NCBI GenBank assembly: GCA_029834535.1
Contig: JAQMWT010000315.1
Span: 240,676 to 304,675 of the forward strand
DNA length: 64,000 nucleotides
Direction: 5' to 3'
Source of the DNA: Chrysophaeum taylorii
Lineage: Eukaryota; Sar; Pelagophyceae; Pelagomonadales; Pelagomonadaceae
This document shows positions 1-64,000 of this stretch, in pieces (position 1 is the first letter of the stretch; each line of letters opens with the position of its first letter). The notes beneath the pieces were generated by a model that was not told the DNA's origin, ran no database searches, and was given only the letters and a program-made list of their open reading frames with translations. A program made the translations under genes and the position numbers.

Positions 1-2949
1 AGTGGCGGAGCGCACCGAAAGCCGCTTGGTGTACTACAGACTAGTATCCCCCGGTCCTTTGCCGCGTGACGCTACTTCTTTGGGGATGCTGTTTGCTGGA
101 GTGCTGAGTGCGGAAAGTTGCGACGCACAGGCGAAATCGAGACGCGCGCTATAGAGCCCGCAGCCACTTGCGGCACCAAAAAACTGAAAGAAATTTGTCT
201 CCCATCACGCCTGTTACCAGCTTTGTAACCGATACAAAATCTTCGACGGCTGACGCCATTGCCTTCTCGTCATTGTGGACTTTGCGCCGTATGTAAAAAA
301 GGTGGTTCGCCGGACAGGAGCGCGATTGCCGGCGTGGAAAGGTCACCGCGTCTGCCATTGGGGCAGGTGCGTTCGGCCTCGCGAGATTGCGCAAGCTGTC
401 AAATTCAACGGGCAGACTCGTGCGCTTCGCGCCACAGCTGGTGGATTCATGCACCAAATAGAAGGCCAACGCCGTGGTGCTGTCAAATTTAAGCGGCGTC
501 TGGTTCCGTGCCATTGATCAGGTATTATCATCATCATGGTTTACAACTCCCAGGCTCAAAGAGCCAAAAGGGATGAGCGCAGAGGGAGAAACAAGGAAGA
601 AGCAAGCACGCAAGGGCGGCGGCAGAAGTAGGAAGAAGGGAGCAGGGCAAAAAAAAAATCAACCAGAAGAAGGAAGGTGAAGAAATGTACACGAAGGCGC
701 GACGCAAGAAGATGTCAATGGAAACGAAAAAGGCAGGGAGAGTGGCGACAGGCTCGGCTATGAAGAAAGGCACGAGAAGACGACGCTACCGCTTCGTGAT
801 CTCGTCCAGCACGTGCTTCAAGATCTGCGGCTTCGAATCTTTTGGCACCCGCGAGCTGCTGGGGTCCATCTTGGACCAGTTGTTGGGACGGATCCGCCGC
901 CTACCGCCGCTGGGATTCCAATGCATCCGCTTTCTTCTGCCAAAGCCCCCCCCCCAGCACGAATACATAGCCCTAGGGGGTCGGCGACCTCCTCCCTGGA
1001 GCTTGTCAGTGGCGCTTGGGGGTCTCGGACCCACCCCCGAGACGACTGGCATTGCTTCGCCAGACAGTCTCTACTCGTCAAGCTACAGATCAGCAGGGCA
1101 TTTGTGGCTGGAGGGGGGTTGTGGCGTGCGGACGGTAACCACGAGGAAGCCCCGCGGGTGTACACCTCGAGTGCTCAGGGCGAACTCCTCCCGCTTGCTT
1201 GGACCCTGGGCATGCCCCTCATGCATCGTGGCAGATCATCGCGTCCCTGAAACTGTAGTAAAAGTAGGCGGTCCAAGCCGAAAACAGGTTGCATTCAGCA
1301 CCTCGTCAAGTATTATTACGGCTTGGAGTCGCGCGTTTGGCTAAGGCACAGTGATCTCTCTGCAGCGGCGCTCCCTCTGATCCTCCGAGCCTGCAACGCC
1401 CGTGCCCGAGAGGAGCGCGAGGCTCTCGGAGGCGCTCCCCCCCGACAGAGCCGCCGAGCCTCAGTTATAGCGGCGGTCCGTAGAATAGTAGCTCTGAAGA
1501 CCGGGGCGCCTGGCAAGCAGGTTTACCCTCGCGTATGAGACCTCCGCGCGATTAGCGAGGAGTAGAGACTGGCGCGTAGGCGTAGGTGCCCGGCCAGGAA
1601 TCCCACCCCCCCAGCTTGAAATTTTTGCGCTGGGGGTCGCAGACCTCCACCTCGAAACTTTAACGCTGGGGGGTTGCGACCCCCCCGCCCAGTATCTCGT
1701 TGTCATCGCGCGCCCGCCCCCACGGAAGCGGTCTTCGCCCAGGCAAACCATCCCTCGTTGAAAATGGGAACTTGGCAGAACTGTTTCTTGGCAAGAAAAA
1801 TGGCAAGAAAATTGGGGCCCAGGCAAAAATCGGGAGTTGCACAAAAAGTCAGCGCCTCATTATGTGTGAGGCCCGTTCTGTGTAGAGCAAAAGTGGGCCA
1901 AAAAACCAAAGTTGGGCAAATTTGAGGGCTGATTTTTGCTACAACTTAAAACAACTTTATTTTGTGCCTTTTTTTTTTTCCCAAGAAAAAACATTTTTGC
2001 CACGATTTTTAGGAGGGGTGGTCCGGCTGAGGAAAGCGGATGCATCGGAATCCCGGTGGATCCGTTCCAAAATGGACGCCAGCTCGTGGTTGGTTGCCGA
2101 CAGATTCGAAGCCGCAGATCTTGAAGCACTTGCGGAATGAGATTATGAAGCGGTGCGACGCCAGCTATGCAAATGGCGCGGTGCAGCAACTGGAATTGGG
2201 AACGGCTATAACGATGGCGACGAGGTGCTGCCGTCCTCTGGGGAGCATGGGGAGCATCCGACGCGCTCCCTGACGCCCCTTCGACCCGAGCCGCCCGCAC
2301 GCTAAAGGCAACAATCGCGCGACGACGCCAAATCTTCGCGGCCTAGTACCTGCGCGCCAGTCTCAGAGTCACTACTTGAAGTGCTCGAGTCGCTCGAGTC
2401 GCTCGAGAGGAGGAATGACGGCTGTCGCGGCGAAACGATGTCTTGTCCCAAGACTTGACACGTGGCGGTGACGGGCCCGCGGACGCCGCCGACGAGGTCG
2501 GCCAGATATCTCGACGCTCGCCCTCGTGCACGCACCACCCGGCGGCTTTCAAACGCCCACAGGACCTCCCTACAGAGATCGCCGAGCGTATGCGGGTTCG
2601 AGCGGACGCAGGTCGACAACGGTAACTGTAGCCCAACATCACCGAGACCAGCCCGAAGCAAGCGCTAGAACCACCAAGGTGGTCGCGCGTGCCCAGCAGC
2701 AAGGCCCCACTCCGTCGCATTTTTACGTCCGGCGGCGGCAGGGTGCGTACGCCCTGCGGGTTCAACTCCTCTTCTCTCGTCCCCAGCAAGTCGGCGGCTC
2801 CGCCTCATTCCTCTCCGGGCGCAGCCGCGGATACCCTCGTTATGCCCCCCTCTGGAACCCACTTCCCCACGCAACGAGAGTCGGCTCTTGTGCGAAAGCC
2901 ATGAGCACTTTACTTTTTGTCTTATGGGGGCGTACCTAAACGACACCTA
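1..2949. other. Mobile-element and repeat debris, no intact gene
   Basis: No reading frame here has a credible family signature, and the long frames are crossed by repeats. Three repeat families are visible. One segment at about 795-950 reappears inverted at about 2010-2147. A segment at about 1320-1440 is related to 22960-23100 on the other strand. Short GC-rich palindromes lie at 960-1050 and 1600-1690. The stretch at 1870-1925 is related, inverted, to 3813-3860. 2150-2949 holds GC-rich sequence in which I see nothing I can name. Confidence 0.6.
795..2147. repeat. Inverted repeat pair (arms ~795-950 and ~2010-2147)
   Basis: The left arm read on the minus strand and the right arm read on the plus strand share about 85-155 bp. 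Conceptual translations share the words DSKPQILKH and a following NEI/DEI-KR. The arms are diverged, with small indels and different linkers. The shared peptide suggests both derive from the end of one repeated element or duplicated coding fragment. The spacer contains the 1.32-1.44 kb repeat and the GC-rich palindromes. Confidence 0.55.
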
Positions 2950-3560
2950 CTTTTACAGGTTCGCGCCCCAGGTATTGCGAGGTACTCGGGAAAAGGTGTG
3001 TTGGAACATCGCGACGCGGTGTAAAAAAGTGCTTCCACGAAAGCCAAAGGCTCGCGCGCTTGTTTTAGTTGTTGGTGACTCGGGCCAGAAAAAAACGCGC
3101 CCCAAACATCGTTTCCGCCCGTCCGGAAGTTCTTCACCTCGGCGAAGCAGTCTCGAAAGCCATCGCGAAGTCTTCGTCGGGCTCGATCTCGGCATTCTAG
3201 CTCCTTCTTGAGCGCGGCGGCCAAAGCGGCCTCGGCGTCCGCGAATGCCGCGCCAACAACCACAGGCGACGGCGGCGGCAGCGGCGGCGCTTCATCGCTC
3301 GAGCTGGCCATCGACAAACGCGCGAGAATAGTCTGTCGCGTCGACAAGCCCCCAGAGCAGCTTGGCCGTGTTGTCCCAGGAGCCCGTCGCGAGGAGGTTA
3401 GGTCGCCCGCGGGCGAGAAGGCGACCCCGCATATTCTATCCAAATGCACCTTGAACGCGTGGATGAGGCACCGCGATCTTACATCCCATAGCTTGGCAGT
3501 AGACTCGTCAAATCCCGTTCCCGTCACGACTTTTTCTCGTTTTCTGTACCTCCTCAAAGT
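2950..3560 (-). pseudogene. WD40-repeat gene fragment, frameshifted
   Basis: The minus strand from 3557 encodes a WD-repeat peptide (TGTGFDESTAKLWDVRSRC, then a strand ending GVAFSPAGD). At about 3400 the frame breaks. The continuation NLLATGSWDNTAKLLWGL, the next WD blade, lies in another frame. Downstream is an Ala/Arg-rich helical stretch without a recognisable domain. Only about two blades remain, so this is a truncated copy of a larger beta-propeller gene whose family cannot be told. A one-base sequencing error would explain the shift but not the missing ends. Confidence 0.65.
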
Positions 3561-3629
3561 GGGGATTTATGTGGGGTATTTATTTTTCAGGTGCTGATTT
3601 TGCCCAACTTAGCATTTAAAAAAAAATAC

Positions 3630-3816
3630 GAAGTGGGGAAAGAACCGTTCTGTACAGCGGTACCAAAAAAAATTTTGTATTTTACTTTAGTAGTTTTTTT
3701 ACATACTTTTGGAGTTATTTTTTGACTTTAGTAGTTAGGATTTTACATACTATACAGCGGTACCAAAAATAATTTTTGGTGCCGCTGTACAGAACTGTTC
3801 TTTCTTTCCCCACTTT
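3630..3816. mobile_element. Small element with ~45-bp terminal inverted repeats (MITE-like)
   Basis: The left end (3631 onward: aagtggggaaagaaccgttc, then tgtacagcgg) and the right end (3773-3816) are near-perfect inverted copies of about 45 bp. The AT-rich interior has an internal direct repeat around the word ctttagtagtt. There is no coding capacity. It lies about 110 bp upstream of the TATA-like tract of the megasynthase gene. Sequence just outside the right arm (3813-3860) is related, inverted, to 1870-1925. Confidence 0.55.
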
Positions 3817-3930
3817 GGTTTTTTTCCCACTTTTGCTCTGTACAGCAGAACGGGCCGTATGCTTCACGAATTTTTACAATATTGTATTATAGGAGAAGAA
3901 AGAACGGGCGTTCTCCTCACAGTTCGCTGT

Positions 3931-3943
3931 AGATATATATATA
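3931..3943 (+). promoter_or_regulatory. TATA-like tract upstream of megasynthase
   Basis: An alternating T/A tract (agatatatatata) sits about 26 bp before the chosen ATG at 3969. Position and composition fit a TATA-like promoter element with a very short leader, but no transcript start is known, so this is only a candidate. Confidence 0.3.
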
Positions 3944-3968
3944 CGAATCTTTGCTTTCAAGGTGAACT

Positions 3969-6900
3969 ATGCGTACCGAAGGATTCGATGGTCTCGAATT
4001 GTCTAGAGAGCGACCAGGCATAGAAGGTGACGAAACTGGTATGACGTCGAGCAAGGCGCGATGGTCCCGCCGTCCCTGGAGCGAGGAAGTGACCTGGCAG
4101 GCGCAGGCACGCGAAACGGCCGCGGCGCTCAACGAGGAAATTTTCCTGACGTGGCTCGACAAAGATGGCGCAGAAACTGCCAACCTGTCGTATAAAATGG
4201 TCTGGAACCGCTCGGCGTTCGTGGCGAACTGGATTCTCGGGGACGTCGGTCTCGCGCCGGGTGATCGCGCCGTACTCGTGTACGCTCCGGGGCCGGAGTT
4301 CTTCGTCGCCTTTGTCGCGTGTCTTCGCGCTGGCGTCTTGGCCGTGCCAAATTACCCTCCCGACCCCTCCGGCCTTGGACGTGGCCTCAGGAAGCTGGAT
4401 CTCGTACGCACCACCTGCGGCGCCGAGGTGGGCCTCACCGACAGCATCGTGCGCAATTTGCGCATGGCAACGAGCATATGGCACGCGTGGCCCGCGATAC
4501 GCTGGCACAACACGGACGGCCTGGGCGCCGACTCGCCTCTACTTTTTCATCGGCTGATGAGCTCGGAGGAGCAGCAGCCAGATGACCCGATGCTACGAGT
4601 CTCGCGCAGCTCCAGCTCGAAGAAGAACGACGAGGGAGCCGCCGCGCGTTCGACGGTTTTTCACGACGAGCACGACGACGATGTAGCGCGTCGATCGCTC
4701 GCGCGCGTTCACGGTGGGGACGGGGACCAACAAGCGAACATCGAAGGCGGCGGCGGCGAACGCCTCGACCAAGCCACGGATGACTCGATCGCCTTTCTTC
4801 AATTTACGTCGGGCTCGACGGGGTGCGCTATCGAGAGAGAGTCGTCAAAAAATCGATTTGACATCCCCGCAGGGACCCCAAGGGCGTCATGATTTCGCAT
4901 CGCAACATCTGGCACAACGTCAACAATATCTACATCCCTGGCCAGCACAACTTTCTCGGAACCCGCATCGGCGAGGCGGCGGCGAACCGATTGCACGACT
5001 TGGCCGAACCGTCGGAGCGAGTTGTCGGGGTTAGCTGGCTACCCCAGTTTCACGATAGTGGTCTGATGCTCATGTTGCTCGGGCCATTTCTCGCCGGCTA
5101 GAACCAGTGTGATAAGACATACCCCGATAGAAACGACGATAAGCTGTCCGACTTGTCGTCGGTTGGAAGAGTGATTAAAATTGTGCGCAGGCTATCGCAT
5201 GGTCAACTTCTCGCCGGTCTCGTTCCTCGCCGACCCCTTGATGTGGCTGCGCGCCGTCTCCAAGTATCGCGCCATCTGGACGGCCTCGCCAGACTTTGGC
5301 TATCGGCTGTGCACGAAGCGCGCCGCCGATACCGATGTCAGCGACATCGACCTGAGCTGCCTGGTGTACTGCGCGGGCGGCGTCGGCCAGCGGTGCGTCC
5401 CGTCGCTCCTCCGCGAGTTCGCCGCCTACTTTGCAATCCACGCACGCCTCCCCGACGACGGCAGTCGCGGCATATTCGTGCCCAACTACGGCCTCGCCGA
5501 GCACGTCGTGGCGACTTGCGGCGAGAACGACGGCCTCGTCGCGTCCCGTCGGCGACCCGATCTCATCTCGTGCGGTTCAGACTTTATCGTCGACGTCCGT
5601 ATCGTCGACGCCGCAAACCGACGACGCATCGTCGCCGACAACACGCCCGGCGAGCTGTGGTTGAGCTCGGACTCGGTCGCCCAAGGATACTGGGGCAAGC
5701 CCGAGCTGAGTGACGAGACCTTTCGCGCGCGACTCGAGCCAGACGACGGCAAGGTATACCTGAGGACTGGCGACGAGGCCTTCGTGGAGCGGGGCCGCCT
5801 CTTCATCTGCGCTCGAATCAAAGACTTGATCATCGTTGGCGGCACAAATTACTACAGCGATGACGTCGAAGTGGCTGCGACCGAGGCCATCATCGACTCG
5901 GCGAGACCAGGATGCGTCGCCGCCTTTGCCGTCGTCGACGACGACGACGAACGCGAATTTCTGTGCGTCGTGCTCGAAGTTCGAGACAACGCCGAATCGG
6001 AATGCGAGGCTCTCGCGGCCGCGCTCGCAACGAGGGTTGGCGAGGCTGTCGGCCTGCGACCGCGCCGCGTGGTGTTCATCAAACAGAAAACTATTTTGAA
6101 GACGACGAGCGGGAAGCTGAGACGCCGGGCGATTCGAGATGCGCTACTAGCTGGCGAGCTCCGCGTTATCTTTGACTCGAATTCAACACTTGGCGGCGGC
6201 GGCGAACAAAAGATGATACCACTTTCGGAGGAGGCAGTTGTTGGGGGGCACGACAGCATTGTTGCTCGGAACTACGACGACTCGACCGAGGGCAGCTACG
6301 TCCAGCGGCTATGGCGGCGGCTCGTCGGCGGTGGCGGCGATAATAAGGAGTCTCCCTTGACGACATCGTCATCACCAGAGGTGAAGGATACCTTTGTCGA
6401 TCCGATGTTGAAGTGGTCCGAGCGCTTGCTCGCGGATGCTCGACGACGGACTTTCGAACTTTCTGATTTTCTGGGCGAGTGGGAGGTGCTCGACGACCAT
6501 TACGCGATTCGACGCTTTCATATCAAGACAGAAAATGCAATCGACGATCGCGATAACGTATACCGCCAGCATCACCTGGGATGTGGCCGCTACGCGCACG
6601 AGGCTGCCGTCGTCGCAAAAATCAAAATTACGTTGGATGACGTCGAGCTGAGGCCTCGCGAAGCGGAGGCGCGACTCCCCCACGACCTCTACGTCCTCGT
6701 GCTCCACGCTACCGGCCTCGTCAAGTTCGTCCCGCACTCTGCGAGCTCGCTGCGTCCGCTTGCTTTGCTCGAAAGCCGCGACAAACTCGACGCCGAGATG
6801 AACTTGAAGCACGCAGAGGATTACGGCTGCTTTCGGTTTGGCATCGTCGTCGGGGACGGTCGAGAACGCAGGTTTCTCCGCCTTAATCGCTGGGCCACCG

Positions 6901-8625
6901 ACAATCGCTACTTCTGGTCCGCTGTCAATATCACGCGCGACTTTCCCGACGGAGTCGACGAGCCGCGCGAGCTGATCGCGGCCGGGCTCGCCGCGCACCC
7001 CGGCGTTGACGGAACGAGGCCGTCTGGTGCTCTTCGCGACACGATCTTGGCATTAGAAGGCGAAAGCAACGATCGAGTCGGTGGTCGAACCACCGCGCTG
7101 CGATATCGGGCGGCGGCGGCGGCGGCGATCTCGCCGCGCGTCGATGATTTCCTGCTTGCTGGGCTATCCGGGAGCGAGTCGTCGTCGTTTTCTGGCGGCT
7201 TGGCACTCGTCGATCGCGTAGCGAGACAGATCATCGACCTCTTCCCTCCAAACACATCCCTCAAAGACCACCCCGAATTGCCCCGCGTCCTCGGGCAGCT
7301 TGCCGTTACAGACGAGCTGATGCGACGTCTTCACTACGACGAGTCTGTCACCGACGTCGCGACGTTCGTCGAGGCGATCAGGTCAAACGTCGTCAAGATG
7401 CCCGTGCTCATGCAGGTTGCGCAAGAACTCGAGAATCAACGACCCGGCCGCGGACTGCCAATTTCTGACGAGCGCGCCGCTGCAGACCTGCGAGGCGCCG
7501 TCATGTATTGTTTCGCGCTCCACGTGATCGGCATCTCAATGTTACGCGTGTCTTCGCCAACAACCGCCGATTCGGACTTTTTGCTCGATTTTTTGAAGAC
7601 GCAACAAGCCGCCATAAATCAAGCGAAGTACGCCGTCGAAACCAGTTCACCCTTCGAGTATGAATATTTCGTGTGAGTGATTCGAAGAACATCGACGATG
7701 TAGGCTCATGAAACGCGAGGCTGTGCAATCATCCGCGCGAAGCATCGCGGAGACGAGACGCGACCCGAGTCAGCTCGCTATTGCCCGAGCAGCCGGCGGG
7801 CCTCTCGCGGAGAATATCTTGATGGCTGCCATCGAGGACGTCACAAAAAACTTTGACCGCAACGCTCGCACTATGGCAGAGTCCGCGCAACATTCACATT
7901 CCACCTTCCATGCTCGTTGTTCTCGTGAAAATCAACGCTGTTTTTAAACGAGGTGGATACGCGTTTTTTTATAGCGGACTAACCACCGTCTCTCAGGTGC
8001 TGGCTTCGAACTCGCCTACTGGAGCTGTGTGCTTCACCAACCAACCGCACGCGTTAAAGTTTCCTCGAGCGGGCTCTACTCGGGCGTCACGGATTTGGTA
8101 GGCTTTGACGTGTGCCCGGCAATGATGTCAGAGTGGGTCCAAGTGTATCTCGTGTGGAATTTGTCGTTCGGGTTCACGGAGCCGCGCCCATTTTTGCCTC
8201 ATGTCGCGAAGCTTTTGGTGCCGTGTTTACTATCTTTGACCAACGAAGACCCGACCTTTTTTTTGTGGATGCGCATTATGACGCTCAACGCGCACGTCAC
8301 TTCGTTGGTTTGTCACCCCGAGCTCCGTTGGATTTCTTCGGCGACCTATGACTGGCGATCGACAGACACAAGTACTGCCTTGGGCGAACTGAGCGAACGT
8401 CTCGCTTTGCAACTGTCAAATTCTATTTCGGCAAAACTTTCAGATAAGATATCGTCTCGGCGCGACGAAGAACGAGGCGACCCGCAGCTTGCGACGTGGT
8501 TCTCCAAGGCGCGGCATCAGACACTCGAGAGATACCGGCGCAGGACCGATCGAGATGCGCTGCTGGCCGTCAAACTCCAATCCGCCTTTGGTTTTAATGA
8601 TCCGACGACGACGACGACGACTCTT

Positions 8626-8658
<33 letters not shown>

Positions 8659-11600
8659 GAACGACGACGCCACGAGCTCCTCACACTTCCCGAAGCGAAA
8701 GATCTCGTTGTGTGCACGTTGCGCTCCGTGATGGAATCGACGGATGAAAAAAACTTCTCGGTCACGACAAACTTTTTTGACGCGGGGGTCGACTCGCTCG
8801 TGATGTGCAATCTCGCGCTGGCTCTCGGCGACAAACTCGGCGGCGTAAGGATTCCGCTAAGTGCCGCGTTTGAGAATCCAACGATCGAGGCGTTTGCAGA
8901 GTTCCTGGTGAAACACGTCGCGTCGTCAAGCGGTACGAGCGAGCAAAGCGCGGTCCGCGTGGACCAACAACAGGGCGGCGCCGTCGTCGTCGATGGCGCT
9001 TCGAGAGCCCAGCCGAGAAAACTTAGGGAAAACGTACCTTTCTCGTGGAACCAGCTGCAGTTGCTGACAGAGTGTGCGTCCATAGAAAACGCCGGCCAAG
9101 GTGGCTCGGGTGTGTTGGCGTTTGCTGCGTGGGCTCGGGGGAGTTTTTCTGTTTTCGCGTTGCGAACGGCTTTAAACGCTCTCGTTCGGCGACACGCAAT
9201 TCTCCGCACGACGTATGGAATCGACAAGGACGACGGCCACTTCACGCAGAGCGAGCACGACCATATGGAAGTTGCCTTGCTTGATGCAGTTGCGAAAACC
9301 GAAGCGGAGGCGGTTCAGCGGGCAAAAGACGAAGCGCGCGCCCCGTTGGACGTCTTGGGAGGCGAACCTGTGCTTCGCTGCTTGCTCGTGCGCGTCGCGC
9401 CGGGATCAGAGGACGTCCTTCTCGCCATATTCGTGCACCACGTTGCCTGCGACGGGACGTCGACGCGCATCATGACCGGCGAGCTTCGCGAGCTTTACAT
9501 CGCCGCGACGCACCAACGAGACGCCTCCGCCGCGTCAATCGACGACGACGACGACGAGTGCTTGCCGAAGGTCGATCGGACGTACGGCGACTTTGCGCGC
9601 CAACAGCACGCAATGCTCGAAAATCATCATCTCGAGGAGCAGAAGCGATACTGGAGCGAGCATCTTTGCGATGGAAAACTCGAAGTTTTGAATCTTCCGG
9701 TCGATCATCCTCGGCCGACAAAGCTGCTGACGTACCGCAGCGATCACGTCGAGGTGCGCGTTCCAGCTGACGTCGTATCTGCGCTCACTCGGCTTGCAGC
9801 CGAATGGAACTGCACGCTCTTCCACGTTTTCCTCGCAACTTGGGCACTTCTTTTGGGAAGACACAGCGGATCCGAGGAAATCGTCGTGGGAACCCATTAC
9901 AAAGGGCGAGAAGACCGCGACAAAAATCTCGTCGGCTATTTAGTGAATATCTTACCACTGAAGATCCACGTCGGCCGAGGCACGTCTGCGCGGAGCCTCG
10001 TCCAGCACGTCCGAAGAGTCGCAATCGACTCTCTTTCGAATGCACAAGTTCCGTTCCAATACGTCGTCGAGAACCTTCTCCCGAGTCTCGTCCGCGATCC
10101 GTCTCGCAACAGCGTCTTTCAGACGCTCCTCGCCTGGGAGCCACAGGACGGGTGGCACGCCGCCGCCAACTCGACAACAACAACAACAACAGCAAATTGG
10201 ACCCCCGATTTGAAGATGGAGCCGGCTCTGCCTAAGCAGCACAATTCGATGGCAACGTGCGACGTCAACTTCACCGGCCATCCCACGAGCGACGGTCGCG
10301 TCGAGGGCACTATCGAATTTAACGCCGATCTCTTCGAGCGCGAGAGCATCGAGCAACTCGCCAGCCACTTCCTCGTGCTGGCCGCCGCCCTTCTCAACGA
10401 CCGCAATGCAGACATCTGGACTCTTTCGATGATTCCCGAAACGGAACGCAACCGCGTCCTACGCGACTTCAACGATAATCGCGTCGATTTTCAAGTTCAA
10501 GGCGTCTTCGTCCACGACCTCGTCTGGAATCAAGCTCGTCGACATCCTTCGGATGTTGCCGTCGAATGGCAAGGCTCGCGGATGTCGTATGCCGACTTTG
10601 AGGACGCGGCGTCGACGATCGCCGCCAGGCTGCGAGCTCTCGGCGTGAGATCGGACGTCGTGGTCGTGTTGCGCCTCGAAAAGTCGCTCGCAATGGCCAC
10701 GGCAATCCTGGCCGTGCTCTCGGCTGGGGGGGCCTACCTGCCGCTTGATGCGAAAGCCCCGATCGACCGCCAACGTCTCATGCTCGAGGACGCTCGCTGT
10801 TCTCACCTTATTACGCACGATCTTGACGACGACGACGACTCGTTGTCAGAATTATTCGTATCAAACATGATCCAACTGCGTCTTGGCATCGATGGTCGCA
10901 TTATCATATCCAATCCCCCCCTTGATGGTGATTCAGCCTCGACGACGCCCGCTCGGGAGGAGGAGGCGGTTCGCGATAACAAAGATCTCTGCTACATCAT
11001 TTACACATCTGGTTCCACCGGTCGACCGAAAGGAGTGTTGGTCGAACATCGCGGCGTCGTGAACTTGATGTGCGCACTTCGACCTTTCTTCGAAGCCTGT
11101 TTTCCCAAAGCTTTCCGTCGCTGCCGCGAAGACGGCGAACGTCTCGTCGTGCGCTACGCCGTAACCTCGCAGTACATCTTCGACTTGTTCCCTTTGAACC
11201 TGTTCAACTGCCTGACCATCCTTGGAGGCACGTGTGTGCTTCTGCCGAGTGGGCTCTCTCTCCCGGAGCTTGAAGAAGCCGACAACATCCACTGCGTCTG
11301 CGACGTCCCGAGTGTCGTCGCCTTAGCCGAATCTCTGCCATCCACTGTTCGCGCCATTCTTGTTGCGGGCGAAACGCTAACCCAACGAGTGATTTTGAAC
11401 TGTCTGCCTCGCAATCTTTTAAACGCGTTCGAGACGACAACCCAGAGTCCGAGCTTTCGTTTCTTCCTCGTTTTGTCGAAAAACCGCGCGCAAGAGACGC
11501 GAAGGTTGTTGTTGTTGTTGTTAAGTTTTTATTCTTTGCTTCTGCCTGCCGCCTCGTGAAGACATGATGTCCTAAGAGCCTGCTTTCACTCCGAAGGTAT

Positions 11601-14600
11601 GGGCCAACGGAATGCTCCATTCTTATGACGTCTAATATCGTGACCGACTCGGACGACGCAACGTTGGCTTCGATCGGTCGACAGTTCGCAAACGTCGCGT
11701 GCTACGTCGTCGCTCCAGATACGACGGAGCTCCAACCGATTGGCGTCTTCGGGGAGCTTTTGATAGGAGGAGTCCAGGTTGCACGCGGATACTTGAACCG
11801 TCCCGATCTGACAAATGCCAAGTTTGTGAAGAACCCCTGGCCAGAAACCGACCCCTCGGGCCGCGGCGTCGTATATCGCACCGGCGATCGCGTTCGGTGG
11901 CGCCCGAACGGCGAGCTCGAGTTTGCTGGCCGTATCGATAACCAAGTCAAGCTCCGAGGGCATCGAATCGAGCTCGGAGAGATAGAGCACGCGCTGCGCG
12001 CTCGCGATTGCGTGAACGAAGCTGTGTGTTTGCTTCGGAACGACAACAACGTCGAGCCGCAGTTGGTCGCTTACGTCAACCCGCCAGTCGCGGATATCGA
12101 AGCCTCGATACTACCGGGCTTGCGGCAAACGCTCCCCGCGTACATGGTGCCTTCGATTATTGTCGGAATCGAGGAATGGCCGCGCACGGGAACGAGCAAG
12201 ATCGATCGAAAGCGGCTGCCCGCGCCGCCGCCGCGCCGCGCGACGGGCGAACGTCGGCAGCCGAGCACGTTCGCGGAGAAGAGAGTCGCGAGAGTCGTTG
12301 CAGACGTGATCGGCTGTTCGCTTGATGACCTCGACGCTGAGACGTCCTTGTTCAAACAGGGAGCGAGCTCGCTGTCTGCAGTGCGGATCAGGGTACTGCT
12401 TCAAAAAGAGTTTTCGGGCATCGAGCTCGACCCGATGCTCCTCTTTGACAACGAAAGTATACGCGAGATGGCTGCGGTGCTTGAGGCGATGGGCGTGGCT
12501 TCCTCAGACGACGACGACGACGACGACGATAATAAGAGGTCGTCGCAAGAGCTGACCCTGGACATCCCCGAGACGGAGGAGGACGAGTCTGGCGGCGGAA
12601 ATGAAAAAGAGAGGGTCCTCCTCGTGTTGCGCTTCGCGTGCTGGGTTTTCGCTTACTCGTACGTCGCCACCGTCTTCGTCGTGCCCGCGTGGGTGGTCGC
12701 ATGGCGGCTGAACGCATCACAAGTCGAGTCGTGGCGCGTCGCGATTCTTGTCCACGCGCCTTTGGCGTGGGCATCGGCGTGCACTTTGCTGAGTCTCGCG
12801 GCCGCTGCGACGCGCCTGCTTCTTGCCCCGGGCGCGATCGTCCCGGTCGCATCGTGCAAGTTCATCGCGTGGTGGACAGTCGAGCGCATCGATCAAATGA
12901 ATCGATTTTTGTTTCTCGAAGAGCTTCGACGGACGCCGTTCCTGCCGATGTACTTTCGCTTGCTTGGAGCACGCGTCGGGATCGACGTGACTCTCGATAC
13001 CGTCAAGATTCACGAGCCGCGATTCGTTGCTATCGGCGATAATTGCTCTCTTGGACAGCAAGCGATCGTCTGCCCTCGCGAGTTCGACGGCGCGAGGCAC
13101 CGGATCATCCTTAAGCCCGTGGAGCTGGGGGCCTCGTGTCGAATCGAAGCCCGAGCTGTAATAGGGGCGGGAGCCAAGCTCGGAACGCGCGCGACCGTCG
13201 GAGCATTGGCGACTGTTGCGGAAGAAACGGTCGGCGGGCAAAACGCAGAGTTGCTCGTCGAACCGTCCACCACCCGGCCGCCGACCCTCTGTTGGTCCTT
13301 GTTCATTTCTCTCATCGCGCTCTATGCAACAATTGTTATCATCACCGCTTCCACGTATCCGGCCTTTCTCAGCTTGTCGCTTATCCTGAAGAAAGAGGGA
13401 CTCTATCCGCCGCCGTCGAGCCGCGGCGGCGAGAAAGTTGCCGATGCTCTGCATTCAAACCCGGAGGCGTTCGCGACATTCACTTCGACGTGCTCCCTCG
13501 CAGGCAGTGTCCTTTTAATACAAAAAGCCCGTTGATCTCTATCTGACGCAACGTCTGCGGCGGCAGGTACCTCGTCTCTCCAATTCTTCCGACTATGAGC
13601 ATGATTTTCAGCAACACTGACCCGAAACTGCAACGCAAGTTCTTCCTTCAACGGTACGGCAAAATCGCGCGGCTCATCCCGCTTGTTGCCGGCGTGCTCG
13701 TGCAGCACGAGCTCACGATGCTCGTCGTTGGTGTCGCGTCTTTCTGGATCGCCCACTGGATGAAGATTTTTTGCGCGAGGCAGTGGCGACGACGCGGGGA
13801 ATGCTGCGAGCTACCCACCGTGAACGCCGACGATCGAGGTGCCAACAACCTCGAAGAGGGCATTATTACCTTCGTCTACGACAAAATAGCCGACAGTATC
13901 TATCGCCGAGCGGTCTTTCAGTTCGGCGCGACGTGGCTCATACGACGATACTATACCTGCCTCGGCGCGAAAATTGGTGAGCGACCGCGCGTTCTCTTCT
14001 TCTCCTACAGCTCTCTGCAGGTGCGTGGACGGAAATCGACTTTCTCCTGGAACGCATCCCCAACCCGCGACAGCTTTCCATCGGGCAGAACGCTCACCTC
14101 GGGACTTTTTGCAGTGTCTTGCCAACTCGAATCTCGACGATCACGATCGGCGACAATAGCATTATCGGGTTTGGCGCTGTTGTCCTTGGAAAAACTACGG
14201 ACGGATCGTCGGTGAACATTCCTTCGACGATGCTCGTTGGCGGCAACACGTTGATTCGAGACGGCCACTCCAAGCCGAGAAAGTCCAGCATGACGATCGA
14301 CGCCGAGGCGATGATCGAAGATGCTCGAGAACTCGACGTAGTCTCGGCCGAAGGACGCACGATCAGGTCTCGTCATAACTCGATGACGTTGCCGTGGGAC
14401 GGCCACCAGAGCCGCGAGCTGATCGACTACGACCACGATCTAACGTTTTGCCACAAACTACTGTGCGTCGTCGCGCCGTTTGCCCTCTTACTCTGGGCTC
14501 GGCTGCTCTTGGCAGTCGCACTCTACGCCGCTGCGGCGACCGCAAACGCTACCTTCGAGTGGCTTGTCTACGACGTCCAAAACAATAACGACGACGCGAA

Positions 14601-15174
14601 CAGCAAACCTCGCTTCAGCAACTCGAAACCGTTTCTCGCAATTCGAGCTTTCGCGGCGCTCGTCTTCCTCTCGACATTTCTTCTTGGCTTCGCCTGCCTG
14701 GCCATCGCCAACAAGTGGTTCTGGTTTGCCTTGGATGCCGAGGGGCGCAGAACTAAGCGATGGGCGCAATTCGGGGTCGGTTATTGGATGCGGCAGTTTG
14801 GAGACGCGGGTCGAGCCGCGTTCACCGCCACCGGATTCTTTTTCGTCAGCTCGACCGCACCGTACGCGTGGTTTGTGCGCGCGCTTGGCGCCCGCGTCGA
14901 ACGGGGCGCCATCGTTGCCGCGCCCGTCTACTGGGACGTCGATAACCTGATTATCAAAGAGAACGCGGTGATCGACGAGGATGCCATCGTTTTCTGTCAT
15001 CAGTACGAGAGCGCGCACGTGACGGTCGGCAAAGTTGTGATCGGAGCGGGGGCGGTGCTGGAACCTGGCAGCATCACGACTGTTGGCTGCGAGCTCGCGC
15101 CTCGATCTAGGCTGCTGCCGAATAAGCTCGGAGTTCCAGTCGAAAAGGAAGCCATCTTTCGTTCGTCGCCGTGA
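3969..15174 (+). CDS. FAAL-ACP-C-A-T-terminal domain lipopeptide-type megasynthase (8 exons)
   Basis: Exons 3969-4822, 4873-5096, 5191-7672, 7704-7924, 7997-11426, 11597-13489, 13567-13976 and 14021-15174 join in frame to 3555 residues. Splicing restores motifs at each junction. Domains: fatty acyl-AMP ligase, ~30-685 (FTSGSTGDPKGVMISHRN, VSWLPQFHDSG, RTGDEAF, RIKDLIIVGG); an unassigned region, ~690-1485; carrier protein, ~1490-1570 (FFDAGVDSL, the Ser being the arm site); condensation, ~1609-1985 (HHVACDG); adenylation, ~2095-2610 (YTSGSTGRPKG, YGPTECS, YRTGD, GTSKIDRKRLP); second carrier, ~2625-2700 (FKQGASSL); then membrane segments alternating with hexapeptide-type repeats to the end. That tail resembles the terminal region of Pls/PosA-type peptide synthetases. 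No thioesterase or reductase is seen. Expected chemistry is activation of a fatty acid, transfer to the first carrier and condensation with one amino acid. The product is unknown. A bacterial origin of the module set is plausible, but the introns show it is an established nuclear gene. Confidence 0.85.
4823..4872 (+). other. Intron 1 of megasynthase (50 nt, GT-AG)
   Basis: It interrupts the FAAL ATP-binding loop. Removing it turns ...TSGSTG into the complete TSGSTGDPKGVMISH motif. The donor is gtgcgc and the acceptor cccgcag. Confidence 0.85.
5097..5190 (+). other. Intron 2 of megasynthase (94 nt, GC-AG)
   Basis: The unspliced frame ends at 5099-5101 (TAG). The only splice that restores the family sequence (GPFLAG joined to YRMVNFSPVSFL) uses donor gctaga and acceptor gcgcag. 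The five bases ggcta occur at both exon-intron boundaries, so the exact cut is ambiguous by sequence alone, but GC-AG is the reading that obeys splice rules. Confidence 0.7.
7673..7703 (+). other. Intron 3 of megasynthase (31 nt)
   Basis: Donor gtgagt and acceptor tgtag leave the frame open across the junction; unspliced sequence meets a stop at 7674-7676. At 31 nt it is extremely short. It falls in the unassigned region, so no family motif checks it. Confidence 0.55.
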
Positions 15175-16089
15175 CGACGTTCTAGCCTCGCGTAGGTAGT
15201 AGTACTGCTTTTTTGCGTGTCCTCTTCGTATTATTCTTTGATTTTGCTTCTTTGCTTGCTGCTCTAAGGATTGGCCTGGCCTACTACGCCCCAATGGCCT
15301 CTAGTTTCTTAGTCCCTTGCCGTCGGGACTTTTGCTCCTCGCCGCTCCCTTGGATCTTGCTTCTTCTCTTTTTTACTCTGCGCTCATCTGTACTGGGAGA
15401 TGCTTACCATTCTCTCTGCTTGGCGTCGTCGTCGTCGTCGTCGTCGTCGTTTCTGACGATTTGTAGGACTCCTGCGATGTCTCTCCGCGATTCGATGGCT
15501 CGAAACTTTTTTGAGAAGAAGGAAATTCCTCGCACAAAAAACACGACCACAGCGCGCTCTCGATGACGCCCGCCAAAAGCGTGCCCGAGACTTACGACGC
15601 TAAAAAAAACCTTATTGCCATTTTTATTAATGATGAATGAATACCCCGGGCGCACCGCGTGGTCGAGAAGGAGGGCGGTGCTACCCGAGGTGGTTACATC
15701 CCCGGCGTAGGTTCCTGTTTAGCCTCTCGAATGGGCGGTTGGCATCCAGTTCGGACAACAAAAGTCATATGGCCGGGGGAACAGAAAGTTGAGGACTGTG
15801 GTCTCAATAGAGAAGAAGATGGAAGAGTTGGTAGCGGAGGTGATGTAACAATTGTGCGTGGCGAGACAATGGGGATGAGATGATTCATTCAGGACTCGGC
15901 TCTCGCATCATCATGGCACTACTACATTCATCGCACAAAAAAGGCGTGACGTCGGGCCTGCGCCTTGTAGTGCCTCTGTGCGCACCTCATTCGATGATGA
16001 TGACGTGGAGATACCGCTCTGTAACTGGGCCGTCCTTATCGTGTGGATGGATGGTAATGTGCCACGCTCGACGCAACGAACCGGGATGG
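15175..16089. other. Intergenic, no gene seen
   Basis: This covers the 3' flank of the megasynthase and the left flank of the retroelement. It contains a GTC trinucleotide tract at 15424-15450 and only short frames without family features. The last few hundred bases may belong to the 5' part of the retroelement, but nothing recognisable shows. Confidence 0.5.
15424..15450 (+). repeat. (GTC)n microsatellite
   Basis: About nine GTC units lie in the 3' flank of the megasynthase gene. Confidence 0.85.
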
Positions 16090-18718
16090 TTCGTAGCTGC
16101 AGCAGCGACGAGATCATCTCTCTTCACACCCTTCCTTACAATTTTGGGCTTTTGCGGGGCCTCGACCATCCGCCGCCCCCAGCACGGTGCCACCACCCTT
16201 ATCATCAAGCTGGACAAACGCAACGCCTTCAACGAGCTCAAGCGCCGGGCCGTCGTGGACAAACTCGCAAACCACGCCAAAAGCTGCGTGCCTTTGGCCA
16301 CTTTATGTTCGAGCAATTACGGCCGGCATCTTGGGTGGCCCTCGATGGCCCCACCGGCCTCGATCGCGCCCCCCTCGACTCTCAAAAAGGCGGCCAGCAA
16401 GGCGACCCCACCTATCCACCGGCGTACTGTCTGGCAACACGCACGACGCCGCACAGGCCTTTGACACCCGCTTACGTTCGTGTGCCGGCTACGCCCGATT
16501 TGGCATGGACGACGGCGTCATCTCTGGTTCCCCTCCTCGTGAGGTTGTCGACGCCCTCCTGCAGTACGCCCGCGACATCCAAGCTAGCGGCGAGGAGCTC
16601 CGCCTCGACAAGTGCGTGGCGTTCTGTCCGGCACTTGGCACGGGTCTTCTCGATCACCCCGATGTTCAAGACCACGTCCAAGTTGCGTAGGACGGCACGC
16701 GCACTCTTGCTGGTATCCCCGTTGTCGCCGACGGCCTCGTAATCTACGGTGTGCCCATCGCCCCCGGACACGCCGGAGATGTCGATACAGTGCAACGCGA
16801 GGTTGACGCTCAGGTTAGCTACGTGAGCACCATTCGCACCAAGCTCCAGGACGTCTCCCTCCATTGCATGTACTCGTTGGGCTGCTACTGCATCACCCCG
16901 CGCATGGAATACCTCGCGCAACACTGCTACCCCACCAATGCCTTGAGCGCGCTCCGCCGCTCCGACGTTGCCGTCCTCAGCTTCGTCGCCACAGCACTTG
17001 GCGCTGAGCCGCGTCAGGTTTTTGACTCCACCGGCATCGTCCTCCAACGCCTCCGCCTTCCTGCTCGAAGTGGGGGTGGCGGCATTCGCTCCTGCGCCGA
17101 CCTCAGCCCCGCCGCCATTGTTGGAACGGCGGCCCAGTCCCTCCCACACCTCGTCGACCTTCGCGATTCTACGGGTGCCGTGGAGGTCCCTGGCTACCTC
17201 CCCCGCCTCGCCTCGGTCCTGGGCGCCACTTCTTTTCGCGCAGGTAACGACGAGTTTGCACCGTTGGCACCACCTCCTCGCATCCTCCGCTTGCCGCCTG
17301 GGGCGAGCGCTCGAGACTGCGTGGGACGGACTTCGCGCTGATCTCCGCACCACTCTGGCTTTTCCCCACGGCGGCGCTGGTCCCTGCGACCCCGCCAACG
17401 TTCATCTCGTCGACGGCCCTCTCGCCCACGAATTCGTCTTTATGGGCGTCCTCGTCGACCCCACCGTCTCGACACCCCCCGTGCTCATACCCCAGCTCCA
17501 GCGTGCTCTAACCTCCCAGCGCGAGACAGCTCGGGCCACTGCACTCCAGCGACTTGCGCCCACCGTTCCCATCACCGACGCTCTTCGAATAGCGGCGTCC
17601 TCGTGGGACCGCCTCTCGACCACGTTCATCAGCTCGTGGCCCGGCTCCTCCCTTCAAATCCCCAACCGCTGCTGGGCCGAGATGTGTGCCCAGTACTTTG
17701 GCTACCCCTCTCCAGCTTGTTCGGGCCTCGTGGGCACTCGCATTCTGGGCATTGACGTCGTTCTCGACGCTCACGGCAAGGTGCTTCTCACGCAGGCCAA
17801 CCTTGTCAACCGCAGAGGAGCGCGGACGGACCACCTGGCACGACAGCCTGCTCGAGTGCGTCCTCTGCATCGTCAAAGAGGCCGGCATCCCCGCCCTGTC
17901 CGAGGTATTCGGCATCTTTGATAACGTCGTCGCCCCTGCCGTTCGCACGCGCCTCTACGGCCGGTATCGAGGCAATCTCGCCCGACGCCACGTCGTCCCA
18001 GACATCCTCACCCTGCTCGACAACCGGCCGGGGGCAATTCCACGACCTCAAAACCCTCGCTTGGGGTTCGTTATACACCGCCCTCCATCCCAGCCGTCGC
18101 CTGTCGATCGGCGCGCAGCGCGAGTCCACCCCGAATACCTCGCTCACGCCCGCGGCATCGACGCCATCATCCCCCAGCCGGGTACAGCACCACCGCCTGG
18201 CTTCTTGGGCCCTGTCGAACAGCGGCTACGTAGCTACGGCACCGTCGCCGGCCTCGTCTTTGGTGCCTTCGGTGAGCCCAGCGCGGCGTGCTACGCCCTC
18301 GCCAAAACATGCGCAGAGCGCATCGCTGCGCGAACCTGGGTGGAAAGCGCCAACTTCACAGAGGCAAAGGTGGCCCAAACTCGCCGCATCCACCGTGAGT
18401 GGAGGATCGCCAACACATCGGGCCGGGCGCGCCGTGCCCTCACCGCCCTCGCCCGTGCCGCCGCCTCGGGGAGCCCCACCCAGGCCGCCCGATCCCAGCA
18501 GGACGTCACCCTTCGTCGCACATACGTCCGGCGGCAGCATGCGTACGACCTACCAAGGCGGGGCCCTTGGTCCTCTCTTCGCCTGCCCCACGACTCGGCG
18601 ATGACCTCGACTAGGTCCCACGCACTTATCTCCGCCCGTCAGGCACATCCCTCATACCCCACAAACCCACCCACATCCTTCACGCACCACCCCCCCCCTC
18701 TTAGCAGTCGACCTTTAA

Positions 18719-18755
<37 letters not shown>

Positions 18756-18760
18756 TCTGC
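16090..18760 (+). mobile_element. Decayed non-LTR retroelement, copy A (reverse transcriptase and 3' part)
   Basis: Reverse transcriptase blocks occur in order but in several frames: LIIKLDKRNAFNELKRR (first catalytic Asp block), KGGQQGDPTYP (QGDP block), and ARFGMDDGVISG in the position of the YxDD box. Downstream come conserved C-terminal blocks such as IYGVPIAPG, GYPSPACSGLVGTRILG, VVAPAVRTRLYGRYRG and FGAFGEPSAACYALAKTCAERIA. At least four frame changes and an in-frame stop near 16690 show it is dead. The 3' end has the word TCTTAGCAGTCGAC (about 18702) followed by an ACAG repeat. No endonuclease domain was identified upstream. Confidence 0.8.
18722..18750 (+). repeat. (ACAG)n tail
   Basis: A tetranucleotide run immediately follows the retroelement 3' end. 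It continues as gacaaacatctg, then cgattag. The same arrangement occurs at 28612-28670, so this tail and its flank are part of a repeated unit. Confidence 0.7.
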
Positions 18761-18769
18761 CGATTAGAA

Positions 18770-19184
18770 TAGATCTACAATTAAGAACCACCTAAGCGCG
18801 CCGAAATTCAGGGGCCGGGGTGTGTGAGCAACAGGTGGTTTTTATGTGCGCAAACGACGCGTCTTGGGCCCCTCTACGCGCAGAAAAATCGCGAAGATCC
18901 AATTCGACGGTGTGTGAAAGTTTCTAGAGCACGACTAAATTCGCCTTGTCAGAAATTAATTAATTTTAATTAATTAATAGATCTACAATTAAGAACAACC
19001 TAAGCGCGCCGAAATTCAGGGGCCGGGGTGTGTGAGCAACAGGTGGTTTTTATGTGCGCAAACGACGCGTCTTGGGCCCCTCTACGCGCAGAAAAATCGC
19101 GAAGATCCAATTCGACGGTGTGTGAAAGTTTCTAGAGCACGACTAAATTCGCCTTGTCAGAAATTAATTAATTTTAATTAATTA
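18770..19184. repeat. Two tandem copies of a 208-bp repeat
   Basis: Unit 1 starts at 18770 and unit 2 at 18978. They are almost identical, each beginning tagatctacaattaagaac and ending in an AT-rich ttaattaattttaatta tract. A third copy lies inverted at 52321-52498. No coding capacity is seen. The word AATTAAGAAC lies near the start of each unit. Confidence 0.85.
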
Positions 19185-19189
19185 CAGAC

Positions 19190-20030
19190 TTAAATTAAGA
19201 ACTCTCCTTAAAAATGACTTCAAGAGGTGAGAAGACCATCACAGACTCGTCCGTGACGTCCCCATGCTGCCGCCACACAAGCGGCAGCGCCCAGGGCGAT
19301 GTTGGACCTTATTTTACATACCAACCCCCCACCCGCCCCAGGACAGACGGTGTGGACGTTGAAATAATTTTGTATGGGTACATGTCTTCTGCTCTGGATA
19401 TCGTCGCTGCGCGCGCAAAGCGGATGCCGGAAGTGCGGGACAATGACGGCGCCGTTTGTGGATGCGCGCAGCGCTTTATTCGGCATTTCGAGCGGAGGTG
19501 CGCGGAGGAAAGCGCTGCGTGCGAACTATAACAGACATGGAGAAGGGTGGTTTCGTGTTGCTCCAGCGCCCGATCCCGTCGGACGCTGATCTCGTCGTCG
19601 TCCAGGCCGCGCATATCGACGGGTCCAATCGCGCTGCCCGGCCGGCGACGACGACGAAGAGGCGATTAGAGGCGAGGAAGACACCAATAGCCTCGACGAC
19701 GACTCAGACGACGACTCAGACGACACGCTGGCCGAGGCGCGCAAAGTATGCAGACCGTCGAAGAACTTCAAAAGCGCGAGCGCCGCGAAGGCCTCCTCCG
19801 GTAACTCGTTGATTACGAGCTTTTTTTTTCAAGCCCAAGATCAAGCTGGGTCGTCCGTCCGGTGTCGAGGACGAAGAAGTCGAAGCGCGGCAGGCCGCTT
19901 ACAACCGCAGTAGAAGCCGTCGCGAACGACGCGCTGCCGCTCACCAACGCCGCGCCGCCGCCCACGACGCCCGCTCGGCCCGGACACCTACGATAACGTC
20001 GAAAAAATAGGCCGTGGTGTTCTTAATTAG
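19190..20030. mobile_element. Possible ~830-bp element bounded by inverted AATTAAGAAC words
   Basis: The interval opens with aaattaagaactctcc and closes with gttcttaattagg, inverted short words. About 190 bp of its left part (19200-19385) has an inverted copy at 52085-52310, directly joined to the 208-bp repeat there as here. The inside contains coding-like sequence, so it may be a gene-carrying element or a gene that acquired repeat flanks. The boundary words are too short to be decisive. Confidence 0.4.
19510..20009 (+). CDS. Possible small acidic/basic nuclear-type protein, partial model
   Basis: Around 19640-19730 one frame is strongly acidic (DDDSDDDSDD). At 19749-19800 a frame reads QTVEELQKRERREGLLR. 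A likely intron (gtaactcg...ttttttttcaag, about 19801-19836) follows. The next block reads either KRGRP-containing basic sequence, resembling an AT-hook, or GRPSGVEDEEVEARQAAYNRSR to a TAG at about 20009, depending on phase. The N-terminus and phase are unresolved. It ends only about 38 bp before the next gene. I do not recognise the family, and the frames could be remnants inside a repeat element. Confidence 0.3.
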
Positions 20031-20046
20031 GTCTGTAAGGATAAAA

Positions 20047-21363
20047 ATGGATCGTCTCGTCCGCGTGTCGCGTGGGGAGCGGCTCGTGCTGGAGGGCGTC
20101 GGGAGCGTGCGGTACGTCGAGGGGCGCGGGAGCATTCACGGGTACGCGATGCGCGGGACGGTAGATGTCGCCTCGTTCAGTTGGATGCCCCTGGTGACCG
20201 TCAAGGGAAATATAGTTGTCGAGGTGTCGAAGGGGTTGTCGTGTGCGCGCGGGGGCGGCACCGTGATCCCGCGGGCGTGGCGCGAGGCCGGGGCCGCGTT
20301 CCGGCGCGACGGCGGGCGCGTCGTCGTCTGCGGACCCAAAGGTTCTGGCAAGTCGTGCCTCGCGAGATACTTGGTCAATCGCGGCCTCGGCAGCGCCGTC
20401 GCGCTCCTCGACTGCGACCCCGGCCAGCCCCTGTGCGGCGCGCCGGGGTTCGTCTCGCTGCGCATCCTGCGGCGTCCGATGCTTGCGGCTCCGCACCGCG
20501 AGGCTCACGACGAATACGTCGTCGCGCAACAGTATATCGGCGACGTCAGCCCGCGCGACGCCCCCGAAGCCTACGCCGCGTGCGTCGCGAGACTCATCGA
20601 GGCCGCCGACCGCCTACCGTCGCTCAACCTCGTGGTCAACACCTGCGGCTGGGTCACGGGGCTAGGGTTAAATCTTCTCGAGACGATCGTAACCGCTTTG
20701 AGTCCGACCGTCTTCGCTCTCGGCGACGGCCTTCCCGGGACGAGATTGCCCGCCTTTTCCGGCCCCCCCACGGCGGCCGCGCAGCAGAAGCGCGCGCTCC
20801 AGCTCGCGGCCTACTTTGTTCCGGATCTCGCGGGAGCAGAAGCGAGAAACGGCGCGCTCGCGGATCCAGATTCGAGGGTCGCGGAAACCGTGGCTGCCGC
20901 GACGCCCTGGGCTGCTAGAATCGATAGCCTGGCCGTCGCCCTCGTGGGACCCGCCTACGCCGCGACCTCCGACCTTGCGGAATTTCCCGATCTCCTCTTT
21001 TCGGTCTTGAACGCGAGCCTCGTCGGAATCGCGGAAACAACCGATTTGCCGGAAAACGCGCCCCGGAGCGGCCTTCTCGTCCTCGCGGATGTCACGGACA
21101 TCCCATGCCGGGGCCTCGCCATCGTCCGCGGCATCGACTTCCACTCGGGCCACCTCCTCCTCCTGACCCCCGACCCTCTCGCCCTCCACGGTGCCGACCT
21201 CCTCCTAAGAGGCAAGCTGTCTCTCCCGACCAACCTCCTCAACCGGGGTGGTGCTTCCACCGCCTTCCCCTTCCTTTCCTGCGAGTCGATCACGGCCGAC
21301 CTCGCAACCACCATGCGATCTAGGCACAACATCAAACGGGGGGGCGCGCCGGTGGCGCCATAG
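20047..21363 (+). CDS. GRC3: Polynucleotide 5'-hydroxyl kinase, GRC3/NOL9 family
   Basis: Single exon, 438 residues from the ATG at 20047; an upstream GTG in frame is not needed. A P-loop (GPKGSGKS, about residues 96-103) is followed by LLDCDPGQPL (about 120-129), the Walker B-type block. Then comes VNTCGWVTGLGLNLL (about 197-211), a signature of the Clp1/Grc3/NOL9 clade. In known members the enzyme phosphorylates 5'-OH ends of the pre-rRNA ITS2 cleavage product with the nuclease Las1, in the nucleolus. The protein is shorter than animal NOL9, with a short N-terminal region. The C-terminal part (LVLADVTDIPCRGLAIVRG, HGADLLLRGKL) fits the family. It lies next to another rRNA-modifying gene, BMT5-like, on the opposite strand. 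Confidence 0.85.
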   Translation: MDRLVRVSRGERLVLEGVGSVRYVEGRGSIHGYAMRGTVDVASFSWMPLVTVKGNIVVEVSKGLSCARGGGTVIPRAWREAGAAFRRDGGRVVVCGPKGSGKSCLARYLVNRGLGSAVALLDCDPGQPLCGAPGFVSLRILRRPMLAAPHREAHDEYVVAQQYIGDVSPRDAPEAYAACVARLIEAADRLPSLNLVVNTCGWVTGLGLNLLETIVTALSPTVFALGDGLPGTRLPAFSGPPTAAAQQKRALQLAAYFVPDLAGAEARNGALADPDSRVAETVAAATPWAARIDSLAVALVGPAYAATSDLAEFPDLLFSVLNASLVGIAETTDLPENAPRSGLLVLADVTDIPCRGLAIVRGIDFHSGHLLLLTPDPLALHGADLLLRGKLSLPTNLLNRGGASTAFPFLSCESITADLATTMRSRHNIKRGGAPVAP

Positions 21364-21469
21364 TTGTTGTTCTTGTTGTTTCAAGCTCGATATCTCTGGT
21401 TAATGTTCTAAAGTAAAGACGACGCTTTTCTTCTTTCGGACGCCAAGGGGACTTTGCTGCTGCTGCTTT

Positions 21470-22238
21470 TCACGCCGCCGCCGACGACGACGACGACGCA
21501 CTCGGACTTTTTTTTCGCGCACTTGTTGGACTCTGGTCCGCTCTATTCTTCGTACCGCGCTTGATGTAAAACGTCGTGCTTGGCTTCGTGTTCCCGAGCG
21601 GTATCTCGAAGCTTCGGACGTACCCCTCGTAACTCGACTTAAAAAAAGGCTCTTGCTTGGCGACGTGCATGCCAGCCAAGTTGCAGATATTTTCCAGGTC
21701 CCAGTCGATATGTTGCCTGTTGTATAGCGTGACGAGGACGCAGCTTTCGGCTCCCATGTGTTCCTTCGCGTTTCGTAGGAACTTGGAGACCAACGCCCGA
21801 CAATTACCCACGTCGCCGTAAGTGTGCGTCTTTGCTGCTGGAAAGTTAAAAACGATGACGTCGATTTCTTCCAAGCCGAGCTCGGTAAAAACGTCGCTCG
21901 AAGTCACGTCCACGCCGTGCTTAACCTACATCGACCTAACGCCCACCAAATGGCAGCAGGACGGACAACCAGGGGCAGCGACGCGAGCACATCCAGTCGA
22001 TGGACCGTTGGATACTTCTCCCGAACCTCGGCCTCGCTGTCCAACGACGTGGCGTACAGACCTTGATTCTTCTCATCATGGTTCGCAACAACAATACGGC
22101 AATACATATCGGACTCTGGTGAGAATGACGAGTCGTCTCGGGGTCGATAGACGCATTCTTCGCCAAGCATGCCGCGAAGGTAAAATTTCCTTCTCCGACA
22201 AGGACTATCGTGCTCGAGTTCTTGAACAAATCCAGCAT
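21470..22238 (-). CDS. BMT5: BMT5-like 25S rRNA (uridine-N3) methyltransferase domain protein (3 exons)
   Basis: The minus-strand exons are 22238-22106, 22061-21970 and 21925-21470, separated by two introns of exactly 44 nt (22105-22062 and 21969-21926). They join to give, in order, STIVLVGEGNFTFAACLAK (SAM-binding loop), LYATSLDSEAEVREKYP, VKHGVDVTSSDV and DVIVFNFPAAKTH. This is the order of motifs in the BMT5/DUF2431 family, which methylates a uridine N3 in large-subunit rRNA in yeast. An in-frame ATG at 22304 would add 22 residues but overlaps a 15-bp target-site duplication. I therefore prefer 22238. The C-terminus ends in a low-complexity Ser/Ala tail. Confidence 0.8.
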
Positions 22239-22295
22239 GATGTGATGATGCGCACGGACTTCAACTAAAGAAAGGCGCCTCGCTGAGTCAGATGT

Positions 22296-22385
22296 GTCGA
22301 ACACGCTGTCTTTAAATGTCGACTGCTAAGAGGGGGGGGTGTGTGTGGGGAGCATGAAGGATGTGGGTGGGTCGAACACGCTGTC
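22296..22385 (-). mobile_element. 60-bp retroelement 3'-end insertion with 15-bp target-site duplication
   Basis: The words gtcgaacacgctgtc at 22296-22310 and 22371-22385 are identical direct repeats. Between them, 22311-22370 matches on the minus strand the last ~60 bp of retroelement copy A (ending TCTTAGCAGTCGAC). It is an extreme 5' truncation, about 60 bp upstream of the BMT5-like start. Confidence 0.75.
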
Positions 22386-23569
22386 CCGTGGATGAGTTTT
22401 TGTTACACCACTTATTATTGAGTTTTACATTTGCTTTGCTATTTTTCAAAGACAAACAGCCTACAGTATCCTTACTACTAATGTAGTACGCGTCAACATT
22501 GATATATCATGCGCGCACGCATTCGTGCTTGCGATGAAAGCAGCTTAGATTGGCGTTGGTGAGAGCGTCGAGCTGAAATGAGAGCGGGTGTGGGTGTAAG
22601 TGGACGGCAAGGCGTCAGCCTAACCGTCCGGGCGTCGCCAGGGACCCGGCGGCCGAGAGACGTAGGGGCCGTTGGCGTTTCTGTAAGCGTCTTGGTGCTC
22701 CCTGAAGTGCGTCTGTGCGCAATGCCGTTGCCGGAGGTGGGCGGCGGCTGCACCGCCTTCGACATACTGCACGCTCGCGGTGCACCGTGATGGAGGAGAG
22801 ACGCCGGTAGAGGCGCGTTGTCTGAGCCGCCGTGGCTGCCGCGAGGTACATTGGTTTCAGTCGAAGAGCAGGTGAAGATGTCAGGATGACACCCCCCCCC
22901 CAAAATGAAGGTAAACGAAGGTAACATGTAAGGTAACACAGGCGGGTAAGCGAGGGGACGGGCGTTACCGCCACAAGCTGGTCTGCTAGGCTCGCGCTCT
23001 TCGCGGCCATAGGCGTTAAAGAATCGGACCAGAGGGAACGCGGCTGCAGGAAAATCACTGTGCCTTAGCCATACGCGCGACTCCGAGCCGTAAAACCTGA
23101 CGAGGTATTGAACGCGTCCTGTCCTCAAGACGACAGTGATGACGACAACGAACCGCCCCCCGTGAACAATGCGAGGCCAACGAGCCAGACTCCGTCGACG
23201 AGCCCGCCGCCCTCGAGGAGGAGGAGGAGGAGGAGGAGAGCCCGCTCCCGAGGAGAACCGAACCTCCGCGACTACCTCATGGACCTCGGGGACGCCATAT
23301 TCTACCATGAGGCCGCCACATTCCTTGCGACCCATTCAGCGTCGCCACACACCCCTCTCGAACCACAATTTGCCTGCTAAACTGTAGCCTGCCTTGTAGA
23401 GCAACTGCTCCAGTGCCCGTCTTCCTGGGAGGGGGGTCACCGATTCCCCAGGGCTATAAGAAAGGCCTAGGGGTGAGGACACCGACCCCCCGGCGCTATG
23501 CTTTCGTGCTGGAGGGGGTTCTCGTCGTGTTCTCGCCCCACCCCCTGGGGACGAGGCATTCTCAAATCT
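22386..23569. other. Non-genic repeat-rich interval
   Basis: 22960-23100 (minus) shares a ~110-bp segment with 1320-1440 (plus); the translated word ESRVWLRHSD is common to both. 23425-23560 contains GC-rich palindromes of the type seen at 1.0 and 1.6 kb. A GAG/AGG-rich stretch lies at 23215-23240. The long minus-strand frame across 22493-23335 has no family features and crosses these repeats, so I do not call it a gene. Confidence 0.5.
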
Positions 23570-24186
23570 CTAGGAGAAGCAGAGGCCGCAGGCCGCGGGG
23601 CAGCCTTCAAAGCCCCGGGAATCATCCTCGCCCTTTACCAGACAGCGCGTGTTGGCCTTGTCAGCAACCCACTTGCAGTCCTTTGAAGTTTCGGAACGTT
23701 TGTGCCAAGACTCTGAGTCGGAGTCGCAATCGATCAGGCAGGTGCCGCAGGCAGCGCGGCAGGCGTCGTAGGCGTAAACCTGGCCGTCGCCAAATCGCTT
23801 GCATCGGTTCTTCGATGCCTCATTGATGAAGCTGCACGTCTTTTCTGGCTGGCCCTTAACGAACCAGGAAGTCGAGTCTTCGCAACCGTCGACAACGCAC
23901 GCGCCGCAGGAGAATGCACAGGCGTCTTCGCTCGAGACGCCGTTGGCGTCGACGTTCGTCGACGAGCAGCGCGAGGATTTGTAGTCGGCGACCCAGTCAC
24001 AGTTTTTTAAAGGCGCGTCGCGGCGATGCCACGACGTCGAGTCCTCGCAAAATGAAGATTTTTCGTCGTCGTTTTCTTCTTGGTACTTGTCGAGCTCGAG
24101 GACGAAGAGCGAAAGATAGTTGTCCTCGTCGTAGACGCCGCCTTCGTAGTAGCCTACGGCATGGACGTGCGAAGAGGACTCGGAGG

Positions 24187-24217
<31 letters not shown>

Positions 24218-26476
24218 GAAAAGGCCCACGACCTCCCGCTTTCCGCAACATTTGTACCAGTTGTCGAGCTGGTCGTCCGCGTCGTCGTCGTCGGGCAGCG
24301 GGATGTCGCTGTCGTCGGGGTCATCGACGTCGAGAATGTAGCTGACGGCAACCTGCGTCTTTCGCTGGCCCGTGAGGACGTCGTAACGTTCAACGACCTC
24401 GCCGTGGTAGCCGTAGAGCGCGTCGGCGAAGGTGTCGTAGGCGACGAGGTTGGAGGAAACGAAGTCGGGGTCGAAGACGTCCGAAGCTTCGCCCGTCGAC
24501 GCGTTGACGCGCGCGTAGAAATACGACGAGACCAGGAGAATCTCGGTGGCGGCCTCGTCGGTGTCGGCTCGGATGAGCACACGCGGTGAGCCCCGGGTGG
24601 CCTCGACCGCCGTCGTCCAGGAGAGAGAGAGCAAGCTGTGAGACGCAGCGTCGTAGTCGAGGCGCGAGACGCCGCGGCGACCGGTGCCGTCGTCGACGTT
24701 GCCGCCCACGTAGATCGCACTCTCGACTCGGTCGTAAGCCATAAACTCGGTCGCGGTCATGATGCCCGAGAAATCGACGGTCGTGACCGCGTCGACATCG
24801 TCGTCGTCCACACCTTCCATCAACTCGATCTCCGCGTCGTCGCCGCGAGAAACGACGACGCGACCGTCGTCGAGGAGCTCGAGGTCCTGGACGTCGCCAC
24901 CGATGTCATCGACGGCCACCTCCTCGCCGTCCTTGTCGAAGATCGAGAGTGTGCCGTCGTCACAATAGACGGCGACGCCTTCAAAAACCTCGTTTACCGA
25001 GATGAGCTCGGGTGCGGCGGCGTTGCCGCCGCAAGACTTGACGTCGACCTTCCAAACGACGTTATTGTCAGCGAGAGATATCCAGTAAATAAAAAAGCCG
25101 CCGTCCTGCGCAACACCCTCTTCGTTCTGGTTGGCGGTCACGGCAAGAGAGTCGCCGCAAGCGTCGGCGACGACGCCTGGTTTAGAGCTGTAGCCGTTGG
25201 AGTAGACCGACCTAACGAACCCGACGTCGCCGTACTCGAACTCGCGTCGGTCGACGCTCAGCGCGAACCAGTCGTACCAGTTTCCGTAAGTCACGTCTTT
25301 CCCGATGGTCCCGATCCAGTAGCCCAGAACAAGCGTCGTCGCATACGTCGTGTTGTCGAACGTCGACGGCACGACGACGATGGCCAAAACCTCTCCGTCG
25401 TCGTCGTCGTTTTCTCGGGCGAGCCACCAGTCGCCCTCGAAAAAGCCGTCGTCCACGCTCCAGCCATATTCGCGTCTGTTCGCAGCAGGGCTCGCAAACT
25501 CGACCTGCTTGGAGACGTCCGCGAACCGGAGCACGCTGCAATCGCCAATTGAACGGTGCTCGACCTTTCCGTCGTCGTCGTCGTCGTCGTAGGCCACCAG
25601 TTTGTCGGAAACGACGTCGTACGCGACGAGGTCCGCGTTGCCCACGTCGCACTCCTCCGCATCCAGCAAAATTTCGCCGGTCGCGGCGTCAACTCGAGCG
25701 TAGAAGAAGGTTGAGACGAGCAAAACCTCAGTCGCTGCTGCCCCGGAACCTCGCCGCAAGAGCAGGCGAGGCGAGCCTACGACGACGTCGACGGCCGTCG
25801 TCCACGCGACCGTCAATCCGTCGCCGTCGTCGGAAGCCAAGTCGAGGCGCGCGACGCCGCGGCGACCGGTACCGTCGTCGACGTTGCCGCCCACGTAGAT
25901 CGCATTCTCGACTCGGTCGTAAGCCATAAACTCGGTCGCGGTCATGATGCCCGAGAGCGAGATGCCAATATCGTCGCCGTCCGCGGACGCGACCCGTACG
26001 CGCGAGTCGTCGCCATAGCTCAGGGCGTAGCGGAGTGGCGAGAGGATCAGGAGATGGGCAGGCTCGTCAGATCCCATCGAGCCATCGGCTACCTTCGTGC
26101 CGATTTCGGAGTAGACGGCCACGACATAGCTACCGCCGTCGTTCCAGACGGCACCAAAAGTCCCGAGACCGTCCGATAACGATACTAGAATCGGGAGATG
26201 GTCGTGCTCCGGAGTCTTTGCTCGCGCCGTAACTTCCCAACTCTCGTTGCCCAACTTCAAGATGACGAACTCGTGCTCCATGTCGTCGCAGTCGCTTCCG
26301 CCCACCAAGCCGCTCAGAACCGCCCATCCTGACGATGACGTCGCTATGGGCCCAACGTCCAGGCACTTCTCCGAGGTCACATCGTCCCGCGATCCATCGA
26401 CGACCTCCACCGACACGAGCTCCGTCTTCGCCGCCACCGCCACGCCCGCCGCGAGAAGGATGATGATGCCTGCCAT
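23570..26476 (-). CDS. Secreted propeller-like protein with three C-terminal ShKT-like modules
   Basis: Single exon, 968 residues from the ATG at 26476; six upstream in-frame codons from a GTG are probably leader. Residues 1-16 (MAGIIILLAAGVAVAA) form a signal peptide. The body is Asp/Val-rich with repeated short strands and aromatic turns, suggesting a beta-propeller-like fold, but I cannot name it. Near-identical blocks at about residues 174-210 and 569-605 (ATEFMAYDRVE, then YVGGNVDDGTGRRGV) show an internal duplication. A Thr run lies at about 753-764. The C-terminus has three six-cysteine modules (about 812-861, 863-912 and 914-968) of the pattern C-DSxSW-C-W-RC-AC-CGxC, a ShKT-like type abundant in algal stramenopiles. 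It is probably extracellular or on the cell surface; its ligand is unknown. Confidence 0.75.
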
Positions 26477-26725
26477 AACTTTATTTCTACACACATTCTT
26501 GAGTCTGAAATTTTTTTCTTCTGCCCTTACTTACTTACTTGCTTACTTACTTACCCTCTGGGGGCTTGCCCGGCGGCGTCAAGGATAGCGCATTCTGGCA
26601 GCGCTCAGGGAATTCTGGGAACGAAATTATTTATTAAACGCGATAATATGTACAACACGTGTATATAATATACACTTCGCAGATAGATAGATATATGGGG
26701 AAAAAAAGCCTGCTGCGCCCGCTAT
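26477..26725. other. Intergenic with (TTAC)n tract
   Basis: This is the 5' flank of the secreted-protein gene. A TTAC tetranucleotide run spans 26526-26554. An alternating TA-rich tract at about 26640-26700 could serve as 3' processing sequence for the pseudogene on the minus strand. Nothing else is visible. Confidence 0.5.
26526..26554 (+). repeat. (TTAC)n microsatellite
   Basis: About seven TTAC units, with one TTGC variant, lie 50 bp upstream of the secreted-protein start codon on the minus strand. Confidence 0.85.
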
Positions 26726-27460
26726 TACGAAGCCAAAAAAGGGGTTGATTGATGAGCTGTGGTGAAGGACGATCTTGACCTTGCCGGCTGGGTAAGCGAC
26801 CCGCACGAACTGGAAGGTGTCTTGGTCTTCGTAGGAGACGAACTCCTCAAATTGGGAACGGAACGGATGCTCGGCCGCTTTGGTCGGCTTGAAGAGAAGC
26901 TGGTTCCCTGCCTGGAGCGGTGTCGTGCGAGAACGCGTAGTTCGACTCGATCACCTCCGTCGCCTTGGCCTCGTAGTCGCCGCCCTCCCGAAGCACCCTT
27001 CCGATCTCGATGATGCCATCGGTCCAAGCCTTGAGGAGGGCCGCGCGCACCTCGTCGTAGGTGATCGGATCGGCTCCTGTAGGGTCTGCTGAAGCCGCAG
27101 GCACCACAGGCTCGGGTGCGAGCTTCACCGCGAGGGGCCCAGTCTCTGGCCGTCTCGAGCTCTTGTTCTGGTGCCGGCTTATTGTCCTGGAACGCCTCGC
27201 CGAGCTCTTTAACGCCATCGATCCAAGCCTTGAGGGCCGTGTTCACCACCTGGTCGTAGGTGATTGACTGGCTCCTCCACAGCGGACGCCACCGGCTTGC
27301 CGGACGCCACTGAGGGGGGCGGCGTCTCTAGCACGGGGTTCTTCGCTTCGACCACCTCAAAAGAGGCGGAGGACACAGCGACGCGCGGGCGAGCGGTCGA
27401 AAACGCGGACGAGGCCGTGAGGACAAAGGCATGGTACAGAGAATCATCTGATGATATATC
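26726..27460 (-). pseudogene. Plastid-targeted-type protein, broken by several frameshifts
   Basis: The minus strand begins with HAFVLTASSAFSTARPRV, a signal peptide with an Ala-Phe cleavage site like those of secondary-plastid proteins. No ATG is in frame directly upstream, so an exon may be missing. It continues through VEEP, then in a second frame SITYDQVVNTALKAWIDGV, and in a third frame DPITYDEVRAALLKAWTDG. A further frame gives NQLLFKPTKAAEHPFRSQFEEF and VRVAYPAGKVKIVLHH. The two ITYD...AL-AW-DG blocks are an internal duplication. The LLFKPTKAAE-type block occurs in a plastid-associated SnoaL-like family of chromist algae, as I recall, without certainty. At least three one-base shifts mean it is decayed or carries sequence errors. 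Confidence 0.55.
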
Positions 27461-27624
27461 TGACAAACAACAAGCGACGACGACGACGACGACGACGACA
27501 ACGCGGGTGTGTGTGGTGGTTTTAATTTTGATGACTCTTCCGAAACTTGGGAAAAAAGCGCGTGTGTGGCACGTTTTTTTTTTTCATCAGAGACGACGAC
27601 GGTTATTTGTATATACAAGTGCAG

Positions 27625-27945
27625 GCCAGTAAGTTCACCTAGTCCCAATCTCTAACCCCAGAGAGTTCACCTGGTCCCAGTAAGTTTCGTATAAGTTTAG
27701 TTAGTTACCTGGTCAGTAAGTTCACCTAGCTCACACCAACTCCCTTGAGCTCGTCGCTCTCGCCTCCGCCAATCTAAGCTGCTTTGATCCGCACGCGCCG
27801 CCAACCTTTGAGTTTACTCTAAAAACCCTTTACTCTAAAAACCCCAGTATGTTCACCTGGTCCCAGTTTCACCTGGTCACTCAGTTCACCTAGTCCCAGT
27901 CTCCAACCCCTGTAAGTTCACGTGGTCCCAGTAAGTTCACCTACA
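27625..27945. repeat. Degenerate minisatellite of GTTCACCTGGTCCCAGTAA
   Basis: About ten imperfect copies of a 15-20-bp word (gttcacct, then a/g-gtcccagt) lie at irregular spacing, partly clustered at 27627-27735 and 27845-27945. They lie directly downstream of the Pif1-like helicase remnant in its own direction. Related words occur at about 34520 next to the second helicase remnant. Confidence 0.7.
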
Positions 27946-27954
27946 GTGCGCGTG

Positions 27955-28430
27955 TAGACGCCGGGAGGGGGCTTATCGGTATTGCGCAGCACGTGTGGGG
28001 TAAGGTGGAGTCGTCGACCCAGATGAGTATATCCTCGGGGATGCCGATCGACAGAGAGCCACGTAGAGCTGGACGTGGCAGAAGACGGGCTTGGGAAAGA
28101 GGACGCCGACCTCGCGGGGCGTCTGGCCCTGGCTCTTGTTGATCGTTTGGCGTAGGCCGGCCTTAAGGGATACAGGTTGGAGGAGCCTCGGTGACAACGA
28201 CACGATCGATCATGTATCTGGTACCGTTGCAGTGGCCGTGCGACGGGTCGAGGTTGCGAAGACATTAAGCTCGCGATCAAAGTGAGCATGTCGTTGGTTG
28301 TCAGGGAATTGAAAACTCGACTGTAAAGAGCGAGGCGTCGGCTTCCGACCCAACCTAGTCGGCCGAAAAAAAGAACTCCGACGCCTCGTCTCCGGGAAAA
28401 AAAGGCCGCGGTCATTCATGCGCGCGTTGT
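27955..28430 (-). pseudogene. Pif1/Helitron-type helicase C-terminal fragment, copy 1
   Basis: Minus-strand blocks, in shifting frames, give a region equivalent to GHCNGTRYMIDR. They then give LRQTINKSQGQTPREVGVLF and PKPVFCHVQLYVALCR, the last motifs of Pif1-family helicases. The N-terminal ATPase part is absent. Such C-terminal pieces are typical of decayed Helitron-like elements. It is related to the plus-strand copy at 34.36-34.69 kb. Confidence 0.75.
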
Positions 28431-28611
28431 CAGCATCGACAACATCGTTTCGACGGGGCGTGAGAATGGCGCGCTGGCTAAAAGAGCCGCCGCGGGTCGT
28501 GGAAATAGTCTGCGAGGTCGCCGTAGACGGCTTGGAGGATCACTGTCTGGCTCTCGCGCCTAACTGATCCTTACTCTCGCACCTACCTGATCCTTACCCT
28601 AAATCGAGGGA

Positions 28612-28672
28612 CAAACAAACAAACAAACAGACAGACAGACAGACAGACAAACATCTGTCGATTAGTAGTTAG
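28612..28672 (+). repeat. (ACAA/ACAG)n tail with conserved flank
   Basis: A run of acaa then acag units ends in gacaaacatctgtcgattag. The same ending (one base different) follows retroelement copy A at 18751-18767. It marks another copy of that 3' tail. Confidence 0.65.
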
Positions 28673-28931
28673 GATATTGATTGTGCCATTGGATTAGGGT
28701 AAGGGTTGATTGCGTGATAACGCTCGAATGATAATGATGATGAGTGTAGAGGCAGCTATCATTCGTCGTCGTCGACGGGGGCGCGCGCTGCCTCCGGAAA
28801 AAGCACCCACACAGGCGGCGCGGTTGTGGAGCCACCCGATCACGCACCCGCCGAGCATTGTCCGGCAGAAGCCGCAAAAACGACGACGACGACGGCAAGC
28901 GCCGCGGTTGTCGCCTTTGCGTGCGATAGCG

Positions 28932-31262
28932 ATGATTTCCCAAGAGGAAGCGGAAGTGGCGGCGCTGCGCGACAGGGCGAACTGGCTCGCCGCAGAGGTC
29001 GAGAAGGTCGAGGCCAAGCTCTCCGAGGTCGCGGGTCCGGACGACACGGCCGCCGCCGCGAAAGAAGCAGTAAGCGCCGCGTGCCGTACGGCGCTCGAAA
29101 TCGAGAAGGGCCTGAGCAGCAGCCTGGAGAGGGAGCAGGCGCAGGGTGCGTTGGTGTTGACGCGGCACGTTAGGGGCTGGGTGGTGCGGCGGCGGTTCGG
29201 GAGGTGCGTCGCGTCGCTGCGAGCAGTAAACGAGGCGTCGGCGGCCGGAGTCGTCTTTGCGATGCGCGGGGACGTCGTCAGGCACAAGAAGCTCCAGCAC
29301 ATCGTCGCGTCGGCCGCCGGGTACCGCGACCGCACGCGGGTCTCGCGGATTTTCGAGTGCTGGGCGTCGGAGGCGGCCGCGCAGGCGCGCGCGACGGAAG
29401 GGCCGAGGCGAGACGCGCTCGCGCGCCGCCTGGCTCTAGACCGTCGCCTTTTGAGAGTCGCGTTGCTGGCGCTCCGGCGGGAGTGCGGGACGCGGCAGCG
29501 GTACAAAGAGCGCGAGTGGCGCCGCGACGAGGAAGCTCGCGAGGCGATACGGGCAAGAAAGGCGCGCGACGACGACGACGGCGTCGTCCTCGCGGAGGAC
29601 GTCCGGGCCGAGATATCCAAAAGGATCTGCAGAGAGGCGAGGGAACGGCGCGTCTACTGGTGCCGCAGGCACCACTTTCTTGCGCTCCGGGAAGCGGTGG
29701 TCTTGGCGAAGGATCATCGCGACGAGATGGCGCTGCGTCACCGCGGCGGCGAGCTTTCGCCGGCGGCGGCGGCGGCAGCCTCTCGTCGACGAGAAAATTC
29801 TTCCTCCTCGAAACAACAACAACAACAACAACAACGGCTCCTGGAGCGGTTCGAGCGGCGGCGGTTTCGCGAAGTGAAGCGCGCGTGCTTCGGCGCGCTC
29901 GACGAGTATCGTCGCGCCGCCAGCAACGCTCGTCGCCTCAAAGCACGCGGCGTCGCCGCGGTTTTCGGGCAAGTCCTCGCGAGGTGGCGGTCCGAGCGCG
30001 AAAGGCGGCTCGGTCTCCGCGAAGCGGCCGTCGCGCGGTGGCAAACCAAGTCCCGGAACCTCCTGGCGCGACCGCTCCACGGGTGGTTCCTCTGGACCAA
30101 GTCGCAACGCGAGGCGCGAGAAGCTCGAGACCGAATCCTCTTTGTTAAGCTCAAGACTCGCGAGCGGCGATCTGCCGCGAAAATTCTGCGGACGTGGCGG
30201 CACCAGGCGGTGTACGGACGTCTCGACGGATTTTACACGCGCCAAGACCTCCTGCGGTCCCTCGCGGAAGTGGAGGCGCAGTCGAGGCGCCTCGAAGCAC
30301 GAGCCGAGGCGACGGGTCGCGCTTGCGCCGAGCTCGCCTCGCAGGTCGAGGACAAGCGCGCCGAGGCACGCCGGATGGAAGCTTCGATCAAAAACCACGA
30401 AGACCGCGAGACTATGATGGAATTTGCGCTCCACAACGCAAAAATAGAGATCGACGCGGTTGCCGCCGTCGTCGAGGGCGTCGCGACGCTGCACCCGCGA
30501 AAGGTCAGAGACGTGCTCCAAGACCTTTTGCGCGAAGAGCTCGGCGACGAACGACGGCGCGAGGCGGCCGAGCACCGAAAGGTGACGAGGAGTACTGCCG
30601 ACGCCAAATCTAGCAGCCTCCGCCGCCGCTTGAAGCGGCTCCCGTTCAACCCGGAGAGCCCGCTGCACCAGCTCGTCCTCGACGACGAGGATACCGACCA
30701 GATGCGTCCGCGCGACGGCGGCGTCGAAGCACCACCTTTCGAGGAGGCGACGCCTTTGCCGCCGGAAAGGCCGCTCGTCGATCAAAGGGACGACGACGCG
30801 TTCGACGAGCGAGGTCTCCTGCGGCGCGCCAATTGGATCCTCAAACACCCGGCGACCGACTTCCGCAACTTGACGCATCTTGGCGGCGTCGCGCTCTACC
30901 GTTCGGACGACGACGACGACGACGACGACGACAACAACAGTCTCGGCGCGATGACCTTGAACGACGACGCGACTCTCGATGATCCCTGGACGCCCGAAAA
31001 CAAGGGAGAGGCGAGAGAACTCCACCGCAAGATCGATCGCGACATCAAGCCTACCTTTGCCCTCTACAACTTTCTCCTCTCGGGAAACGAGGACTACCTC
31101 GACGACACCCTCAAAGCCGACTGGCTCGCCGCGCAGCGCGATGGCAAATGCGACCGTCCCTGGGATAACTACCGACCCCCCACCATGCGTGGCGACACCC
31201 TCCTCCCGACCTGGGGCGAGTTCCAGAGGGCATTGCGCCACCCGGGCAAACACAAGGTTTAG
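28932..31262 (+). CDS. Large Arg-rich coiled-coil protein with Sfi1-like Trp repeats
   Basis: Single exon, 776 residues from the ATG at 28932 (MISQEEAEV). An in-frame ATG at 28728 adds a low-complexity Arg/Pro stretch that is less likely coding. Residues about 70-98 hold a degenerate IQ-like motif (LTRHVRGWVVRRRF). About 120-440 contain spaced Trp-centred helices (IFECWASEA, VLARWRSER, AVARWQTKS, ILRTWRHQA), resembling the centrin-binding repeats of Sfi1-type basal-body proteins. About 440-560 form a coiled coil. A run of Asp lies at about 659-667, and an acidic/aromatic C-terminus follows. A cytoskeletal or basal-body role is inference from the repeat style. It converges on the 31.47-32.23 kb gene. 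Confidence 0.65.
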   Translation: MISQEEAEVAALRDRANWLAAEVEKVEAKLSEVAGPDDTAAAAKEAVSAACRTALEIEKGLSSSLEREQAQGALVLTRHVRGWVVRRRFGRCVASLRAVNEASAAGVVFAMRGDVVRHKKLQHIVASAAGYRDRTRVSRIFECWASEAAAQARATEGPRRDALARRLALDRRLLRVALLALRRECGTRQRYKEREWRRDEEAREAIRARKARDDDDGVVLAEDVRAEISKRICREARERRVYWCRRHHFLALREAVVLAKDHRDEMALRHRGGELSPAAAAAASRRRENSSSSKQQQQQQQRLLERFERRRFREVKRACFGALDEYRRAASNARRLKARGVAAVFGQVLARWRSERERRLGLREAAVARWQTKSRNLLARPLHGWFLWTKSQREAREARDRILFVKLKTRERRSAAKILRTWRHQAVYGRLDGFYTRQDLLRSLAEVEAQSRRLEARAEATGRACAELASQVEDKRAEARRMEASIKNHEDRETMMEFALHNAKIEIDAVAAVVEGVATLHPRKVRDVLQDLLREELGDERRREAAEHRKVTRSTADAKSSSLRRRLKRLPFNPESPLHQLVLDDEDTDQMRPRDGGVEAPPFEEATPLPPERPLVDQRDDDAFDERGLLRRANWILKHPATDFRNLTHLGGVALYRSDDDDDDDDDNNSLGAMTLNDDATLDDPWTPENKGEARELHRKIDRDIKPTFALYNFLLSGNEDYLDDTLKADWLAAQRDGKCDRPWDNYRPPTMRGDTLLPTWGEFQRALRHPGKHKV

Positions 31263-31465
31263 TAACAACAACAATAATAATAATACCTCATCTCGTGTGG
31301 TGTGGTCGTAAATTGTGGTGTGGAGGTAAATTGATCATCATCATATCATAAACGACAGCAGGAGTAGTCCTTCGTGTCGCCACAGAAAGAAGAGAGTGTA
31401 GGTTTGATTGTATGTATGAAATAAACAGTGGTGCAAAATAAAATAAAAGAAGTATGGACAGGAGT

Positions 31466-32230
31466 TTAGACAAGGAGCGATGATTGTTCGTCGTCGGTGT
31501 TGGAGGGCACTGGGGAGGAGCCTCGGAGTATGAGTTTTGCGCCGTAGGCTGAGTTGAGGTCGCGGGAGAGAAGAGCGACCAAGCGTCGCTCAGAAGCTTC
31601 TTTGATCGGCTCGTTGGAGGATCCGTAGGCGCAGCGGCTCATGGAGGCAACGTTCTTCAGAATGTGGATCTCGACGCCCCCAACGGCAGTCTTGGCCTTG
31701 CGGAGAGGGTACCGGTAGCTGCTGTAGGCGACGGGCACGAGGGACACGTCGTAGCGTTGCTCCTTGGCCTCAAAGACCTCTTCGAGGCGGCGTTCCTCCT
31801 GCTGCGACAAGTACTTGGGTCTCGAAGCCCACCTGATCCGGACGCCGGTGGGCAACGGCTCGACGGTTGCCCGGCGGAGCTCGCCGTTACTGCTCGTTTG
31901 TTTCGCCCATTCGTGCAAAAAGTAAACCGCCTCCGGCGCAGGCTTGAGCAGCAGCCACTTGGCGACATCTTCCTTGCGCCACTCGGCGCGCGACATGTTC
32001 GCCGGTTTCACCCATTCTTTCTTTTTCCGTTGTAACGGCGACTGGGTGATTTTTGAGATGAATGCGCTCGTCAGCAGAACTGTACAGACAGAGAACCGCG
32101 ACTCGGGCTCGGCCAGCCACTGCGATACGTCGTCTATCGCGAACGGACGGGCCGTCATGCTGCTGCCCTTGGGCACCGGAGGTACGAATGCCGTCGCTAT
32201 CAAGGCACCAAACAACAACAACAATCTCAT
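31466..32230 (-). CDS. Plastid-targeted-type protein of unknown function
   Basis: Single exon, 254 residues from the ATG at 32230. The N-terminus MRLLLLFGALIATAFVPP is a signal peptide ending at a TAF site followed by Pro/Lys/Ser-rich sequence, the bipartite plastid signal of secondary-plastid algae. Residues about 47-60 could form a membrane segment. The rest is a soluble-looking domain with EWAKQTSS, SRPKYLSQQEERRLEEVF and SRDLNSAYGAKLILRG. I do not recognise the family. Stop codons of this gene and the convergent coiled-coil gene are about 200 bp apart, with AATAAA-like words between. Confidence 0.65.
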   Translation of the reverse strand: MRLLLLFGALIATAFVPPVPKGSSMTARPFAIDDVSQWLAEPESRFSVCTVLLTSAFISKITQSPLQRKKKEWVKPANMSRAEWRKEDVAKWLLLKPAPEAVYFLHEWAKQTSSNGELRRATVEPLPTGVRIRWASRPKYLSQQEERRLEEVFEAKEQRYDVSLVPVAYSSYRYPLRKAKTAVGGVEIHILKNVASMSRCAYGSSNEPIKEASERRLVALLSRDLNSAYGAKLILRGSSPVPSNTDDEQSSLLV

Positions 32231-32309
32231 GGATGGAGGGTTTCCGCTTTTTTTTTACAGTATACTACTTACTGTATGGTGACGCGTTTGCCGCAGGCGG
32301 CGGCTGGTC

Positions 32310-32335
32310 AAATAAAATAAAATAAAATAAAATAA
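32310..32335 (+). repeat. (AAAAT)n microsatellite
   Basis: About five AAAAT units lie between the plastid-type gene and retroelement copy B, close to where the copy B 3' end is expected. Confidence 0.8.
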
Positions 32336-32379
32336 TTAGCGCGACCCGAATTAATAAGAAAACAAGGAATGTGGGGACA

Positions 32380-34260
32380 GAGGCTGGAAAAAGAGAAGGG
32401 GTGAAGAGAGAAGAGGGGTGGTGAAGAGAACAGATGAGGTGTTGACAAGAGTGTGGTGAGGAGGATGTGCCTGAACAGCGCAGATAGGTATGCGGGGCCT
32501 AGTCGGGGTCATCGCCGAGCCGCGGGGCAGGCGAAAAGCAGACCAAGGGCCCCGCCCGTAGGTCGTACGCATGCTGCCGCCGGACGTATGTGCGACGACG
32601 AAGGGTGACGTCCTGGTTGGCGCAACAGGGCGGCCTGGGTGGGGCTCCCCGGGCCTCTCGGGGGCGACACGGCTGAGGGCGGTGAGGGCACAGCGCGCCC
32701 GGCCCAATGCATCGGCGATCCCCCCTCGCGGTAGATGCGGCGAGTTTTTTTTGGGCCGCCTTTGCCTCTGTGACGTTGGCGCAGCCGCTTTCCACCCAGG
32801 TTCGCGCAGCGATGCGCTCGGCGCACGTTTTTGGCGAGGTCGCGGCATGCCGCGCTGACCTCACCGAAGGCACCAAAGACGAGGCCGGCGCCGTAGCTAC
32901 GTAGCCGCTGCTAGACAGGGCCCGAGAAGCCAGGCGGGGGCGCCGGCTGGGTGATGATGGCGTCGATGTCGCGAGCGCGAGCGAGGTACTCGGAGTGGAC
33001 TCGCGCTGCTCGCCGATCGACAGGCGACGGGTGGGAGGAATGGAGGGCGTGGGCGGTATAGAGCGAACCCCATGCGAGGGTTTATTAGAGGTCGTAGAGT
33101 TGCTCCGTGTTTTCGAGTACCCGGTGAGGATGTCCGGGACGACGCGGCGGCGTTGGGCGAGATTGCCTCGATACCGGCCGTAGACGCGCGTGCGAACGGC
33201 AGGGGCGACGACGTCAGCAAATATGCCGAAAACCTCGAGAACTGGGATGCCGGCCTCTTTGACGATGGAGAGGACGCATTCGAGCAAGCCGCCGTCGTGC
33301 CAGGTGGTCCGCGCTCCTCCGCGGTTGCGAAGGTCGAGGCGCGAGAGAAGCGCCTTGCCGTCGAGAACGACATCTGTGCCCAGAATGCGAGTGCCCACGA
33401 GGCCCGAACAACAAGCTGGAGAGGGGTAGCCAAAGCATTGGGCACACATCTCGGCCCAGCAGCGGTTTGAGGGGAGGAGCTGGGCCACGAGCTGATATCT
33501 GAACGTGGTCGAGTAGCCATCCCGCGAGGAGGACGCTATTCGAAGAGCATCATCGGTGATGGTAAAAAAAGTGGCCGCAAGTCGCTGAAGTGTCCAGTGG
33601 CCCGAGCTGCTTCGCGCTGGGAGGTTAGAGCACGCTGGAGCATGAGCGTCGAGACGGTGAGGTCGACGAGGACGCCCGCGGAGCCCAACTCGCGAGGATC
33701 GTCGACGAGATGAACGTATGCGGGGTCGCCGGAACCAGCGCCGCCGTGCGAAAAAGCCAGCGTGGTGCGGAGATCAGCGCGAAGTCCGTCCCACGCAGTC
33801 TCGAGCGCTCGCGCCAGACGGCAACCGGAGGATGCGAGGAGGTCGTGCCAACGGCGCAACTCGTCGTTATCCGCGCGAAAAGAGGTGGCATTCGGGACGA
33901 CCGAGGCGAGGTAGCCAGGGACCTCGACGGCACCGGTAGGATCGCGAAGGTCGACGAGGTGTGGAAGGGCTTGGGCCGCCGTGCCAACAAAGAAGGCGGA
34001 GGTCGTCGGCGCAGGAGCGAATGCCGCCACCCCAATTTCGAGAGCACGAAAAAGGCGTAGGTCGTCGGCGCAGGAGCGAATGCCGCCACCCCAATTTCGA
34101 GAGCACGAAAAAGGCGTCGGAGGACGAGAGTCAAAAACCTGACGCGGGTCGTCAAGTGCTGTGGCGACGAAGTTGAGGACGGCAACGTCGCTCGAGGCAT
34201 TGGTGGGGTAGCACCCCCGAATCCGGGATTAGACTCAGTTATTCGTGCTTTGAAGCCGAA
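32380..34260 (-). mobile_element. Decayed non-LTR retroelement, copy B, 5'-truncated
   Basis: On the minus strand the C-terminal blocks of copy A reappear: HLVDLRDPTGAVEVPGYLAS, CFGYPSPACCSGLVGTRILG, VVAPAVRTRVYGRYRGNLAQ, AERIAARTWVESG and a TYVRRQHAYDL end. The catalytic QGDP and MDD blocks are missing, so it begins within the 3' half. Several frames are used. It contains a tandem 59-bp duplication at 34000-34117. The 3' end near 32400 diverges from the copy A tail. Confidence 0.75.
34000..34117. repeat. Tandem 59-bp duplication inside retroelement copy B
   Basis: Two identical, directly adjacent units start at 34000 and 34059 (aggtcgtcggcgcaggagcg at each start). The unit length is not a multiple of three, so the duplication itself shifts the element's frame. 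Confidence 0.9.
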
Positions 34261-34359
34261 GCCGTCTACGGCAGACAGTTTCCACGACTGAAGCGGGTGG
34301 CTCTTCCAGCGCCCCGCCGAACCATATATTGTCGATTCTTTCACCAACGCGCGCACGGC

Positions 34360-34695
34360 CCTTCCCGGAGACGAGGCGAAGGAGTTCTTTTCGGCTCACG
34401 AGTTCTTTTCGGCTCGCGAGAGGGACGCCAACTTTGAGCGTAAAGTCTTCGCAATCTCGACCCGGCCACTGCAACGGCACCCGATACATCATCGATCGTA
34501 TCGCGTCGCTGAAGCTCCTTCAACTAGGTGAACGGCGAGAAAAAAAAAAGAAAACTGATGATCCCGCGCGTCACCCTCAGTATCCTTGGTTTCCGCAAGG
34601 TCGGCGTCCTCTTGCCCAGGCCCGTCTTCAGCCACGGCCAGCTCTACGTGGTGGTGGCTCTCTGGCGAGTCGTCGGCAAGCCAGTTGTGTGTTAA
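34360..34695 (+). pseudogene. Pif1/Helitron-type helicase C-terminal fragment, copy 2
   Basis: Plus-strand words GHCNGTRYIIDRIASLKLLQ and, after a short A-rich interruption, VGVLLPRPVFSHGQLYVV correspond to the last Pif1 motifs. They are homologous to the minus-strand copy at 27.95-28.43 kb. The TINKSQGQT block is missing. The fragment abuts retroelement copy B on its left and ends about 70 bp before VPS8. Confidence 0.7.
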
Positions 34696-34726
34696 ATCTT
34701 AAAGAATAATAATAATAACCCTGGTG

Positions 34727-34747
34727 GTGTGTGTGTGTGTGTGTGTG
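34727..34747 (+). repeat. (GT)n run in VPS8 leader
   Basis: A dinucleotide run ends 13 bp before the VPS8 start codon at 34760. Confidence 0.85.
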
Positions 34748-34759
34748 AGCGTCGTCGAG

Positions 34760-37700
34760 ATGGCTGCGCTGCTGGATCCTCTCGAGGCGATCCTCGCGGA
34801 CGGGAGCTCCGATTCGGATGTGGATGTGTCCGGGCTGGACCTCGAGGAGATCTTGCGCGAGGAGGACGACGAGGATGACTTCCGGCGGAGTAGCGTGTCG
34901 TGGCAGCAGGAGGATCCGTTGTCTCCAACGAGCGCGTCGTACAGCGCGCGCGACTGGGCCCTGCTCCAGCAGATTCTCAAGGAAGACGAGGAGGAAGACG
35001 TGGATGTGGTGGAGCTGGCTCCCCCCGTGGTCGAGCAGGATGTGCCGTCGTCGTCGTCGTTGGTGCCCGAGGCGTCGGCACCACCTCCCGACCAGGAGGA
35101 GGAGGCAATATCGTCGTCAATATCGTCGTCGATATCGTCGTCAATATCGTCGTCGGGAAGCCCCCCGATGAGGACGAGGACGACGACGACGACGGCGGCG
35201 GCGGCGGCGGCGGCGGCGGTGGAGGAAGGTGGTTTGGAGTCGTCGCGAGCGTCCAAGTTGTGGCGAATTTCGCGGCTCGGGGGTGCCCTGGAGCGAGAGC
35301 AGCGGCTCGCTCGAGGCAGGAGCAAGTCTGAGATGGCGTCGCCGTTGTCGTTGAAGCGGCGGGCTCGGGCGCGCGACGGCGCGACGGTGGCGAGCCGGCG
35401 GGCGGCCGCTTCGGGTCGGTGCGGCGTGAAGGTGGAAAGCCTCGCGACGATCTCGCGGCAGCTGGGGAAGAACGCGCAGTATCGCGCGCACGGGCCGGGG
35501 TTGCCCGCGTCGCTCGCGGCGCGGGCCAAGTTCGTGGCGGTGGGGACGTCTCGGGGGCTCGCGTTGGTGTTCGATCACTTCGAGGAGGTGCGGCGCGTGC
35601 TGGGGACGGCGGCGGGGGAGGACGCGGTGAGCGCGGTGGACGTGTTTGAGTCTGCGGTGGCGTGCGGTCACGTTTCGGGTAAGATCGCGATCTGGGACGT
35701 GGTCAAGGGAACGCGGGGGAACCGGGGGTCCGTGTCGAGCGAGGTAATGTTGCTGCGGTTCTACGGGGGTGCGGGATTGGTGTGCATCGAGGCGTCGGGG
35801 TGCGTCCACAAGATTGGGGGCGTCGGGACGAAGCGGTTCTGGCAGCAGCAGCAGCAGCAGCTGAGCGTGGAGTGTTTGCTGGACGAGTCGGCGGGCGTGA
35901 GCGCGTCGCGTAATTTGTGTTCGACGGGAAGCAAGGAGGCCGTGTTTTCGTCGGTGAAGACTACTTTTGTGGTGTCGCTCGAGCCCGCGGCGAAGATCAC
36001 GCAGAGGTGGGCGGGGAAAAACGTCGCGGTCACGGCCGCCGCGGGCTCTCGCGTCGCGAGAGCGACCTCGAGCGGCGTCGTCGAGGTGTTGTCGTTGTTG
36101 CCCGGAGGTTTCGAGGAGACGAGAAGCTCGGATAATCATCATCATCAGGATCCGCGTGGTTGTTGCTCGCCCCCGCGGGCGCTCGAGTTTTTGGACCCGG
36201 CGCACGCGGTCGTACTCTCGGAATCATCATCATCATCGAACTCGCACCACCACCACCAAATTTGGGTCCTGAACGTGGATCGTTGGGAGACTATATCGAA
36301 AATCGACGGCGTCCCGTTCCTGAGTCTGTCGGGCGTCTCGAGGTGCGAGTCGTGCGCCTACTTTCTCGGCGCGCACGAGGTCGCGCGCGTGCGGCTGCAG
36401 ACGCCCGAGGCGAGGGTCGAGGCGTTGATCGAGGCGGGGGAGTGGCTCGAGGCCCTGGCTTTAGCTCTCGACGAGAAGCTCGATACCGACCTCCTCAAGC
36501 GGTACGCGGCGCTCGCGGTCGACAATAGGCCGACGCGGCCAGACCTCGCGCGGTCGCACTTTTCGATGCTCGCGTCGGTGTGCGTCGAGTTTTGCGTCGA
36601 AAGTAACGACTTGGATCTGTTGTTTGGCGAGATCTTTGGGAGTTTCGCGTCCCTCGACCGTTCGGACGCTTTTTTGGAAGCCCTGGAGCCGTTCGTGCTT
36701 TCGGACAAACTGCGACGATTGTCGCCAGAGGTGATGCGAGCGTTCGTCGACCACTACGAGAAAAGAGGGGCCTTGGTGGCCGTCGAGCGGTGTCTCCTGC
36801 ACCTCGACGTCCGCGCGCTCGACTTCGACATGATCACGTCTCTCCTCAGGACGCATCGCCTCTACACGGCCATGTTCCGGGTGTACGGCGCGGGGTTGGA
36901 CGACTACGTGACCCCGCTCGAGCACGCGCTCTACCGCGAACCGCAGCAGGCCTTGTTGTACGCGCGGTTTTGCCTCGAGGGGATCGAGTTTCCGGGGGAG
37001 GAGAGCATCGACCCGGCGCGCCTCGATTCGTTGCGGTGCGAGGTCATGCAGTTTCTCCTCCAGCGCCAGCCCCTGAACGGGCAAGAAGAAGGAGCAGAGG
37101 AGTACGGATATTCGCGCGCTTTGCTGAGGGCGAACGAGCCGGCGTTCCTGGACGTTCTCGCGGTTGGTTTGGGGTTGGGCGTCTACAGCCTCTCGAGCGT
37201 CGAGGACGACAACCCGTACGAATCGAAGAAAGCGGCCGCGGTCGGGAGGGTGACGACGCCGCCCCACCCCGACACCTACCTGCGCGCCGCGGCGAGCGAC
37301 TCGGCAGAATACCTGGAGTTCGTGGGAAAGCACGCCCACGTTTTCTCGAACGTCGACCAGGATCTTTCGGTGAGAGTCCTCGAGCACCTCGTCCGACAAC
37401 CTTCGTCCGACGTCGACCTCGGGCGCGTCCTGCGAGCCTTGGTCGTTTCTTCGGTCGTCCGGGACGCGGTCCTCCCGCGACTCAAAGATCTCGCCTCCTT
37501 GCTCGGAAACAAGGTCGCGCTCCTCGCGATCGATCGCTTCGACGCGATCGCCGCGGTCGAGAGCATAGCTCGCCGAGAAGAAGACGAAGACGGCTCGGAC
37601 GACGACGCCGCGAGACGCGCTTCCGGCGCCTTCCGGGCCACGATCGCTCGGTACCGGGAAGCCGCGGACGCTCCCGGAGCCTTCGAGTTTGCGGCTTTGG

Positions 37701-39217
37701 TGTTCGAACTCGTGGTCGTCGACGACGACGACCTCGCCCGGACATTTCTCGAATCCTCGCTCCCGGACCTCGCGTCCCTCGACGCCGTTCGGGCCGCCGA
37801 CCTCGCCGTCTTCGTCGTCGCGGACGGCAAGGAGGAGGACGGGAGGCGTTTTCTCGAGAGGGCCGCGAGTCTCGTGACGCCCCCGGCCGTCCAATTCGCG
37901 TTCGTCGACGCGCTCGTCTCGCGCCGCCGCCGCCGCCGCCGCGACGACGACGACGAAGAAGAAGAAGAAGAAGAAGAGCTTTTCAATCTCGACGCGCTCT
38001 ACGTCAGGCTCCTCGCCGACCACGCGCCCGAACGACTCTTCCAATTCCTCTCGTCGCGAGAAGGAGCCTACGACGTCGAGGCCGCGCTCGCGCTCTGTCG
38101 CGAGAAGCGCATCGCCGACGCCGAAGCTTATCTGTTGGAACTGACGGGCGACGGCGGCGGCGCCCTCGCCCTCGTCCTCGAAACCCTCCGCGACAGGTTC
38201 GAGAAACTCCGCGAAGCGTTACGCTCGGCCAACCGCGACGGCCGCTTCAATCTCGAAAAGTACGGACTCCTCTCGGACGACGTCGTGGTAGACCTCCCGT
38301 CCACGCACGCCCGAGCTCTCAGAGCCATGGAGACCCTGAACGAAGGCCGCGCGGCCTCCTCGATCCTCGACGCGGCCGTCGGCCTCTGCCGGCGCCACTC
38401 GGCCGCCCTCAAGAAGAACGACGAGGCCTGGTTCGCGACGCTCGACCAACTCCTCGACGCCAAGCGCAACCTTCAGCTCTCGCGCGAGCTCCCGTCCAAC
38501 GCGTCGTTGATGCACGCGATGCTCGACGACATGGTCCGCCGCGCTTTGGGGGCGATGTCCGAATACGTCGCGCTGCCCGACATCGTCTCGAAGCTCCTCG
38601 TTGACCACGCCGACTCGAACCTCGGCGACTTCCGCCAGGTCATCGTATCGATGCTACGAGCGACGCGCCACGAAACCAGAATGTACTCGTCGCTCTCAAA
38701 CTTGCTGCGGTCCGAGGCGGCTCGCCTCCGCGCGAACCTCGTCGAGAAATCGAACCTGGGGCTGCGCGTCGTTCCGCCCTTTCCTCCTCCTCCGGAATCG
38801 AGCGACAAAGGGGTCTACCGCCTCGAGCGCAGGGGCCCCCGCGAGTGGGGTATGCGTTTCGTCCCGCAGGATAAAACTGCTGCTGATCCTACGACGGAGC
38901 TGGAGGAAGCAAAACTGTTTCGATCTTCTTGGGACCGAACCAAGGCCCTCGCGGTCGAACCCATCACTACCGTCCAAAACTTCGACCGCGAAATCCGCCA
39001 AGGTTCCTTCTTCCACCAGTTCAGAGTCGAGACCCGCCCCGCCTCGCCGCTCCCGCCCGCCCGCCCGCCCCGCAGAGTCCCGGGCACGCTCGACCCGCGT
39101 CCCAAGTTTTCCGGTTTCTTCCCGCCCAACCTCGCGCCAAAGCCCTTACCGCCAGACCGCTCCTCCGCCGCTTCCATCCCGCCCACCCTCGACCAGTTCA
39201 TCCCCGTCCCTCCCTAA
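34760..39217 (+). CDS. VPS8: Vacuolar protein sorting 8 (CORVET subunit)
   Basis: Single exon, 1485 residues from the ATG at 34760. The N-terminal ~240 residues are acidic and low complexity. About 254-550 form the WD-like propeller (KFVAVGTSRGLALVFDHF, GHVSGKIAIWDVVKG, CVHKIGG), as in VPS8. About 594-730 carry the conserved VPS8 block (NDLDLLFGEIFGSF, SDKLRRLSPEVMRAFVDHYE, GLDDYVTPLEHAL), followed by helical solenoid to about 1350. VPS8 is the Rab5-binding subunit of the CORVET tether on early endosomes. A canonical C-terminal RING is not obvious; the end is Pro-rich (about 1410-1485). An intron-free 4.5-kb gene is notable beside the intron-bearing megasynthase. Confidence 0.85.
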   Translation: MAALLDPLEAILADGSSDSDVDVSGLDLEEILREEDDEDDFRRSSVSWQQEDPLSPTSASYSARDWALLQQILKEDEEEDVDVVELAPPVVEQDVPSSSSLVPEASAPPPDQEEEAISSSISSSISSSISSSGSPPMRTRTTTTTAAAAAAAAVEEGGLESSRASKLWRISRLGGALEREQRLARGRSKSEMASPLSLKRRARARDGATVASRRAAASGRCGVKVESLATISRQLGKNAQYRAHGPGLPASLAARAKFVAVGTSRGLALVFDHFEEVRRVLGTAAGEDAVSAVDVFESAVACGHVSGKIAIWDVVKGTRGNRGSVSSEVMLLRFYGGAGLVCIEASGCVHKIGGVGTKRFWQQQQQQLSVECLLDESAGVSASRNLCSTGSKEAVFSSVKTTFVVSLEPAAKITQRWAGKNVAVTAAAGSRVARATSSGVVEVLSLLPGGFEETRSSDNHHHQDPRGCCSPPRALEFLDPAHAVVLSESSSSSNSHHHHQIWVLNVDRWETISKIDGVPFLSLSGVSRCESCAYFLGAHEVARVRLQTPEARVEALIEAGEWLEALALALDEKLDTDLLKRYAALAVDNRPTRPDLARSHFSMLASVCVEFCVESNDLDLLFGEIFGSFASLDRSDAFLEALEPFVLSDKLRRLSPEVMRAFVDHYEKRGALVAVERCLLHLDVRALDFDMITSLLRTHRLYTAMFRVYGAGLDDYVTPLEHALYREPQQALLYARFCLEGIEFPGEESIDPARLDSLRCEVMQFLLQRQPLNGQEEGAEEYGYSRALLRANEPAFLDVLAVGLGLGVYSLSSVEDDNPYESKKAAAVGRVTTPPHPDTYLRAAASDSAEYLEFVGKHAHVFSNVDQDLSVRVLEHLVRQPSSDVDLGRVLRALVVSSVVRDAVLPRLKDLASLLGNKVALLAIDRFDAIAAVESIARREEDEDGSDDDAARRASGAFRATIARYREAADAPGAFEFAALVFELVVVDDDDLARTFLESSLPDLASLDAVRAADLAVFVVADGKEEDGRRFLERAASLVTPPAVQFAFVDALVSRRRRRRRDDDDEEEEEEEELFNLDALYVRLLADHAPERLFQFLSSREGAYDVEAALALCREKRIADAEAYLLELTGDGGGALALVLETLRDRFEKLREALRSANRDGRFNLEKYGLLSDDVVVDLPSTHARALRAMETLNEGRAASSILDAAVGLCRRHSAALKKNDEAWFATLDQLLDAKRNLQLSRELPSNASLMHAMLDDMVRRALGAMSEYVALPDIVSKLLVDHADSNLGDFRQVIVSMLRATRHETRMYSSLSNLLRSEAARLRANLVEKSNLGLRVVPPFPPPPESSDKGVYRLERRGPREWGMRFVPQDKTAADPTTELEEAKLFRSSWDRTKALAVEPITTVQNFDREIRQGSFFHQFRVETRPASPLPPARPPRRVPGTLDPRPKFSGFFPPNLAPKPLPPDRSSAASIPPTLDQFIPVPP

Positions 39218-39949
39218 CAACATACCGTCGTCCTACTATTTGGAGCTCGGGCTTCTCTGTCGAACCTGCGCACATCCATCCATCCATCCATCCATCCACC
39301 ACCCCGATGCTGCTGCCGCCCCAGAAGTCGAGGCGGCTGGCTGCTCCTGAGGCCCAGCCCAGGAACAACAACCAACGACGAACAGGCTCCTTCCTTCCTT
39401 CCTTCCTTCCTTCCTTCCTTCCTTCCTTCTACCGAAGTGAAGTCAAGGGGGTGCGTGCCTTGTTGTTGGAGCTCACCAATGGCAATGAATGAATGAATGA
39501 ATGACACACCTAAAAGGGTCTTGTCTTGGTGTGTGGAGAAAACGTCCGATTTTCTTACCGTTGCCTTCCAAGCCGTTGAACTTGGGCGCGCAACGGTTGG
39601 AGGAGAAAGTTTCTGGCGACAATGGTTCGTCTCTATCCGCCTTGCCCTCGGCGCGCCGCGAGGCGTGAGAAAGGAAGAACCATCGCTCGGTGGCGTCCGT
39701 CCCTCGCGAGGGAGCTGTCTATTTATTGTGAAGTCGGGAGTTCCTGACTCGACATCTGCCTTCCTCTCACAAACCACACCGACCGACCACGAGGGAAAAG
39801 AAGGAAGGAAGGGAGGGATGTCGCGCGAACGAGACGAGACGAGACGAGACTTGTTGGAAAGAAAGAAAGAAACAAACAAACAAACAAACAAAAGACCCGA
39901 CTCTTTAACCAACAATCTTCGACTTGGTGTTAAAGACTGACTACCACTA
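39218..39949. other. Intergenic with several microsatellites
   Basis: Holds (ATCC)n at 39274-39300, (TTCC)n at 39390-39429, (ATGA)n at 39484-39502, GAGAC units near 39833-39850 and AAAC units at 39868-39892. A frame at 39497-39940 is open but shows no family features and runs through these repeats. Confidence 0.6.
39390..39429 (+). repeat. (TTCC)n microsatellite
   Basis: About ten TTCC units lie downstream of VPS8. Confidence 0.85.
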
Positions 39950-40132
39950 CTACATTATCGAACACTTTTTGCAATCCGGGTTCGAAGCACAGCCGTCCTT
40001 TCTTCTTGGGGGCGGGGGCGGGGGCTGGTCGAGGCTCGTGTACTCTGCGTTGCGCGGGGCCGTCTCGACGACGACGACCTGGGGCTTGGGGGCCGCCTCG
40101 GGAGGCTCTTCGATTTCCGCGTCCTCCGCCAT
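39950..40132 (-). CDS. Candidate 60-residue acidic protein with C-terminal CaaX box
   Basis: ATG at 40132 to TAG at 39950. The peptide begins MAEDAEIEEPPEAAPKP, has a Pro run (about residues 38-43), a KDGCASNPDCKKC segment and ends in CSIM. C-S-I-M fits a CaaX prenylation signal, with Met favouring farnesyl transfer, so the product could be a small membrane-tethered protein. Nothing in the flanks tells its role. Being short, it could be chance, but composition, ATG and ending all look gene-like. A paired GC-X4-C-X2-C arrangement near the end could bind metal instead. Confidence 0.45.
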   Translation of the reverse strand: MAEDAEIEEPPEAAPKPQVVVVETAPRNAEYTSLDQPPPPPPRRKDGCASNPDCKKCSIM

Positions 40133-43100
40133 GGCACACCTCTTTCAAGGTCGGGCGGCTTAGCGTCAGATAGAAACCCTCGTTCCTCGCCCGTTGCGAG
40201 TTCCTGCCGGCCCAGGGGCTTCGAGCATGGCCTCCTGCTTGCTTGCTCATGCGAAGCGACGGTCCAGGACTTTCTCACCTCCTGGATCACCTGTGAGCCG
40301 TGCTCCAGCATCTGGCGGTGTACTTTACTTTGCGTCATCTTCGACGATGTTGCTGACTGCGCGTGGATGGACGAGACGAGACGAGACGAGACGAGACGAG
40401 GCGACCGACACGCTATCTGTCTGTCTGTCCGTCACTCATAGGCGGCGCAGAGCCTCTCAACCTCGGAGTCTTTGAGGAGATGCACTGCGCGGATAAGAGT
40501 GGTGAGAGACAGGGGGGATCGGTGGCGGTCTCGACCGCTTCCTTTGTCACCACCGAGTCACCCCCCGTCTCCATGCGATCAGCAGCGGCGGTCCACATGC
40601 GTGCCCTCGATCTTCTCCAGCAAGATCTCGTTGTCCGCTGTAGTACGCCTGACGCTGCCATGATGTCTCAGATGAGATCAACATCGGCGACAACTCGCGA
40701 GCGAAGAAGAGGCCAGTGCATGCATGGTGCGTAGGCTGATTCCGGCGCCGCGGGATGAGAACCACAGACCGTTTTTTTTTTAGTCGAGGGGTGCATAGCG
40801 GGATAGTTGATGGAAATCATTTCGGGTGGTTGGCCCAGAAAGTGCGACCGGGCGCTTGGCACACGCAGAAACAACCGTGGGGTGCCGGCGAGGAAGGATC
40901 AGCTTAACGAACGCGTTGTTGAAGTCATTAAGCGCATCTAGTAGCGCCGCTGTGGTTTGAGGACCTGCGTCGAGGGTGCATTGGTGGTGGGTGCACGCAA
41001 GTGTAAGCGGTCGGCAACGGCGAGATGCTGTGTGATTTTGAAAAAGACGACTTGAAAGGAAATGGTGGGAGTGAAGGCGTCTTCGCCAAGCATATATGAC
41101 GTGCCCGGCGATACCAAAACTACACGCGATGGAGACTTCTTAGTTCGATGAAAAAAAGCCGGTAACTCGAGGGGGGGCAGGCGATTTCACACCTTGCCTT
41201 AGGGACCCTTTTTTCGTTCGTCTCGTGGATGATGAGTTTGCGGCGGAGATGTCGGCCGAGCTTACGGCGGAGCGCCGCTAGCAACTCGCGCGCCCGTCAG
41301 CCCGGCTGGCGGCGCGAAGTTGTGCTCGTATTGGCTCAGAGCAGCAAAGAGAATGGCGTGGTGTATCTGCGAGAGATCTTGTTGCCGGCTCCGTCGGTCT
41401 CGGAGATTTTTTTAGTCGGAATCTCGTTGAGCTTCGCGATAGATTCAACGCCGTTCTTCTTCTTCCACTTCTCGTTGGTGGCGGCATCATCCAGGAGCAA
41501 GCACTTCGGGATCGTGAAACTCCCCTTCCCCAGCCTAGAGATGATGACGAGCTACGAGTCGTCGTCGGGCACCATGTCGTTCCTTTTATTCTTCTTTCTG
41601 GACTGGCGTCACCGTCACTCTCATCGCCCGGTCGTCGACGATACTACGGTAACAGCGAAAAAGTCTGTCGATAAAGTTGTCGGATCCGAAGATGTCCGGG
41701 GTGTGGTACGTCGCGTTGAGCTGTGCGTCGTAATAGATGATGATAAGGTAGAGAAGCTCGACACGCAATACACTCCATGCAAGCATGCTGCATGTTGATG
41801 CTTTCGACCGTGGAAATAAACGCGGCGCGTGGTCACGTTCTCGGCGAGTTTGCCGTAGACGGAAGGTTATCGACGAGTTGGTTGTCAGTCACATCGCGGT
41901 CTCCTCGTCGCACGGCGACAAGCTTGATCGTCACTCTCCGCCGACCGACCTTTCGGCGCTCCTCGTCTACAGGCCCGTGATTCCGGACTGGCTCCTGTCG
42001 GTCCGGCCTGGCTCCCATGCTCGGGAGAGGTCTGAAGTTAGTTAAGTTAGTTAGCATTCGAAAAAATCACGGAGCTCATCCGAACAGCCCAGCGCGCTGT
42101 GGTGCATCGCCACAAACTGGAACTGCGCCCACACGTCGCGCGCGGTGGCCAGGTCCATCTCGAGGCTGGGGATGTAGTAGCCTGCCGCCGTTCTCGAGGA
42201 AGTCCTCAAGGAAGGCGGGTGAAGCGGTGTTTGTCTGAAGGATGGGGAAGTAGGCCGGCCGAATAGGAAGCAAGCCACGCCATGTGCTCGAGCACGAGGG
42301 TAGGCGGCTAGCTCGGTCTCAGCATGCTGCATGCCTTGGTGTCTTTACATCCCCTTTCCTGCGCCCCTCGCACTGGGCTGGGCTACGTCATTGAGTAAGT
42401 TCGTTCTAGTACTCGAGGTGTCGGACGCGCGCTCTCAGCCTCGTTGAATGATCCTCCGCTTCGAGCTTGGGCTTTGCCACGGTGGCCTCAGGTACGGGGG
42501 AAGGGACGGCGCGCCGTCATACTCCTCGTCCGACTTTCGCGGTACTTTTCTCGGCGTCGACCGAGCCCGCCTCTTTTTGCTCGGCAGCGAGTCTCGGTTG
42601 AGGCCAGGGCCGTAGCGGGAGCCGGTGCGAAGACTGGGCCTCCACGAGGCACGGTCGACGCCGGCGCCGCATTCCGAGGGGATGGCCCGCCGCGTCGTCG
42701 TAAATGGGTAGCCATAAGGTCCAGCGGTTTCTGTCTGCAAAGGCAAGGATCACGACGGGGGGCTTCGCTCGTGAACTTCGTCGGGTTGCTACAGTACGAC
42801 CAGCGCCTCCGGCCAGCCACATCTTAGTGGCGGGCGTGCCGCCGCCAAGTTTTCCAGCGAGCGCGGCGTTGAGTTCTTCCAAGTCGATGGTGCGACGTAG
42901 ACTGACGCCTCGTGCCAAGCTAGCGTCGCTTTCCCACCAGCCTTCGATGTCTGATGCCGTCGCTGCTTGGATCCGCAGCTGCTGCCGCCGCGGACTCCGA
43001 TCAGCACTGTCTGCTAGCGCCGTCGCATTTTGCGTCCACGGAAACTTCACGACCTCCTTTGTCTTTGTTCGGTCGTGAAGTTCACGTAGACGCAAAATCC

Positions 43101-43473
43101 GGCAGGCGGAGCGCTGCTGCTGCTGCTCCAATCGCGGCGTGCCTGAGTTTGTGTTCAGAGATTAAGAACATTTTTTCGTTAGGTCGCTGACGTGGGTCTG
43201 CGGCCTAATTCCGGGCACGAAGGAAGATGAGTCGACGGGCGAAAGAAAGATAGATAGATAGATATATGTTGGCGCACTAGATCGATGACTCAGCATGACT
43301 CAGAATAAATAGGGTCTAGTTTCAGCAGACACACCACCAACTCCGCCGCCGAAGGAAGAAATCCGTTGTGAAGACGGGAAGAGAGAAGGGAGAGAGAGAG
43401 ACGTCATAGGCTTCAGCTGTGGGAATCACTAGTTGAACCTCTCATTTGGCGGTCTTTGAGGATCTTCCGCGAT
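40133..43473. other. Mostly non-genic; decayed coding traces
   Basis: (GAGAC)n lies at 40371-40400 and (GATA)n at 43246-43264. On the minus strand at about 41330-41790 a coding-like trace reads LYLIIIYYDAQLNATYHTPD, then in another frame FTIPKCLLLDDAATNEKWKK, with a stop and a shift between. A second trace at 40780-41000 minus reads LLDALNDFNNAFVKLILP. A minus frame at 42517-43131 (word KMWLAGGAGRTV) is open but unnamed. I see no intact gene; these look like remnants of dead genes or elements. Confidence 0.45.
40371..40400 (+). repeat. (GAGAC)n microsatellite
   Basis: Six pentanucleotide units; the same unit occurs in a shorter run at 39833-39850. Confidence 0.85.
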
Positions 43474-46230
43474 ATGATGGTGGTGATGATCTTGGTGGTC
43501 GCTGGCGCGTGCGCAGCCAACCTCGGTGAACTGAAGCAGGAGGCGATCGCGGCGCGCGACGAGGCGGAGGAGCTCTGGGGTCATGGCGATCGCGGGCGTG
43601 CCGTGGCGACCCTGGAGTCTATCAGCGCGCGGTGGAGCGGCGTCGAGCGCGCGGCGCGGAGCGCGGAGAGCGATGCGATGGCGGACCTGCTGGAGACGGC
43701 GCAGTTTTCTGTGGCGATGGCGCGGGCGACGCTGGGGTCGCTGCTCCTCGAGAAGGATCCGAAGCGCGCGATCGAAGTCCTCGGGCCGACGTGTCCGACG
43801 TTATGGTTCTTCTCTCGGCGCGCGAGCCCCGGCGACGAGCACGTGCGCGGCGAAGTGGGGTGGGTGCGGTGCTACGGGGACCTCGTGGCGGCCCACCGGA
43901 AGCGGGGCGAGGTCATGGCGGCGCGGGTGATCGAGCGGGACGTCGTGACGCATTCGACGCGGTGGCTGCGAGAAAAGCGGGATCTCAAGGCGAGCAAGGC
44001 GGTCGACGGTCGATCCAAGCGTCGCCGCGTGCACGAGCTGCGGTCGCGGTGGCCTTTCGAGACTCCGAGGCTGCGGTCCCCGCGGTCGGCCACCAAGCCC
44101 CCGCGGAACGCGAGCCGCGCGGCCAGGAACGAGCGGCGAGTGCGGACTCTCGTCTATCTCAGCCGGATTTCTTCGCTGTCGCGCGGAGAACGGGCCGTTA
44201 CCGCGCGAGATTTTACGAGAGCCACCACCAAGGCCCGCGAGGTCCGCCGGGACCTCGACGCGATCGCGGAGGCCTTTTGCGACGCTTCTTCCGACGCCCT
44301 CCATCGCGCGCGCGTTCTCAAGTTGCTCCGCGACGCCGCGGCCGCCGCGACCAAGGACGTCCTTCCCGAGGACCAGCCAAGTCGGGAGGAGGAGGAAGAG
44401 GAGGAGGATGTCGAGGAGGTGGCCCGCTGGAAGGCGGGGGTCGCCTTGGCGGCGATGCTCCGGGCCTCGCAGGAGAAGACGGCCCCCACGAACTGGAGCG
44501 ACGCCTCGACGCTCGAGGTCGCGCTCGACGCTCTCGTTTCGCCGCAGCAGCAGCAGCAGCAGCAGCACAAGTCATCGACGACGACGACGACGACGACGAC
44601 CAAGCCGTTCGGGCGGGCCTTTGCGCAGCACGTGGCGGCGGAGGCGGCGGAATACGTAGAGGTGGCCTCGGGCGTCCACCAGCACGGGTGGCCCTGGCTG
44701 CAGCGCGAGTTAACCAACCTCGAGGACCGCGCGCGCAGGCTCCAGCTCGCGATCGCCCCCGCCGCTGGCCCACCCCCGGGTTTCGTGGGCCGCCACGACA
44801 TCCTCCTCGTCTTCAACGCGCTGCGCGCGCGCGCCTTTAAGCGGTCCGCCGACCCGCCGCCGCCACCGCAGCAACCCAAGAGATACAACAACCCGATTAA
44901 GCCGGTCGAAGTGACGAGCGCGGACGAGGTCACGACCGTGCGCTCGGCCGCGCTCGTCGCCTTTGGGGTGGTCGCCTTGAGCGCGGTCCACGGCACCGCG
45001 CTCCTTCGCGAACAGCACCGAAAGGACAACGACGGCTACGCGCGCCGCAAGCCGAAGCGGAGCCTGGCGGAGTCGTTTCGCGCGGCGATCGCTCACCTCT
45101 GCCTCGCCGTCGCCGTCTGCGCGCTCGCCTTCTGGAACCGCATCAAAAAGACGCTTCCTCCGGTCAAGGACGACGCCGAGCAGCTGGTCGCGGCCCTCGA
45201 CGCTCTCCTGACTGTGCTCAGGAGGCCCCCCAAGAAGCAACAACCCTCCAAACAACACCCCCCCTCCTCGCGCGTCCGCAAGGTGTCGACCGACGACGAC
45301 GAAAACCATCCCCGAGAAGAAGAGGAGGAGGAGGAGAAGGAGGAACCCCCGAAAGAAGAGGAGGAGGACCCTGCCCCCGCCGATACTTACGTCGTCTCCG
45401 AGGAGGACTCCTCGAGCTCCGTCCACGACGACGCGAGCCGCGACTCCTCCCCGCCGCCGGAGTTCGCCGACGAATGGCAACCCGTGCCAAAGGGTGGCCG
45501 CGTGGCCGCTGGCCCCCGCATCCTCGCCACCAAGCAGCAGCAACAGCAACAAGACGCGCCGCCTCGCGAGGCGGCCAACAACGTCGGCGTCTCCAAGCCA
45601 CCTCCCAAAAAGGTCGTCGAGCCCAACAAGCAACAACCGGCCGCCGCGGCGGCGGCGAAACCGCCGCAACAGTCGCCGCGCGCCGCGTTCAAGCCACAAC
45701 GGAAAAAACCGCCGGCCCCAAAGTCGCCGCGCGCTGCCAACTGGTCATCCAAGGATCGCAGCAAGAGGCAAAAGCAGGAGGCCCAGGCCTGGGGTGTCTT
45801 CGCGCCGATCCCCGCCGCCGTCGTCGATCCCTCGAGGGCTGCCTCCCCCGAAAGCGCCGTCTCGGATAGGTTGTCCCTCGAGGACGCCATCCGCAACCAG
45901 GTCGAGTACTACTTCTCGGTATCCAACCTCTGCAAGGACCTCTACCTCCGCACCCACTGCATGGATTCGTGTGGTTTTGTCACCCTCGGCCATATCTCCT
46001 GCTTCAAGAGAGTGCGAGCTCTTACCGACGACCTCAACGTCGTCCGAAACGCCCTTAAGCTTTCCTCCAAGCTCGAGTTTTTCGACGCCAAACGCCCCGA
46101 GGACTGCAAGGTACGGACCATCGACCAGCCCGAGCGCTGGGTTCCCGTCGTCGTCATCAACAACGCCAACGTCCCGCCCCTGATCGATCCAGACGCTACT
46201 CCCGCTTCCGCCGCCGCCGCTGCTACCTGA
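43474..46230 (+). CDS. La-motif RNA-binding protein with signal peptide and membrane hairpin
   Basis: Single exon, 918 residues from the ATG at 43474; the frame opens slightly upstream at a TTG. The N-terminus MMVVMILVVAGACAANL is a signal peptide. About residues 20-130 are helical, TPR-like. Gln and Thr runs lie at about 360-378. Two hydrophobic segments (about 489-510, AALVAFGVVALSAVHG; about 540-557, LCLAVAVCALAFW) could form a membrane hairpin. Acidic and Lys/Pro/Gln-rich disorder follows. About 800-886 is a La motif (RNQVEYYFSVSNLCKDLYLR, GFVTLGHISCFKRV, LTDDLNVVRNALKLSS). La motifs bind RNA 3' ends or mRNA tails in LARP proteins. A secretory-pathway signal plus membrane segments on a La-motif protein is unusual and implies ER anchoring with the La motif in the cytosol. 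Confidence 0.75.
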   Translation: MMVVMILVVAGACAANLGELKQEAIAARDEAEELWGHGDRGRAVATLESISARWSGVERAARSAESDAMADLLETAQFSVAMARATLGSLLLEKDPKRAIEVLGPTCPTLWFFSRRASPGDEHVRGEVGWVRCYGDLVAAHRKRGEVMAARVIERDVVTHSTRWLREKRDLKASKAVDGRSKRRRVHELRSRWPFETPRLRSPRSATKPPRNASRAARNERRVRTLVYLSRISSLSRGERAVTARDFTRATTKAREVRRDLDAIAEAFCDASSDALHRARVLKLLRDAAAAATKDVLPEDQPSREEEEEEEDVEEVARWKAGVALAAMLRASQEKTAPTNWSDASTLEVALDALVSPQQQQQQQHKSSTTTTTTTTKPFGRAFAQHVAAEAAEYVEVASGVHQHGWPWLQRELTNLEDRARRLQLAIAPAAGPPPGFVGRHDILLVFNALRARAFKRSADPPPPPQQPKRYNNPIKPVEVTSADEVTTVRSAALVAFGVVALSAVHGTALLREQHRKDNDGYARRKPKRSLAESFRAAIAHLCLAVAVCALAFWNRIKKTLPPVKDDAEQLVAALDALLTVLRRPPKKQQPSKQHPPSSRVRKVSTDDDENHPREEEEEEEKEEPPKEEEEDPAPADTYVVSEEDSSSSVHDDASRDSSPPPEFADEWQPVPKGGRVAAGPRILATKQQQQQQDAPPREAANNVGVSKPPPKKVVEPNKQQPAAAAAAKPPQQSPRAAFKPQRKKPPAPKSPRAANWSSKDRSKRQKQEAQAWGVFAPIPAAVVDPSRAASPESAVSDRLSLEDAIRNQVEYYFSVSNLCKDLYLRTHCMDSCGFVTLGHISCFKRVRALTDDLNVVRNALKLSSKLEFFDAKRPEDCKVRTIDQPERWVPVVVINNANVPPLIDPDATPASAAAAAT

Positions 46231-46480
46231 GTTGAGTTCAGTGGGTGGGTGGGTGGGTGGGTGGATGCCCCCTTTTGCTAGTGGGGACCATATTTATCTC
46301 CTTTTCGCGCGCCACACGCTCCCTGTGCCGCCTTTTATCTTTCGCCTGCCGTGCTCGCGCGCTCTCTATCTAGCCCGTCGTCGCTGAGCAGACCCCCCTC
46401 CGGGTGATTGCTTCCCTCCCCCTCCTCTCTTTCTCTATGTGCTTCTTGCTCCGCGCGCCACGCAACCCGATTATTCATTT

Positions 46481-46481
<1 letters not shown>

Positions 46482-46513
<32 letters not shown>

Positions 46514-46521
46514 TGCTGCTG
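46482..46521 (+). repeat. (GCT)n microsatellite
   Basis: About thirteen trinucleotide units, with one variant, lie outside any gene about 250 bp after the La-motif protein stop. Confidence 0.85.
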
Positions 46522-47793
46522 CGCTTGGACGCTTCGCCACCGATACCAGTTCGACTGTCGACGAGAACTGGACCTACCTAAAAGTAGTAGGTGTTCCCTC
46601 TCGTCGCAACAACGCGCCCCTTTCCTCTCACGCTCGACCGACGCACGCGAGGGCCTGGCAACGAAATGCGGCTCGCCGAGCTCGGACCTCTCTTTCATCC
46701 TCCCTTCTTCCCTTCCTTCCTTCCTTCCTAACGACGTCATGTTATGTCGTGCTGCCACCTTCCCTACTCGACGAACGAACACGACGAACGGAAACTCCAA
46801 AGTAATGATGGTGGTGGTGGTGTTCTTGTTCTTTGAAAGGCGCGGTACCCTCCTCTAACTTACTACTTTGGACTGACTTGATGGTGGTGCTTTGTTTTAC
46901 GAGGTATAAGCTCTGTTTAATTCCGTTTCATTCGTGCGTTGTTTAGAGTATTCTTTTTCCGGCGTCGGCGAGAATACTAGGACCGGTAGGTCACAATTAG
47001 TAATATTCAAGGAGTCAACGGACGGAACAGTGGTATGATAGAAATGTCGAGGATCCGTGCCGACCTCGGGTCTCTAATGTCGTCTCGCTGGCTCTCACGC
47101 CGCAAGGCTGCTCGCTGTTTGCGGTTGGGACCAGCGACATCTTCTGTGGTGGCGCTTCCTTTCGTTCGTCCTGTGTTAACGACTGCTGAATCATAACGCT
47201 TGCTGCTCTCATTCGTGGCTTTCGAATGATGACCAGGGCGTTTATTTAGCGCTCAAGGGTTCTCGTCGGCCGCACGGCGCATTGTGCTTTGCGCGTCCTG
47301 TTGTTTGTTCATATCGGACTTCGCCAGATGAGGTCGCTTCGAAGTGGTGGTTTCTACCTTTGGTGACAACGCTGACAGGGAGTTCGACGGCGTCGCGAAA
47401 TCGCGCGTTTCCTTGTCCTCATATCGTGCCAGCGAAGACAACGAGGTGGTAAGAGAGACTTTTCCATTCCCATCTTCCTCCCGTAGCTTTCAGACATGCC
47501 ACAAGCTGTTTTCCTATCGACCGAACGGGCTCTACGTAGTCGTCGAGGCCAACGTTTAAAACGCCAATGGTCGTTAAATCAGATAGGCAAGGGTTCATCG
47601 ATTCTACTCCACGTGCTTTTCCACGCACTCCTGAATCCCCTGCCAAATCACAAACGCTGGAGCTTGGTGACAGTCAGGACGACGTCCGATGGCTGCTGCA
47701 ACGAGGCCAACTGGGTAAAATCGTAAGCACAATTTGAAACCCGACGACGGTTTGTTGGGATGGGGATCGACTCATCTTTTGTCTCGACGGGAA

Positions 47794-47896
47794 CCTGACT
47801 AGCTGTCGTTCAAAGGTCGACTGCTAAGAGGGGGGTGTGGTGCATGAAGGATGTGTGTGGTTTTGTGGGGTGGGCCTGACTAGCTGTGGTTCAAAG
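47794..47896 (-). mobile_element. 59-bp retroelement 3'-end insertion with 22-bp target-site duplication
   Basis: The direct repeats 47794-47815 and 47875-47896 (22 bp, one mismatch) begin cctgactagctgt. The insert 47816-47874 starts gtcgactgctaagagggggg. It matches, on the minus strand, the last ~60 bp of retroelement copy A and the insert at 22311-22370. Confidence 0.75.
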
Positions 47897-50800
47897 GGTT
47901 TCATGGCCCGATTGTTGATGGCATCTCACTCCCGCCAGAAGCAGACAGACAGACAGACAGACAGACAGACAGTGTCTCCCTCGTCTCGTGGTTCAAACGG
48001 CAATCAATCTCCGGGACTAGCTTACGCCCTGTTCACTTTTCCCGTTGGCATACCGCTTCGCCGGGATCGAGTAACACCTCAGCCTATCATTCCCTTGACT
48101 GGCCGAGAAGAAGATAGCCCGCTGGGCACTGCTCGTATCGTGTCAATTCTCACGTCAAGCGACGACGAGCTCCACGCCGCGGCCATCATCCATTTCGTGC
48201 TCGAAAATACTACGCTGTTTTAACGGTGATTTCAGCAAGCTAGCCGACTATTCGCACGCCGTACTATTGCCCCAGACATCCACATCGACTTGGACCGACG
48301 ATTATTGCATCGACTTCGCCCGCCTCTTCGCGTCGAGATCTCGAACCAGCCGTCGGACGCTCCGGGGATTTCGTCGAGGCGGCTTCTCCGGGACGCATCA
48401 ATTTCTGATCTAGCCAACAAAATTGAGACGCACGTCGCTCAGTGCCAATCCGTCTGCAGCGTCGAGGAAATCGCGTGCCCGAAGTTTCCTGGATCTCAAA
48501 TCAAGGCCGGCGTTAAGTCTTCCGCGCTCCATGCGAGTTAAATTTCTTATGGCAAATTTGGCCACTAGGCCGCGTTGGGCACCGTTCTGCTGCTAGGAAG
48601 TTATGTCGTCCCTGATCACGCGTGTCGCTGTTGTCGCCCTGGTTCTTCCGAGTCTCTCGTGACTACGTACCGTTTTCTTCGACGTGCCCGACTGGGGGAC
48701 TTAACTTCGACGCTTGATGTCTCGTCTCAATCGCATCGCTGCCTCATGGCGATTGCACGGGCGATACCTATGGATGCGATGCGCTCCGAAATATGGTGGA
48801 AAGCGAACGTCGAACGGGACGGGTGTGGTTGGTGACAACGTGCTCGTGGAGCTGAGTGTGATGGTCATTTTGTTGTCCAGTCGAGAACGGTGCTTGTCTG
48901 CGGGAACGGGCAGCGGCTCGGGGGTGCGGTAAGCAGTGCGATGTTTGCGAAGTATAGCACGAGTTTGGCGAGAAATTATCCAGCACTCCCGGATACTTTG
49001 CGTCCGATGTAGGAGCAAGGATCGACTTCGTTGACCTCGACGAACGAACTTGCGAAAAGTGTCGTAGAACGCTGCACAGATTTGAGCGCAAGACCGATGA
49101 CGGGGAATCAAAACGTCGACGAAGACGGCGAGAAGATTGATCTTGCAATGAATGACGAGCTTGTAGACATACTTGACATACTTGTCGGCTCTGATATGAA
49201 CGAAGCCACAGTTGAGGAAGACGCCGTGGAGCTTGAGCTGCGCCCCATATCACGAACGTTGTAGGCGAGCAGGTTCCTCTTAAGAGTTGTTTCGAGGTGG
49301 CTTAGACGTAGGAGTCTCCACAATGTCGAGGTCGCTACCACCGGGATGAGGAGGTTTTTTTCTCGATCTACGGCCGTTCGCTCGACGCGGAGAATCTCCT
49401 AATCGTCTTCCTCATCATCCTCGTTTTCGTTGCTCGTCGCGAGCGTAAGTCACGATCTGAAAGCGGCAGCTGGATCTTGTACAGCACTCCGCGAAGAGCT
49501 TTTGAGGCAATCTGAGGAAAATTGGTCTCAAATGAGGACAGGCATCGATAGCGTCTTCGATCGAATCGAGCTCCGCTTTTGCACCTCAAGTAGGGCGTCA
49601 GCGCCAAAAAACAACTTTTTGTTTGCCTTCGACGAATCCTACTTCGCGACGCCGGTCGCTTCCTGCTGCCCCCCCTCTCGCCGGGCATCGTCGCCTCAAA
49701 CTTCTCTTTCTTCCTCTCGTCATCCTCATCAACATCATTCTCTTCATCGGTCTCGTCGACCATCTCCTCATGAACCTCATCCTTGCCGTTGAGTTTTTCG
49801 TAGGTGTCCTCGTCGCCGCCGAGTACCTCCAAATCGTCGTTTGCTAGCACTAGAAGGCATCTCATGACGGCGAACGAGCTTGGTGCACCTCCGTAAACTC
49901 CGGTGATGTCCACGCCCCCGACTCCGCGTCGAGGTTGACGGCCCGAGGACGACATCGTCGCTATCGCGACGCTGACGCGCGCCAGAAGTACGCGAGGGTT
50001 GCGCCGCCGGTGTCGCAGGAGTGACAGGACCTTCGAGCGTAAACTTGTCCAAAACTTTTTTTCAAACGGTGGCGATCAAGCACGGGCTCCGACATCGGCA
50101 TCTCCATCCTGTGCATCGGCGGAATGTAGATCGCCATGAAAGTCTCCTCACTCTCGAAAAAAAGTCCGAGTCGTCTTCGTCGAGTCTTGTCCCGCATAAT
50201 CATGATCGTCGCTCTCAACGAACGACAAGCTGGTCTAGCTTGTTGGCATCCTCCCCATCGTCCGAGCGCACTCAGATCGGCGCGCTGCAACAAGGATTTA
50301 TGATGGGCTCGATGATGGCAAAATACCCAACGCGCGCGTGGCTTCTTGAAGCTCGTGCACATCATCGCGGTCCTCGTCGGTGTCTGATGTCGGCCCCGCG
50401 GCGGCGCGTCCGTCAGCGCGCTCCTGGACACACGTCGATTGGGATTTCTCACCATCGTCATCCAGCGCGATGGAACTCCTATCACGCTCGACCTCGGCAA
50501 CGAGGAGGGGATGATTAACTTCTCGTCAACTGCGAAATACAGACAACAATGCCGCCGCGGAGCAAGATGAAGTAGGTGTGACCATGCAGTAGCCAGCTCT
50601 GCCTGAAGACTCCTAAACAACAACAGCACCAAACAGCTCGCGATCCTATCTTGCCAACTCAACTGGCGGCGCGGCGATCTCGTGCTTCGGAGGAGTCCGC
50701 GAGCGCGAGGCAGCAGCAGCGTTGGTGAAAATAAACCCGGTCGCATACTCACTCGTATAGCACGAGGTGCGCGTCCTCATCTCCGTGCAGCACGAGCCCT

Positions 50801-51167
50801 CTATATGCTTAGTACAACCACCGCTGGCAGGAGCTCCCTCCCAAAACTACTCGCTGGTGGTGCAAATTCCTTTAGGTAATCGACACACCCTCGCGCACTG
50901 TTTCGACATCAGTAGTAGTAGACGTCATCCGATGTTTTTTGTGGTCAATTCCAACGCGGCCACGTCTCGTCCTTTAGCCCGCATTTTTATTGGCTCCACG
51001 GGGGCCATCCAGCAATACAAGCGAACAAGTATGAACCGATGGTAAACATCTCATCAGAAGCCGATGCCTTCTCCCTACAAACTCGGAATATGTTCGTGGC
51101 CATTCCCGGTGGAACCGGCTCGATCGGAGTGTCGACATCGCCCTGCGACGAGAGCGAAGTGGCGAAG

Positions 51168-51760
51168 TTAAGAAATGTCCTTGTTGAAGATGCGACCGCC
51201 GACTAATTCTGGGGTTTCTCCGGCGGTGCGCTGGAAGTAGGAGGGGTGGCGGACGCGAGCATCTTCGAAGTCTTCGTCTTCGCGAAGAAGGGTCTCGTAG
51301 GATTTGGAGACTTCGATTTTGTACTTTGCGGCGTCGTAAACGGGCTCGATGTCGGGTTCGAGCGTACCGTCGAAGAAGGCGCCGGCGCCGACGACTGACC
51401 CCGCGGGAACCTGAGACAGAAATAAGAGATCGCGCGAGTACTCGTAACCCTGGCAATAACGTCTCCGAGCACAACAGCGTTGGGACCAATCACGACGTCG
51501 TTGCCGATGACGCCGGAAACGGTCGCGCCGTCTCCGATGCTCACGTTGTCCCCGATCTCGCCCGTCACTGACGCCGAGTACCAAACGGCGGAGTTCCCCA
51601 TCGCTGCCGACACCGAGGCCGTTGGGGCCACAAACCCGCTGTAAACGGCGGGTGATGCCACGAGCGCTTGCTGCTGAGGGACCGGCGACATGCTCGTCCC
51701 GAGCCGCGAGAGCGCCGAGGCAGCGCTCCGGATTCCGCCAGCGACGACTCGTATCATCAT
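51168..51760 (-). CDS. Gamma-type carbonic anhydrase-like protein, mitochondrial (2 exons)
   Basis: Exons 51760-51449 and 51410-51168, with a 38-nt intron (51448-51411), give 184 residues. The start MMIRVVAGGIRSAASALSRL is a typical mitochondrial presequence; an in-frame ATG at 51823 adds 21 residues and is less likely. Next come SAAMGNSAVWYSASVTGEIG, then hexapeptide-type turns (NVSIGDGATVSGVIGNDVVI, IGPNAVVLGDVIARVPAGSV) forming a left-handed helix. The C-terminal helix (ETLLREDEDFEDARVRHPSY) fits the gamma-CA family of mitochondrial complex I. Catalytic His residues are not clear in the visible helix, so it may be a gamma-CA-like structural subunit rather than an active enzyme. Confidence 0.75.
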
Positions 51761-51800
51761 CGTACGGATATCAGGACGGAGGGAGGGAGGGATAACCTGC

Positions 51801-52084
51801 CTAGGCAATGAGTAGTATTCCATATACCCTGCTCTTACAACGGAATCTAATATCCAACGGATCCCTTTCGAAGGTGGCGTCTCTCAGGATCTTGCGGCAC
51901 GTCAGGTCCTGGGCCGTCGGCTTGAGGATCGGATCTTCGTCTGCGCGTCGGTCGTCTCGAGGCCGAGGCGCCCGACCGGCTCGAGAATATATAACTTCGG
52001 TGCGGCGGGCGAATCTGGACGTGTGCTCGAAGAGCGCCTCGCCCTCGAGACAGGCCTTCCGGCTTGAGCTGGAAGCTCTTAAGA
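51801..52084. other. Upstream flank of gamma-CA with unnamed frames
   Basis: Open frames run on both strands. The plus frame 51808-52248 and the minus frames show no recognised domain, and they extend into the adjacent repeat at 52085 onward. I do not call a gene. Confidence 0.4.
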
Positions 52085-52498
52085 CCATGCGCGACGTGTA
52101 CCCATACGTGATTCAAAATTATTACAGCGTCCACCGTCTGTCCCCGGGGGGGGTGAGGGATTGGTATGAAAATAAGGTCCAAGATCGCCCTGGGCGCTGC
52201 CGCCAGTGTGGCGGTAGCATGGGGGCCTCACGGACGAGTCTGCTGTGATGGTCTTCTTATGTCTAGAAGTGTCATTATTAAGGAGAGTTCTTAATTTGAG
52301 TCTATAATTTTATATACTTCTTTTGACAAGGCGAATTTGGTCGTGCTCTAGTAACTTTCACACACCGTCGAATTGGATCTTCGCGATTTTCCTGCACGTA
52401 GAGGGGCCCAAGACGCGTCGTCTGCGCACATTAAAACCACCCGTTGCCCACACACCCCGACCCCTAAATTTCGGCGCGCTTAGGTGGTTCTTAATTAG
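52085..52498 (-). repeat. Inverted copy of the 19-kb repeat (208-bp unit plus ~190-bp neighbour)
   Basis: 52321-52498 is an inverted, diverged copy of the tandem 208-bp unit at 18770-19184. 52085-52310 is an inverted copy of 19200-19385. The two parts are joined in the same order in both places, so they belong to one element of at least 400 bp. The AATTAAGAAC word lies at the inner joint and at the outer end. Confidence 0.8.
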
Positions 52499-52973
52499 GG
52501 TGTGGCAGTAACGCCCATTCCCCCACTTGCCTGCCTGCCACATGACTTCTTACCCTGGTTGTTGCCCTCGTACTGACCTTGCAATTATGGGGGGGGGGTG
52601 CCATCTTGACACCCTCATCTGCGCTTCCACTGAACCCTATGTACCAGGCATTTGTGTTGCTTTCTTGATGACTTCTTGATATTACCCTCATTTCATTGTC
52701 CGATTTCGTGATGGCGTGAGGTATTATTACGCTGAGATCGGGCGTGTGGTGGTTTCACCCGCGGTTCGGGTTGGGAGGAGGGGTTGTTGAGGCCCCCGGT
52801 CCGGCCAGGAGGGGCGGGTATCTGAGAAAACCACTACAAGGGCCGGCGCGGCAGGGCCTTTGGTTGAAAGCTAGGGTGTGGAATCGTTTGGTCTTTTTAG
52901 CTCGTGCGTCATCGGATGGAAAAGATACCAAATCCTGGAGCGCAGCCGAATTCATTAAAGCTGTGCCAGCACC
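52499..52973. other. Intergenic, no gene seen
   Basis: This is the upstream flank of the small repeat-protein gene. It is GC-rich with a G-run near 52592 and no convincing frame or motif. Confidence 0.5.
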
Positions 52974-53501
52974 ATGGCTGACGAGCGGAAGACGCTTGAG
53001 GCGAGCATCTCGCCGAACCTTCGCGCGTACGTCGACTCGAAGCACGAGGAAGACGCCAAGACCGACTGGGTCGCACCAGAATTCGCAGGATTGGCGAACT
53101 CAAAGGCAGCGGTTGGAAACGCGGAGGGAAAGGAGCACGAAACGAAGGACTCAAAGGACGACCCGAAGGCGATTCTCGCCGATCTCGAGGGTGGCGTCGC
53201 CCCTAACCTAAAGGAGTTCCTGGAGAAAGGCAAGTTCACGAATGAATCCAAGGGCGAGCCTACGACAACAACGTGGCGTCCGCCGGCATTTTCCGGGGTC
53301 GGCAATTCCGAGCGCATCTTTGATAGCAGCAACGATGGAAAGAACGTCCTCGCCGACCTCGAAGGAGGCGTCGCCCCCAACCTCAAGGAGTTCCTCGAAA
53401 CTGGGAAAATGGGAAACGAGTGGAAGAGCGAGGCACCACCTAGCACGACGTGGAAGCCCCCCGTTATTTCCGGGATATCCAACTCGGTGCGAATTTTTTG
53501 A
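52974..53501 (+). CDS. Small protein with three ~55-residue internal repeats, unknown function
   Basis: Single exon, 175 residues from the ATG at 52974 (MADERKTLEASISPNLRAYV). The unit pattern is (A/S)xLEGGVAPNLKEFLExGK, then a Lys/Glu-rich linker, a TTWxPPxFSG turn, then (G/S)NSxRIF. Copy 1 is diverged (about residues 8-48). Copies 2 and 3 (about 66-118 and 119-175) are very similar. No signal peptide or membrane segment is present. I do not recognise the family; it is likely soluble and partly disordered, with short repeated helices. A stop follows the last ISNSVRIF, so the protein ends exactly at a repeat boundary. Confidence 0.6.
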   Translation: MADERKTLEASISPNLRAYVDSKHEEDAKTDWVAPEFAGLANSKAAVGNAEGKEHETKDSKDDPKAILADLEGGVAPNLKEFLEKGKFTNESKGEPTTTTWRPPAFSGVGNSERIFDSSNDGKNVLADLEGGVAPNLKEFLETGKMGNEWKSEAPPSTTWKPPVISGISNSVRIF

Positions 53502-54362
53502 AGCATTTTTCGACGGAGAAGAGAAGACATAACGCCGAACTACAGCAAGCTAAGGCGTTGTTACAGGAAACAGGTCCGACATAAATTAGCAACCTGTCCG
53601 TCTCCCGAGAAGCTCGGGCGGTTCTGTCAGGGGCTCGAGCGTGGTAGATAGAATGAGGTTGATGTCACGGCCGACGGCCTGGAGGATACCGGTCGCCGCA
53701 TTTCACCGTGAACATCGATCTTCCGTAACGACACATCCGCGAAGGAGAGCAACCAATACTACAACGAGCACATGGATCCGCCCCATTCAGGAATTCAACA
53801 AGATCGACGAAGTCGTCGTCGAGCGCGAATATTCTGATGAAGAGGCTGGAGAGATTTGACCCTCTCCGGGTACATGGTGGAGACTGCGTGCAGTCTTAGG
53901 CGTGTACAGACCATTCCGCTTGTCACTTGCTACTACACAAGGTAGGGATCTAAGCCCTAACTCCTTAAGGACATTAGGTCCCATAGAAGCGTTTACACTG
54001 ACAACGAGGAACGAAGTCTCTGTTAATTAAACAGAAAACCCCGTACCTGACGGTACGCACCTGGAGGCCTACTCCATGTTGGAAAAGAGCTTCAGATTGG
54101 GTTCTTCATAATCTGAGATAAAAGGGCGGAAGGGGTAAGGAAGGAAGGAGGGAGGGAAAGCCGTATTACGGAGAGAAAACCCTCTTGTAGAGATAGGTGT
54201 GTGAAATGTTCCAGTGTCGCAAACAATAATAGTGTAGCTCTCTGGACCCCCTCAACGTGTGAAAACGGTTTATGCATTTCAGACGTTCTTGAGGCGGAAC
54301 TTGTGCAACATACATGAGAACAGTGAACAATGGAACAAACAACAACAGAACAGGACAAATTT
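53502..54362. other. Non-coding 3' side of the Copia element, possible LTR
   Basis: From about 53860 the sequence loses host-like GC richness and has no frame until the Copia ORFs begin at 54364. In element orientation this is where the 3' LTR should lie. Its partner is beyond the window, so ends cannot be set. A purine-rich tract lies at 54117-54165. 53640-53860 has a short open frame without family features. Confidence 0.35.
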
Positions 54363-54544
54363 ATTATGACGTCGAGCGTGTTGTGATGTTGCGCAAAGAA
54401 GCAGTTTCGGTATCCACAACATCAGATGTGTGGTCCAATTCATCCTCGCTATTATCGTCCAGTTCGTTTAACTCTGGAGAAGACGTATTATGATCATCGG
54501 AGGATAGGTCGTTAGCAGTGTTGGTATTATGCGTAGTCATTGCA

Positions 54545-56377
54545 TCACTCAAGGTGACTGACCAAGGGTGATATAACAGACGAAAGGAAGGACATAGCAG
54601 CATCTGGTGTAAAAGCGTGTAGATCCAATGCAGGAATAACACGATCATGTGCATCAGACATAGCTGTGTGGAGGTTATGAGCTGCTGCGTCGACTGAAAC
54701 TCGCTGTGCCTCATTATACGTATCTGGAGGAAGCTGTCCAATGGACGAGATAAGCGACCGAGAAATGATATGGACAAATACAGCAGAGGACGGGATTATG
54801 GTGTCCTGATGCATTTGAAGACTTGACAAGATGTTGTCTAACAAAGATACATGCTTGATGTTCTCGGTCACTTGAGTATTTAGCGTTTCGTAGGCCTCTT
54901 GCATCTGTGTGAGAGAGGTTAGTGCAAGCGATAGTTGATGTTCTCGTGCTATCAATTGCTGTTCGGTGTTAGTGAGACGTAGAGATAAAGACTGAATCTC
55001 TTCTTTTAATTGGTGTAAGGATTCAGCCATATTGTCGTTAGTTTTATCTGGCGTGGGCTCAACAGGTGGATTATCGATCGGCGCTGGTGACACATCTTCA
55101 GCAGGGGTTTTATTAAAGGTATCAATGATATGGGATGGGTAGCCAACTTGGATTAACACGTTTTTGAATGCAAATTGTTGATCAGGTGGAAGTTGGCGAA
55201 AGTACTGCAACATTGGCGGTACCGTCTCGGAAGAAGTTGCATCCAGTTGATGAGAAACATCGTTAACAAAGCGTTCGATGAGCACGTTAAGTAACTCCTC
55301 AGGATTGGTAACTACACAGGTCTTATATTCAGCGGATTGTAACAAAGACCAAGCTGCTACAAGAATTTCAAGATTTACACTCGAAATGAAGGGCGACTGA
55401 AGTAAGAGCATGGCGTTAGCGTCAGGGTTGACAATGATTTTAGAGGCATCAACGTTAAGGGATGTTGCAGCCTGCATGATTGCCTCTTTGAGCAGCTTAT
55501 TAATAGCAATGGACTTTCCAAGGCGGAGGATTATAGCTCTTGTGTGGGCAGCTGGATCATTAAAACAAGAGAGTTGGAAGGGTTGCTGACTGTTGCGAAT
55601 TAAAGCTATCCCATGATTCGACAAGTTGCACATCACACAAATCAACAAAAAGAAAGGGCGCGGTACATCAAAGCAGTGCGATGCATGTTGCTCAGACGCG
55701 AGATGATCCTCAATAATTTGGCGAATTCTGTCAGTTTTAAGTTCATCTTCAGTACAGATGATGAGCACGAGGGGTGTGCCTGGCATCTCGGTTTTATTGT
55801 AGAACTTTGTACTCGTCACATGTACTTTGACAACCCCTTTAATGGGTGGAAAGCGGTGAAATCGAATGCCTTCATTAGGAGATATAGCGGGGGCGTTCCG
55901 AATGCGCTTTGCTTTGACGCAGAGCAGTGAGCTAAGATATTGGATATCATCCACAAAGTCTGTCTGTTGTGCTTCGGTAAGCAGCTGCTGAACAGACTTA
56001 AGCCAACACTGAGGATTATTATGTTGGGGGATGAGGAAATTCGGCGGGGATGCACCAAGGTTGGATATATTCCCTGACATCATCGCAAGTGCGTCAAATT
56101 TGCAATGTTTAAGCAGGAAATACTCAGACTTTGATGGTTGCGATTTAGATGGTTGTTGGACAGTTGTCTTGGGTGCCTTAGGCGTAACGGGCGTAGATTG
56201 ATGTCCTTTAGCCACCGACAAATAGGTTTGATGCTCCCGATTAGGGGAACTAGTCGGTGCAACGCTTGGAGTTAGAGCATTAAAAGGTGGGGATAGTGAC
56301 AGTGCACCACCACGACCACGGTTCAGGGTAGAGTGGCGTCGGCTCGCAGCATCTTTGTTTTTAGTGGGATTCATCAT
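54545..56377 (-). CDS. Extra ORF downstream of Copia pol, coiled-coil, unknown
   Basis: An intact 610-residue frame from the ATG at 56377 (MMNPTKNKD); the frame is open from 56416. It starts about 75 bp after the RNase H stop, in the same direction. The N-terminal 90 residues are basic and Ser/Pro-rich. The middle is globular (LIPQHNNPQCWLKSVQQLL, GTPLVLIICTEDELKTDR). About 440-530 form a coiled coil (HQLKEEIQSLSLRLTNTEQQ). The C-terminus is helical. There is no signal peptide, zinc knuckle or clear membrane segment, so it is neither a normal gag nor an obvious envelope-type protein. It is the only long uninterrupted frame of the element. Confidence 0.6.
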   Translation of the reverse strand: MMNPTKNKDAASRRHSTLNRGRGGALSLSPPFNALTPSVAPTSSPNREHQTYLSVAKGHQSTPVTPKAPKTTVQQPSKSQPSKSEYFLLKHCKFDALAMMSGNISNLGASPPNFLIPQHNNPQCWLKSVQQLLTEAQQTDFVDDIQYLSSLLCVKAKRIRNAPAISPNEGIRFHRFPPIKGVVKVHVTSTKFYNKTEMPGTPLVLIICTEDELKTDRIRQIIEDHLASEQHASHCFDVPRPFFLLICVMCNLSNHGIALIRNSQQPFQLSCFNDPAAHTRAIILRLGKSIAINKLLKEAIMQAATSLNVDASKIIVNPDANAMLLLQSPFISSVNLEILVAAWSLLQSAEYKTCVVTNPEELLNVLIERFVNDVSHQLDATSSETVPPMLQYFRQLPPDQQFAFKNVLIQVGYPSHIIDTFNKTPAEDVSPAPIDNPPVEPTPDKTNDNMAESLHQLKEEIQSLSLRLTNTEQQLIAREHQLSLALTSLTQMQEAYETLNTQVTENIKHVSLLDNILSSLQMHQDTIIPSSAVFVHIISRSLISSIGQLPPDTYNEAQRVSVDAAAHNLHTAMSDAHDRVIPALDLHAFTPDAAMSFLSSVISPLVSHLE

Positions 56378-56490
56378 GAGAGGGATCTCCACATCACATC
56401 TGTTATTGCATTTCACATTTTAGCGAGCCAGTATTCCTTTACACAGCAGGGTTAGTTCAAAGTCATTTCGGACATAATGGAGGGTAATGA

Positions 56491-57393
56491 TTAACCATCT
56501 TGTGGAACTATGGGTTGTTGTAAGCCGAGTAACGTGCGAAATCTGCTGAAGAGTGGAGCTCCAAAGGGTTTGGTAAATCCATCGGCGATATTATGGGTAC
56601 CGGAAACATGATGTAGGCGTATTCGTTTTAACTGTACGAAGTCGCGTATACGGGACCAGCGTGTGCTGATAGCTTTAGCCTTAGTCGCGCTGTCGCGGTT
56701 ATTTGATAGATGAATAGCAGAGGCCGAATCTCCAAGTATAGGACTGTTACGTATGAACGACATGTCCGATGGGAAGGGATTGTCGTGAGCATCATAATCT
56801 AGTAGCAGGTCTTTCCCTGAAGGTTGGCGGAGATAGAAGTGAGGATTTATAACGAATGCCATTTCTGTTAACAATTTGCGCAACCAGACCACATCATCGG
56901 CGCACATATTAAGGGCGATAAGTTCACTCTCATGCGTAGAAGTAGCTGTAATAGGCTGCAACTTAGACTTCCAAGTGATGAGAGAACCAAACAAAAAAAT
57001 AGCGTAACCGGTTGTAGATTTGCGGTCGTGTTCATAAGAGGGTGCATTATCGGCATCGACGAACGCGACCAGTGGATCAAAATTACCTGAATTAACTTGT
57101 TCTTTAGTGTAATCCAGCATGGTGGCCATGTCAGTGCGATTACCGATAAGAAGTCGAAGATGGTCCATTAGAGCGGAAGAACCAGAGTAGTACCAGGGGC
57201 GAAGATTACGATTTTCGGGCTTGCGCAAATAGCGGAGCGTCCCTGTTAGTACTTGAACATGTAGAAATGCTGGATTATGCATTCCTCGAGAGCAACGACT
57301 AAGACTTTGTGATAAATCGGGGCGACAGGCCAATTGGACAAACGTGAGCTTGCCGAGTAGAGAAGGTATGAAGGATGAACTTGTCCATATCAT
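56491..57393 (-). pseudogene. Copia RNase H region
   Basis: Contains LVAFVDADNA, DRKSTTGYAIFLFGSLITWK, ATSTHESELIALNMCADD and HHVSGTHNIADGFTKPFG, the Asp/Glu blocks and end motif of Copia RNase H. It lies one base out of frame with the reverse transcriptase ORF, overlapping it at 57299-57393. It would normally be the end of a single pol polyprotein. Confidence 0.85.
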
Positions 57394-58759
57394 AAGGTGG
57401 CTCTCCAGTTTTATACGTGGTTGATGGTGACATCGGTGTGGAAGTGGGACGTAACTGCATTAAAATGGGGTACTCTTCGAACAATGCATCAAGTTTAGCC
57501 TGACAGTCCAGTGATATAGAACCATCAGTTGTACGCGTTATGCGCATGCCTAGGAGAGTATGGACTTCCTCGAAGGTGTCGACTGAGTATTCCTTTTTCA
57601 GGGCTTGCTGGAACTCACGACGTAGAGTTTCCGAAGTGCAAGTAATGACGACGTCGTCTACTGAGAGCGTGCAAACTAGAAATGTAGCGTCAGCTTGGAC
57701 TTTAGCGTAAATGCATGTGTCTGTTCGAAATCGTGTATAGCCTAATGAATCAGAGAAGCCGTTTATGGTTTGATTCCAAAGAGCAGGGCTCTGACGTAAT
57801 CCATAGAGAGATTTAAGTAGCTTTGGGAGACGACGGCCTTGGTATTTAGTATCTTCGGGATCGAGAAGGTAAATGCCTTGTGGCAGTTTGACATAGACAT
57901 GGGAATCGATGGGAGCTTGAACAAAAGCGTTAGGGACGTCGACATGGTAGACGGGAAGTCGCAGATGAGCTGCTAGCGCCAGAACACAACGGATGCCGGT
58001 AAGCTGTGCCATAGGGCTGAATGTGTTGAAAAAATCGGTGCCCAGAGAGGCTAAGAATCCTCGTAGGACCAGGCGTGCTTTATGTTTAATGTACTGACCA
58101 GCAGCGTTGGTTTTTATACGTAGGACGAGACGGGTGTCAATAGGCTTTGAGTTGACCATTGGCAGCGCTAGTTTAAAGCAGCCAAACTTAACAATGTCAA
58201 AAATCTCTTTGGAGATGGCAGCAACATAAGCTTTGCGATCAGCGTCTGAGAGACCTTTGAGGCAGTTCAACTCATATTCATCAATTTTGATATCTTTGGC
58301 TTGAATCTTGTATTCGTCCGAACCAACCGTGCTGGGGTCATGAGTCGTCGTCAGATGAGTAATTGCGTAAGAAGCGACATTATCGTGCAGATGAGCGTGA
58401 TCGGGATCTTCGATGAGTTGAACGACTAGTAGAGGAGCATCACCAAGATGGGCTTCAATGTAATGCGATTGCACGGTGATGTAGTCTTCGATGGCGGAGA
58501 GATGAGGCTCGGAAGCACCATAAGAAGCGTCATTATGATCCAAAATGGAGTGGGGCGCGAACAAAGCATAAACATATTGAGCGGGTGGAACTTGAAAGGC
58601 GTGAGCATGTTCAGAAATTAAATGAACGAGAGCTTGAGGAAGGTGAACGTCTGCAAGGTTGACGTCGTCGCAGAAGTGAACATGGGGAGCATCAGGCGAT
58701 GGGTGGCTATGGCTCCTATGACACATAACTGAAGAGGACTGTGAAATCGCTTGGTGCAC
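57299..58759 (-). pseudogene. Copia reverse transcriptase (RVT_2)
   Basis: Motifs in order: RLVLRIKTNAAGQYIKHKAR, HVDVPNAFVQAPI (first catalytic Asp), LYGLRQSPALWNQTINGF and VCTLSVDDVVITC (VDD box). Catalytic residues are intact. The frame then shifts by one base before RNase H near 57.35 kb, and differs from the integrase frame upstream. Confidence 0.88.
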
Positions 58760-58887
58760 ATGGTGATGAAGTGATGGTGTAAATTCCCCCTCTGGAGGTT
58801 TAGCCGTCCAGTGGGTGCCATGAGCAAGATGAAGGGAGTGGAGGGTGGGGTCGCAGAATGTTATGTACTGCTTGGAGAGGTCATACT

Positions 58888-60231
58888 TTATGTCGGCAAG
58901 CGTACCACCGGCTGGTTTATAAGCGGCAACAGTAGGCGAGGCAATTCGAGTGAGAACATCCTTGAGATTGGTTTTGCGACGAGGTTAAGGGTGATGAGGA
59001 CCACGGGTGAGACGGAGGACATCCTGGGAATAGAGAGACCGATAAGATGGTAAAAGTGGCAAAGTGTTGGAAGACACTTCAGATGTAGGTGTGGTGGCGG
59101 AAGTAGCGGGTGCAGAAGCGGGTGCAGAAGCAGCGGGAGCACATGCGGGAACGGGAGAGGGAGCATGGAGAGGAGAAGAAGGAGTCCCCCTCTCGTGGTC
59201 AGTGTCGGTAGGCATAGCATTCCCCCTCTGCGCCGCATCATTGGGGTGCTGTGAACAGAGAAGGGAATGTCGGGTGAAGGTGCGGGAGGTGGATGCTGTT
59301 CATAATCAGGAGGAGATTTAGAAATAAGATGAGGAAAAGTCAGTTTAGAGGAAACACGGACTTGACCGTTTTCAGGATTAAGGACAACATCGGCTAAATG
59401 ATTAACATGGGGTGTTATTAAAGGGTTGATAACGTTAGCACCACATAAGTAGATGTAGGGGCGACATCGGGGTTCATATTTATGAAATTCGTTAGGTTCC
59501 AAATGCAGATAACAAACAGAACCGAAAGGTTTGAGGTAGTCTTGTTGGGGAACATTACATTGGTCTAACAAAACTTGTTGGGGGCTTAGGACTTTATTGT
59601 AAATACGTTCAAGGGAAACGTTAGGGAGGAGATTATACGATTGGATGGCGAGTATAACAGCCCACGGGTAGTGTGGTGCCGGATCTGTTAGGGGGTGACC
59701 TTTATAGGATACATTAAGCATATGCCGGAGTCGTGTAGACGCGGCAGTGGCTATGTGACCAACAGCGGCTTCTACTTCGTGATTAAAGGCATGTAAGTAA
59801 GGGGGGAACGCGGACATGTTAATATCATGTTCCACACGGAAGGGGGTTGTAACATGCTGAGATAAATAGGGTTTAAAGGAATCACAATAGATTTGTTTTA
59901 GTTGTACATGAACATAAGTAGAACAAAAATTGCGGACAAACTCAAGGGCGTTACAAAATTCGCTGGAGTTAGTGCTACGACAAAAGTACACTAACAAAAA
60001 TTTAGAAATGAGACACTTAAAAACAATGATATGTCGAAAGGATCCCCATTCCGAGAGAACGGATACGTAACCACCGTCACATGCCCAGGTTTCACCAGGT
60101 TGAAAATTTTGTTCGAATGATGGTTGCTTGGTAAGGTGATGTGGATGAGGAAAACGTTTTTTTGCGAATCGTACAATCCACACAGAACTTACGGTAGGGT
60201 ACGTCAGATTGGTGGTGTCCAGGACTGGCAA
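58888..60231 (-). pseudogene. Copia integrase
   Basis: The core D-D-E is visible: ETWACDGGYVSV (D), QIYCDSFKPYLSQH (D), FNHEVEAAVGHIATAAST (E). KPFGSVCYLHLEPNEFHKYE is the usual GKR-like end region of Copia integrases. The last ~100 residues are a degenerate Leu/Pro stretch. Its true start lies upstream in the 60092-61996 frame, separated by a one-base shift in a T7 run (A7 in element sense) near 60155. Confidence 0.85.
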
Positions 60232-61996
60232 TAACCTGAACAGCTTTTATAGCTTGAGAATCACTAGAATGGTGGATGTTGTGAAAATTGGTAGCTCGTT
60301 GTTGCGCATCTCGAAATGCGAGGGTGCCCCTGGCATGAACTTTCTTATCGAAGGGCGCATGCTTCTCATGGAGCTGTCTTGGAGTTATAAGAGGAATTTG
60401 TCTTTCTTTAGTAGGAGATGATATATCTGTGGATGAGGTGTTAGAGAGGAAGACATGAGCTACTGAATTGATATGAAAAGATGGAAGTTCGTGGTTAGAA
60501 GCAAGATTATCACAACATGAGAGTTTCTTATTGGAGATGTAGAACATTGTAATGGAACTCTGGTGTAATATTAAGGATGTATCTGTTGGGAATATATTGG
60601 TGAAGAAGGTTGACCTATAGTTTTTGGTTAGAGAAGCATGATCAGGGTCAAATGATGGTGATACCGTTAATTTACGCAAGTCATAGACAAGTTGACACAA
60701 ATGTTTATAAACTATATGATATGTTCCAGCCAGAATAGCATTAGCGATTATGTCACAGCATAGGTCCGGGGACAAAGACAAAAGGAAGTTGATTTGGTAC
60801 GCTGTGAAGTTATTGGCGCGTGCCGATTCATGAGTTGAGTAGTGTCGAATGCGATCGAGTCGTGGATCGTACACGAGCATACTAGAAAATCCACGAATGG
60901 TAGGAGTGGGAGTGTATATAGAATGAACTTTGGCACCCATCTTCCTATCGCTTGATGTAATAAAGCCCAGGTATCTGCTTTGGGACAGATGCATGTCACT
61001 TAAAGCAAACACTTTATCGATAAATTCGAGACGATTTTCCTGAGGGTAGAAGACAAAAGAATCGTGAAATACAGGAGAAGTGTAGGGAATCAGTGCTTGT
61101 ACTAGACGACGCGTGTCTTGATTTTCATTATTTTGATGGTATGCTTGGCAAAGCCAAAGAAAACCAGTAACAGGTTCGAGAGAAGCAGTCTCATCGATTC
61201 CGGCATCATGTGCTAGGAAGCTATAGGTTTCGCCAAAAGCATTTATATGTGCCTGGTATTTAGAAGAGGAGTTAGAAACTGTTATGTCTCCGCCTGTATG
61301 TCTTCCACCGGCGATGTAAATGATGGAGGGAGTAGAGGATTTATTTAAGAATAACCTGTGAGATGGTTGGTTAGATTCGATAGTTGTGATACGAAAGGAC
61401 ACAGGTAATGTGATAGATTTAGGGAATAAACGTCCCATAATATTATAGAGGAGCACGAAAGCTTTGAGTTCAATAGGAGATCTCATGCAAGCAAGTGGTT
61501 TTCTTGAATTAGTCAAGAATCCCAGGCGAAAGTTAGAAATGCCCTCCATTTCATCTTGACTGGGATGTTCGACTGTTCTGTTAGAGTGCAGACGAAGGAA
61601 CAGCATGGTTAAGGTTTCAAGCTCAGTCACAGTTAAGCGCACGGATCCTGTACGACTGAAAATATTGTAGGTTTTAGGTGTAGACACGAATGGTATGTCA
61701 GGAAAGACCTGCGTCCAAGGTTCGTCGACTATTAACTTGCGACTGATGGAGTTAGCGTGGTCTGCAATGTCCAGAAAGGAAGTGACTCGTTTATTAGGCC
61801 ATGAAAGCAGATCAAGAGGGCCGGTGTTATATTTGCGTGCGACGAGGATCCATCTTTCTCTGGCTTGATAATCTCCACATAGATAGCATGGAAATCGGTC
61901 ACATATATCCACCGTATAGTGCATCGTTGAGAAGATGAGATTAGCAACTCGTATATGATCTTCATACGATGCGGAGTGTGGTGGTGTCATTTCCAT
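60092..61996 (-). pseudogene. Copia linker and zinc-binding pre-integrase region
   Basis: The end of the frame has LHEKHAPFDKKVHARG, then NFHNIHH and FCVDCTIRKK, giving the His-His-Cys-Cys pattern of the GAG-pre-integrase domain. The 500 residues before it, between protease and integrase, are much longer than in typical Copia elements and have no known domain (words IIYIAGGRHTGGDITVSNSS and DLCCDIIANAILAGTYHIVY). Confidence 0.7.
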
Positions 61997-62189
61997 GAAA
62001 AGAAGAACAAAGCGGCTTTAAAAGCTCAGTACACTTAGAGCACTTGGAACCAGGAATCATCCATATCGCGCTCGAAGGTGGAAATGGATCTCCCATTGAT
62101 TATGTTGCGATTTGTGCATGGTGATGTCAATTCCACTATGTCAGTGTAATATCGTGCACGTTCAACGTCCGATGCTCGATGGAGATATG

Positions 62190-63212
62190 TCAAAAACTTA
62201 GGTAGGGATGGGAAAACTTCGATGGAATTACCAAACGTCTTCGTAGCATGTGCGTGATATTGTCGTCGCTCTCAACAAGAACTTTAACGTTGATGTTGAT
62301 TTGCAAGTCATTAGAAGCGCAAGCCAAGAATGCAGGAGTGGACATCCCAGAGCAAAGTAGAGTTACTGTAGGTATTCGTGGGCTAGGAGATGAAGTTACT
62401 GTATGGAGCAAACGTGTGGTAACCTTGCGTCATACGGGAGGTGGGAAATGCTTGCGTATGTAAGGCAGCTGCGAATGCATTGACTCCAGGATGGTTTTAA
62501 GCCATGGGACGTAAATTACGCGTTCCATGAGGGTGGAATATAGTTTAAGCATTTCGCGTTGTTCGTTAAAAGCACATAGTCTGAACTGTAGTGAGCGAAG
62601 TTCCATTTTACGCGCTTTTGCTTGTTGTAGCGAGTAAATTGGTAGAGTTGGTAACAGGTTACTGAGTCTAAACAAAGTAATCTTAACATTATCGTCAATT
62701 TTACTCTGGATAGATGATTGTCCTTTAAATTCAACTCCATAAAGATGTATACCAAGTTTATCTTCTCCCCATTGAGTCATACTGATGATGTGCAGATCGG
62801 GATCGTTATGGTCGTTTTGCTTGGGTAGAAAAAGCGCAACGTCTAGCTTTACATATCCCACATTTGGATGCTTTGGGAGAGCGGGAATGACGGTCCTTAT
62901 AATCATAGCATGTGTGATTCTCTGCGTATCCGTAGCAGTCTGGATAGCAGGTGATAAGGACTCGGGTAGCTTTACGATGTGGATAGGATCAGCATAACGT
63001 TTAAAGTTAATTACATGTTGAGAAGCACATGTGTCAGCATATCCTGGCGTAGTCATTAGCGGCAAATTGTACTCGTTGTACAGTTTAGCATTGTTGCATA
63101 ACAGGCATGTGTGTGAGCTTTGACCAAACACGTACTGTGTCATGAAACTTTGCGTTTGTTCGGAAGGCACAACGACGAGTGTAAAACCAGTATTTAATTT
63201 TGGTAGCAACAC
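62190..63212 (-). pseudogene. Copia protease-like region
   Basis: HTCLLCNNAKLYNEYNLPLM is followed by GYADTCASQHV, which sits where Copia proteases have D(S/T)GA; the Gly is Cys here. An in-frame stop near 62420 breaks the frame before ILVVESDDNITH-type sequence on the 62190-62411 side. The protease assignment rests on position and this single motif. Confidence 0.55.
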
Positions 63213-63246
63213 AGGGGATCTGTGCCATCTTCATTATCTTCATTGG

Positions 63247-64000
63247 TTAGATTACTTGGGAGCTCAGAGTGGGAGGAAGTTCCCGAGCTTGACGACGAAC
63301 GATAGCATTCTGAGCTTTAGCATTTATGTGCTGCAATAGCGGCTGAGGGATGTTATCGATTTCATCATCTTTAATGGACAGAAAAGTGTGGAACATTTTC
63401 TCTGTATCAGCAGTCCCCTCTCTCCGCATCACTGGGGGACGCTTCAGGAGCAGATGTTTCAGTTTGATACTTTTCTTCTGAAACAAGAGATTCCTTATCG
63501 GCTTCTAAGAGGTTCGATATGGTATTGGACATAATATCAACTCGAGATAAGTAGAGATGAACTTGGGTGGCTTCATCAGGATCTAAGGACTGTGTCGAAG
63601 CTTGAGAAGCGGTTGTCCAGAGGGTACTCATAAGCTTTTCATTTCCCCCTGTACCATTTTAGAGTCGGTGGAAGGTTGGGATTCGCTTCCTGTAATTTAC
63701 CAAACAGGTGGCGAAGACGATCAACTTGATAAGTAGCCCGGTCCATAAGAGACAGATTAGAGCGTGCATTACGGTTAGAGGAAGATGGGTAGACAGGACG
63801 ATCGAAGCTGGTACCTTGACGTTAAATTTGTCGATCGATGTCTTTGTCGATGCTTTTGCATTACGAAGCTTACGAGCGTTGAAGCCAGACTGTCCAGCTA
63901 CAGTAGCTAACAACGAGTAAGCGTTGTTTAGAGAGTCAATGGATTGATGAATAGTATCCATCAATAATACCTTAGGTGGCTTGGTAGCGGTAGTAAGGGA
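63247..64000 (-). pseudogene. Copia gag-side region, cut by window edge
   Basis: Three short minus frames (63659-63964, 63407-63631 and 63247-63486) carry helical, polar sequence such as MSTLWTTASQASTQSLDPDE and IDNIPQPLLQHINAKAQNAI. No zinc knuckle or gag motif is visible. By order it should be the gag side of the element; the 5' LTR lies outside the window. Confidence 0.45.

Follow-up and report, generated by a model that had tools for sequence, protein, structure and literature searches.

Chrysophaeum taylorii carries, in the 64,000-nucleotide stretch of contig JAQMWT010000315.1 that we analysed (the window), a long spliced frame in which a fatty acyl-AMP ligase (FAAL) precedes carrier, condensation and adenylation domains and a hydrophobic end. 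The locus raises the question of whether this is one gene, and what an end of this type would do on such an enzyme. We found that a single eight-exon gene can be read at 4041-15174, laid out as follows.

4041-15174, + strand: whole gene, eight exons, 3512 amino acids plus stop, supported by a collinear in-frame duplicate on contig C52
4041-4822, 4873-5096, 5191-7672 and 7704-7867, + strand: exons 1-4
7997-11426, 11597-13489, 13567-13976 and 14021-15174, + strand: exons 5-8
5097-5190, + strand: intron 2, GC-AG, missing from several paralogs

The 3512-residue frame is open throughout the eight exons, and all introns have GT-AG or GC-AG borders, which bears out the original prediction of a spliced nuclear gene with seven introns. 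GC donors occur in two of these (5097-5190 and 7868-7996), and the boundary of the latter was placed by comparison with an uninterrupted relative, the metagenome protein P0121. Intron 3 measures just 31 bp. The protein had been predicted to start at 3969 and to have 3555 residues. We dropped this start, which is 24 codons early, because the C52 duplicate has no ATG there and, as read by eye, carries an in-frame TAG five codons past the matching position. Position 4041 also aligned by eye with the annotated start of the C. taylorii protein P0122 and is thus the more likely start, giving 3512 residues.

The duplicate was then used to examine intactness. The entire gene stretch is collinear with C52, which retains all eight exons in frame, and the exon lengths differ (gene versus C52) by only 3, 0, 12, 0, 18, 3, -9 and 0 bases. 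dN/dS was 0.38 over 3464 codons. These results indicate that the gene is not a chance pattern; it is under purifying selection, and its core motifs are intact. Database models of relatives are partial or differently cut (P0016 is labelled 'partial' and P0001 lacks the FAAL part), as would be expected if the reading had mistakenly joined at least two distinct genes, or had run across a decayed or mis-assembled locus. However, this is highly improbable given an in-frame duplicate on another contig, and we rejected the separate-gene and pseudogene readings on the C52 comparison. Moreover, C529 has the same domain order, C370 shares it except for undetected carriers, P0121 runs without interruption from the region termed MID through an ACP-like segment to the terminal domain, and no inter-exon gap exceeds 170 bp.

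The domain order is FAAL, MID, ACP, condensation (C), adenylation (A), peptidyl carrier (T) and terminal domain (TD).

4041-6182, + strand: FAAL, approximately residues 1-666, two introns inside, Pfam AMP-binding
6396-8634, + strand: MID, about 700 residues (approximately 738-1430), two introns inside, between FAAL and ACP
8662-8934, + strand: ACP, approximately residues 1440-1530, phosphopantetheine serine in DAGVDSL, Pfam PP-binding 1e-10
9031-10464, + strand: C domain, approximately residues 1563-2040, Pfam Condensation 3.6e-60, with PDB relatives
10510-12230, + strand: A domain, approximately residues 2056-2572, intron 11427-11596 inside
12252-12494, + strand: T, serine in QGASSLS, Pfam PP-binding 1.2e-13
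12603-15171, + strand: TD, approximately residues 2697-3512, six hydrophobic stretches in three pairs, with hexapeptide/left-handed beta-helix (LbH) segments

The Pfam scan covered six exon pieces and confirmed the predicted FAAL, ACP, C, A and T at their place and strand. In the FAAL, AMP-binding matched on two exons (2.1e-16 and 3.2e-10), and the fold has a TSGSTG-type motif. The top model on exon 3 was the fatty-acid-AMP ligase PRK05850 (174 bits), with PRK07768, named as a CoA ligase, near it at 165.2; other FAAL models scored 100-150 bits and the remaining CoA ligases at most 77.5. Exon 1 was mixed, with the CoA ligase PRK09274 at 32.5 bits and FAAL models at 31.5 and 30.6. The best PDB matches were 7r7g/f/e, named 'Polyketide synthase', which we take to be a FAAL, followed by the FadD23, FadD28 and FadD32 AMP ligases; three entries named 'Acyl-CoA synthase' are among the FadD matches. 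By these scores, the first domain appears to resemble FAALs more closely than fatty acyl-CoA ligases. Both carrier serines are present, and PF01648, the ACPS/PPTase family, is matched four times in the genome, which offers a possible way to charge the carriers. Neither a thioesterase nor a reductase domain came up in the six pieces.

The two motifs named in the original prediction were also found. HHVACDG is the HHxxxDG motif of the C domain (residue 1698), and YGPTECS (residue 2362) enters the A domain only once intron 11427-11596 is spliced out. Pfam AMP-binding matched the A domain on both sides of this splice (3.3e-45 and 1.4e-12), and its core motifs include YTSGSTG, YGPTE and FDLF, the last aligned with LgrA FDGS. 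The pocket code is D L L C L A A I L K, in which the only acidic residue is presumably Asp235 in the usual position numbers. Such a pocket seems unlike that expected for a diamino acid. Between the C315 gene and its C52 duplicate the pocket has diverged, with differences at 6 of its 10 residues, compared with 58 of the 513 in the A domain as a whole (P 2.4e-4).

The original prediction had no place for MID in its domain order. MID had no significant match in Pfam, NCBIfam or PDB, and none was found in bacteria, archaea or viruses by pattern search and tblastn. It is conserved in paralogs and in two metagenome proteins and is probably a new domain. Two other C. taylorii synthetases hold an oxidoreductase at this position, namely an acyl-CoA dehydrogenase in P0010 (CTAYLR_006909) and a region listed as PF01593/PF01266 in P0016 on contig C390. 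A decayed acyl-CoA dehydrogenase and a decayed FAD oxidoreductase were both unsupported as origins of MID (hhalign probabilities 0.1% and 0.9%).

The TD had been predicted to be a Pls/PosA-type membrane and hexapeptide end, which stood as a remote relationship only. The best family on the spliced end was TIGR02353 (E 5.6e-28), at 97.7 bits against a curated cut-off of 423.1; a Streptomyces Pls/PosA protein (L045) scores 750.7. Hexapep was significant in the first TD segment only (5.7e-7), a second match (1.2e-4) lying below its cut-off, and generic hexapeptide acyltransferase models matched portions of the TD (E 7e-11 and weaker). A Kyte-Doolittle scan with a mean above 1.8 gave six stretches, all inside the TD; at 1.6 there were six in the TD and five in other domains, and at 2.0 three. 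Comparisons among the putative soluble segments gave E 8.6e-4 for 1 and 2, 0.002 for 1 and 3, and 0.38 for 2 and 3, and the third segment aligned with the third segment of the Streptomyces protein, with one His in common. Pattern search and tblastn found no bacterial TD relatives, which reflects a limit of the method since a plasmid search did give two weak ones. On this similarity, the TD is classed as a remote Pls/PosA relative.

We next considered where else this end occurs. At the DNA level, 34 FAAL loci were located in the C. taylorii genome; 27 have a TD match and 7 do not, although the weaker of these matches score as little as about 24 bits and 13 of the 14 control genomes also give matches in the same search. 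MID is present at 22 loci, and 16 have MID and TD without a C match. The gene belongs to a large family in this genome, MID included. Two PKS loci (L038 and L039) end in a TIGR02353-type TD, and a two-module NRPS, C529, has a TD match as well. TD-type ends are therefore also found where the line activates no amino acid, and this speaks for a general transfer or release role more than for polymerisation. Of the 11 short paralogs, only 3 were matched by a TD query of NRPS type, and then just over its final part; the two kinds of TD differ considerably, so function may not carry across. Carrier matches in the short proteins were below the Pfam cut-off.

We propose, with a probability of about 0.6, that the gene encodes a single-module lipo-amino-acid synthetase anchored in the membrane by its TD and making a single transfer to an acceptor. 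The FAAL would adenylate a fatty acid, or some other carboxylic acid, and load it onto the internal ACP, where MID would probably modify or gate the acyl chain; a structural role for MID could also be envisaged. The C domain would then couple the acyl group to the amino acid loaded on T by A, in line with the N-acyl amino acid originally expected as an intermediate. The TD, as a putative LbH-type acyl-transfer domain on three membrane-helix pairs, may remove the N-acyl-aminoacyl thioester from T in one transfer to a membrane-located acceptor with an amine or hydroxyl group. Every reaction in this scheme is inferred, as are insertion into the membrane, the nature of the acceptor, release without iteration and what MID does.

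With neither a thioesterase nor a reductase found in the six pieces, some form of release has to be left to the TD. It may act in the membrane as a hydrolase or a cyclase-like domain for release, yielding a free N-acyl amino acid. We consider this rather unlikely, since the LbH acyltransferases LpxA and LpxD transfer to an acceptor instead of hydrolysing. Pls/PosA, the closest relatives that have been described, also make amide bonds (PMC10522769, in the sections available). The TD could also act iteratively as in Pls/PosA, adding the A-domain amino acid to give a lipid-capped homo-oligomer. The TIGR02353 match, the alignment of the third segment with its common His, and an anatomy like that given in the same sections (about 730 residues, six TM helices in three pairs, three soluble segments) would fit, but the gene has a canonical C domain, which is missing from the A-T-terminal synthetases that have been described. 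A diamino acid should also need an acidic pocket residue beyond Asp235, and a similar end is found on the 16 C-less MID loci, the two PKSs and C529. A lipid-started homopolymer, which the original prediction had allowed, is therefore disfavoured as the lesser reading, and we judge it improbable.

It seems about as likely as not that membrane-bound assembly lines of a separate class have evolved in C. taylorii. In such a class, products would all leave through a Pls-like TD, whether the line is plain acyl (FAAL-MID-ACP), lipo-aminoacyl (with one or two C-A-T modules) or polyketide; the new MID domain would act on the ACP-bound chain, and amino-acid specificity would shift fast between copies. 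The presence of a Pls-type end at FAAL loci and on the PKSs points to a function for it beyond making homopolymers. The gene exposes an unclassified region of about 700 residues and offers, with its close duplicate of altered pocket, a natural pair to study the evolution of amino-acid choice. It is also a concrete candidate enzyme for lipid-amino-acid chemistry in a marine bloom-forming, mucilage-making alga with few metabolites assigned to genes.

Among known systems, bacterial FAAL-started NRPS/PKS lines such as PvdL and those for puwainaphycins share the FAAL-ACP-C-A-T lipo-initiation order, and PRK05691 matches the FAAL, C, A and T of the gene. The gene is instead nuclear and spliced, carries MID after the FAAL and before the ACP, and closes with a Pls-like TD where these lines have a thioesterase. 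CTAYLR_006909 likewise starts with a FAAL and ends in the same TD type (35% identity), but by eye it contains four FAAL-type units (the models give 4-5 stretches), along with its dehydrogenase, and it has no Condensation match. In the open-licence PMC literature we found no eukaryotic algal enzyme with the whole order, as had been claimed, although FAALs are already known in algae and stramenopiles (PMC11837247, in part). The available portions of the C. taylorii genome paper (PMC10366177) mention nine NRPS genes and LbH on PKSs, listed as an atypical domain without a link to Pls/PosA, and do not describe this enzyme. Pls/PosA enzymes for epsilon-poly-lysine and delta-poly-ornithine, and fungal Epls, share A-T followed by a six-TM, three-pair, LbH-like membrane TD. 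They differ in that FAAL, MID, ACP and a canonical C domain precede A-T here, the TIGR02353 score is remote (97.7/423.1 bits), the pocket is not diamino-acid-like, and paralogs exist without a C-A-T module. The type I PKSs described in those portions of PMC10366177, which have LbH domains and adenylation at the N-terminus, come from the same genome, in which two PKS loci (L038 and L039) bear the TIGR02353-type end; they have polyketide modules where the gene has C-A-T.

The eight exons at window 4041-15174 (forward strand), when spliced, gave a 3512-aa open frame starting at 4041. The end of exon 4 was placed using an uninterrupted metagenome protein, P0121. Introns 2 and 4 have GC donors, and intron 3 is only 31 bp long. 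A close duplicate on another contig, C52, aligned along the whole gene stretch. Its coding sequence, projected from the alignment with the studied gene (C315), contained 3521 codons with a sole stop at the end, and its seven donors were GT or GC at matching places (for the sixth, only GT was printed). The dN/dS ratio between the duplicates was 0.38 across 3464 codons. The open frame and the full-length duplicate bear out the original prediction of one spliced gene. RNA reads are mentioned in passages of the genome paper as having gone into the annotation (PMC10366177). Intron 2 (window 5097-5190) was found in some paralogs and was absent from C133a, C133b, C670a, C45, and C44a; near-copies of exon sequence border it, and it looks like a gain with duplicated edges.

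The assembly holding the window, that of Chrysophaeum taylorii (Pelagophyceae), comprises 70.8 Mb in 697 contigs. Among 21 long ORFs listed in the window, 4 were parts of the studied gene, and 10 of the 17 others were scanned. Matches to CLP1/NOL9-like, VPS8, La-domain, and copia-type reverse transcriptase proteins were obtained; 6 of the 10 had no match, and no second biosynthetic gene was detected among these ten. The copia-type ORF (window 57302-58984, reverse strand; RVT_2, 7.3e-42) lies in a region of lower G+C (42-47%) that extends from 54 kb onward. A frame directly 3' of the gene (window 15844-16464, forward strand) resembles a reverse-transcriptase remnant by eye. Directly 5' of the gene, window 3621-3825 forms a long imperfect inverted repeat with 39-nt arms (90% complementary) and 24-nt outer arms, and a genome search found no further copies.

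The protein was divided into the following domains, with our own approximate boundaries.

Domains of the 3512-aa protein
Residues 1-666, fatty acyl-AMP ligase (FAAL)
Residues 738-1430, region between FAAL and ACP (MID)
Residues 1440-1530, acyl carrier protein (ACP)
Residues 1563-2040, condensation domain (C)
Residues 2056-2572, adenylation domain (A)
Residues 2580-2660, second carrier (T)
Residues 2697-3512, Pls/PosA-like terminal domain (TD)

The core motifs of the domains were intact. For exon 3, the FAAL model PRK05850 scored highest (174 bits), followed by the CoA-ligase-named PRK07768 (165.2) and the remaining CoA-ligase models (77.5 bits or less); in exon 1, FAAL and CoA-ligase models were mixed at 30-33 bits. 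Among solved structures, the closest to the FAAL were 7r7g, along with sister entries under the name 'Polyketide synthase'; FadD-type AMP ligases came next. The A domain keeps Asp235 in the pocket D L L C L A A I L K, using what we take to be the standard position numbering, located by motif.

A DNA search of the genome with a 601-base FAAL query gave 36 matches, which merged into 34 loci. By downstream coordinates, MID followed at 22/34, TIGR02353, the Pls/PosA-type terminal-domain model, at 27/34 (some matches weak, down to 24 bits), and C at 4/34 (including the weak C466). MID and TD without C occurred at 16/34; no MID was seen at 12/34 and no TD at 7/34. These counts are lower bounds because the searches work exon by exon. 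C390 and C370 are extra members that the DNA search missed because their FAAL is too diverged. Strong C domains (199-214 bits) were found on five contigs, namely C390, C529 (two), C315, C52, and C370, and weak ones (43-51 bits) on C671 and C466. Among 17 genes built from 20 extracted stretches and the window, C-A-T modules numbered one in C315, one in C52, two in C529, one in C390 (MID not detected), and one in C370 (carriers not detected). In 11/11 examined short paralogs, with the carrier read partly by eye, an ACP-like segment of the LGLSSQDA type continued into TD, reaching its first hydrophobic stretch. This passage in C45 consisted of two overlapping pieces in different frames, and C466 gave no such match. 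PP-binding scores on P0121 (0.0023, 18.6 bits) and the C. taylorii protein P0122 (0.058, 14.1 bits) were both below the cut-off of 20.8. At the MID position, P0016 (C390) carries an FAD oxidoreductase family (Pfam annotation; order by eye) and P0010 an acyl-CoA dehydrogenase. P0010 (annotated CTAYLR_006909) also has four tandem FAAL-type units, by eye, and a Pls-like end. Passages of the genome paper give an antiSMASH count of nine NRPSs (PMC10366177), which may include the studied gene.

The six C. taylorii A domains grouped together (support 100/100), apart from LgrA and 40 A domains from other hits of a protein search. These 40 were the top-ranking among 117 proteins whose match was long enough (names seen were bacterial, some unnamed). 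The two A domains of C529 were sisters. The tree fits a single origin of the A domains with later module duplication. Between C315 and C52, 6/10 pocket residues differed, compared with 58/513 over the entire A domain (hypergeometric P 2.4e-4). The A domain also had a raised dS (0.269; flanks 0.178 and 0.173), so selection and the exchange of a segment from another paralog are equally possible. The A domain of C370 (loci L024 and L025) is the most diverged of the six; its pocket, D G H H E G T I T K, differs from most other codes in having an acidic fifth residue.

MID had no Pfam family at E 0.001 (the best over four members, 0.0079, was under the cut-off and taken as chance), no NCBIfam family, and no related solved structure (E 0.11 and 0.46 at best). 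A set of 5.8 billion proteins was searched twice, each time scoring only the roughly 8000 candidates sharing most words (lengths about 840-2670 and 375-1190 aa), so that others may have been missed; three relatives emerged, P0122 and the metagenome proteins P0121 and P0123. A pattern method found no MID in contigs of bacteria, archaea, or viruses. MID is therefore likely a new family, so far known from C. taylorii and the two metagenome proteins. Across 13 aligned MID sequences, 72 polar or aromatic positions were at least 92% conserved.

From the domain order, the FAAL would load an acyl chain, which would be transferred onto aminoacyl-T, and TD would release the product. The original prediction had also allowed a lipid-started homopolymer, should the terminal region support iterative addition. 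As TD-type ends also close lines without amino-acid activation, this is the lesser reading, and a general role in transfer or release is to be preferred. FAALs themselves are known in algae and stramenopiles, according to passages of PMC11837247. Searches of open-licence PMC papers listed no description of this enzyme, in agreement with the original prediction.

The predicted Pls/PosA-type end was supported as a remote relative of that family. TIGR02353 was the best family on the spliced TD (E 5.6e-28), well ahead of the runner-up (7.3e-11), but its 97.7 bits were far under the cut-off of 423.1. The PKS-borne TDs of L038 (profile positions 38-681/695) and L039 scored 105.9 and 100.9 bits. At a loose threshold, 13/14 well-known control genomes had matches and one exceeded the cut-off, so low scores mean only 'hexapeptide'. 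Internal repeats of TD were weak. All six hydrophobic stretches with mean hydropathy above 1.8 lay in TD; at 1.6, five stretches appeared in other domains as well, and at 2.0 three were left. Bacterial and archaeal contigs, searched directly with TD, yielded no match. In a plasmid collection, 2/72,556 records matched, one annotated Pls/PosA (750.7 bits on TIGR02353) and the other unannotated under the match. The published Pls/PosA anatomy was taken from passages of PMC10522769 and PMC7179176. With hhalign, the plasmid Pls/PosA protein aligned with the algal TD over 105 columns (95.4%), pairing query segment 1 with template segment 3; segment 3 against segment 3 gave E 8e-4, with a His in common.
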